DNA from: Candidatus Niyogibacteria bacterium CG10_big_fil_rev_8_21_14_0_10_46_36
Lineage (GTDB): Bacteria; Patescibacteriota; Minisyncoccia; 1-14-0-10-42-19
Direction of reading: 5' to 3'
NCBI GenBank assembly: GCA_002772995.1
Contig: PFCO01000003.1
Span: 2,840 to 40,065 of the forward strand
DNA: 37,226 bases
Shown here: one piece after another, positions 1 through 37,226 of the stretch
How the letters are laid out: each line of letters opens with the position of its first letter
Position numbering within the stretch: position 1 is the stretch's first letter
Position numbers and translations under genes: made by a program
The notes under the pieces: generated by a model
The model's input: the letters and a program-made list of their open reading frames with translations, nothing else
What the model was told of the DNA's origin: nothing
Databases searched by the model: none

Positions 1-110
1 AATGAGCGGCTCCGCCGCACACACTCCAAACTGCCAAAGAACCTGAAAACAAATCGGCTCGAACCATATTTTGTAAGGGCAAAAGAAATTTTTTCATACT
101 GATTTCTCTC

Positions 111-136
111 AATGGTCGGCAAACTTGCCGACCATT
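111..136. promoter_or_regulatory. 12-bp perfect inverted repeat (operator or terminator stem)
   Basis: Arms AATGGTCGGCAA (111-122) and TTGCCGACCATT (125-136) are perfectly complementary with two bases between them. The right arm runs into the likely -35 box TTGACT (135-140) of the following gene. It could be an operator for that promoter or the stem of a terminator for a gene left of the window. The following bases, GACTTTTATGG, are only weakly T-rich, so the operator reading is at least as good. Confidence 0.5.
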
Positions 137-163
137 GACTTTTATGGTGTAACCTGCTAATGT
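135..163 (+). promoter_or_regulatory. Promoter of the 224-844 gene
   Basis: TTGACT at 135-140 and TAATGT at 158-163 are separated by 17 bases, and TG at 155-156 gives an extended -10. Transcription would start near 170, leaving a leader of about 54 nt. The leader contains a small hairpin (CTTGGCA/TGCCGAG, about 174-190) and the ribosome binding site AAAGGAGGA at 208-216. Confidence 0.6.
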
Positions 164-223
164 GGAGTGGAATCTTGGCACTGTGCCGAGATAGTAATCG
201 TACCTTGAAAGGAGGAATAGACA

Positions 224-844
224 GTGAACACAAACACAGGACGAACAGTGGAGTTCCCTCAATTCTCGGGTATTCGGTGCCTCATGATGCCTTACATCCA
301 AGGCGATTCGGCGTCGATTCCCGACATCTATGCGTCTTACAGGGAAATCGTGGATTCGGTGTTTCTGAAAAAAGGCGACATTGGCTTCCTGACGATCGAC
401 GAATCTCTCGCCACTGGCGGGAAGCCCCATCGAGGACAGCGTGCAAAATTCGAGCGGGCGCTGCACACGGAAGCTGGAAGAGATCCGGCCAAGATCTACT
501 GTTGGGGGGGTGGAGGATGGGGTAAGCCCCCTCATCGCGTCACACTCGATCGGGATGTCAGGATCCTGCTCGCCAACAACCTCGACGACAGCTGCGCTGT
601 GTGGGATGCCGAACACGAGGACACCTCGCTCGACGGCGACATCGGCCACGCTGCAGGGGATTATCCATACGACTGTGCAGTTTTCCTGAAAGCCGGCGAG
701 GTGCACGAGATCGGCATTCTGACTCCTCATGAGAGCTTGCCGGTGCCGCAAGATTTCAACCGGCAATTTCTTCGGATCGTGTCGTCTGGAGTCCACGGCC
801 GCGAGGAGTATTTCACTCGCAATCCTCTGGTGTCGTTCAACTAA
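224..844 (+). CDS. Hypothetical protein, 206 aa, function unknown
   Basis: I do not recognise a family. The GTG start at 224 is chosen because AAAGGAGGA lies 7 nt upstream and a good promoter precedes it. The protein looks soluble, with no signal peptide or membrane segment. It is rich in Asp, Gly and His and has a glycine run next to tryptophans (WGGGGWG, about residues 94-100). By eye the coding sequence is more GC-rich than the two genes that follow. It stands alone: its own promoter on the left, a terminator at 848-891 on the right, and repeat-like palindromes beyond. The long uninterrupted frame with good start signals makes it a convincing gene; overlapping frames at 160-525 and 441-689 are shadows. 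Isolation, repeats and base composition suggest an accessory gene, which is inference. Confidence 0.75.
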   Translation: MNTNTGRTVEFPQFSGIRCLMMPYIQGDSASIPDIYASYREIVDSVFLKKGDIGFLTIDESLATGGKPHRGQRAKFERALHTEAGRDPAKIYCWGGGGWGKPPHRVTLDRDVRILLANNLDDSCAVWDAEHEDTSLDGDIGHAAGDYPYDCAVFLKAGEVHEIGILTPHESLPVPQDFNRQFLRIVSSGVHGREEYFTRNPLVSFN

Positions 845-847
845 GCC

Positions 848-891
848 AACCCGCCATCTCCTCACGGAGCTCTGGCGGGTTTCTTCTTTTT
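848..891 (+). terminator. Rho-independent terminator
   Basis: AACCCGCCA (848-856) pairs with TGGCGGGTT (873-881), followed by TTTCTTCTTTTT. It starts four bases after the stop codon of the 224-844 gene. Confidence 0.8.
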
Positions 892-1144
892 GATTTATTC
901 CTAAATTTTCCATAAAATACATTTGGCATTCGCTTCGCGAATTCTGAATTTATTCCGCCAAAGAAAAACTTGAAATTGTCAGTGCGTGCGGCGGAGCCGC
1001 TCATTTTTGCCCCGCCACACCCGAGCCGCGCGAAGCGCGGCGAGGGAATGCAGTTCGAGCTATTTTTAAAATACACCGCATCTAACAGCTAGCACGAGGA
1101 AGCTTGTTGGTAACTTCTTTATCGTGTTGATATAGAATTGAAAT
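892..1144. repeat. Intergenic stretch with REP-like palindromes
   Basis: No convincing gene; a 79-residue minus-strand frame (837-1076) looks like translated repeat. Palindromes include ATTCGCTTCGCGAAT near 940, GCGGCGGAGCCGC at about 988-1000 and GCCGCGCGAAGCGCGGC at about 1024-1040. The 20 bases at 986-1005 are the exact reverse complement of bases 1-20 of the window, so the 224-844 gene lies between inverted copies of one short element. The right end (about 1120-1144) is AT-rich and probably carries the promoter of the next gene. Confidence 0.5.
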
Positions 1145-1789
1145 ATGGAAATGGAAATCGTGATTTTAATATTAGGTTGGGCACTTGGGTTACTATCGGT
1201 GGTACTAAGCGACTTTTATCGTGATTGGCGCGAGAACAAAATCGCCAGACCCGCATTGTTGGAAGAACTACATGAACTTCGACAGAGGCTCGTGCACCAT
1301 GTTTTTTTGATTCAACACAAACACGGAACTGTGGATCACAAGTTTATCAAATGGGCACACTCCGCGTTAACGCAATATAAAGGTGCGAACATTAATTCGA
1401 CCGAATCGTTAATCAATAATCTCACCACGCTATTAAACCTATCAAAAGAAGAGGTGGATGCGATTGCACAAGCAACTAAGCAACAGAAAGATCCGCGCCG
1501 ACAAACAGGTCTGCGAAAACATTCATTGCCAATGCTAGAGACTAATATGGAAACAGTAAGAAAATTCAACCCTATTCTTCGTGGTAAAATCCTCGAAATA
1601 AAAACTCGTGTTGATTTTTTGAATGAACTTATAGACGAGACTCGCTACTACTTTAAACTCTCTTTTGAGAGCGGGATAACGCCAGAAAATTACCAAATAG
1701 CGAACCAAAACCTGATTGAGACCTCTATGTTTTATGCAGCTCGTGCAAAAAATATTGTGGATTTAATTGGCGAAATTCCTGAAAAGTAA
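1145..1789 (+). CDS. Hypothetical membrane-anchored protein, 214 aa
   Basis: No family recognised. A hydrophobic segment at about residues 4-23 (IVILILGWALGLLSVVLS) is followed by a charged segment with Arg and Lys, as expected for one N-terminal membrane anchor with the rest of the protein in the cytoplasm. The remainder is polar and mostly helical in character, with possible coiled coil around residues 40-55 and 140-175. There is no Shine-Dalgarno sequence. An AT-rich TATAGA-like -10 about 10 nt upstream suggests a very short leader. A second in-frame ATG two codons in is an alternative start. The gene lies 42 nt before another small AT-rich gene, and the two may belong together. Both are AT-richer than the gene on their left. 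Confidence 0.65.
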   Translation: MEMEIVILILGWALGLLSVVLSDFYRDWRENKIARPALLEELHELRQRLVHHVFLIQHKHGTVDHKFIKWAHSALTQYKGANINSTESLINNLTTLLNLSKEEVDAIAQATKQQKDPRRQTGLRKHSLPMLETNMETVRKFNPILRGKILEIKTRVDFLNELIDETRYYFKLSFESGITPENYQIANQNLIETSMFYAARAKNIVDLIGEIPEK

Positions 1790-1818
1790 ACGTATTTTAT
1801 ACCTTGAGTGATTAGCGA

Positions 1819-1824
1819 TATAAT
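1819..1824 (+). promoter_or_regulatory. -10 box TATAAT, leaderless start
   Basis: TATAAT lies 7 nt before the ATG at 1832, so the transcript would begin at or next to the start codon. No clear -35 was found. Confidence 0.5.
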
Positions 1825-1831
1825 AAAAAGT

Positions 1832-2110
1832 ATGAAAAAGAATTTACTAATTTTGATTGTCGCTATATTGATCAGTTTTTTCGCAGGATATTCCTATAAA
1901 AATGTAGATATTTACGAAGCTGCGGAGGATTACCCTAAAACTTCGTTAAGTCTACCGGCACAATGGTTTATGATGGAATCGAGCCTTGGCTGGGAGAAAA
2001 TGATGTTCATATTTGGATATGCCGATAATATTGAAGTGTGTGAGCACCTTGTTGAGGTTGCTAAAGAAGAATCTCCTAGTAGGGACTTTAGATGCACAGA
2101 CGCTAATTAA
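1832..2110 (+). CDS. Small exported or anchored hypothetical protein, 92 aa
   Basis: The N-terminus is MKKN followed by a hydrophobic stretch (LLILIVAILISFFAGY), a signal peptide or signal anchor. The rest, about 70 residues, is acidic and has two cysteines (in EVCEHL and FRCTDA). The ATG at 1832 is preferred over an upstream in-frame codon at 1808 because it sits 7 nt after TATAAT and begins with the typical Met-Lys-Lys of an export signal. No family recognised. The two cysteines could form a disulfide outside the membrane. The gene follows the membrane-anchored protein by 42 nt. Confidence 0.6.
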   Translation: MKKNLLILIVAILISFFAGYSYKNVDIYEAAEDYPKTSLSLPAQWFMMESSLGWEKMMFIFGYADNIEVCEHLVEVAKEESPSRDFRCTDAN

Positions 2111-2141
2111 AACATAAGGCGCTCGAGGAACCTTACATTGC

Positions 2142-2253
2142 TATACTGAAAAAGCTGAAAATAACCTTACAGGGCTTGACCGACTACGGTTCCAGCCCGA
2201 GGTAGCCCGCAGAATTGAGCGCCCGCCAAGTCGCAAGACATGGCGGGTTTTTT
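2142..2253 (+). ncRNA. Candidate structured small RNA with own promoter and terminator
   Basis: TATACT at 2142-2147 could start a transcript near 2154. The next 95 bases have no good reading frame but contain a stem (GGGCT 2172-2176 with AGCCC 2194-2198) enclosing a smaller one (ACCG-ACTA-CGGT). They end in a strong terminator: CCCGCCA 2222-2228, TGGCGGG 2241-2247, then TTTTTT. It does not match the conserved cores I know for SRP RNA, tmRNA, 6S RNA or RNase P RNA. It may instead be only the untranslated end of the 1832-2110 transcript. The terminator part is secure; the RNA gene is a hypothesis. Confidence 0.35.
2222..2253 (+). terminator. Rho-independent terminator upstream of recG
   Basis: A 7-bp GC-rich stem (CCCGCCA/TGGCGGG) is followed by six T residues. 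It separates the small genes on the left from recG. Confidence 0.8.
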
Positions 2254-2290
2254 GTTTGTCTTTTCGTGGAGTTTTACGCATTATGAAGAG

Positions 2291-4423
2291 ATGAATAGCC
2301 CGCTTGCAAAACATATTACCGTAAGACCGCAACATGAGCGGGCGCTTTCGCATTTGGGCATAAAAACGGTGCGCGACATGCTCTATCACTTCCCTATCCG
2401 GTACAAATCGTTTGCCGACCAAAAAGCAATCGCCGATCTTTCTGAAGGCGATGAAGCAACAATACAAGGGCGTGTTATACATGCAAAAGCACAAAAAACC
2501 TGGAAGAAAAAAATAAACATCGCCGAAACAATCGTATCGGACGGCACGGGTTCCATACGGATTGTATGGTTTAACCAGCCGTACATGGCAAATATTCTTT
2601 CAAAGGGCGCTCTGCATACTTTTTCGGGCAAAGTCGGGTGCGACAAAAAAGGGCTCGTTATGGCAAACCCCCGCTACGAGAGCATTACAAAATTCTCAAA
2701 AGAAAAAGACCTTATCATTGAAGACGGCGACAAGTTAACACCATTTTATCCCGAAACAAAAGGAATATCCTCGCGCTGGATGTCATTTGCAATTCAAAAG
2801 CTTTTCCGCGCGATGCAAGACGGCGTAATCACAACACAAGACACGCTCCCTGACTACATCCGCGAACGCTACAAGCTGCCTGAAATTACTCAAGCCCTCC
2901 ACGCAATCCACATGCCAAAAAAGCGCGCGCACATTGAAACTGCCCAAAAACGCTTTGCGTTTGAGGAGATATTTTACATACAATTATTGCGCCAGCAAGA
3001 ACGCGCCCTACGCGAAGCGCATCCGTCCTACATTATAGAAGCACCTCAAGAGACCTTAGCGCCCTTCCTTGAGTCGCTCCCCTTTACGCTTACAGGCGCC
3101 CAAAAAAGCGCGGTTGATGCCGTTTTTAAAAACCTCGCAAACACATCTCCCATGGCGCGGCTCCTTGAAGGAGACGTCGGATCAGGAAAGACCGTAGTGG
3201 CAGCCGCCGCCATAAACGCAGTAACTGACGCGGGGATGCAAGCAGCATTTATGGCGCCGACCGAGGTTGTCGCGCGCCAGCATTACCAAGAACTCCAAAC
3301 GCTCTTCAAAGAAAAGCGGTTAAAGCTCGGGCTTATCACCTCGTCTGAATGCCGCAAATTCCCTTCAAAAGTAAGCTACGAACCCGATACGCACATTTCT
3401 AAAAGCCAGCTCTTAACATGGGTGGCATCGGGCGAAATAGACATTCTTGTGGGAACGCACGCGCTCATCCAAAAAAATGTAACATTCAAAACGCTTGCGC
3501 TTGCGGTAATAGACGAACAGCACCGCTTCGGCATCAAACAGCGGGCAAAGCTCGCAAGCCGCGCAAACGAAAAGATACCTCATTTATTGAGCATGACCGC
3601 AACCCCGATACCGCGGACTCTCGCACTCACCATTTACGGCGACCTGGACCTGACACTCTTAGACGAAATGCCTCCGGGGAGAAAACCGATACAAACATCC
3701 ATAGTAGAAAAAGAAAAGCGGCAGGACGCCTACGATTTTATGAAAAAAGAACTACACGCGGGGAGGCAAGCGTATGTCGTATGCCCCCGCATTGAGGAAG
3801 AGGCGAAAACCGACAATCCCCTCTTTTTGGATATGAAGTCCGTCAAAGCGGAATACAAGAAACTCAAAAAAGATATTTTCCCCGAGTTTGAAATAGGGAT
3901 GCTCCACGGGCAATTAACTCCGAAAGAAAAAGAAAAAACAATGAGAGAATTCCGTGAAGGCAAGATACAGGTACTTGTTGCGACATCTGTTATTGAAGTG
4001 GGTGTTAATGTCCCGAACGCGACCATTATGATGATTGAGGGCGCGGAGCGGTTCGGACTTGCCCAGCTCCATCAATTGCGCGGACGGGTGTTGCGGGGCA
4101 CGCACCAGCCGTATTGTTTTGTGTTTACCGATTCCGCATCCGACAAAACAAAAGAGCGCATGCACGCACTCATCAAAGCAAAAAATGGTTTTGAGCTTGC
4201 CGAGTACGACTTGCAATTCCGTGGGGCGGGCGAACTTACGGGCACCAAACAATGGGGTATTTCGGATGTCGGCATGATGGCTCTTCAAAATCTCAAAATG
4301 GTAGAAGCAGCCCGCAGCGAAGCCCAAACTCTTTTAAAGCAAGACGCAAAGCTCGCCTCCCACCCCATCCTCAAAGAAAAACTCCAAAACCTCGCACAAG
4401 AAAGCCTTATTCATTTTGAATAA
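2291..4423 (+). CDS. recG: ATP-dependent DNA helicase RecG, 710 aa
   Basis: RecG unwinds and remodels stalled replication forks and Holliday junctions. In order: an N-terminal OB-fold wedge domain (about residues 1-150), Walker A GDVGSGKT (294-301), the Walker B DEQH box (407-410), SMTATPIPRTLAL (motif III region), and the C-terminal helicase motif QLRGRVLRG. The length is typical of the family. The frame is open from 2240, but those extra codons overlap the terminator hairpin, so ATG 2291 is preferred. It lies 6 nt after CATTAT (2279-2284), a pattern shared with other housekeeping genes here. The gene is convergent with the glycosyltransferase and shares a terminator with it. Confidence 0.97.
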   Translation: MNSPLAKHITVRPQHERALSHLGIKTVRDMLYHFPIRYKSFADQKAIADLSEGDEATIQGRVIHAKAQKTWKKKINIAETIVSDGTGSIRIVWFNQPYMANILSKGALHTFSGKVGCDKKGLVMANPRYESITKFSKEKDLIIEDGDKLTPFYPETKGISSRWMSFAIQKLFRAMQDGVITTQDTLPDYIRERYKLPEITQALHAIHMPKKRAHIETAQKRFAFEEIFYIQLLRQQERALREAHPSYIIEAPQETLAPFLESLPFTLTGAQKSAVDAVFKNLANTSPMARLLEGDVGSGKTVVAAAAINAVTDAGMQAAFMAPTEVVARQHYQELQTLFKEKRLKLGLITSSECRKFPSKVSYEPDTHISKSQLLTWVASGEIDILVGTHALIQKNVTFKTLALAVIDEQHRFGIKQRAKLASRANEKIPHLLSMTATPIPRTLALTIYGDLDLTLLDEMPPGRKPIQTSIVEKEKRQDAYDFMKKELHAGRQAYVVCPRIEEEAKTDNPLFLDMKSVKAEYKKLKKDIFPEFEIGMLHGQLTPKEKEKTMREFREGKIQVLVATSVIEVGVNVPNATIMMIEGAERFGLAQLHQLRGRVLRGTHQPYCFVFTDSASDKTKERMHALIKAKNGFELAEYDLQFRGAGELTGTKQWGISDVGMMALQNLKMVEAARSEAQTLLKQDAKLASHPILKEKLQNLAQESLIHFE

Positions 4424-4458
4424 ATAAACGGCTCACACCCCGTGTGAGCCGTTTATTT
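4422..4458. terminator. Bidirectional terminator between recG and glycosyltransferase
   Basis: Arms of 17 bp (4422-4438 and 4442-4458) with a CCC loop and T-rich sequence on both sides. The core stem AAACGGCTCACAC/GTGTGAGCCGTTT recurs at 19405-19434. The right arm overlaps the last codons of the minus-strand gene. Confidence 0.9.
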
Positions 4459-6006
4459 TGGCTCTGTTGAGCCGTTTTGAGAACCTGCCCGATGCTTCGG
4501 TGTCACCCAAAATCCTAAGGGTTTGTTTATCATCAAGCGGGTTTGTGCCTCTATTCCTGGGATTGAGCCGAAAACGATTATAGTTATCGGAATGAATGCC
4601 CATTGGACAATCATAAGGATTGAGCCAAATACCCCCTGCCCTTCGGGGCGCTTCGGCAAAAATGACCACGATATCGGCACAAGCACCAAAAGCCCCGCGA
4701 GTGCCAATGTCATGAGTATCTGGAGCGTCCGTGGCAAGTTGTAGGACAAAAGCGTTGAATTAAATTCCTGTCCGCCGAGAAGTAACGGCATCCACCCCAC
4801 CGAAAACAACAACAAAGGATTAGTCGCTAACGACCAAAAACCTTCGAGCTGCGCGAACACATAGTGCACTTTTTTCCTCCATGGAATTTTTTTATTCTTC
4901 CCGAAACAAAACAACAGATACGGGATGTTTTCCGCCCCCCACATCCATCTGCGTTGCTGGCGGTACACCTGCTTTGCCGTCTGCCAAAAGCTCTTGCCGA
5001 CATTTACATCCATAGACACGGGATATGACAACGGCACAACCCGGTAATCGCCATCGTAATGCAAAAATCCATTCCAAAAGATGCGCGAATCTTCGGACAC
5101 CATGTTTTTTTGCCAATACCCCACCTCAACCAGCATTTTTAAACTCATGGAGTGCGACGAAAATGTTACTAAGCGCTCGGGGCGCTCCTGCTCCATCATC
5201 TGCCAAAATGTATTTGAGCTTGCCACCACGCGCGAAAAAAACGACGCCTCCCACATGTTGTTGTTATACAACGGCACCGGCTGGTACGAGGAACGATGCG
5301 GTTTTTCTGCAGTCAAAAAGTGATACGCAAGACAATAAAAATAATCGGGAAAGACCTGCGTGTCTACATCAAATGCAGACACCAATACATTCTCGTACGG
5401 GATGTGCTCGGCATCGACAATGTTCCGTTTTACCTCCGCGAGCGCCCACGACGAATTAGACCCTTTGCCCGGAATTTCTCCTTCAAGCGTTGCGGGGTGC
5501 ACGGTAACCGCAAAAAACTGAAATGCGTCTTTGAATTCTTCTTTCAGGAGAAGCGCCTGCTCTTTTGCTTTTTCCCCCGCGCGCTCCTCAAGCGCAAGCA
5601 CGACAATAAACCGCTCGCGCGGCCAGCGCGCGTTTTTCAGCCGTTCCAGCGTTTCTTTTATCACATCATATGGCTCGTTATAGGTAGGTAAAAGCACAAG
5701 CTGCCAGAGCGAATCCCATTTTAAATTTTTCATCCGTGATTGCCAGTCGGTTTTTTGGAAACGGCGCATGCGCGCCCAATTTACCCGGAGATGCACCAAT
5801 AAATAAAATGTACGGATGACCCAATAGATACTAAAAAGGATAATAAAAATAGCAATGCCCAAAGGCCAGAGCCATGAGAATAACAGCACCGCTCCGATAG
5901 TCCCCCATGCCAAAAGCCCCGGCACCATTTCAAAAAAGCGGTACGTAAGTCTGTCGCGCCCGACAAGGTCATTATGTGAGGCAATATGAATAAATTCCTG
6001 TTGCAT
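4453..6006 (-). CDS. Family 2 membrane glycosyltransferase (cellulose synthase-like), 517 aa
   Basis: Two hydrophobic segments at about residues 30-70 precede a GT-A catalytic domain. It has LPTYNEP (106-112), the nucleotide-sugar/metal motif DVDT (213-216), SED (304-306, likely catalytic Asp) and QQRRW (350-354). This is the D, DxD, ED, QxxRW pattern of processive GT2 enzymes such as cellulose, hyaluronan and curdlan synthases. Further membrane segments follow at about 385-405 and 425-490. It probably polymerises or transfers sugar at the inner face of the membrane for a surface glycan; substrate and product cannot be read from sequence. No PilZ domain is visible. The small membrane protein upstream on the same strand is separated by 91 nt and may be co-transcribed. 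No Shine-Dalgarno is evident before the ATG. Confidence 0.9.
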   Translation of the reverse strand: MQQEFIHIASHNDLVGRDRLTYRFFEMVPGLLAWGTIGAVLLFSWLWPLGIAIFIILFSIYWVIRTFYLLVHLRVNWARMRRFQKTDWQSRMKNLKWDSLWQLVLLPTYNEPYDVIKETLERLKNARWPRERFIVVLALEERAGEKAKEQALLLKEEFKDAFQFFAVTVHPATLEGEIPGKGSNSSWALAEVKRNIVDAEHIPYENVLVSAFDVDTQVFPDYFYCLAYHFLTAEKPHRSSYQPVPLYNNNMWEASFFSRVVASSNTFWQMMEQERPERLVTFSSHSMSLKMLVEVGYWQKNMVSEDSRIFWNGFLHYDGDYRVVPLSYPVSMDVNVGKSFWQTAKQVYRQQRRWMWGAENIPYLLFCFGKNKKIPWRKKVHYVFAQLEGFWSLATNPLLLFSVGWMPLLLGGQEFNSTLLSYNLPRTLQILMTLALAGLLVLVPISWSFLPKRPEGQGVFGSILMIVQWAFIPITIIVFGSIPGIEAQTRLMINKPLGFWVTPKHRAGSQNGSTEPK

Positions 6007-6097
6007 AAAAAGAACGCCCGGAATAATCCCCCGGGGTCATATCCGCACTATGCAGAGCATCTGCATTCCACTACCCTACTGGTTCCTGTGCCCTTTT

Positions 6098-6394
6098 TCA
6101 AGCGGACGGCTCTTCGGCTTTTTCGGTATGCCGATATATCAGTTTATAGAAATCCTTGTAGGTAAGTCCCTGAATCGCAGAACCCATAAGCAAGCCGTAT
6201 AAGATAGTATTATAGAGATCGATAATTGAAAGGCTCGCAAGCGCGACCCCGCACAAAAACCAATGATGCAGATGGACGATATACTTGTCTTTTACACGAA
6301 AACGGAACGACGGTATGCGCCCGCGCTCGCCCACTTTTTTCCCCGCTATAAAATGGGATACAAAAAACCCTATAAATACATTAAGCACTATCAT
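6098..6394 (-). CDS. Small membrane protein with HLHHW motif, 98 aa
   Basis: The protein is almost all membrane: a first hydrophobic segment at residues 1-18, then VHLHHW (about 40-45) at the start of two further hydrophobic stretches (about 46-78), and a polar tail. The clustered histidines at the membrane edge could bind a metal or heme, but no family is recognised. ATG 6394 is supported by TATAAT at 6409-6414 (reverse strand), giving a leader of only about 7-8 nt. It lies upstream of the glycosyltransferase on the same strand with a short palindrome (TGCAGAGCATCTGCA, 6051-6065) between them, so a role in the same envelope process is plausible but inferred. Confidence 0.7.
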   Translation of the reverse strand: MIVLNVFIGFFVSHFIAGKKVGERGRIPSFRFRVKDKYIVHLHHWFLCGVALASLSIIDLYNTILYGLLMGSAIQGLTYKDFYKLIYRHTEKAEEPSA

Positions 6395-6449
6395 ATTGCT
6401 ACATATGTATTATATCATTTTCGGCATCTGGGAAAGGATCTGCTTGTTA

Positions 6450-6480
6450 AAAAAGTCCGGCGCATTGCCGGACTTTTTCT
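6450..6480. terminator. Terminator after the AAA+ ATPase gene
   Basis: AAAAAGTCCGGC (6450-6461) pairs with GCCGGACTTTTT (6467-6478). The stem works on either strand; it follows the stop codon of the minus-strand AAA+ gene directly. Confidence 0.85.
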
Positions 6481-7994
6481 TATTTTTTAGGCGTATTTCC
6501 GCCTTTTTGAGGAGGGTCATCACGAGATGCGCCATCCGTATCAGATGAGAGTTTTACTGAAAAATTGAGGTACTTGTCAAATAGCTCCTGAAGAAAATCA
6601 TCGAGCTCCTTTGTCACATCAATGTTCTTAGTCTCGCGTTTCTTAAACGGACAGAATCCGCCTCCCGCGGGCCGCTCGGTTCTCCGCACAACGATATGCG
6701 CGTCTCCCTTTTCTTTGTAGGTTTCTCCGTGCGGGTTTTTAAATTCTACATCCAGCAGAATTTGATCGCCCGAAAGAATGCCTTGGTTTAAGACACGAAC
6801 CGATATCTCTTCGCTGACATATTTTTGTATAAGCGGCTTAAGGTTACGGGCACCGTACCGGGGGCTGATGCCTTCGTGTACGATAAAATCTTCGAGCTGG
6901 GGAGTGCATGATATGTCAACATATCCGGAGGAATTCACTTTGGCATCCGATATCTTGCTGTATACTTCCTTTTTGAGCATAAGCCGCATGACTTGGCGCC
7001 ACTGCTCGTAGTTGAGAAGCCGGAACACAACGATGCTTCGTCTCCCGCCGATACGGCTCAAGAATTCGGGATAGAATTTTCTGTCTTGGGTATCTTCTAT
7101 CTTCCGGATAACGCTCTGGTAGATTTGATAATCGCGCAAAGCCTCTTCGTCCTGTTCTGCTCTCGCCCCGGTCGCAGGGAGTGAAAACCCGATATGGCGC
7201 TCATCAATAAGATCGCCGATAACCTCTTCGGTGCCTACATTCGTCGTAAAGATAGTGCATACGCCCTGGAATGGTATCTTCATGCCGTTCATAAGGGTCA
7301 TATATCCCTTATCAAGCGGTTGGAGACACGCCCGCTGGATGGCATGGTCCGCCTTTTCTATCTCGTCATAAATGACTACGGCACGGGGCGTTATAGTTTC
7401 TATTCTTTCCGATATTTCATCGAGCTTGTGTTCCATTTCTTCGCTTGCTTCCGCGCCGCGCTCGGGAGAAAGTTTGCTTATGAGCGCTTCCATCGTCTTT
7501 TTGTTCTTCTTCATCCAGGCAATCATGGACTTATACAGCGTCTCTGCGTCTTTGTCTCCGCTGATGATGCGCTCAAGCGGACTTTCTTCATCATATCCGA
7601 CATAGCCAGGAGGCGCGCCTTTTAAGAATGATGCTTCGTGGCGCTCTCCGAGATCACCGCACGCAATGAGAATAGCAGGACAATTCCACATAGCCGCAAT
7701 CTGCAACGCGAGCTCAGTTTTTCCGACACCGGGCGGTCCGCCGAATATGAGCGAAGTAACCGGTGCCTCTTTTGAGTTCAGTCCCGCTTCGTAAATAGTA
7801 AGCGCGCGGAGCACTTTGTTTATCGCGCGTTCCTGTCCGATAACAACCGAGTTGAGATATGTTTCGCGCTCCTGCAAATCAGGAGGGAGCGCGCCGCGTT
7901 CAATGACATGGGAATAATCTTCAACTCGCAGAACATCGGGGGGAAGAGCGATAATAGCCTTTTCGCCCTTCTTATCTGTCTTTTTCTTGCGCAT
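6480..7994 (-). CDS. Solo Clp/Hsp100-type AAA+ ATPase, 504 aa
   Basis: One AAA+ module resembling the second ring (D2) of ClpA/ClpB. Walker A GGPPGVGKTE (85-94), pore loop GAPPGYVGYDE (126-136), Walker B VVIYDE (206-211), sensor 1 TTN (250-252), arginine finger in FLSRIG (about 314), sensor 2 GARNLK (381-386). There is no Clp N-domain, first AAA ring, ClpX zinc finger or ClpP-binding loop that I can see. Between pore loop and Walker B are about 70 residues where ClpB D2 has about 20; the extra part is highly charged and helical (about 140-200). The C-terminus adds a polar tail with CPFKKRETK. The start at 7994 has AAGGAGGA 3 nt upstream. It has its own terminator, and another terminator separates it from spoVR. 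Likely role: ATP-driven threading or remodelling of proteins, perhaps for the PrkA/SpoVR neighbours (inference). Confidence 0.85.
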   Translation of the reverse strand: MRKKKTDKKGEKAIIALPPDVLRVEDYSHVIERGALPPDLQERETYLNSVVIGQERAINKVLRALTIYEAGLNSKEAPVTSLIFGGPPGVGKTELALQIAAMWNCPAILIACGDLGERHEASFLKGAPPGYVGYDEESPLERIISGDKDAETLYKSMIAWMKKNKKTMEALISKLSPERGAEASEEMEHKLDEISERIETITPRAVVIYDEIEKADHAIQRACLQPLDKGYMTLMNGMKIPFQGVCTIFTTNVGTEEVIGDLIDERHIGFSLPATGARAEQDEEALRDYQIYQSVIRKIEDTQDRKFYPEFLSRIGGRRSIVVFRLLNYEQWRQVMRLMLKKEVYSKISDAKVNSSGYVDISCTPQLEDFIVHEGISPRYGARNLKPLIQKYVSEEISVRVLNQGILSGDQILLDVEFKNPHGETYKEKGDAHIVVRRTERPAGGGFCPFKKRETKNIDVTKELDDFLQELFDKYLNFSVKLSSDTDGASRDDPPQKGGNTPKK

Positions 7995-8049
7995 TATTCC
8001 TCCTTATCCGCATAGTGCGAATGAGTTTGCAAAGATATATCTACCCTCC

Positions 8050-8058
8050 ATGATACCA
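8050..8058 (-). promoter_or_regulatory. Extended -10 (TGGTATCAT) for the AAA+ gene
   Basis: Read on the minus strand, TGGTATCAT lies about 55 nt before the start codon, giving a leader of about 48 nt that carries the ribosome binding site AAGGAGGA (7998-8005). No clear -35 was seen. Confidence 0.4.
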
Positions 8059-8075
8059 CACCGAAGCACTACTAA

Positions 8076-8101
8076 AAAAACCCCGAATAATCGGGGTTTT
8101 T
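8076..8101. terminator. Terminator between spoVR and the AAA+ gene
   Basis: AAAAACCCCGA (8076-8086), loop ATAA, TCGGGGTTTTT (8091-8101). It follows spoVR on the minus strand, so the downstream AAA+ gene is probably transcribed separately. Confidence 0.9.
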
Positions 8102-8107
8102 GTTCAT

Positions 8108-9715
8108 TTAAAAGATGAGTTTTTTATCTTTTTTGAACTTGTGTGTGTTTTGTGGTTCTTCAGAATGATTCTTGCCTCCGCCATAACTGCAGCGTATGAG
8201 CGTAAGAATCCATTCCTCCGGCGTTTCATCCAAATGGAATGTGTCCAGATGGACAGGACGCCCCCACAACCTGAAGATCCGCTCCATGGTCTTATTGCGC
8301 CATGACTGCGGAGTCAGCTCGAGATACTGAAGCGCTTCAAACGGGTATCCTTTAAAGTGGTGAACCAAAAGCAGATCACCTGTGTCTTTATAGTTTCCGT
8401 CTTTCACATAGATAAGGGGCGCTATGAACTTAGACAAAGAATTTTTCAGAATGATACGGATGATGGCCGGGTTATCCTCGACAATTTCGTCGACTATAGT
8501 ATCCGTCTCATCATCGTAGCGTTCCTGGTAGATATAGAGCTCGTTACCGCGGATAAATTCGTTGGTAAAAAACTCGTCTATCGCCAGATAATCGTTGCAG
8601 AGCTCCCGGACCTCAAATATCTTCTCCATGCCGAGCTTGGCGTCCTTAAACCACTTCGCCTTTTTATACGGATCTTCGCATTTCTCGTATTCCTCACCAA
8701 ACCTGCCTGTATCCCACCGGTACTTGATGTCTTCGAAAAGCGCGAGTCCGATACTGTACCAGTTCATCTGGTATTTGCTCTTACGCACAACGGCGGCGTG
8801 GTAGTGATTGAATACGGAAAAATCTTTGTCATCAAGCACATTTTCCTTAAAGAGCCGGTGCATGATGCGATAATGCCAGAACGATGCCCAGCCTTCGTTC
8901 AAGGTTTTTGTACGGGCATTCGGCGCTAAGTGGCGGGCCTGATTGCGCATTACCGAAAGAACATCCTTCATCCAGGGTTTGAGCGTTTTCCCCGAAGCGT
9001 GGCGGATGATGTACGACAGTAAATCATACGCGGGCTGGGGAGGCGTTTTGTCCTGGAGATCTTCAATCTCGCGCCGGTATATCTGGATGTCTTCAGCGGT
9101 GATATGGTGTGCGTATGTAGACGGATTATCGATTTTCCACTGGAGCTGCTCCTGTTTGAGCTTAACCAGATACTCGCGAATCTCTTTTTCGTTCTCTTCG
9201 TTGGCAAATAAATTCGGTGACTGATGCCACTGAATCGCTTCTGCCGCATCCATGATGTTTTCAACTGCATGTTGGCCATAGATAGATTCGTATGTCTGGA
9301 AACGGCGCGCGGCTCTTCGTGCTTCCGTAGCGATATCCGCTACGGAACGGGCATGCTGGAGATATTTATTCGCAAGAAAAAAATCAACGTGCCCCATCAC
9401 ATGCGCTATAGTAAGAACCTTAAGCGCGAACGGATTAGTTTCAGCAATGAGCGCTTTTGGCGTTTCGAAATTCCACACCTGCTCATACGGAATACCCTGG
9501 CCGGTGTGTTCATAGATTGTACGGTTTTTTTCGTAGTCTCTTCCGAACTGCCAATAGGAAAAATTGGTCGGGAAATGGAACGACATGCCTTCAAGCACCC
9601 GGTCAGCGGGAACGACTTCGAATATAGTATCCGTTGTCTGTAATCCTTCTTCTTGGGCGATCTCGATGATGCGCTCTTCAACCCGCTTTAAGCGGTCTAT
9701 TTCTTTCTGCGTCAT
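8108..9715 (-). CDS. spoVR: SpoVR family protein, 535 aa
   Basis: The family is known from Bacillus, where SpoVR affects spore cortex formation, and from E. coli YcgB; its biochemical activity is unknown. Seen here: the family signatures HVMGHVDFF (105-113) and NEGWASFWH (273-281), plus the conserved C-terminal region around LLLVHHFKGYPF. The clustered His and Glu in both signatures look like metal ligands, which is inference. Length is normal. The ATG at 9715 overlaps the TGA of the DUF444 gene (ATGA), and GGGGAGG lies just upstream, so the two genes are translationally coupled. Family partners PrkA and DUF444 are directly upstream. The C-terminus ends in a lysine-rich tail. Confidence 0.95.
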   Translation of the reverse strand: MTQKEIDRLKRVEERIIEIAQEEGLQTTDTIFEVVPADRVLEGMSFHFPTNFSYWQFGRDYEKNRTIYEHTGQGIPYEQVWNFETPKALIAETNPFALKVLTIAHVMGHVDFFLANKYLQHARSVADIATEARRAARRFQTYESIYGQHAVENIMDAAEAIQWHQSPNLFANEENEKEIREYLVKLKQEQLQWKIDNPSTYAHHITAEDIQIYRREIEDLQDKTPPQPAYDLLSYIIRHASGKTLKPWMKDVLSVMRNQARHLAPNARTKTLNEGWASFWHYRIMHRLFKENVLDDKDFSVFNHYHAAVVRKSKYQMNWYSIGLALFEDIKYRWDTGRFGEEYEKCEDPYKKAKWFKDAKLGMEKIFEVRELCNDYLAIDEFFTNEFIRGNELYIYQERYDDETDTIVDEIVEDNPAIIRIILKNSLSKFIAPLIYVKDGNYKDTGDLLLVHHFKGYPFEALQYLELTPQSWRNKTMERIFRLWGRPVHLDTFHLDETPEEWILTLIRCSYGGGKNHSEEPQNTHKFKKDKKLIF

Positions 9716-11136
9716 CTGTCAAACCTCCCCTTTTTCAGAAATTGCCTGATGGCAGGCAGAATGTCTTCTTTGCCCGTAAGCACAACGCCAACGAACGGAA
9801 AGTTCTGGTTGCCTATAATAACCTGCAAGTCATCGTTTTCTTTCCGGTTAAGTTCCGTAACAGGCAGTTCTTTTTTGAAGAGCGAATACAGATTGTATTC
9901 ACTGACAGCAACGCCATCAATGTCTATTTCACCGTACCCAATCATCTGAACGCCTTTTTCTTTCAGCCGCTGTATCTCGCGGATGGTGCTCGCCGGATCA
10001 AAATCCTCTCCGTCAGAGAAATGAAACACATACCGGTTCCATGATGAGACCGGATATTTTGTTTCGAGCATGTCTGTCGCGGCATCATACGCGGTCCAAC
10101 AATTCGTGCCGCCGCTTTCAACGGTGCGGAAGAAATCCTCTTCCGGCACAAAGCGGGCTTTCGTGTGATGCACAATAAAACGGACCTCTACCTCTTCGTA
10201 CAGCTTGCGCAAAAATTCAATAAACCAGAAGAGCGTTGCGCGCACAAGATATTTTTTCATATCAGACATGGAAGCCGAAACATCCATCGCGGCGATGATG
10301 ACGGCGCGCGACTTGTATGATATGTCCCGTTCAAGTTTGCGGTACCGCAAATCGTCCGTCTCAATAATGATGAATGGGTCCACTTCTGTGACCACGCCAT
10401 CCTCAATATCCTTTTTTGCACGCTTGATAAATACGCCGTCCGCATCCTGTATAAGCGCTTCGGCATCCGCTAGAATGCCGTCTTTTTCTTTAAGCGCCAT
10501 GAACGCGATGAGCTCCTTTATGCGCTCGTCGGTAATATCCGGACATGTTTCCTCAAGCAAAGACTCAAGATAGTTAAGATAGAACCAAAAACGTCTCATG
10601 CCTTCTTTTGCGCTCTTTTTGGAATGCAAAAGCGACTGTGGGCCGTGCTTAACGATATCTTTTATCTTTATCCCGAAGATAACTTCCATTTCTTTTATGT
10701 CTTTCTCTTGCAGGTTCGGGAGTTCGAGATCTTCAAGCATCATTTCGATGAGCTCTTCAATCTCAAATTCGGATTCTATGTATTCTTCGCCGGGTTCATT
10801 CCCCGCCTTGCCTGCACCCCGTCCGGATTGATCCGCGGGACGCTGCCCGATAATGTCTCCTTTTTTACCAGAGCCCTGGCCTACGCCAACGCCGCCGCTG
10901 CCCTGCCCTTCGTCATCGCCATCTTCGTTCTCTCGTCTCTTTCCTTGGCGGAACCGCTCGTTTTGGAGCGACCGTATCGGAACTTTGACAATTCTCCCCT
11001 TCTTCTTTGTAATGATGGACTCATCAGCGATGATGCCCGGAAGGCCTTTTTTTATCTCTTCGCGTCTTTTCTCGCGGTGGCGTCGTGCGCTTTCTTTCCC
11101 TTTATTTTCAATGCTATCCGAAACAATAACGGTCAT
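9712..11136 (-). CDS. yeaH: DUF444/YeaH-YhbH family VWA-domain protein, 474 aa
   Basis: This family is paired with PrkA and SpoVR in many bacteria and is thought to act in the same stress or starvation response. The N-terminus (about 1-70) is basic and is followed by a Gly-rich acidic linker (70-120) and a helical region. The C-terminal half is a von Willebrand A domain with a MIDAS site: DVSAS (285-289), Thr344 in GGTN, Asp375 in FSDGED. These should bind a metal and a partner protein. The start is moved to the ATG at 11136 because AAAGGAGGTT (11141-11150) lies 4 nt upstream; an open frame to 11199 would run through the promoter. The stop overlaps spoVR. Upstream are an extended -10 and the prkA terminator, so DUF444-spoVR form a two-gene operon. 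Confidence 0.93.
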   Translation of the reverse strand: MTVIVSDSIENKGKESARRHREKRREEIKKGLPGIIADESIITKKKGRIVKVPIRSLQNERFRQGKRRENEDGDDEGQGSGGVGVGQGSGKKGDIIGQRPADQSGRGAGKAGNEPGEEYIESEFEIEELIEMMLEDLELPNLQEKDIKEMEVIFGIKIKDIVKHGPQSLLHSKKSAKEGMRRFWFYLNYLESLLEETCPDITDERIKELIAFMALKEKDGILADAEALIQDADGVFIKRAKKDIEDGVVTEVDPFIIIETDDLRYRKLERDISYKSRAVIIAAMDVSASMSDMKKYLVRATLFWFIEFLRKLYEEVEVRFIVHHTKARFVPEEDFFRTVESGGTNCWTAYDAATDMLETKYPVSSWNRYVFHFSDGEDFDPASTIREIQRLKEKGVQMIGYGEIDIDGVAVSEYNLYSLFKKELPVTELNRKENDDLQVIIGNQNFPFVGVVLTGKEDILPAIRQFLKKGRFDR

Positions 11137-11185
11137 ATGCAACCTCCTTTGTTCATCTGTCAAAAAGCATGTTTTGCCGTGTCCT

Positions 11186-11194
11186 ATTATAGCA
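11186..11194 (-). promoter_or_regulatory. Extended -10 (TGCTATAAT) for DUF444-spoVR
   Basis: Minus-strand TGCTATAAT, a near-perfect extended -10, sits about 50 nt before the start codon at 11136 and just after the prkA terminator. No -35 is evident, as is common for extended -10 promoters. Confidence 0.6.
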
Positions 11195-11204
11195 AACAAA
11201 AAAG

Positions 11205-11229
11205 AAAGGGTGCACTATGTGCACCCTTT
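11205..11229. terminator. Terminator after prkA
   Basis: AAAGGGTGCAC (11205-11215), loop TAT, GTGCACCCTTT (11219-11229), with CTTTTTTG following on the minus strand. It lies just past the prkA stop codon. Confidence 0.9.
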
Positions 11230-11233
11230 GGTG

Positions 11234-13327
11234 TTATTCTGTTTCTGCTTTATAAAACTCTTCGCGCATTTCGGCGCTGCATGTCGAGCAGAAGCCTTCC
11301 TCTTCCAAGGCCGAAAGCAAGTTTTCCTTGCGTTTCTTGTCTTCTGCTGTGTGCGTCTTTCCTTCGTCAAAAAGGAGAATGATGTTGCTCTTGTTATCCG
11401 ATATGAGCTTTGCTTCTATCATGTCGTCCAATTCTTTGAAGGATTTATCCTCATTATTTGAGAGATAAATCAAAACGCTGCTCCGCCAGTTTTCCGCACC
11501 CGCTTCCGGAATGTTCCCAAACTTTTCAATTCCTTTCAGGAACTTTTCATCTGCTTCTAGCGGCTGGCCGGTGATTTTGTCGCGAGGAATCTCAAGCATC
11601 TGTCCGCGCAGAAAATCCGATTTTTGCGAAACATAGAGCTTGCACTGCTCGAGGTATCTCTTGCGGATGTTCTGCCGTATATCGCTATATCCTTTCACGA
11701 ACGCTTTTGTCACCGACTTGCTGATGAAATCCCGGAGCTCGCTAATGACATTCGCTTTGCCGGGGTTCAGCAGTTCAAGGAACTTCTCAACTTCCTCAGG
11801 CGAATATCCCATACGGTGTTCAAACACTTCGCGGAGCGCCTTAACCATCGTGAGCGGCGTGAGACAGCCGTCAACATCAAGCTTGGTGAGTGCGTCAACG
11901 ATAGCGGTCAGGATGTCGCGGTAACTGAGACCGAACATGCCTTCGTGCTTATCGATGGGATTTTTTGAGTCATTGAATTCCTCGCGAAGTGACCGTTCAT
12001 CGATAGGATTTTTATCCTTGTCTTTGATATCAGTAAGTGCGCGCTCCTTATTGTAAATCTTGAGCTTAGTCAGACGGTCAACGCCGTACTTTTGAGAATC
12101 ATGGAGCCTGGTCATAACAGCGAATATTGCCGCTATCCTGAAACTGATATCAGGAATGTGCATTTTCTTCAGCTTAATGAACTGACTCTCGCGTTCAATG
12201 AGCTTTTTGTAGATCTTTATCTCATTGTCAATCTCAAGCGTATACGGAAAACGGATAACATGCATACGGTCATGGAGCGCGGCGTTTGCCTCGTTCGCGG
12301 AAAATTCCTTGAACTCCTTGAGGTTGCAGTGCCCAATGATTACCGTATCAATGAACATATGCGGAAACGGCGAACCCTGTATCTTGATGAGCTTTTCTTC
12401 GGCAAGACTGATAAATACTTTCAGTATCTTCGGGTCGGCTTTGATAAGCTCAATGCCTTCAAGAATACCCCGGTTTGCCTTTTGTATCTCTCCGTTCATC
12501 TGATAGGCTTCGGGATGATCATGTCCGTGTTTGCTGGAGATAGCTATGTTTTCACGGCCAACGAGCTCTGAAACATCAACGCTCCAGTCAGCGCCCGTGG
12601 ACTCAAACGAACTGATACCGCGAACTGACGATACGGAAAACGTGAATGTTTCTACCGGGATTTGCTCCCACTTGTCGCCGAATTCTTTGTCCGAATACTT
12701 CTCTTTTATCATGTGTCGGCATACATGACACAAGTCTCCCTCTATCGGGGGAATACCAATGCGGTCTTCTACCGGCTCTTTTATGTTCGGGCTCTTCTTC
12801 GGATTCCATGCACGCCGCGTCATCCAGCGAGGAAACGCATGAAGCGGTTCTTCGTGAATCGGGCATCCTTGTATCTGATACACTGGGCGTAACGCATACG
12901 CTTCAAGAGCTTTTTTGATGAGTGACGAAATGGTTGATTTACCTGACGATGTAGGCCCAACCATAACGAGAACATATTTTCCGCTCGGTCCTTTCATAGC
13001 GCCAGCTTCAAAATGTCTCATAATCTGCTCGATAACCTTATCAACCCCGAATAGATCTTCTTCGAAGTAGTGATACTTCTTCCCCGCCGAAGTGCCGGTA
13101 ATTCCGTAACTGCATATCTGCTCATATAAGCGAGCTGCAGCGTTTTGCGCAATGAGCGGATCGTTCGGCAGAACTTCTTCGGCGTACTCTTTGAGAGTAA
13201 TGACTGAGTGACGCTTTCTTTTTTCTGCTTTAAGCCGCTTATCTTCTTCCACATAGTCAGTAAGATCGACTCGTTTCCGAGGCGCATCTTTCTGTTCGTT
13301 CTTCGGAGATTTCTTCGATGAACCCAT
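11234..13327 (-). CDS. prkA: PrkA-type AAA+ serine protein kinase, 697 aa
   Basis: PrkA (YeaG in E. coli) has an AAA+ domain and a C-terminal kinase-related domain; it is tied to sporulation in Bacillus and nitrogen starvation in E. coli. Seen here: a basic N-terminal extension (about 1-45), Walker A GPTSSGKS (124-131; the family usually has GxxGSxKS) and the family signature CPIHEEPL (155-162). CHVC (about 200) and the PrkA-typical VSELVGRENIA and NRGILEGIE segments follow, and the C-terminus has a CSTC pair near the end. Length is slightly above the roughly 640 of E. coli YeaG because of the N-terminal extension. The start at 13327 has GGGGAGGAA 5 nt upstream. It has its own promoter and terminator and precedes DUF444-spoVR. 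Confidence 0.93.
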   Translation of the reverse strand: MGSSKKSPKNEQKDAPRKRVDLTDYVEEDKRLKAEKRKRHSVITLKEYAEEVLPNDPLIAQNAAARLYEQICSYGITGTSAGKKYHYFEEDLFGVDKVIEQIMRHFEAGAMKGPSGKYVLVMVGPTSSGKSTISSLIKKALEAYALRPVYQIQGCPIHEEPLHAFPRWMTRRAWNPKKSPNIKEPVEDRIGIPPIEGDLCHVCRHMIKEKYSDKEFGDKWEQIPVETFTFSVSSVRGISSFESTGADWSVDVSELVGRENIAISSKHGHDHPEAYQMNGEIQKANRGILEGIELIKADPKILKVFISLAEEKLIKIQGSPFPHMFIDTVIIGHCNLKEFKEFSANEANAALHDRMHVIRFPYTLEIDNEIKIYKKLIERESQFIKLKKMHIPDISFRIAAIFAVMTRLHDSQKYGVDRLTKLKIYNKERALTDIKDKDKNPIDERSLREEFNDSKNPIDKHEGMFGLSYRDILTAIVDALTKLDVDGCLTPLTMVKALREVFEHRMGYSPEEVEKFLELLNPGKANVISELRDFISKSVTKAFVKGYSDIRQNIRKRYLEQCKLYVSQKSDFLRGQMLEIPRDKITGQPLEADEKFLKGIEKFGNIPEAGAENWRSSVLIYLSNNEDKSFKELDDMIEAKLISDNKSNIILLFDEGKTHTAEDKKRKENLLSALEEEGFCSTCSAEMREEFYKAETE

Positions 13328-13367
13328 TCTATTCCTCCCCGTATATAGTTTTCAAAGCATTTCCTTT

Positions 13368-13397
13368 ATTGTACCGTTTTTGCAAAATAGCGGTCAA
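13368..13397 (-). promoter_or_regulatory. Promoter of prkA
   Basis: On the minus strand TTGACC (13397-13392), 18 bases, TACAAT (13373-13368). Transcription would begin near 13361, giving a leader of about 35 nt with the ribosome binding site GGGGAGGA. Confidence 0.6.
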
Positions 13398-13440
13398 AAG
13401 CGGATATAGTCGGCTACTATTAGGGTGTATAGTCAACCCC

Positions 13441-13478
13441 ATAAAAACAACGCGTTCATAGAAGCGCGTTGTTTTTAT
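13441..13478. terminator. Terminator between prkA promoter and tRNA
   Basis: Perfect 14-bp arms (13441-13454 and 13465-13478; ATAAAAACAACGCG and its complement) with a 10-base loop and T runs on both strands. On the minus strand it would end a transcript containing ftsH and the tRNA. Confidence 0.9.
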
Positions 13479-13528
13479 ACTCTATCTTCTTATTCAGAAA
13501 TCCTAGAACCACAGAGGTATATCTCCGG

Positions 13529-13672
13529 CATGACATCGTCACTCGGACGAACTGCAAATATTCGTCCGCCCTCCTGGACTCGAACCAGGAACCACCAAGG
13601 TATAAGCTTGGCGCTCTGCCATTGAGCTAAAGGCGGACGAATATTTTCAACCGCTCCTCGCTAGATGTCATG
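13529..13672. repeat. Nested inverted repeats enclosing the tRNA
   Basis: Outer arms CATGACATC (13529-13537) and GATGTCATG (13664-13672); inner perfect 15-base arms 13556-13570 and 13632-13646, which include five base pairs of the tRNA acceptor stem. Further out, CCTAG...CAGAG (13503-13516) imperfectly matches CTCTGGCTAGG (about 13675-13685). In the precursor RNA the leader and trailer of the tRNA could form one long helix coaxial with its acceptor stem. Confidence 0.7.
13565..13636 (-). tRNA. tRNA with anticodon UAU, likely tRNA-Ile
   Basis: Cloverleaf, 72 nt: acceptor CCGCCTT/AGGGCGG, D-arm GCTC-AATGGCA-GAGC, anticodon arm CCAAG-CTTATAC-CTTGG, T-arm CCTGG-TTCGAGT-CCAGG, discriminator A, no encoded CCA. 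The anticodon loop CTTATAC gives UAU, reading AUA (Ile). Most bacteria read AUA with a CAU anticodon changed to lysidine by TilS; an unmodified-type UAU tRNA-Ile is known from a few reduced genomes such as Mycoplasma mobile. The C1-G72 first pair is unusual for tRNA-Ile. It lies 64 nt downstream of ftsH and may be processed from the same transcript. Confidence 0.85.
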
Positions 13673-13700
13673 AGCTCTGGCTAGGATGTAGACAAGCGCA

Positions 13701-15557
13701 TTACGAAGACACAATCGGTTTCGGCTTGATGCCGAATGATTTTACGAGCTTATTAAACTCTTCACGCTCAAGAGACTCCTGCTCTATAAGCTTGTGCGCA
13801 ATCGCATCTAAAACGGTACGGTACTTTTTAATGATGGTTTGCGCCTGTGTAAGTCCCCGCTTAATAAAGCTCGATACTTCTTTATCAATCGCTCCCGCTA
13901 TCTCTTCGGAGTAATCGCGCTCGTGATGCATGCCGAATTCCTTACCGAGAAAAATAGATTCTTCCTTCCCGCCGAATACCACCGGCCCTAATTTATCGGA
14001 CATACCATAGCGCGTAACAAGACTCCGTGCAATATCTGTCGCAGTTCGCAAGTCATTTGAAGCGCCGGTAGTCAGCTCCTGGAATACGATTTTTTCTGCA
14101 GCATATCCGCCAAGCGCTACCGCAAGTTCGCCCATAAAGTGGGTTTTTGTTACCAGCCGCCTGTCCTGGCTCGGGAGCTTGAGCGTGTACCCTCCCGCGC
14201 GCCCACGCGAAATAATAGTCACTTTGTGAACCGGATCCGCTTCGGGCAACACCGCAGCAACAAGCGCGTGGCCTGCTTCATGGTATGCAGTTATCTTTTT
14301 TTCTTCTTGCGAAATAATCTTGCTTTTTCGTTCCGGACCTAATAACACCTTTTCAATAGAGCTTAATATATCCTGAAGCGTTATCTGGCGCCGATTCTTG
14401 CGTGCAGCCCAAATTGCTGCTTCGTTAATAAGATTTTGAAGATCAGCTCCCGAAAATCCCGGGGTGCGCTCCGCAATGCGGCGGAAGTTTACATCTGCCG
14501 CCAAGTGCTTATTGCGCGCATGTATTTTAAGGATTGCTTCCCGGTCTTTAATATCCGGGAGATCAAGTACGACACGGCGGTCAAAACGTCCCGGACGCAA
14601 AAGCGCAGGATCAAGCACATCAGGCCGGTTCGTTGCCGCCATCACAATAACTGACTCGTGCGGCTCAAAGCCGTCCAATTCAACAAGTATCTGATTAAGG
14701 GTTTGTTCGCGCTCGTCATGCCCGCCGCCAAGTCCCGCTCCCCGGTGTCGACCAACCGCATCAATCTCGTCAATAAATACGATAGACGGCGCTGAACGCT
14801 TCGCCATCTTGAAAAGGTCACGCACGCGCGATGCGCCGACTCCCACGAACATTTCAACGAATTCCGATGCGGAAAGATGGAAGAATGGCACACCCGCCTC
14901 TCCGGCAACAGCGCGCGCAAGAAGCGTTTTTCCGGTACCTGGAGCGCCCATTAACAAAACACCCTTTGGGATACGCGCACCAATGCTCGAAAATTTTACG
15001 GGATTTTTTAGAAAATCCACTATCTCGGTCAATTCTTCTTTCGCTTCTTCAACGCCCGCAACATCCCCGAATGTCACGCGCTGTTTTTTATCGTCGGGCA
15101 TGATGACGCGCGCGCGCGACTGCCCAAAGTTAAATGCCTGAAGATTTGAACGTTGAACATTACGCGTCGCAAACCAGAAAAATCCGATAATAAGGAGGAA
15201 TGGAATGAGAAACGGCAAAAGCGCACCCGCCCAGAACAAAAATCCCGACGGTTCGCTTATGTCGATAGATGTCTGGCGCAGCAACTCCGGCGAAGCACCG
15301 TAATTCGTAAGGGATTCAAACAAAGAAATGTCGGACTCTTTTTTTGTCTTTTTTACCGTTCCGTCTATGGTAGTGATTTCAACATCATTTCCTTGCACAA
15401 CTATTGATTCTACTGTCCCTGCATTAATGTCGGATACAAGCTCCGAAAGCGTAACCTCTTCAACCCCGCGGAACTGGTTTGAAAACAACGACCAAACAAG
15501 CGCGACGGAAAAGAAAACAAGAATCGCAATCGCAACATTTTTAGAGAATAATTTCAT
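13701..15557 (-). CDS. ftsH: ATP-dependent zinc metalloprotease FtsH, 618 aa
   Basis: FtsH is a membrane-bound hexamer that extracts and degrades membrane and regulatory proteins. Two membrane segments (about 8-25 and 107-130) flank a short extracytoplasmic domain. The AAA+ module has Walker A GAPGTGKT (204-211), Walker B IVFIDE (259-264) and the second-region-of-homology arginines in RPGRFDRR (321-328). The zinc protease motif HEAGH is at 426-430. Length is normal for bacterial FtsH. The ATG at 15557 has no Shine-Dalgarno; TATGAT/GATAAT lies 5-8 nt upstream, suggesting a leaderless transcript. A second protein-unfolding AAA+ enzyme, the solo Clp-type ATPase, is encoded 6 kb away. Confidence 0.98.
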
Positions 15558-15598
15558 ATAAAATTATCATACTGAAGGAATGTATTCCGGTCAAATGA

Positions 15599-15623
15599 AA
15601 AGGCCCCGACGCGCGGGGCCTTT
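15599..15623. terminator. Terminator after the 382-aa gene
   Basis: AAAGGCCCCG (15599-15608), loop ACGCG, CGGGGCCTTT (15614-15623), a few bases past the stop codon on the minus strand. Confidence 0.88.
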
Positions 15624-15629
15624 CTTGTA

Positions 15630-16778
15630 TTATGCTCTGAACATAATGTTGTTTTTTACAATCCGTATAAACTCGTCATCCGACAATTCGGTCACCGGAT
15701 TGTTCGGATGCGTTTCGGTCCAGTTATAGATGGCGTCGCTATCCTGAACGGAATAAAAAAATTCAGGGACGCCCTCTATATGACCCTCCGCGTACAGCAA
15801 CGGGTTGCCGTATGCGAGCTCAGGCAAACCCTTCTTCCGGAGCGTTGCGTTCCGCAATTCAGCGACCACCTTCCGTAACGAAAACTTATACCGCGCATCA
15901 GTAAACACTGACTTATGGCCGCTTGAACGGATAACCGCAAGGACCGATGCATGCGTATCTGCAGCGCGTGCTTCGTTGGAGCGCGAATATTTTGGTAGCG
16001 CAAGATTATCAGAATGGATGACTGCAAACGGACGCTTTGCAGATTTTGGCTTTCCTTTGTCATCTAAGGCGCGTGTTCCGTCCTTATTGAACACAGGAAC
16101 ATAGACCGGCATCCGTTTTGCTTTCTTCGCATATTCTTCGCGCGCCTGTCCAAACAATTCCTTTGCGGAGTACTCTTCAGCGGCAACACCCTTTCGTTCA
16201 AACTCATCAACATCCATGCCGGCTTTTCTCCCAACGCTTAGGATGTGATTAAATTCAAACGACCCGATAAGCGCGTTTATGTCGTCTGCATTATGCATGT
16301 CATACGAACACTCGCTGTCATGGAATTTGATAAGAAACGCCTGCAACGCCCACTGAATAACTCCTCTCGGATCATCCGGATATTTGCGGTGCATTTTCTT
16401 TATCATATTCGCAAGACCTCGCGAAAGGTCGCGCGCATGCCCATCAACATACGACATGTACTGCACGATATTTTTTATCGTGGACATCTTATCAAGATCA
16501 AGCCCGAGCGCTTTTACTACAAGCATAAGCGAAGACTCATCTTTTGCCGTAAGAATCCCTTCTGCCGGATTCGCATGCTCATCAAGCTTTCCGCCGCCCG
16601 TCCCTATATAGAGGCGTCCGTCGGAATCTGCATATTCCTCCAGAAACGCTTTCGTTCCGTACTTATACAAAAGAAGGAGCGAAGCTAATTCTTCACCGTG
16701 CACGCCGATATGGAACACTACCGGAACCATCCCGCCGTCTACTTCAAGCATGTACTCGAATTGATTCTCATTTTTCAA
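15630..16778 (-). CDS. Uncharacterised protein with weak MYG1/DHH-like N-terminus, 382 aa
   Basis: No family is firmly recognised. In the N-terminal part, HIGVHGEELASLLLL (about 22-36), YIGTGGGKLDEHAN (about 57-70) and SSLMLVVKALGLD (about 82-94) follow the order of motifs in MYG1-type (UPF0160) DHH phosphoesterase relatives. Those have a histidine/aspartate motif, then a glycine-rich stretch ending in DHH, then SSAGLV. Here the DHH is DEH. The middle is charged (EEYAKKAKRMP) and the C-terminus contains RSSGHKSVFTDARYKFS. The start is TTG at 16778: the perfect ribosome binding site GAGGAGG (16786-16792) lies 7 nt upstream, and the nearby ATG is out of frame. It has its own promoter and terminator and lies between ftsH and the 774-aa gene. 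A nuclease or phosphoesterase role is possible but unproven. Confidence 0.8.
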   Translation of the reverse strand: MKNENQFEYMLEVDGGMVPVVFHIGVHGEELASLLLLYKYGTKAFLEEYADSDGRLYIGTGGGKLDEHANPAEGILTAKDESSLMLVVKALGLDLDKMSTIKNIVQYMSYVDGHARDLSRGLANMIKKMHRKYPDDPRGVIQWALQAFLIKFHDSECSYDMHNADDINALIGSFEFNHILSVGRKAGMDVDEFERKGVAAEEYSAKELFGQAREEYAKKAKRMPVYVPVFNKDGTRALDDKGKPKSAKRPFAVIHSDNLALPKYSRSNEARAADTHASVLAVIRSSGHKSVFTDARYKFSLRKVVAELRNATLRKKGLPELAYGNPLLYAEGHIEGVPEFFYSVQDSDAIYNWTETHPNNPVTELSDDEFIRIVKNNIMFRA

Positions 16779-16830
16779 TCTACTGCCTCCTCGCCCGCTC
16801 TACTAATGCAGGACTTAAGAATTTTATGCT

Positions 16831-16858
16831 ATTATACCATGCATTATTAAAAAATCAA
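16831..16858 (-). promoter_or_regulatory. Promoter of the 382-aa gene
   Basis: Minus-strand TTGATT (16858-16853), 16 bases, TATAAT (16836-16831), with TG one base before the -10 (TGGTATAAT). The -35 lies in the T tract of the preceding terminator. The leader would be about 46 nt. Confidence 0.7.
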
Positions 16859-16887
16859 CCCCCCACCCGATTGCTCGGATGAGGGGT
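16858..16887 (-). terminator. Terminator after the 774-aa gene
   Basis: Thirteen pairs, including G-T pairs, between 16887-16875 and 16870-16858 with a four-base loop. On the minus strand the stem is followed by TGATTTTTT. Confidence 0.8.
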
Positions 16888-16924
16888 TTTGCTCTTTGCA
16901 TAGCATAGGTATCGGTACTGCATG

Positions 16925-19249
16925 TTACTTGCGGGCCGTCTGAAGCGCTTCAAACTTTTCAAGCGTCTTCGGACCAACCCCTTTAATGCCCTTGAGTGTT
17001 TCTGCGGATGTCCCGAGAAACTCCTCAAAAGTGGTAATACCGGCCGCTGCAAGCTTTGCAACTTCGGATTTCGAAAGTTCAGAACACCCTGACAACGGAG
17101 TCTCTGTTTTCCCGGCAAGAACATGTTCGTTGTCTGGTGGCGCCGGCGGTGCAGATATGTTTGTTTCAGCGATGTCTTCGGTGTCCGGCGTTTCATCCTT
17201 AGTCTGCGACTGAAACCAAACGGGAACCGATCCGGCGTCTTCCAGATGTCGGGAAAACATATACGCATCCCGTAAAAAAGAGCGCGTCTTGGGAGGAAGT
17301 GCCTCCAGAGACATCTCTTTTTTCATGACTACGCCTAAGCGCCGTTCGGTTACGCGTCTTCGCGAAAACCGGTTCATCGCCTTTACAAACGACATCGTTC
17401 CGTTTGCGGCATTGTAATACACCACAAACTCCGCCCAATTCCTGCCGAGCTGTTTGACGCATGTAAAGTACGCGGACTCGGCTGGCTTCGCAGATGCATC
17501 GGTAAAGACCTCTTCAACGCGTTTTACATCGCCGAAATCCCGGGCAAGCTTGTTTTCCTTGCGCGCGCGGTAGATATCTTTTTCAAGAGTGTTCTTTTGC
17601 ATCAGCCGCTGCACCATACGATCGGATATAAACTTCCGCAGACGCATCTTCTTCCCCGGTTCGGGAAGCATCATGAGACGGAGCTCTTTTCGGTCATCGC
17701 GTCCGGTAGGAGTACGGTATTCTACAAACTCTCCATCCGAAACGATATGTCCTGTAACGCCCTTCGGCTTCCATGACGGATTCCTAAACGGCAGTATGCC
17801 AACTTTCCCCTGGCTTAATTCCAGGAAGGTTACGGGGCGCTCAAGAGAAGACACATCGGAAAAATCCTGCAACCGCTCCTTGAACTGTTCCGTTTCCTGC
17901 CTCCGTTCTTTGCGCGCCTGCTCCTTTTCTTCGTGATAACGAGCAGCGTACTTGAGCGACTCACGGACATAATAATGCCGCACCGAGCCCACATTCCCCT
18001 TTTTTATAAAGAAGGAAAGCGTGCCGGTTTCCCATTCGTATGAATCTTTTTCTTTACGCCGCTTGAATATTTTTCCCGCGGCGACAATATCAAGATTCAT
18101 ATAATACGGGTCTTCGTGAGGCACGATACCGAGTATGTCAACGCATACTTCATCGCCTGACGGCGAAACACAGAGGAGCATGCGCCCCCAAGTGTAATCG
18201 GGAATAGTTTCACCGTCCCTGATACGCTTTTCGGACCTGATGTCGCATACGAAAAGTGCGTTCCCTACCGGAACAGCGTTTCCTGAAAGCAACGCGCCGA
18301 GTCTGTCTTTTTTAAAAGATACTTTTTCTATACTCAGCGAGAATTCTTCGCCCCGCCTTTTAGTGACAAGCTCAAATTCGCCGGAAAGTATATCCTTCGG
18401 AAGAAGAAAACTCCCGGCTTCTTTTACGCGCAGAGCGAGCTCTTTTTCATTAAGCTCTCCCACGCGCAAAGCGTACTCCTGGAGCATCTCGTATGCGCTC
18501 TTGATCTTCTGGTCTTCTTTTGTGACATCCGCGGGAACAAAAAATTCTTTTGCGCTCGCGCGGATAGCGTTTTCTGCAGGCGCGTCCGCAACATACACAA
18601 GCGCCGGCGTTTTTATACCGCGCAGTCCCTGCAATACGCCGCGTAATGACCGCATGCGTACATGCACAGGAACCGTCTTCTCAAAAGAAGGGTCTTCGAG
18701 ACGCGAACATGTGTTCTGCACCTTTACATACAGATCGCGGCGCATCATGACTTCTTCACGGAGAAACTCGTTTTCTTCGACTGTTTTCCGTATGCGTTCG
18801 AGTTCGTAAATATTCTGCTCTACATCTGCGATGCGCTTTCTGCCCGCCTCAACAAGAGGAGCGTTTGTGGGATCCGACACGAGACCGTCTATCTTTTTCC
18901 GTTCGGCCTCTGCTTTTTCCTTCAGCACCGCAAGCGTATCATATACGCCCGCGTAATACGCTACTCCCTCGTTCCGGCTGACGCCAGCATCCTTTGCCAT
19001 CTCGTTAAAATGTTCGCGGCTTTCCTGAACATCTTCTTCTTGTGTAGCCTTTTTCGCGATAGTGCTTAAAAGCAAGAAGTCGTTCATGCCCTCTGCTTTT
19101 TGAGATGATTGTCCTTGCGTTTCCGGGACTTCTGCCTGCGTTTCTTTTGTTTCTTTCGCAGGCGCCTCTGTCTTGGCAGGAACGCTAATCTCTGCAGATT
19201 CCAGCTCCTTACCAAGGTCTCTCAAGTCTGTTATTTTCTTTTGTGCCAT
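16925..19249 (-). CDS. Large uncharacterised protein with C-terminal helix-hairpin-helix, 774 aa
   Basis: Not recognised. In order: a short N-terminus and a low-complexity Pro/Glu/Thr/Lys linker (about 15-50), a helical, coiled-coil-prone region (about 55-190), and a mixed alpha/beta middle of about 400 residues with no motif I know. A very basic helical stretch (YHEEKEQARKERRQETEQF) lies about halfway. A second low-complexity acidic/Pro linker (about 675-715) precedes a final domain of 56 residues with two helix-hairpin-helix repeats, ending in LKGIKGVGPKTLEKFEAL. Such HhH pairs usually bind DNA without sequence specificity. No enzyme motif, membrane segment or signal peptide is seen. The ATG at 19249 is chosen over 19264 because GGAGGTG sits 5 nt upstream. 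The gene has its own promoter, a structured leader and a terminator. A nucleic-acid-binding scaffold is the best guess. Confidence 0.85.
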   Translation of the reverse strand: MAQKKITDLRDLGKELESAEISVPAKTEAPAKETKETQAEVPETQGQSSQKAEGMNDFLLLSTIAKKATQEEDVQESREHFNEMAKDAGVSRNEGVAYYAGVYDTLAVLKEKAEAERKKIDGLVSDPTNAPLVEAGRKRIADVEQNIYELERIRKTVEENEFLREEVMMRRDLYVKVQNTCSRLEDPSFEKTVPVHVRMRSLRGVLQGLRGIKTPALVYVADAPAENAIRASAKEFFVPADVTKEDQKIKSAYEMLQEYALRVGELNEKELALRVKEAGSFLLPKDILSGEFELVTKRRGEEFSLSIEKVSFKKDRLGALLSGNAVPVGNALFVCDIRSEKRIRDGETIPDYTWGRMLLCVSPSGDEVCVDILGIVPHEDPYYMNLDIVAAGKIFKRRKEKDSYEWETGTLSFFIKKGNVGSVRHYYVRESLKYAARYHEEKEQARKERRQETEQFKERLQDFSDVSSLERPVTFLELSQGKVGILPFRNPSWKPKGVTGHIVSDGEFVEYRTPTGRDDRKELRLMMLPEPGKKMRLRKFISDRMVQRLMQKNTLEKDIYRARKENKLARDFGDVKRVEEVFTDASAKPAESAYFTCVKQLGRNWAEFVVYYNAANGTMSFVKAMNRFSRRRVTERRLGVVMKKEMSLEALPPKTRSFLRDAYMFSRHLEDAGSVPVWFQSQTKDETPDTEDIAETNISAPPAPPDNEHVLAGKTETPLSGCSELSKSEVAKLAAAGITTFEEFLGTSAETLKGIKGVGPKTLEKFEALQTARK

Positions 19250-19287
19250 CGGGCACCTCCTCATCTGGATTTTTATCTCTTATCAAT

Positions 19288-19380
19288 GATGCTTTCGCAT
19301 CCTGTTACTACGAAACAGATACCTATATATGCTGTTTTACAGCCTGTCAAAGAGCGTAATATCCTCTGTATTATACAGAA
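19288..19380 (-). promoter_or_regulatory. Promoter and structured leader of the 774-aa gene
   Basis: On the minus strand TTGACA (19350-19345), then TATATA or TATAGG after 15 or 17 bases. Three palindromes of the CTGT...ACAG kind lie here: TCTGTATTATACAGA (19366-19380, containing a TATAAT), GCTGTTTTACAGC (19331-19343, in the promoter spacer) and CTGTT...AACAG (19302-19318). A GAAA-tetraloop hairpin (GATGC/GCATC, 19288-19301) lies in the leader. The leader is about 70 nt and ends with the ribosome binding site. Confidence 0.55.
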
Positions 19381-19404
19381 AAATCATTATTTGTCAATGG
19401 TTTT

Positions 19405-19434
19405 AAACGGCTCACACGAGCGTGTGAGCCGTTT
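19405..19434. terminator. Second copy of the AAACGGCTCACAC hairpin
   Basis: AAACGGCTCACACG (19405-19418), AG, CGTGTGAGCCGTTT (19421-19434), then TATTTTT. The stem and right flank match the recG terminator at 4422-4458 apart from the loop. No plus-strand gene ends here, so this copy may be a backup terminator or a moved repeat. Confidence 0.75.
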
Positions 19435-19453
19435 ATTTTTGTCACACATAAAT

Positions 19454-19480
19454 AAAAAGCCTCTGGGTAAGAGGCTTTTT
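19454..19480. terminator. Terminator after the dehydrogenase gene
   Basis: AAAAAGCCTCT (19454-19464), loop GGGTA, AGAGGCTTTTT (19470-19480), directly past the stop codon of the minus-strand dehydrogenase. Confidence 0.9.
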
Positions 19481-19485
19481 GTGTT

Positions 19486-20601
19486 TTATGTTCCTATTTT
19501 TAGGTGTTTGCTTTCTTCGTCATGGAGCTTCCGCTCTACTATCTCATCAGATATTTGATACGGGGACCTGCCAGTAAGCATGCTTTGCCTGAAAATATGC
19601 GTCAGCCGGCCGCCTATCTTTTCTACATCCTGCAGCACCGCTTCAGCGTTAAACCCGATCTTTTCATGATAAATATGAATGAGACCGCCGCCGTTAATAA
19701 CATACGCAGGCGCGACAAGAATGTTGCGGGTATGATGCAAGTAATCGGCGTACTGCGTGGTTGATTTTGTAAATATGCAGTTTGCAGACCCCGCAATTGC
19801 CCGGCAATCAAACTCATCCACCGAATGCTTGTTGATAATGCCTCCGCCCGCACACGGCACGAACACATCACAGGCCATCTGGTGGGCGGCATCCGAAGGA
19901 ATAGCAACTACTTGCCCGGATATTTCTTTCATCGCGCGCTCTACCGCTTCGGGCTTCATATCCGAAATAAAAACCGTGCCTCCCCCTTCAGCTAATGCTT
20001 TTGCTATGGGAAGTCCCGTAGCGCCGACCCCTTGCACACAAAATGACCTTCCGCTAAAACTTCTATCCCCATACAAAAATTCAAGTACCACCTGTATGCC
20101 GCAGAGTACTCCGTGCTTCGTGCTGAGCGACGGATCGCCTCCGCCGACAACGCCGTCTTTGTGCCGTCTTACGGAACGCCCGAATACATGCGTAGTTATC
20201 TCTGCCATAGTGTCTATGTCGGACACATGGAAATTCATATCTTCTCCGGTATTGAACATCCCGCGAAGCTTGTCTACGCAATACGCATATGCGCGCACCA
20301 AGTCATCCGTTTTATCTTTTTCCGGATTGCCTATCAGTACTGCCTTTGCTCCCCCCCAAGGAACGCCGGCAATAACCGATTTGTATGTCATGTCCCGCGA
20401 AAGCGGCAATACATCGCTTAACGCGTCGTGCATAGTGAGATACGGCCAAAAGCGCGTCCCGCCCGTTCCGTCTCCGAATGTCACATCATGAATCGCAATA
20501 ATTCCCTCAAGACCGAACCGTTCTCTCGTGATATGGATAACCATAACATGATTATCAAAATCAGGATGATTGCGTACCTTGTCATCCGATAGTATATGCA
20601 T
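19486..20601 (-). CDS. Glu/Leu/Phe/Val dehydrogenase family enzyme (leucine dehydrogenase-like), 371 aa
   Basis: These enzymes reversibly deaminate an amino acid to its 2-oxo acid with NAD(P). The N-terminal domain has GGTRFWPY (47-54) and the two catalytic lysines: Lys74 in MTYK and Lys86 in GGAK, 12 residues apart as in leucine dehydrogenase. The catalytic Asp121 is in TGEDM. The Rossmann domain has GVGATG (191-196), PCAGGGIIN and AIAGSAN, then VAPAYVINGGGLIH. Length (371) fits leucine/phenylalanine dehydrogenases rather than the longer hexameric glutamate dehydrogenases; the true substrate is not fixed by sequence alone. ATG 20601 has AGGGGAG 7 nt upstream. It stands alone before a terminator. 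An amino-acid catabolic enzyme next to starvation-linked PrkA genes is suggestive. Confidence 0.9.
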   Translation of the reverse strand: MHILSDDKVRNHPDFDNHVMVIHITRERFGLEGIIAIHDVTFGDGTGGTRFWPYLTMHDALSDVLPLSRDMTYKSVIAGVPWGGAKAVLIGNPEKDKTDDLVRAYAYCVDKLRGMFNTGEDMNFHVSDIDTMAEITTHVFGRSVRRHKDGVVGGGDPSLSTKHGVLCGIQVVLEFLYGDRSFSGRSFCVQGVGATGLPIAKALAEGGGTVFISDMKPEAVERAMKEISGQVVAIPSDAAHQMACDVFVPCAGGGIINKHSVDEFDCRAIAGSANCIFTKSTTQYADYLHHTRNILVAPAYVINGGGLIHIYHEKIGFNAEAVLQDVEKIGGRLTHIFRQSMLTGRSPYQISDEIVERKLHDEESKHLKIGT

Positions 20602-20713
20602 AACCCGTCTCCCCTAAAAATGCATATTGTTAATGTATTGAAATATAACCGCCATCACTATACACAAAAAAAATCCTCCTGACAAGAAAGATTTTATTGG
20701 GCAGATTTCATAC

Positions 20714-20862
20714 TAGATGTGTGCCTGAGGTGGGAGTCCTTCCCCGCCCCGCATGAAGCGGGACTCCTCCGAAGCCCGCCGCCCTCGCTTGAACCAATGG
20801 CGCTCGGGTCGGCTTCGACTCCCAACTATGTTTATATTAGATGTGTGCCTGAGGTGGGAGTC
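20714..20862. repeat. 25-bp direct repeat of the tRNA-Leu 3' end
   Basis: Bases 20714-20738 are identical to 20838-20862, which are the last 17 nt of tRNA-Leu(CAA) plus its 3' flank. The copies are 124 bp apart. The bases between (20739-20837) are GC-rich, hold short inverted motifs such as GCGGG/CCCGC, and contain no convincing gene. This layout is what integration into a tRNA 3' end or slippage would leave. Confidence 0.8.
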
Positions 20863-20927
20863 GAACCCACAAGGATTGCTCCACACGATTTTGAGTCGTG
20901 CGCGTATGCCAGTTCCGCCACTCAGGC
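20846..20927 (-). tRNA. tRNA-Leu (anticodon CAA)
   Basis: Class II tRNA, 82 nt: acceptor GCCTGAG/CTCAGGC, anticodon arm CACGA-CTCAAAA-TCGTG with anticodon CAA (reads UUG), a long variable arm around TGGAGCAATCCTT, T-arm GTGGG-TTCGACT-CCCAC, discriminator A. CCA is not encoded. Confidence 0.95.
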
Positions 20928-20995
20928 AATTCGTAAAAATTATAACGGAAATATTCTCCTTGCGCAACGAAGAAATGATTTGGTATTCTACATAC

Positions 20996-21991
20996 ATGCA
21001 ACCACAGCAATCAAACAGCGTATTCCTCGTAGAAACAAATAAAATAGTCCCGAACCCGCATCAACCACGGCATGAGTTTAATGAGTTCAAGCTCAAAGAG
21101 CTTGCCGACTCTATCCGCGCATACGGCATTTTGCAACCGCTTGTTGTTATCCGGAAAGAGCGCGAAGTCCCTACCGGCACCCAGGTGGAATACGAGTTAA
21201 TAGCGGGAGAGCGCCGCTTGCGTGCAGCACGCCTCGCAGGCATTTTACAAGTGCCCGTTATCATACGGCAAGACACGCCCGAGCAGGTAAAGCTTGAGCT
21301 CGCACTCATAGAAAACGTCCAACGCGAGGATCTGAACGCCATTGACCGCGCAAAGGCATTCAAACAGCTCATGGACGCATTTGATCTTTCGCAAAAAGAA
21401 ATTGCGAGCCGCATAGGAAAGTCCCGAGAATTTATAGCAAACAGCATCCGCATCTTAGGCCTCCCTGATTACATCAAAGATGCGCTCCTCCAGGGAAAGA
21501 TACACGAGGGCCACACGCGGCCACTCTTAATGCTCTCAGACCGTCCCGAAGCGCAAGAGCGGATGCTGCAGGAGATAATTCTCAAACAATTAAGCGTGCG
21601 GGACACGGAAAAACTTGCGCGCCGCGTAGCATACGACCGCGCACGCAAAAAAGACGATATCCCTGACGCAAACACACGCGAACTTGAACACATCCTTTCA
21701 AACGCACTCGGTACCCGGGTGTCCATAGAGCGCAAAGGCACCGGCGGACGCATTGCGATTGACTTCTTCTCTTCCGAAGACCTGCAAACTCTTCTTGCGA
21801 AGGTTTCGCAGCAAGATATCCCAACGGGTCTGACCACTCCCGAGGAACGCCCCGACCCGTTTGAAGAGCTCGAGAAAGAACATGCGGGCACCCCCTCTCC
21901 AGAACCTCCCCCTGACACGCAATCCGAAGATGAAAGAGACCCAAACCAAAGCAAAGCAAACGACGAAGACCTCAAAAATTTCACCGTATAA
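20996..21991 (+). CDS. parB: ParB/Spo0J family chromosome partition protein, 331 aa
   Basis: ParB loads at parS sites and spreads along DNA as a CTP-dependent clamp to segregate the chromosome. Seen: the N-terminal ParB domain with HQPRHEF (about 22-28), the CTP-binding signature GERRLRAA (71-78) and ENVQREDLN. A helix-turn-helix (SQKEIASRIGKSREFIANSIRIL) is centred near residue 145. The C-terminal dimer region ends in an acidic, Pro-rich tail. The frame is open back to 20753, but that would run through tRNA-Leu. The ATG at 20996 is preferred because TGGTATTCT, an extended -10, ends 6 nt before it; ATG 20975 is the alternative. No parA lies beside it, and no parS-like 16-bp palindrome was noticed. 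Confidence 0.95.
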   Translation: MQPQQSNSVFLVETNKIVPNPHQPRHEFNEFKLKELADSIRAYGILQPLVVIRKEREVPTGTQVEYELIAGERRLRAARLAGILQVPVIIRQDTPEQVKLELALIENVQREDLNAIDRAKAFKQLMDAFDLSQKEIASRIGKSREFIANSIRILGLPDYIKDALLQGKIHEGHTRPLLMLSDRPEAQERMLQEIILKQLSVRDTEKLARRVAYDRARKKDDIPDANTRELEHILSNALGTRVSIERKGTGGRIAIDFFSSEDLQTLLAKVSQQDIPTGLTTPEERPDPFEELEKEHAGTPSPEPPPDTQSEDERDPNQSKANDEDLKNFTV

Positions 21992-22017
21992 AAAATGCAC
22001 GCTTCCGTGCATTTTTT
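21990..22017. terminator. Bidirectional terminator between parB and rel
   Basis: AAAAAATGCACG (21990-22001), loop CTTC, CGTGCATTTTTT (22006-22017). It serves both convergent genes and overlaps the stop codons. Confidence 0.9.
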
Positions 22018-23746
22018 ATTTTTTCCCCGATTTCGATTTTTCTACTATTTTCACTGCCTGCACTCCCCGTACGCGTTTTATGCGCGTACGGATTTTTTGC
22101 ATCTCATCCTTATTTTGAGGAACAAAACTCACGCGGATTGATGTATACGGCGAATTCCGTCCGACATGGCTTTCTATATCTTTGATGCTTACACCGGCGG
22201 CAGCAATCGCCGCAGATACATCTTTTAAAATGCCGACCCGGTCTTCTACGGTAATATCAACCTCAGACAGCATGGGCTTACCCAGAGTTGCTTCTGTCTG
22301 GCCACGCACGAACCGCCTGATGTGGTTGCGCGCGAGAGATGTTTTTACAAAATCAAGCCACTCACGCGACGGATGCTGGTTTTTGCGCGTGAGGATTTCT
22401 ACCACCGTGCCTGATTGCAGCTCATAATCAAACGGAACCATTTTCCCTTCTACTTTTGCGCCGACCGCATGATCTCCGACCTCCGAATGGATATGATATG
22501 CAAAATCAATTGGTGTTGCGCCCTCCGGAAGATCAATAACATCCCCTTTCGGCGTTAATACGAAGATTCTGTCCTTGAAAAAATCAATCTTAAGAGATTC
22601 CAAAAATGTTTCTGAGTCCGGATTGTTTTTCTGGAATGTCCCCTGCCATTCCTGAAGCTGACGGACCCACGCGAGCTTAGCATCCACTTCCGAGCCTTCT
22701 TTCGGTTTCCCCGCATGCTCCCATGCCCAATGCGCAGCAATTCCAAGCTCTGCTTCCCGGTGCATGTCTTCGGTCCGTATCTGAAACTCAACGATTTGCC
22801 CATCTATGCAAAATACAGTCGTATGGAGCGACTGATATCCGTTTGGCTTTGGAAGCGCAATATAATCTTTAATGCGCCCCGGAAGGGGCTTCCAATGCTT
22901 GTGTATTACCCCGAGTACCGCGTATGCATCCTGGATGTCTTTAATAATGATACGGACCGCAACAAGGTCAAAAATACGATCCCAGTCCATGTCATACCGC
23001 TGGAGTTTTTTCCATAAGCTATAATAATGCTTCGCACGGGCATTAATCTCTACTGCACGGATACCTTCGCGTGCGATTTCTTTTTTCACGATAGGAATGA
23101 CGCGGGCTAAATATATTTCTCTCTGCGGCAGGCGTTTTTTTACTTCTCCGGCAACCCACGCATACTCTTCGGAGTACACATACCGGAACGCCATATCCTC
23201 AAGCTGCGCTTTCATCTCTCCCATTCCCAACCGGTCAGCGAGCGACGCGTATATCTCAAGCGTCTCTTTCGCGATACGCAAACGCTTTTCCGGAAACGGA
23301 AGCGATTCGAGCGTTTCCATGTTATGCAGCCGGTCGCACAGCTTAATGATAACTACGCGTATGTCTTGAGCAACCGCAAGAAACATTTTGCGCATTGACT
23401 CAACAGTACGCTCAACGCCATGGTACTTAATCTTATCCACCTTAGTTACGCCGTCCACTAAAAATGCTATGTCCGTGCCGAATTTTTTTTGTATGTCTTT
23501 GAGTGCCGCACCTTTGTCTTCAATGGTGTCATGCAGCAATGCAGCTGCAACCGTACGCACATCCATGCCGATAGACGCAACTTTGAGCGACACCGCAATA
23601 GGATGCAGTATATACTGTTCGCCGGAGTGGCGTTTTTGGTTTTTATGCGCACCTTCGGCAAACAAAAAAGCATCCTCAAGGAGCTTGAGGTCTTTTATTT
23701 CAAATTCATTATGCGGAAGTTTTTCCTTGTATTCATCCCAGGTCAT
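22016..23746 (-). CDS. rel: RelA/SpoT family (p)ppGpp synthetase/hydrolase, 576 aa
   Basis: Bifunctional Rel makes and degrades the starvation alarmone (p)ppGpp. Domain order: HD hydrolase with HPIAVS and LLHDTIED (71-77), which keeps the metal-binding His-Asp and the Glu-Asp; synthetase with KHYYSLWKK and YIALPKPNGYQSLHTTVF; TGS domain (VIDLPEGATPIDFAYHIH); and a C-terminal ACT domain (DRVGILKDVSAAIAAAGVSIKDIESH). The helical and zinc-finger regions between TGS and ACT of long Rel proteins are short or missing, which explains 576 rather than about 730 residues. The ATG at 23746 overlaps the topA stop (ATGA), so upstream codons in the frame are rejected. It is last in a dprA-topA-rel operon. 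Confidence 0.96.
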   Translation of the reverse strand: MTWDEYKEKLPHNEFEIKDLKLLEDAFLFAEGAHKNQKRHSGEQYILHPIAVSLKVASIGMDVRTVAAALLHDTIEDKGAALKDIQKKFGTDIAFLVDGVTKVDKIKYHGVERTVESMRKMFLAVAQDIRVVIIKLCDRLHNMETLESLPFPEKRLRIAKETLEIYASLADRLGMGEMKAQLEDMAFRYVYSEEYAWVAGEVKKRLPQREIYLARVIPIVKKEIAREGIRAVEINARAKHYYSLWKKLQRYDMDWDRIFDLVAVRIIIKDIQDAYAVLGVIHKHWKPLPGRIKDYIALPKPNGYQSLHTTVFCIDGQIVEFQIRTEDMHREAELGIAAHWAWEHAGKPKEGSEVDAKLAWVRQLQEWQGTFQKNNPDSETFLESLKIDFFKDRIFVLTPKGDVIDLPEGATPIDFAYHIHSEVGDHAVGAKVEGKMVPFDYELQSGTVVEILTRKNQHPSREWLDFVKTSLARNHIRRFVRGQTEATLGKPMLSEVDITVEDRVGILKDVSAAIAAAGVSIKDIESHVGRNSPYTSIRVSFVPQNKDEMQKIRTRIKRVRGVQAVKIVEKSKSGKK

Positions 23747-25896
23747 ACGGAATCCTCGGAATCGGGATGCTCCTCTTTGTATGAGCACTCCTTATTAGAA
23801 CATTTAATCCCGCTTTTAAGCTGTACGAGCGCCTGTCCGCACTCAGGGCAGAGGGTGCCTGTCGGTCTTTGCCATACCGCAAAATCACAATCGGGGTAGC
23901 GCGAACATCCGTAAAAAACACGGCGCTTGCGCGTGCGGCGCTCAACGACATCGCCGTCTTTGCATTTAGGACATTTGATGCCGAGCGGCTCAGGAGGTAA
24001 TGCCTTTGTAAACTTGCAGTCCGGAAAACCGGAGCATGATATGAATTTACCGAAACGCCCGTGGCGTATCATGAGCTGCTTGCCGCACTCCGGGCACATC
24101 TCATCAATCGTTTCGGTCATGTCCTCTTTTGCAACTGTCTCGTATTTTTCTTCAAGCACCTTCGCAAACGGCTCATAAAAATCTTTTATAAGGCCGCGCC
24201 ACTCTTTTTCTCCCTCAGCAACTTCGTCCAATTTCTGCTCCATATCAGCAGTGAATTCAATATCAACAATCTGCGGGAAGTGCTCTACCAAAAGAGCGTT
24301 CACTTTTTCACCGATCTCGGTCGGCTCAAATTGTTTTTGATCATTCCGGACAACATAATGCCTGTCCTGGATGGTAGACATGGTTGGCGCATACGTTGAC
24401 GGGCGCCCGATGCCGAATTTTTCAAGTGCCTTAATGAGCGACGCTTCGGTATAACGCGGAGGTGGCTGCGTCTCGTGATCTTCCGACTGCATACTCAACA
24501 CCGCAAGCGTGTCGTTCTCCTGAAGCACCGGCAACAGCGTATCCTCTTTCTTCATCGGAGAGACCTTCAAAAAGCCGTCAAAGCGGAGAATGCTTCCTGT
24601 TGTGCGGAACTGGTAGGTTTTTTTGTTATGCGCACCCGCGTCAATAACGAATGTCGTCTGTTCAAATTCCGCATCATTCATCTGGCTTGCAACAAACCGC
24701 CTCCAGATGAGCGAGTACAACCGATACTGATCGCTTGTTAGATTGTTCTTTATAGCATCAGGAAGCAATGTGACGTCAACCGGGCGTATTGCTTCATGCG
24801 CTTCTTGGGCGCCCTTTGCTTTCTTTTTGAACTCACGGGGCGCTTCCGGAACATACGAATCGCCATATGCATCTTTGATATGGCCGCGCACCGCATGAAG
24901 CGCTTCTTCGGCGATATTCAATGAATCGGTGCGCATGTATGTGATGAGACCGACTGCTCCCCCTTTGGTGAGCTCAACTCCTTCATACAATTGCTGCGCA
25001 ATAAGCATGGTTTTTTTCGCGGAAAACCGCAGCCGCGACCAGGCCGCCTGCTGCAGTGTAGCCGTAGTGAACGGGGGCGAGGGCCGCTGTATACGCTTTC
25101 TCTTTTCTACCTGGATGATACGGAACGATGCCTGATCAATAGACGCAATCGCTTCTTCAGCAATCTGTTTTTCGGTGATACCCGGTTTTTCGATGGTTAC
25201 GCCGTCTATCGCATATAGCTGCGAATCAAATGCCGCGCATTGCTCGCCAGATTCGCTGGTACATCCTTTCTTTTGCACGCGCGCGGCGATGGTCCAGAAC
25301 TTTTGCGGATTGAATTTCTTTATTTCTTCTTCCCGCTCAACAACAAGACGCAATGCAACTGATTGCACGCGGCCCGCAGAAAGTCCCCGGGCTATTTTTT
25401 TCCATAAGAACGGGGAGAGCTTATACCCCACAAGCCGGTCAAGCACGCGGCGCGCCTGCTGAGCTGCTATTAAGTCTGCGTTAATGTCGCGCGGATGCGA
25501 AAGCGCTTCCTGAATCGCCTTTTTAGTGATTTCGTGGAAAACAATACGCTCTATTTTGAGCTCCTTTTCTTTTTTTGTCTGCTTTTTTTCCTTGTCGCTC
25601 TTGATGCCCATTGCATACAGTAAATGCCACGCAATGGCCTCCCCTTCACGGTCTTCATCAGTTGCCAGAATAACCGTATCTGCTTTTTTCAAAAGAGCTT
25701 TTAATTTTTTTACTACCGGCTGAACCTTACGCGGGATGACATACTGCGGTTCAAAATTATTCTCTACATCAACGCCTAATTTATATGACGGCAAATCACG
25801 AATATGCCCGTATGACGATTCAACGGTGTATCCTTTTCCTAAAAAACGGCTTATGGTTTTTGATTTAGTCGGACTCTCAACAATAACTAATTTCAT
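23743..25896 (-). CDS. topA: DNA topoisomerase I, 717 aa
   Basis: Type IA topoisomerase that relaxes negative supercoils. An N-terminal Toprim domain begins MKLVIVESPTKSKT and has the acidic cluster ATDEDREGE (78-86). The active-site tyrosine is Tyr320 in GLITYMRTDS. The C-terminus carries three four-cysteine zinc ribbons: CPECGKQ...CSGFPDC, CPKCKDG...CSRYPDC and CPECGQA...CSNKEC. It starts 2 nt after the dprA stop and its stop overlaps the rel start. Confidence 0.98.
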   Translation of the reverse strand: MKLVIVESPTKSKTISRFLGKGYTVESSYGHIRDLPSYKLGVDVENNFEPQYVIPRKVQPVVKKLKALLKKADTVILATDEDREGEAIAWHLLYAMGIKSDKEKKQTKKEKELKIERIVFHEITKKAIQEALSHPRDINADLIAAQQARRVLDRLVGYKLSPFLWKKIARGLSAGRVQSVALRLVVEREEEIKKFNPQKFWTIAARVQKKGCTSESGEQCAAFDSQLYAIDGVTIEKPGITEKQIAEEAIASIDQASFRIIQVEKRKRIQRPSPPFTTATLQQAAWSRLRFSAKKTMLIAQQLYEGVELTKGGAVGLITYMRTDSLNIAEEALHAVRGHIKDAYGDSYVPEAPREFKKKAKGAQEAHEAIRPVDVTLLPDAIKNNLTSDQYRLYSLIWRRFVASQMNDAEFEQTTFVIDAGAHNKKTYQFRTTGSILRFDGFLKVSPMKKEDTLLPVLQENDTLAVLSMQSEDHETQPPPRYTEASLIKALEKFGIGRPSTYAPTMSTIQDRHYVVRNDQKQFEPTEIGEKVNALLVEHFPQIVDIEFTADMEQKLDEVAEGEKEWRGLIKDFYEPFAKVLEEKYETVAKEDMTETIDEMCPECGKQLMIRHGRFGKFISCSGFPDCKFTKALPPEPLGIKCPKCKDGDVVERRTRKRRVFYGCSRYPDCDFAVWQRPTGTLCPECGQALVQLKSGIKCSNKECSYKEEHPDSEDSV

Positions 25897-25898
25897 AA

Positions 25899-26750
25899 CT
25901 ATATTGTTTTATAGAATACGCCTCCTCTGTTCTCTACCGCTCCTTCCATCTCAAGAGAGGTAAGGTGTTCCTGCAAAAAACCAATATCATACTTAAGTGT
26001 GAACGCAATTTCATTGATAGTTTTCGGCGCATTCAAAGAATGTAAGATATTCTGTGCAATACCATCAAATTTGTCAACTTTTTCTTCCTGAGGAACTTCT
26101 CTTCCGACAAGCTCCAAGACATCATGCGCATCTCGTATAAGTGCCGCGCCTTCGCGCAAAAGCGCATGTGTTCCAATCGACTGAACGGAGGAAACTTCTC
26201 CAGGAACAGCACCAACTTCTCTATTCGCTTCAAGTGCAAGACGCGCAGTAATCAAGGAGCCTGAACGCATTGCCGCTTCTACAATAATGACCGCGTGAGA
26301 AAGTCCGGCAATAATGCGGTTTCGCGCGGGGAATGTCCAGGCTGCAGCAGCTGTCGTTCCCGGGTATTCGGAGATAATAGAACCATTCCCCTTCAATATG
26401 TCTTCCGCAAGCTTTCTATTATATGTAGGCTGTATATTCTCAATACCGGAACCGAGCACTGCCCAGGTAACGCCCCCGCCCTCAAGCGCACCCCTATGAG
26501 CCGCTGCATCAATGCCGAGGGCAAGCCCGCTTACAATAACAGCACCCCGAAGCGCCAAGTCGCGCGCTAGGGTAAATGCTATTTCTCTTCCGTATGCCGT
26601 AGGCCGGCGCGTGCCGACTATCGCAACAATAGGCGCGTCTGGATTTTGATTATAAAAACTTTGTCCGCGCACAAAAAGCGTTTCCGGCGGCTTTGCCGTT
26701 TCTTTCAAAAGCGCCGGGTATGCGGCATCGGTACGCACAATTGCTTTCAT
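25899..26750 (-). CDS. dprA: DNA-processing protein DprA, 283 aa
   Basis: DprA binds incoming single-stranded DNA and loads RecA during natural transformation. The Rossmann-like domain shows VAIVGTRRPTAYG, VSGLALGIDAAAHRGAL, LGSGIENIQPTYNRKL and SEYPG...FPARNRIIAGLS. The C-terminal winged helix (about 225-283) covers PKTINEIAFTLKYDIGFLQEHLTSLEMEGAVENRGGVFY. The N-terminal SAM-like domain of longer DprA proteins is mostly absent, typical of small genomes. TATGAT (26757-26762) lies 6 nt before the ATG, so the operon probably starts leaderless. First gene of dprA-topA-rel. Confidence 0.96.
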   Translation of the reverse strand: MKAIVRTDAAYPALLKETAKPPETLFVRGQSFYNQNPDAPIVAIVGTRRPTAYGREIAFTLARDLALRGAVIVSGLALGIDAAAHRGALEGGGVTWAVLGSGIENIQPTYNRKLAEDILKGNGSIISEYPGTTAAAAWTFPARNRIIAGLSHAVIIVEAAMRSGSLITARLALEANREVGAVPGEVSSVQSIGTHALLREGAALIRDAHDVLELVGREVPQEEKVDKFDGIAQNILHSLNAPKTINEIAFTLKYDIGFLQEHLTSLEMEGAVENRGGVFYKTI

Positions 26751-26756
26751 TGTTTC

Positions 26757-26762
26757 ATCATA
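26757..26762 (-). promoter_or_regulatory. -10 box of the dprA-topA-rel operon
   Basis: Minus-strand TATGAT ends 6 nt before the dprA ATG, placing the transcript start at the start codon. Confidence 0.5.
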
Positions 26763-26781
26763 CTATTTTTTCTCCATACAA

Positions 26782-26808
26782 AAAACCGCATCATACTGAT
26801 GCGGTTTT
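26782..26808. terminator. Terminator after the IDO-like gene
   Basis: AAAACCGCATCA (26782-26793), loop TAC, TGATGCGGTTTT (26797-26808), with TTTTTTG following on the minus strand. It isolates the upstream dioxygenase gene from dprA. Confidence 0.9.
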
Positions 26809-26815
26809 ACGGATG

Positions 26816-28063
26816 TTATTTCATCCGCGTTTCATCTCTATGTTTTTTGAGATATGGGGCAAATGGCGTACCGCCGGTTCCTACCTGAGTGGGGTTTGCC
26901 GCATGTTTCTGTTGATGTGAAAAAATGTAACGATGCGCATATTCAAGATGCAAGGAGCGAAATTCCTCAAGCTTCTGTCTGCAGCGTTCGTATAATTCGA
27001 ACATATACGGCGTTTTTTCTTTGCGCGCTTCCACAAATTGGAGCAACGAAGCGTTCCGCTCGACCATTTCTATAAACGCCCGATGGCCTACCGGCATATA
27101 GTCGCGCATTTCTAAAAGAAATTGTTTTAAGTAATTATCTTCATGCTCGACTCCTAATATTGCATCAAGCAACGGAACGATGGAGCTTTGCGCGCCCGTT
27201 TCACCGCGGAATTGCTGCGGTGTACCACCGTATGCCTCCACGCCGGGGTACATCAATCCTTTGGGAAGCGCCGGATTGTTCTTCCATCCGTGAATGTACG
27301 GGCGCACTCTGTTGTAATACACAAATGTCGGATCGCATCGTTCGGGTACACGCTTGAGCGTTTCGAGCATTTTTTCTTCAGCGCATACGATAATCTGAAG
27401 CTCTCGTATGACCGCCTCCTCACTTCCGGCTGCACGGAGTATTTCGAGCGATGCTTTGGGGATAAGACCCGCATGCATCTCTATTTCCACATGCGGAAGA
27501 ATAAACCATTCTTCATCAAGCCCGCCTAAAAAGTTTTGGAGTAGCGCAATATTGCCAAGCGCTATGGGGCCTTCCGGATCTAGCCGGTACCAATTATGAA
27601 GCGCGTAAGACGGATATCCGAGCGACGGATGCCGTCCCAGAGCATGTGCAATCTGATACCAAAGCCGCGCAAAACCCTCCGGGACGCTTTCAGGTGCCGC
27701 AAAGCTTTCATTCCACTCCGCGTCCTGCCAGACATACGCATTCCCCACAAAAGAAAGAAAACGCATTGCCGTTTCAAGAAGATGCGTGTTCCCATCAAAT
27801 GTTTCCGCAATATCAAAATCAGAATTATGTGCAAGTTGATGCTCTAAAAAGTAGTCGGATTCCCGCTCAATATATTCGCGGGCCTTCCCAGCGACAAGCA
27901 GCTTGGGCAGATGGTAGGCTATTTTTTCGTAGCGCCGTACCCATGTACGGTCCGCATTTCCCAAGCAATATACATCGAGGTTCCGTATCGGATCCTCATC
28001 AGGCAAAAACCCGCGCGTCTCCGAAATACCGAAATCAGAAAGCTGTATATCTGTATTCGCCAT
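26816..28063 (-). CDS. Indoleamine 2,3-dioxygenase family heme protein, 415 aa
   Basis: Indoleamine 2,3-dioxygenase opens the indole ring of tryptophan with O2, giving N-formylkynurenine. Family landmarks are in order over the full length: RGFLPDEDPI (17-26), HLPKLL (51-56), WFILPHVEIE (186-195), RVRPYIHGWKNNP (252-264), GETGAQSS (287-294), MRDYMPVGHRAF (319-330), FRSLHLEYAHRYI (368-380) and GTGGTPFAPYLKKHRDET (395-412). His372 aligns with the proximal heme ligand (human His346) and Arg254 with human Arg231. Human Phe226 is Tyr here, and human Ser263 is Thr. Activity is therefore plausible but the substrate may differ. AGAGGTG lies 7 nt before the ATG, unlike leaderless murC and dprA beside it. 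It has its own terminator. No other tryptophan-kynurenine gene is in the window. Transfer from another bacterium is likely but inferred. Confidence 0.9.
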   Translation of the reverse strand: MANTDIQLSDFGISETRGFLPDEDPIRNLDVYCLGNADRTWVRRYEKIAYHLPKLLVAGKAREYIERESDYFLEHQLAHNSDFDIAETFDGNTHLLETAMRFLSFVGNAYVWQDAEWNESFAAPESVPEGFARLWYQIAHALGRHPSLGYPSYALHNWYRLDPEGPIALGNIALLQNFLGGLDEEWFILPHVEIEMHAGLIPKASLEILRAAGSEEAVIRELQIIVCAEEKMLETLKRVPERCDPTFVYYNRVRPYIHGWKNNPALPKGLMYPGVEAYGGTPQQFRGETGAQSSIVPLLDAILGVEHEDNYLKQFLLEMRDYMPVGHRAFIEMVERNASLLQFVEARKEKTPYMFELYERCRQKLEEFRSLHLEYAHRYIFSHQQKHAANPTQVGTGGTPFAPYLKKHRDETRMK

Positions 28064-28181
28064 ACATATTCACCTCTTCTGTATTGTAAAAGATCAAATC
28101 TATGTAAGTCCGTAATACCAAAAAATAATGCCGATGTCCATGATTCTTTGCATATGATAAAAATGCTGTTTTGTATTTTTT

Positions 28182-29516
28182 TTACAATTTAAGATATCCC
28201 CATATCTTCCAAATGTCTCCCGCACCCATAACAACTACTACATCATGCTTCCGCACGGCTTTTCCCAAGAGATGTGCGGCGTCTTTTATTACCGGAGTGT
28301 ATATTGCCGGTGTTTTTTTGCGTATAACAGCTTCGGCGAGCTGTTTTGAACCTACACCCTTTTTCATGGATGCTTTTTCCCGCCCCGCAACACTATATAC
28401 ATCCACCAACAAAACACAATCGGCATCTGTAAATGCGCGCGCAAAATCGCGGAACAAATATTTTGTACGCTGATATTGGTGCGGCTGATACACACACCAT
28501 AATGCACCCTTGCGCAATCGTTTTTCAAATCTTGCGCGTACACCGTTAAGTGTTGCTTTAACTTCGGTCGGATGATGTCCGTAATCATCATACACGAGCG
28601 CCCCATGCAATACGCCCTTATACTCCATTCTTCGTCCCACACCGGAAAACCTCCGCAATACGGCATAAAAGACCTGACTTGGAATACCGATGATTTTTGA
28701 AAGCTCATACACACCAAGCACATTGGATACATTATGCCGGCCGAACAGCCGGATATGCTTTTGGATGTTCTTCAAAGCACGCTTTTGAGAAAAGGAATAA
28801 TACACAACGCGCTTTATGTGTTTTGTTATGGCGCGAATCCCTGTGTCGTCCTTATTTGCGATAATATGCCCTTTCGGATGAATGCGCGAAAGAAATGCGC
28901 GGAAATGCGCGCGTGTTTCGGCGAATGTCTTAAAGTAATCGATATGTTCCCACTCGATACTTGTCCATATAATGATGTCGGGGTCGTACTCCAAAAATGA
29001 CCCCTTATACTCATCTGCTTCTATCACAAGATAGCGGGAACCGCCGTACCGAAAATTCGTGTTCCCAAACTCTGAAACCGTTGCTCCGACAATGACCGTT
29101 GGGTCAAGGCCTGCTTCCGTAAGCAAAGCGCCCACAAGTCCTGTTGTCGTGCTTTTCCCATGCGTTCCGCATATGGCGATAGTGTATTTATCCCGCGTCA
29201 ACGCACCGAGCGCCTGCGGGTAACTCAAGAGTGTGATGCCGCGTCTTTTTGCCGCCCGTACTTCAGGGTTTGTGTGTTTTCCTCTCGTAACAACTGCCTG
29301 GCTGAAAATTACCCGCTCGGCACGCAAAGGAAGATGCTTTGCGCTATGTTCCCCAACCGTTATACGAACCTCCTTTTTGCGGAGCATCTGCACAATAGGC
29401 GAATCCGCTTCGTCGCTTCCTGACACCTGCCACCCCTCATGGACATACCACTGCGCAAGCGCGCTCATGCCTATACCCCCAACGCCTATAAAGTGCACGA
29501 ATTTTTTCCCTCTCAT
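28182..29516 (-). CDS. murC: UDP-N-acetylmuramate-L-alanine ligase MurC, 444 aa
   Basis: MurC adds L-alanine to UDP-MurNAc, the first amino acid of the peptidoglycan stem. Seen: the N-terminal Rossmann motif FIGVGGIGMSALA (9-21), the ATP loop GTHGKSTTT (117-125), the Mur-ligase central motifs (EADEYKGSF, WEHIDYF) and the C-terminal DDYGHHPTE followed by YQPHQYQRTK. Length is normal. TATTAT (29523-29528, minus strand) lies 6 nt before the ATG, so the mRNA is probably leaderless. The gene is divergent from secG. It shows the cell makes or modifies peptidoglycan. Confidence 0.97.
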   Translation of the reverse strand: MRGKKFVHFIGVGGIGMSALAQWYVHEGWQVSGSDEADSPIVQMLRKKEVRITVGEHSAKHLPLRAERVIFSQAVVTRGKHTNPEVRAAKRRGITLLSYPQALGALTRDKYTIAICGTHGKSTTTGLVGALLTEAGLDPTVIVGATVSEFGNTNFRYGGSRYLVIEADEYKGSFLEYDPDIIIWTSIEWEHIDYFKTFAETRAHFRAFLSRIHPKGHIIANKDDTGIRAITKHIKRVVYYSFSQKRALKNIQKHIRLFGRHNVSNVLGVYELSKIIGIPSQVFYAVLRRFSGVGRRMEYKGVLHGALVYDDYGHHPTEVKATLNGVRARFEKRLRKGALWCVYQPHQYQRTKYLFRDFARAFTDADCVLLVDVYSVAGREKASMKKGVGSKQLAEAVIRKKTPAIYTPVIKDAAHLLGKAVRKHDVVVVMGAGDIWKIWGYLKL

Positions 29517-29522
29517 ATATGT

Positions 29523-29528
29523 ATAATA
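29523..29528 (-). promoter_or_regulatory. -10 box of murC
   Basis: Minus-strand TATTAT ends 6 nt before the murC start codon. Confidence 0.5.
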
Positions 29529-29564
29529 TCGGGGAACAGAGAAAATATCTATTATACACCCAGG

Positions 29565-29592
29565 TTGACACCGGGAGCGCGTATGCTATACT
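29565..29592 (+). promoter_or_regulatory. Promoter of secG, leaderless
   Basis: TTGACA (29565-29570), 16 bases, TATACT (29587-29592). This is the best sigma-70-type promoter in the window. The predicted start (about 29599-29600) is the first base of the secG ATG. Confidence 0.75.
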
Positions 29593-29599
29593 AAGGAAA

Positions 29600-29824
29600 A
29601 TGCAAGTATTAATGACCCTCTTACCATATCTTCAGGTAGTAATATCCGTACTTCTGGTAACTGCAATTTTGCTCCAACAGCGCGGCACCGGTCTTGGTGC
29701 GGCTTTTGGCGGTGAAAGCAGTGCGTATCACACAAAGCGGGGCTTCGAAAAAACACTGTACCGCTCAACTATCGTGCTCGCAATACTTTTCTTTGGAACA
29801 GCAATTTTGCAACTGCTTTTTTAG
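29600..29824 (+). CDS. secG: Preprotein translocase subunit SecG, 74 aa
   Basis: SecG is a small two-helix partner of SecYE in protein export. Two hydrophobic helices (about 3-20 and 52-72) are joined by a loop with LLQQRGTGLGAAFGGES, the family signature (QxxxxGGLGAAFGG-like). The ATG at 29600 is preferred over 29519 because a strong promoter places the transcript start at it. AAGGA just upstream would then be outside the mRNA. It is followed after 18 nt by the peptide-binding protein gene and may be co-transcribed with it. Confidence 0.93.
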   Translation: MQVLMTLLPYLQVVISVLLVTAILLQQRGTGLGAAFGGESSAYHTKRGFEKTLYRSTIVLAILFFGTAILQLLF

Positions 29825-29842
29825 CACACTAGATTCTCTATT

Positions 29843-31582
29843 GTGAAAAAATTATTCTCATTATTCGGACGGCGGTTTGATTTGCCATCGAAGCTCGAGA
29901 TACAGGTAATTCTGCGCCGTTTTTCAAAAAAAGAACGAACGCTCTTCTTTGCGTTTTTTGTCGTATTCATCGCAGCAAGCATAACGCTTGTATGGCAAAT
30001 AAACAATGCGCTTTCGCGCGAAGTACCCGCTCAAGGAGGTACCTGGAAAGAAGGAATTGTCGGACTTCCTCATTTGGTCAATCCGATACTGGCAGCATCA
30101 GACACGGATCGCGATCTTGTAGCGCTTGTGTATTCAGGACTGCTTCGCCCGGACGGCAAAGGACGGCTTATGAACGATCTTGCTGACCACTATACTATTT
30201 CGGAAGACGGCTTGTCCTATACATTTGTGCTGAAAGATGGCCTTGTGTGGCACGATGGCACGGCACTCACTGCCGAAGATGTCGCTTTCACTGTTATGCT
30301 CGCAAAAAATCCGATACTCAAAAGTCCGGTACGGGCAAGCTGGGAAGGCGTTACGCCAGTGGTAATGCATGAGCATGAAATACAATTCCTCTTAGACCAG
30401 CCGTACGCGCCGTTCCTGGAAAACGCAACGCTTGGCATACTGCCAAAACATATCTGGAACAGCATCCCGCCCGAACAAATCAGTCTTTCAAAATTTAATC
30501 TGGAACCGATTGGGTCAGGGCCGTATGAAGTAAAAAAAATGGAACGCAATTCATCAGGCATTGTAACAAAATTCATCTTCGAGGCGTTCAAGAATTACGC
30601 GCAACAAGAGCCGTATATATCACAATTTGAGTTTGTGTTCTATCCATCAGAACGCGCACTCATCTCGAGCTTTGAAACAAAAGAAATAGATGGAATTGCC
30701 GGCATCTCCCCAAAGCAGATGGAAAGCATCCAGCGAAACGCATCACTGCACGAACTTACTCTCCCCCGCGTATTCGGCGTCTTCTTTAACCAGAATAAAG
30801 TAAGCGCATTTTCTAAAGAGGGTGTACGCGAGGCGCTCGAACGAGCAGTAGATAAGGACAAGATAGTGTCCGAGGTGTTGAATGGCTATGCAAAAGCGCT
30901 TGTCGGTCCTATCCCTCCAGGGACATTCAGCGCCATCAACACGGAACTTGAACAAGATATTGTTTCTACATCTTCCGCAGAAGACGCTCTCCAGCTGCTA
31001 AAACAAAATGGATGGGCAAAAGACGAAGAAACGGGCCTTCTTACCAATAAAGACGGGGAAACGCTTCGCTTTAGTCTTTCAACATCAAATGTTTCTGACC
31101 TGACTGAAACCGCTCGTCTCCTGCAGACCATGTGGCAAGAGCTCGGCATCCAGGTAGATGTAAAAATGTTTGAGTTAAGCGACTTGAACCAGAATGTAAT
31201 ACGACCGCGTGAATATGAGGCGCTTTTATTCGGAGAAGTTGTGGGGCGCGACCCTGACCCATTCGCATTTTGGCATTCTTCTCAACGAAATGATCCGGGG
31301 CTGAATATTGCGCTATACACGAACAGCACTGTAGACTCGCTCCTTGAGGATGCCCGTAAAATTTCAGATGAAGCAGAACGGAAAGAAAAATATATAGAAT
31401 TTCAAAAAGAAGTTATTTCCGACCACGCAGCAACATTTCTGTACTCACCCTTTTACCTATATGTTGTCGATAAACAGCTCAAAGGTTTTGACACGCAAAG
31501 CATAACCATACCTGCAGAGCGCTACACAAATGTATATTCGTGGTATCTGCGCACAAAAAAGATAATTTCTTCTCCTTTTTAG
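29843..31582 (+). CDS. Membrane-anchored family 5 solute (peptide)-binding protein, 579 aa
   Basis: Family 5 binding proteins deliver oligopeptides or similar ligands to ABC importers. A cytoplasmic basic N-terminus precedes one membrane helix (about residues 33-52) with no lipobox cysteine, so the protein is held by an uncleaved anchor instead of a lipid. The binding domain has GTWKEGIVGLPHLVNPIL, YSGLLRPDG, DGLSYTFVLKDGLVWHDGTALTAEDVAFT (the family signature region) and GSGPYEVKK. The GTG at 29843 begins M-K-K-L. No permease or ATPase gene is adjacent. It could feed an importer encoded elsewhere or act as an extracytoplasmic peptide binder. Confidence 0.93.
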   Translation: MKKLFSLFGRRFDLPSKLEIQVILRRFSKKERTLFFAFFVVFIAASITLVWQINNALSREVPAQGGTWKEGIVGLPHLVNPILAASDTDRDLVALVYSGLLRPDGKGRLMNDLADHYTISEDGLSYTFVLKDGLVWHDGTALTAEDVAFTVMLAKNPILKSPVRASWEGVTPVVMHEHEIQFLLDQPYAPFLENATLGILPKHIWNSIPPEQISLSKFNLEPIGSGPYEVKKMERNSSGIVTKFIFEAFKNYAQQEPYISQFEFVFYPSERALISSFETKEIDGIAGISPKQMESIQRNASLHELTLPRVFGVFFNQNKVSAFSKEGVREALERAVDKDKIVSEVLNGYAKALVGPIPPGTFSAINTELEQDIVSTSSAEDALQLLKQNGWAKDEETGLLTNKDGETLRFSLSTSNVSDLTETARLLQTMWQELGIQVDVKMFELSDLNQNVIRPREYEALLFGEVVGRDPDPFAFWHSSQRNDPGLNIALYTNSTVDSLLEDARKISDEAERKEKYIEFQKEVISDHAATFLYSPFYLYVVDKQLKGFDTQSITIPAERYTNVYSWYLRTKKIISSPF

Positions 31583-31592
31583 AGGCATTGTA

Positions 31593-31676
31593 GCCGGAGT
31601 GGTGGAACTGGCAGACACGCAGCGTTCAGGGCGCTGTGGGCGCAAGCCCGTGAGAGTTCAAATCTCTCCTCCGGCA
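31593..31676 (+). tRNA. tRNA-Leu (anticodon CAG)
   Basis: Class II tRNA, 84 nt: acceptor GCCGGAG/CTCCGGC, anticodon arm CAGCG-TTCAGGG-CGCTG with anticodon CAG (reads CUG), variable arm TGGGCGCAAGCCCG, T-arm GAGAG-TTCAAAT-CTCTC, discriminator A. CCA is not encoded. Confidence 0.96.
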
Positions 31677-31704
31677 CATACTATTATTAGCATTATTATT
31701 ATTT

Positions 31705-33537
31705 ATGATTCATTCTCAGAAAAAATCACATACACAAAAACGATCTCCGCGCAAATCTTCTGCGGGGCGTACTTCGCATAGACGCACTCAGAAAAAAACC
31801 TACCGCAGCCCAATGCGACAGCACTCTGCAACAGGACATGTGCCGTCCCGGCACCCCGCGCCAAAAAGGCACCCTGACGCACTTCGCATCATTGCGCTCG
31901 GAGGGCTCGGAGAAGTCGGCCGGAATATGACACTCCTTGAATATAAGGAAGAAATAGTAGTCATTGATGTAGGGTTCCGGATGCCCGAAGAAAATATGCC
32001 GGGCATTGATTACATTATCCCGAATGTAGACTACCTCAAAGATAAAAAACAAAATATTTTGGGCGTACTCATGACGCATGGGCACTATGACCACATTGGC
32101 GCAATCCCCTATCTTGTCGAGCGAATGGGATACCCTACCTTTTACGGCGCGCCTCTTACTAAGGCAATAACAGTAAAACGCCAAGATGATTTTCGCCATC
32201 TTAAAAAGCTTGATTTTGAAGAAGTAAAGAACGGCGACACTATTAAGCTTGGGAGTTTTGAGGTGGAATTCTTCAGCGTAAACCACAATATTCCCGACGA
32301 TTTGGGGCTCCGCATCAAAACTCCGGTAGGAACGGTTATTTGCACATCGGACTTTAAAATCGACGAAGCACCGGTAAATGACCAGCCGGCAGACCTCGAA
32401 AAGTTCAAGCGTTTCGGAGACGAGGGGGTGTTGCTTCTTTTAGGAGACAGCACCGGCGCTGAAGAAGAAGGCCATTCAATATCAGAAAGCTCGATTCATA
32501 CGAACATTGATGAAATATTTGTACAGGCAAAGGGCAAAGTGATTGCGGCAACATTCGGGTCGCTTATTAACCGGGTCCAGCAAATTATCCAGATATCAGA
32601 AAAATACGGCCGTAAGGTTGCGCTTGAAGGATATAGCATGCGTACAAATGCAGAAATTTCACAAAAATTAGGATATCTCAAAGTACAAAAAGGAACAATT
32701 ATCCAGTCAAAAGAATTAGATAATTATCCGGACAATAAAATAACTGTTATTACGACCGGCGCCCAAGGCGAAGAAAATGCGGGACTTATGCGTATCGCGA
32801 ACCGCGAACACCGTTTTGTCCACCTCAAAAAAGGAGATACGGTTATCTTTTCGTCGTCAGTCATCCCGGGAAACGAACGGATGGTCCAAGCGCTCAAGGA
32901 TACTATTTTCCGCCAAGGCGCAGATGTCTTCCATTACCGCATGATGGACATTCATGCGGGAGGACACGGCCAGCGAGACGATTTGCGCATGATGTTAAAA
33001 CTCCTGCGTCCGAAAATGCTGATGCCTGTGCACGGCCAATATTCAATGCTCGTACAGCATGGGCGTCTTGGCGAAGAAATGGGCATCCCCGCAAAAAACA
33101 TAGCAATCGCAGATAACGGCCAGGTAATTGAGGTAACCAATGACAGCATTGCTGTCACTAAAGAAACAGTACCGGCAAACCTTGTTATGGTTGACGGGCT
33201 TGGTGTGGGAGATGTCGGCGAAGTAGTACTACGCGACCGCCAGGCGCTTGCCGAAGACGGTATATTCGTCATTATTGCAGTAGTAGACAGCCAAACCGGA
33301 AAAGTACGCGGCTCCCCCGATATTATTTCGCGCGGGTTTATTTATCTTCGGGAATCAAAAGATCTTTTATTCCAAACGCGCCAACTCACCAAAAAAGTGA
33401 TTGAAGACGCAACACAGAACATGCATCCAGTGAATTGGACATGGGTCAAAGATAATGTTCGCGACCGGCTTGGAAAGTATCTCTTTCAGAAGACAGAAAG
33501 ACGGCCCATGGTATTGCCGGTGGTCATAGAAGTGTAA
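31705..33537 (+). CDS. rnj: Ribonuclease J, 610 aa
   Basis: RNase J is a metallo-beta-lactamase-fold 5'-3' exonuclease and endonuclease that matures and decays RNA. Zinc motif HGHYDH (125-130), the beta-CASP region (GDSTGAEEEGHSISE, FGSLINRVQQII, EGYSMRTN), SSSVIPGNE, IHAGGHG and PVHGQY are present, with the C-terminal RNase J domain following. The first 57 residues are an extra, very basic Arg/Lys/His/Ser/Gln-rich tail not found in Bacillus RNase J. A start at an internal ATG (residue 37) is possible. The ATG at 31705 lies 5 nt after TATTAT (31694-31699), so the long form is favoured. The tail may bind RNA or ribosomes. Confidence 0.95.
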   Translation: MIHSQKKSHTQKRSPRKSSAGRTSHRRTQKKTYRSPMRQHSATGHVPSRHPAPKRHPDALRIIALGGLGEVGRNMTLLEYKEEIVVIDVGFRMPEENMPGIDYIIPNVDYLKDKKQNILGVLMTHGHYDHIGAIPYLVERMGYPTFYGAPLTKAITVKRQDDFRHLKKLDFEEVKNGDTIKLGSFEVEFFSVNHNIPDDLGLRIKTPVGTVICTSDFKIDEAPVNDQPADLEKFKRFGDEGVLLLLGDSTGAEEEGHSISESSIHTNIDEIFVQAKGKVIAATFGSLINRVQQIIQISEKYGRKVALEGYSMRTNAEISQKLGYLKVQKGTIIQSKELDNYPDNKITVITTGAQGEENAGLMRIANREHRFVHLKKGDTVIFSSSVIPGNERMVQALKDTIFRQGADVFHYRMMDIHAGGHGQRDDLRMMLKLLRPKMLMPVHGQYSMLVQHGRLGEEMGIPAKNIAIADNGQVIEVTNDSIAVTKETVPANLVMVDGLGVGDVGEVVLRDRQALAEDGIFVIIAVVDSQTGKVRGSPDIISRGFIYLRESKDLLFQTRQLTKKVIEDATQNMHPVNWTWVKDNVRDRLGKYLFQKTERRPMVLPVVIEV

Positions 33538-33542
33538 ACAAG

Positions 33543-33548
33543 TATAAT
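33543..33548 (+). promoter_or_regulatory. -10 box of trpS
   Basis: Perfect TATAAT ends 6 nt before the trpS ATG at 33555, so the mRNA should be leaderless. No clear -35. Confidence 0.6.
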
Positions 33549-33554
33549 AAGAAT

Positions 33555-34562
33555 ATGGCAGAAGAAGGGAAAAAACGGATATTCAGCGGCATACAACCGT
33601 CAGGCGTCATCCATATCGGAAACTACTTAGGCGCCATCAAGCAATTTACCGAGCTCCAGCTCCAGCACGAAGCGTTTTTTTGCGTCGTAGACCAGCATGC
33701 GATTACCGTGCCGCAAGAGCCTGAACAACTCTACGAAAACACGCTATCGGTAGCGGCTCTCTATATTGCATCGGGCATCAACCCAAAAATTGCAAACATA
33801 TTTATTCAGTCGCATGTGCCCGCACACACCGAGCTTGCATGGATATTGAACACTATCACACCTATCGGAGAGCTTGAGCGGATGACGCAATTTAAAGACA
33901 AAACACAAGCCCAAACAAAAGAAACAGGCATACTTGCGGGGCTTCTGAATTACCCCACGCTTATGGCAGCGGACATTCTCTTGTATGGCACGCACGCAGT
34001 GCCTGTCGGTGAAGACCAAACTCAGCACATAGAACTGACTCGAATGCTCGCACAGCGTTTTAATAACAAATACGGAGAAACATTCGTTATTCCCCAAGCA
34101 TTGGTGCAGGAACATGCGGCACGCATCATGAGTCTGCTTGACCCGGCAAAGAAAATGTCAAAATCTGCAGATAGCCCGAAAAGTTATATCAGCATGCTGG
34201 ATGCTCCGGATGAAATACGCCAAAAAATAAAAAATGCAGTTACTGATTCGGGGAACGAAGTCTCCTACGACAAGCAGAAGCGTCCCGCGATATCAAACCT
34301 TATCTCCATACATCGAGCACTTACGGGCGCGGCCTTCAATAAAATAGGAGAACAATATAAAGGAAAAGGGTACGCTGACTTCAAACAAGACCTTGCGGAC
34401 ATTATCATACAAGAACTAACACCCATCCAGGAACGCTATCAGGCGCTCATGGAAAACAAGAAAGAGCTGGAACATATTCTCCGTGAAGGCGCACGGAATG
34501 CCTCGGCAATAGCCGAAAAGAAACTACTCGAAGCAAAAGAAAAAATGGGATTCTACATCTAA
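33555..34562 (+). CDS. trpS: Tryptophan-tRNA ligase, 335 aa
   Basis: Class I aminoacyl-tRNA synthetase charging tRNA-Trp. FSGIQPSGVIHIGN (10-23) holds the HIGH-type motif (HIGN), and KMSKS is at 200-204. The substrate pocket shows VDQHAIT and the family sequence GEDQTQHIELTR (152-163). Length is typical. The gene follows rnj by 17 nt but has its own TATAAT. Confidence 0.97.
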   Translation: MAEEGKKRIFSGIQPSGVIHIGNYLGAIKQFTELQLQHEAFFCVVDQHAITVPQEPEQLYENTLSVAALYIASGINPKIANIFIQSHVPAHTELAWILNTITPIGELERMTQFKDKTQAQTKETGILAGLLNYPTLMAADILLYGTHAVPVGEDQTQHIELTRMLAQRFNNKYGETFVIPQALVQEHAARIMSLLDPAKKMSKSADSPKSYISMLDAPDEIRQKIKNAVTDSGNEVSYDKQKRPAISNLISIHRALTGAAFNKIGEQYKGKGYADFKQDLADIIIQELTPIQERYQALMENKKELEHILREGARNASAIAEKKLLEAKEKMGFYI

Positions 34563-34592
34563 AAAACATTCCGGCTACGCCGGAATGTTTTT
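34562..34592. terminator. Bidirectional terminator between trpS and the phosphohexomutase
   Basis: AAAAACATTCCGGC (34562-34575), loop TAC, GCCGGAATGTTTTT (34579-34592). The right arm is also the last coding codons (Asn-Ile-Pro-Ala) and stop of the minus-strand gene. Confidence 0.9.
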
Positions 34593-35921
34593 TATTTTAT
34601 CTTCCAACTCCTTTTGTTTCTCCGCGAGAAGCTCTTTTGTATGCGCCTCCACCACTAACCGCAACAATGGTTCTGTGTGGGATGGGCGCACATTAAAACG
34701 CCATTCGGGGTATTCTACCGTGAGTCCGTCAAAATCGTCTTGCGTGCCGTCTGCGTATGCGTTCCGCAGGAGCGCAATGCTTTGGAGCCTATCTGTTACG
34801 GAAAAGTTAATCTCTCCCGAATTCGGATACACCGCGTACTGCTTCATCAATTCGCTGAATTTTTTGTCCTGCCTTGCAAAGAAAAAAAGAACCCGCTGAA
34901 ATGCCACAAGCGCAGAATCCAAAAAATAAAAATCGCCGAAATACATGTGCCCCGAGGGCTCTACACCGAATGCCGCTTTATGTTCGCGCATCACCTTCTT
35001 TACATGAGAATGCCCGACGCGCGAAAATACCACCGTTGCGCCTTTTCGTCCGGCAACCTCAGAAAATACCTTTGATGCATTTTTTGTCGTTACTGCAGTA
35101 TCTCCTTTTTGTAATACCATATCGGAAAGAAATGCGCCCACAATATCGCTTCGGACGCGCTTTCCGTTCTGATCCAAAAACGCTATGCGGTCACCGTCAC
35201 CATCAATCACTACGCCAAACTCCGAAGCAGTATCAATAATCTTTTGAGATGCGGCTTGTATTGATTCTTCTTGGAGCGGATCAGGACCATGGTTAGGAAA
35301 GTTGCCGTCAGCACTCAAGAAAAGCGGCTTATAATCAACAGGTACGCGTGAGAGAAATTTCCGGGTCAGTTCCCCCGCCGAACCGTTTGAGGCATCCACA
35401 ACCACTTTTACCGGCCGGGCGATCTCCCCATAATCGTATAATGTATCAAGATATTTTTCCGAAAAGTCATGGAATGTAGACTTTCCCTGCGAAAGCCCGC
35501 GAGCCGGCTCCTCTCCGCTGATGTCGCGTATGGCGGCAATGCCACCCTCAAAACCGATGGGGATGGCTTCTTCTCCCACGAACTTAAATCCATTGTATTC
35601 TTTGGAATTATGAGATGCGGTTATCATAGCACCCGCAGCGGCTTTCCCCTCAATTACGCTAAAGTAAAAAAGCGGCGTGCTTACAATGCCGATATCTAAA
35701 ATATCGCGGCCATGGTCAAGTATACCCTGCGTAAACGCTTCGTGTAGTTCGGGAGATGAAAGCCGGGCATCACGCCCGACTACGATAGGCCCTGACCACC
35801 GTTTTCGCTTCACAAACTCCACAAATGACGCACCGATACGGTACGCCACATTGATATCAATTTCGTCAGGATGCCTGCCTCGTATGTCATATTCTTTAAA
35901 AATTGAGGGATTGATATTCAT
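34575..35921 (-). CDS. manB: Phosphomannomutase/phosphoglucomutase, 448 aa
   Basis: Alpha-D-phosphohexomutase that moves phosphate between C6 and C1 of mannose or glucose, supplying sugar nucleotides for glycans. It begins FKEYDIRGRHPDEI. The phosphoserine loop is TASHN (101-105, Ser103), the metal loop DGDGDR (240-245), the sugar-binding loop EPSGH (321-325) and the phosphate-binding loop RPSHTEP (412-418). Length and motifs fit the PMM/PGM subgroup (also called algC or manB). A specific glucosamine enzyme (GlmM) is less likely because of the EPSGH loop. No Shine-Dalgarno is evident. It may feed the glycosyltransferase at 4453-6006. Confidence 0.93.
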   Translation of the reverse strand: MNINPSIFKEYDIRGRHPDEIDINVAYRIGASFVEFVKRKRWSGPIVVGRDARLSSPELHEAFTQGILDHGRDILDIGIVSTPLFYFSVIEGKAAAGAMITASHNSKEYNGFKFVGEEAIPIGFEGGIAAIRDISGEEPARGLSQGKSTFHDFSEKYLDTLYDYGEIARPVKVVVDASNGSAGELTRKFLSRVPVDYKPLFLSADGNFPNHGPDPLQEESIQAASQKIIDTASEFGVVIDGDGDRIAFLDQNGKRVRSDIVGAFLSDMVLQKGDTAVTTKNASKVFSEVAGRKGATVVFSRVGHSHVKKVMREHKAAFGVEPSGHMYFGDFYFLDSALVAFQRVLFFFARQDKKFSELMKQYAVYPNSGEINFSVTDRLQSIALLRNAYADGTQDDFDGLTVEYPEWRFNVRPSHTEPLLRLVVEAHTKELLAEKQKELEDKIKNIPA

Positions 35922-35949
35922 TACTTTCTAGCTTACCATAGCACTGTAT

Positions 35950-36984
35950 ATGCTAAAAATCGGCATCGTGGGGCTTCCGAATGTGGGCAAATCAACCCTG
36001 TTTAAGGCCCTCACCAAAAAACAAGTAGATATCGCGAATTATCCGTTCGCAACCATTGACCCGAATGTGGGGGTCGTTGCCGTGCCTGATGAACGCCTGG
36101 AGGCGCTTTCTATGTTTTCAAAATCAAAAAAAACGGTTCCGGCATCCATAGAATTTTTTGACATTGCGGGACTCGTTCGTGGCGCGCATAAAGGCGAGGG
36201 ACTCGGCAATCAGTTTTTAAGCAACATCAAGGAGGTGGATGCGGTAATTGAGGTAGTACGTGCCTTTGAAGACGAGAACATCCTTCATGTGACAGGCGCG
36301 GTTGACCCAAAAGATGATATAGAAACCATTCACACAGAACTCATACTCGCAGACCTAAAAATAGTAGAAGGCGCGCTTACGCGTGCGGAAAAATTAACGC
36401 GGGGGGATGACAAAGACGCAAAATTACATCATCAAATGCTGAAAGAAATGAGTGTACTGCTAAGCAACGGCATTTTTGCGTCACACGCATCCGAAGAGAT
36501 ACGCGAAAAAATAAAGGACCTAAATCTCCTTACCGCAAAAACATTTATTTTATTACTGAATACAAAAGAGGATGCGTACACGCTCCCCTTTTCACCGGAA
36601 GAATATAATTTTAAAAATGTGGTATCCCTCAACTTAAAATTAGAGGAGGAGATACAAGATGCTAATGATGAAGAAGCGCGGTCCCTTTCAGAAATAGACT
36701 CGCTCATAAAGGCAGCGTATGAGGCGCTTGATCTTATTACATTTTTTACTACTGGCGAAGACGAATCCCGCGCATGGCCCATACCACGGCACTCCTCGGC
36801 TCCGCGCGCAGGACGCGCAATACACTCCGATTTTGAGCAAAAATTCATCCGCGCTGAAGTTATCGGCTACAAAGAGCTACTGGAAGCGGGCTCGTACGCC
36901 AAGGCACGCGAAAAGGGCCTTTTACGCACTGAGGGCAAAAAATATGTGGTACAAGACGGAGATGTTATAGAATTCAGAGTATAA
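35950..36984 (+). CDS. ychF: Ribosome-binding ATPase YchF, 344 aa
   Basis: YchF (OLA1 family) is an Obg-related P-loop protein that prefers ATP and binds ribosomes. P-loop GLPNVGKST (8-16), switch region NYPFATIDPNVG (about 30-41), G3 DIAGLVRGAHKGEGLGN (about 71-87), and a C-terminal TGS domain (about 260-344) with the family sequence RAGRAIHSDFEQKFIRAEVI. The G4 position reads LLNTKED. Slightly shorter than the E. coli protein (363). Its start overlaps no other gene and lies 28 nt from the divergent phosphohexomutase gene. Confidence 0.97.
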   Translation: MLKIGIVGLPNVGKSTLFKALTKKQVDIANYPFATIDPNVGVVAVPDERLEALSMFSKSKKTVPASIEFFDIAGLVRGAHKGEGLGNQFLSNIKEVDAVIEVVRAFEDENILHVTGAVDPKDDIETIHTELILADLKIVEGALTRAEKLTRGDDKDAKLHHQMLKEMSVLLSNGIFASHASEEIREKIKDLNLLTAKTFILLLNTKEDAYTLPFSPEEYNFKNVVSLNLKLEEEIQDANDEEARSLSEIDSLIKAAYEALDLITFFTTGEDESRAWPIPRHSSAPRAGRAIHSDFEQKFIRAEVIGYKELLEAGSYAKAREKGLLRTEGKKYVVQDGDVIEFRV

Positions 36985-36988
36985 ATCA

Positions 36989-37016
36989 TTGACTTTTTCC
37001 CTATTTCCGCTACTCT
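36989..37016 (+). promoter_or_regulatory. Promoter of rpsF
   Basis: TTGACT (36989-36994), 16 bases, TACTCT (37011-37016). TATACT overlaps at 37016-37021. The start codon at 37025 is 8 nt beyond the first -10 choice, again close to leaderless. Confidence 0.5.
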
Positions 37017-37024
37017 ATACTAAT

Positions 37025-37226
37025 ATGGCAGAGGCTGTAAAAACAGTAAAAACAGAGGAAAAGGATGCCCAGCAAGCTGAGCATATTCTTTATGAGTGCG
37101 CCTATCTTCTTGATGGAAATATTGCAGAAGAAAAAGCAACCGAAGTAGCCGCTTCTTTGCGGGGCGCAATAGAGAAAATGAAGAGCATTATAGTGGAAGA
37201 GACTCAGCCTAAGCTCCGGAAGCTTG
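37025..37226 (+). CDS. rpsF: Ribosomal protein S6, N-terminal part (runs off the window)
   Basis: The frame is open from ATG 37025 to the window edge (67 residues). After an 18-residue charged extension the sequence YECAYLLDGNIAEEKATEVAASLRGAIEK and then PKLRKL follow the S6 pattern of a first beta strand, a helix, then a strand ending in PKxRxLAY. S6 is a small-subunit protein that binds with S18. It follows ychF by 40 nt with its own promoter. The partial length and N-terminal extension lower certainty a little. Confidence 0.8.
   Translation, partial: MAEAVKTVKTEEKDAQQAEHILYECAYLLDGNIAEEKATEVAASLRGAIEKMKSIIVEETQPKLRKL

Follow-up and report, generated by a model that had tools for sequence, protein, structure and literature searches.

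The locus analysed here raises the question of why a bacterium with a very small genome keeps an oxygenase that depends on both heme and molecular oxygen, and what this enzyme might do there. The window, i.e. the whole stretch of 37,226 nucleotides under study, corresponds to contig C3:2840-40065 of a genome of 826,912 bases that is 98.7% complete, which bears out the reduced genome assumed in a preliminary description of this DNA. Judged by this size and by gene content, the organism would be CPR/Patescibacteria-like. The same description recognised in the window a full-length homologue of indoleamine 2,3-dioxygenase (IDO). Such genes are not a one-off in reduced genomes, as we found them in 16 of 384 sampled members of the class. 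The reading that we favour, at a probability of about 0.6, is that the gene encodes a stand-alone cytosolic heme oxygenase, which would be loaded with scavenged heme and act on tryptophan or a related indole. The features of the locus are collected in Table 1.

Table 1. Positions in the window of the IDO gene, its putative expression signals and the genes used as synteny markers
Feature	Position	Strand	Remarks
topA-like DNA topoisomerase I gene	23743..25896	-	synteny marker; named from sequence
dprA-like gene	25899..26750	-	downstream neighbour, synteny marker; named from sequence, not by family search
Intrinsic terminator	26778..26812	-	immediately past the IDO stop codon; 3-nt loop on a long stem, then a U tail; -16.6 kcal/mol, z -6.3
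IDO-family heme dioxygenase gene	26816..28063	-	415 aa, ATG start
Shine-Dalgarno motif GAGGTGA	28070..28076	-	6 nt before the IDO ATG
murC-like gene	28182..29516	-	upstream neighbour, synteny marker; named from sequence

The gene is a real, well-kept and full-length member of a known family. The Pfam profile PF01231 covers residues 8-413 of its product (profile positions 2-410 of 412; E 1.1e-72, 245.6 bits against a cut-off of 26); this was the sole Pfam match of the protein at E<=1, and no match to the TDO family was obtained. Sequence matches to human IDO1 and IDO2 chains gave E-values of about 1e-36 to 6e-43. All three residue features named in the preliminary description are in place: the proximal heme-ligand histidine (H372, human H346), the active-site arginine (R254, human R231) and the GTGGT loop (residues 395-399, human 378-382). 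Further human equivalents are F163 for F187 and Y126 for Y150. At other key sites human IDO1 is not followed, as S167 is replaced by a distal histidine (H191), F226/F227 by Tyr249/Tyr250, and G262-S263-A264 by Glu-Thr-Gly (including T289-G290). The human reference chain used first, 6cxu, is an S167H mutant, and other human chains have serine at this position; a natural distal histidine at position 167 is thus a trait of the bacterial set, the window protein included. No signal peptide was visible on reading the sequence, whose N-terminus leads straight into the IDO domain, and the idea of a protein secreted to blunt host signals found no support.

The window protein is predicted to have the IDO fold. 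Its AlphaFold2 model, computed from an input alignment of 20 bacterial sequences, reached a pLDDT of 84.6 and a pTM of 0.88, and the top solved matches found by Foldseek were crystal structures of tryptophan-bound IDO2 and of IDO1, with TM scores of about 0.8-0.9 (for IDO1, about 0.8 by query length and about 0.9 by target length). Prediction quality was low at residues 390-398, around the GTGGT loop. In human IDO1, the corresponding JK loop is mobile, and structure entries show it in open, intermediate and closed states.

We propose that the IDO gene, which has a terminator of its own, is transcribed as a separate unit. In a congener, G003, a terminator of different sequence is found at the same place (-19.9 kcal/mol, z -6.9), and the IDO copy of that genome also has a Shine-Dalgarno motif. 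The two IDO proteins are 62-63% identical and lie in the same topA-dprA-IDO-murC slot. Amino-acid identity between the window genome (G000) and G003 is 0.63 for IDO, 0.68 for murC, 0.71 for dprA and 0.81 for topA, and because the divergence of IDO is roughly in step with that of its neighbours, the gene most likely predates the split of both species. Differences between the two IDO genes at codon positions 1, 2 and 3 amount to 0.31, 0.21 and 0.55, respectively; since changes concentrate at third positions, IDO has been under purifying selection between these genomes.

The preliminary description took the Shine-Dalgarno start, unlike the starts of both neighbours, as a sign of acquisition by transfer. 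The motif does exist, and neither neighbour has one; however, 5 of 22 other window genes tested have one, the composition of the IDO gene (GC 0.487, GC3 0.478) is ordinary for the window, and its divergence keeps pace with dprA and murC, so that neither the motif nor composition argues for recent transfer. The slot between dprA and murC is nevertheless variable within the genus. In the congener G002 (L088 6227-8476) it is taken up by a gene of the SIR2 family, an unknown ORF and a gene for an IS200-like transposase, and no IDO was found in G001, which belongs to the same family as the window genome. This IDO-free slot, together with the patchy distribution of the gene, is better evidence of gain or loss than the Shine-Dalgarno motif. 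Contamination of the assembly, which had also been considered, is ruled out by the syntenic copy in G003 and by ten other class members with IDO on contigs of 21-175 kb; the cases in which the contig is shorter than 9 kb (G388, G410, G507 and G563) are weaker.

Several other genes of the window deserve mention. A tryptophan-tRNA ligase gene (TIGR00233; 33555-34562, plus strand) lies about 5.5 kb from IDO, a closeness that is probably due to chance, because IDO-free G002 has the ligase gene at the same place. At 19486-20601 (minus strand) there is a gene of the Glu/Leu/Phe dehydrogenase type, whose best NCBIfam match is the tryptophan dehydrogenase ScyB (251 bits, where the cut-off is 600); it is possibly a second tryptophan-related enzyme. 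A 37%-identical copy adjoins ParB in G002 also. Genes for SpoVR, a DUF444/YeaH-like protein and PrkA kinase are grouped at 8108-13327 (minus strand). This trio is familiar from larger genomes, and here it occurs in a sub-megabase one.

The 16 IDO-bearing genomes of the class sample fall into about nine families (f1, f5, f158, f159, f169, f173, f186, f188 and f200); in a phylum-wide sample of 380 genomes, the window genome was the only one with the gene. Fifteen full-length class copies were compared, i.e. those of G000 and G003 and 13 further extracted proteins. Even though the most distant pairs are only about 20% identical, all 15 keep Y126, F163, H167, Y226, R231, T263, G264, H346 and G378-T379 (human numbering). 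Five copies (G590, G398, G592, G696 and G490) make up a subfamily that has diverged strongly: it sits on a long branch, is about 21-30% identical to the type found in the window and lacks the WKNNP segment. In this subfamily (L107-L110, L112) the loop after GT is altered in several members (GTGKP, GTGTT, GTSKA) and H303 is lost in three, while the heme ligand is kept.

Function is not readable from gene context, because the flanks of IDO differ from family to family: they include a class II tRNA ligase with GreA, TruB, TatD, a Y-family polymerase and a Pup-ligase gene, among others, and no neighbour proved to be conserved between families of the class, nor between phyla among other bacteria. 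The Pup-ligase family gene adjoins IDO in G605 (L111 9287-10882), a genome about 1 Mb in size. Carriage by viruses or plasmids was ruled out, as no relatives were found in viral contigs or phages and the plasmid matches (haloarchaeal, Methylocystis and Sphingobium; 30-41% identity) are not close. The haloarchaeal plasmids, NZ_CP085329.1, NZ_CP100467.1, NZ_CP099393.1 and others, carry IDO homologues of 30-35% identity.

The preliminary description expected the cell to lack kynurenine and NAD synthesis pathways, and noted that heme synthesis is often lacking too; as regards ferrochelatase and kynureninase, the gene content agrees with this. Genomes were examined by family searches and over selected stretches. 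Ferrochelatase, which carries out the final step in making heme, was detected in none of the 16 class genomes with IDO, the window genome included, and in 8 of 14 controls. Kynureninase was not found in the window genome or three relatives (controls 10/14, two of them above the curated cut-off), and the same four genomes yielded neither heme-copper oxidase subunit I (COX1; 8/14 controls positive) nor bd oxidase subunit I (10/14 controls positive). With no ferrochelatase, heme must come from outside or by some other route, and IDO is probably loaded with heme from other cells.

As to the position of the protein within the family, human IDO1/2 stood as an outgroup, far removed from each of the 86 bacterial rows of our tree, which was built without the Gemmatimonas, S. 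scabiei, E. litoralis and Neptuniibacter sequences. A phylogeny with bacterial and eukaryotic IDOs had been suggested as a check; it groups the window protein among bacterial IDOs, with a deep branching order that is uncertain because of long branches. The protein clusters with those of G003 and G533 (support 98/87), and this group is joined by Nitrospira (95/82). A passage of the gene between members of the class and Nitrospira-like bacteria is plausible, in either direction. A common clade for all copies of the class was not rejected in two AU tests (p 0.21 and 0.105), nor was it demonstrated. It was reported that tryptophan is degraded effectively only by the IDO branch to which mammals, fungi, Gemmatimonas aurantiaca and Streptomyces scabiei belong, and that the enzymes of Erythrobacter litoralis and Neptuniibacter caesariensis, as well as fungal IDO-gamma, are very slow on it (PMC4217691). 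Erythrobacter belongs to Sphingomonadales, and Sphingomonadales IDOs fall inside our bacterial set, far from human IDO1/2. It is therefore more likely that the window protein belongs to a low-tryptophan branch, and, as judged through this placement rather than from the characterised sequences themselves, it probably lies outside the effective one. Since only one of three branches degrades tryptophan well, tryptophan is doubtful as the true substrate, and the idea of a new substrate, put forward in the preliminary description, gains weight from the low rates published for the other two (PMC4217691).

What the protein catalyses, on which compound and to what end we infer as follows. The product of the gene would be an IDO of the bacterial type, a heme dioxygenase soluble in the cytosol, with heme supplied by neighbours or a host, as the cell has no ferrochelatase of its own. 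In the presence of oxygen it would oxidise the C2-C3 bond of the indole ring in L-tryptophan or in a closely related indole amino acid or amine, with Arg254 and the GTG loop keeping the substrate in place. As no kynureninase follows, the product would leave the cell or be a dead end, and the likely benefit would consist in removing or modifying an indole compound when oxygen is present.

A narrower form of this proposal is that of a classic IDO, which at physiological rates would convert L-tryptophan to N-formylkynurenine, reduce the level of tryptophan inside the cell or around it and release (formyl)kynurenine to a partner. We regard it as possible and rather doubtful: equivalents of Arg231 and of Thr379 in the GTG loop are kept, and the best matches of the predicted fold are tryptophan-bound IDO2 and IDO1, whereas the characterised bacterial IDOs that fall outside the branch of the mammalian enzymes are reported to be very slow on tryptophan (PMC4217691), kynureninase was not found in the window genome, and distal and pocket residues depart from those of human IDO1 (H for S167, Y for F226, E for G262, T for S263, G for A264). 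By analogy, the substrate may be a compound other than tryptophan, or catalysis may not be the main role of the protein. An IDO turned myoglobin is known from abalone (PMC4191572), and a comparable drift from catalysis would yield a heme-based binder, sensor or store of oxygen or another ligand. Such a role would suit a gene that has no pathway context and a cell in which, as in three relatives, neither respiratory oxidase family tested was found. Nonetheless, 15 of 15 copies retain Arg231, the loop residues G-T and the distal histidine, seemingly more than an oxygen carrier would need, and we hold this role to be improbable and less likely than a heme oxygenase acting on an indole substrate.

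The patchy distribution in the class, and the congener in which genes for SIR2 and an IS200-like transposase occupy the slot, would also suit a laterally acquired passenger gene that is non-functional or drifting. An intact frame in two species, divergence biased to third codon positions and active-site residues invariant across 15 genomes make this very improbable. An indole-directed oxygenase run on scavenged heme is the reading we retain. In a tentative extension of it, which we put forward as a possibility on the unlikely side, tiny-genome members of the class, unable to finish heme synthesis, would keep IDO-type oxygenases of their own, including one diverged subfamily, run on heme from a partner and acting on an indole or aromatic compound other than tryptophan, as a metabolic or signalling link to the host.

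The surprise lies in the repeated presence of IDO in tiny genomes without ferrochelatase. A heme- and oxygen-dependent oxygenase is kept under selection, repeatedly across the class, in cells that lack this enzyme (and, in the four genomes checked, kynureninase too). Should the protein be loaded with heme, acquisition of heme from partners and contact with oxygen would be implied for bacteria that are usually described as fermenters. Our literature search found no paper naming both Candidate Phyla Radiation and indoleamine. The class IDOs are well-defined, expressible proteins from which it could be learned what low-activity bacterial IDOs do.

Comparison with known systems places the window protein closest to IDOs of other bacteria. 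Those of Armatimonadota, Nitrospira, Bacteroidota, Cyanobacteriota and others are homologous over the full length at 43-50% identity, those of sphingomonads are 37-42% identical, and the motifs YY-RVRPYIHGWKNNP, GETGAQS and GTGGTPF are common to the window protein and bacterial IDOs. These relatives come from other phyla; the class copies reside in genomes of 0.6-1.2 Mb, and it was in these genomes that ferrochelatase was sought and not found. With the low-activity IDO branches (Erythrobacter litoralis, Neptuniibacter caesariensis; fungal IDO-gamma), kinship is suggested by the placement of Sphingomonadales, the order of Erythrobacter. Human IDO1 and IDO2 share the predicted fold, the proximal His346, Arg231 and the GTGGT loop, yet identity in structural alignment is only 26-29%; the window protein has histidine at position 167, in contrast to serine in wild-type IDO1 and threonine in IDO2, and, unlike IDO1, it has tyrosine at 226 and Thr/Gly for S263/A264. 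Position 167 of IDO we take to be equivalent to His55 of TDO, a correspondence supported too by the S167H mutant 6cxu. His55 is described in the literature as the distal active-site histidine of TDO, and the window protein, which matches the IDO family only, thus resembles TDO in having a histidine on the distal side.
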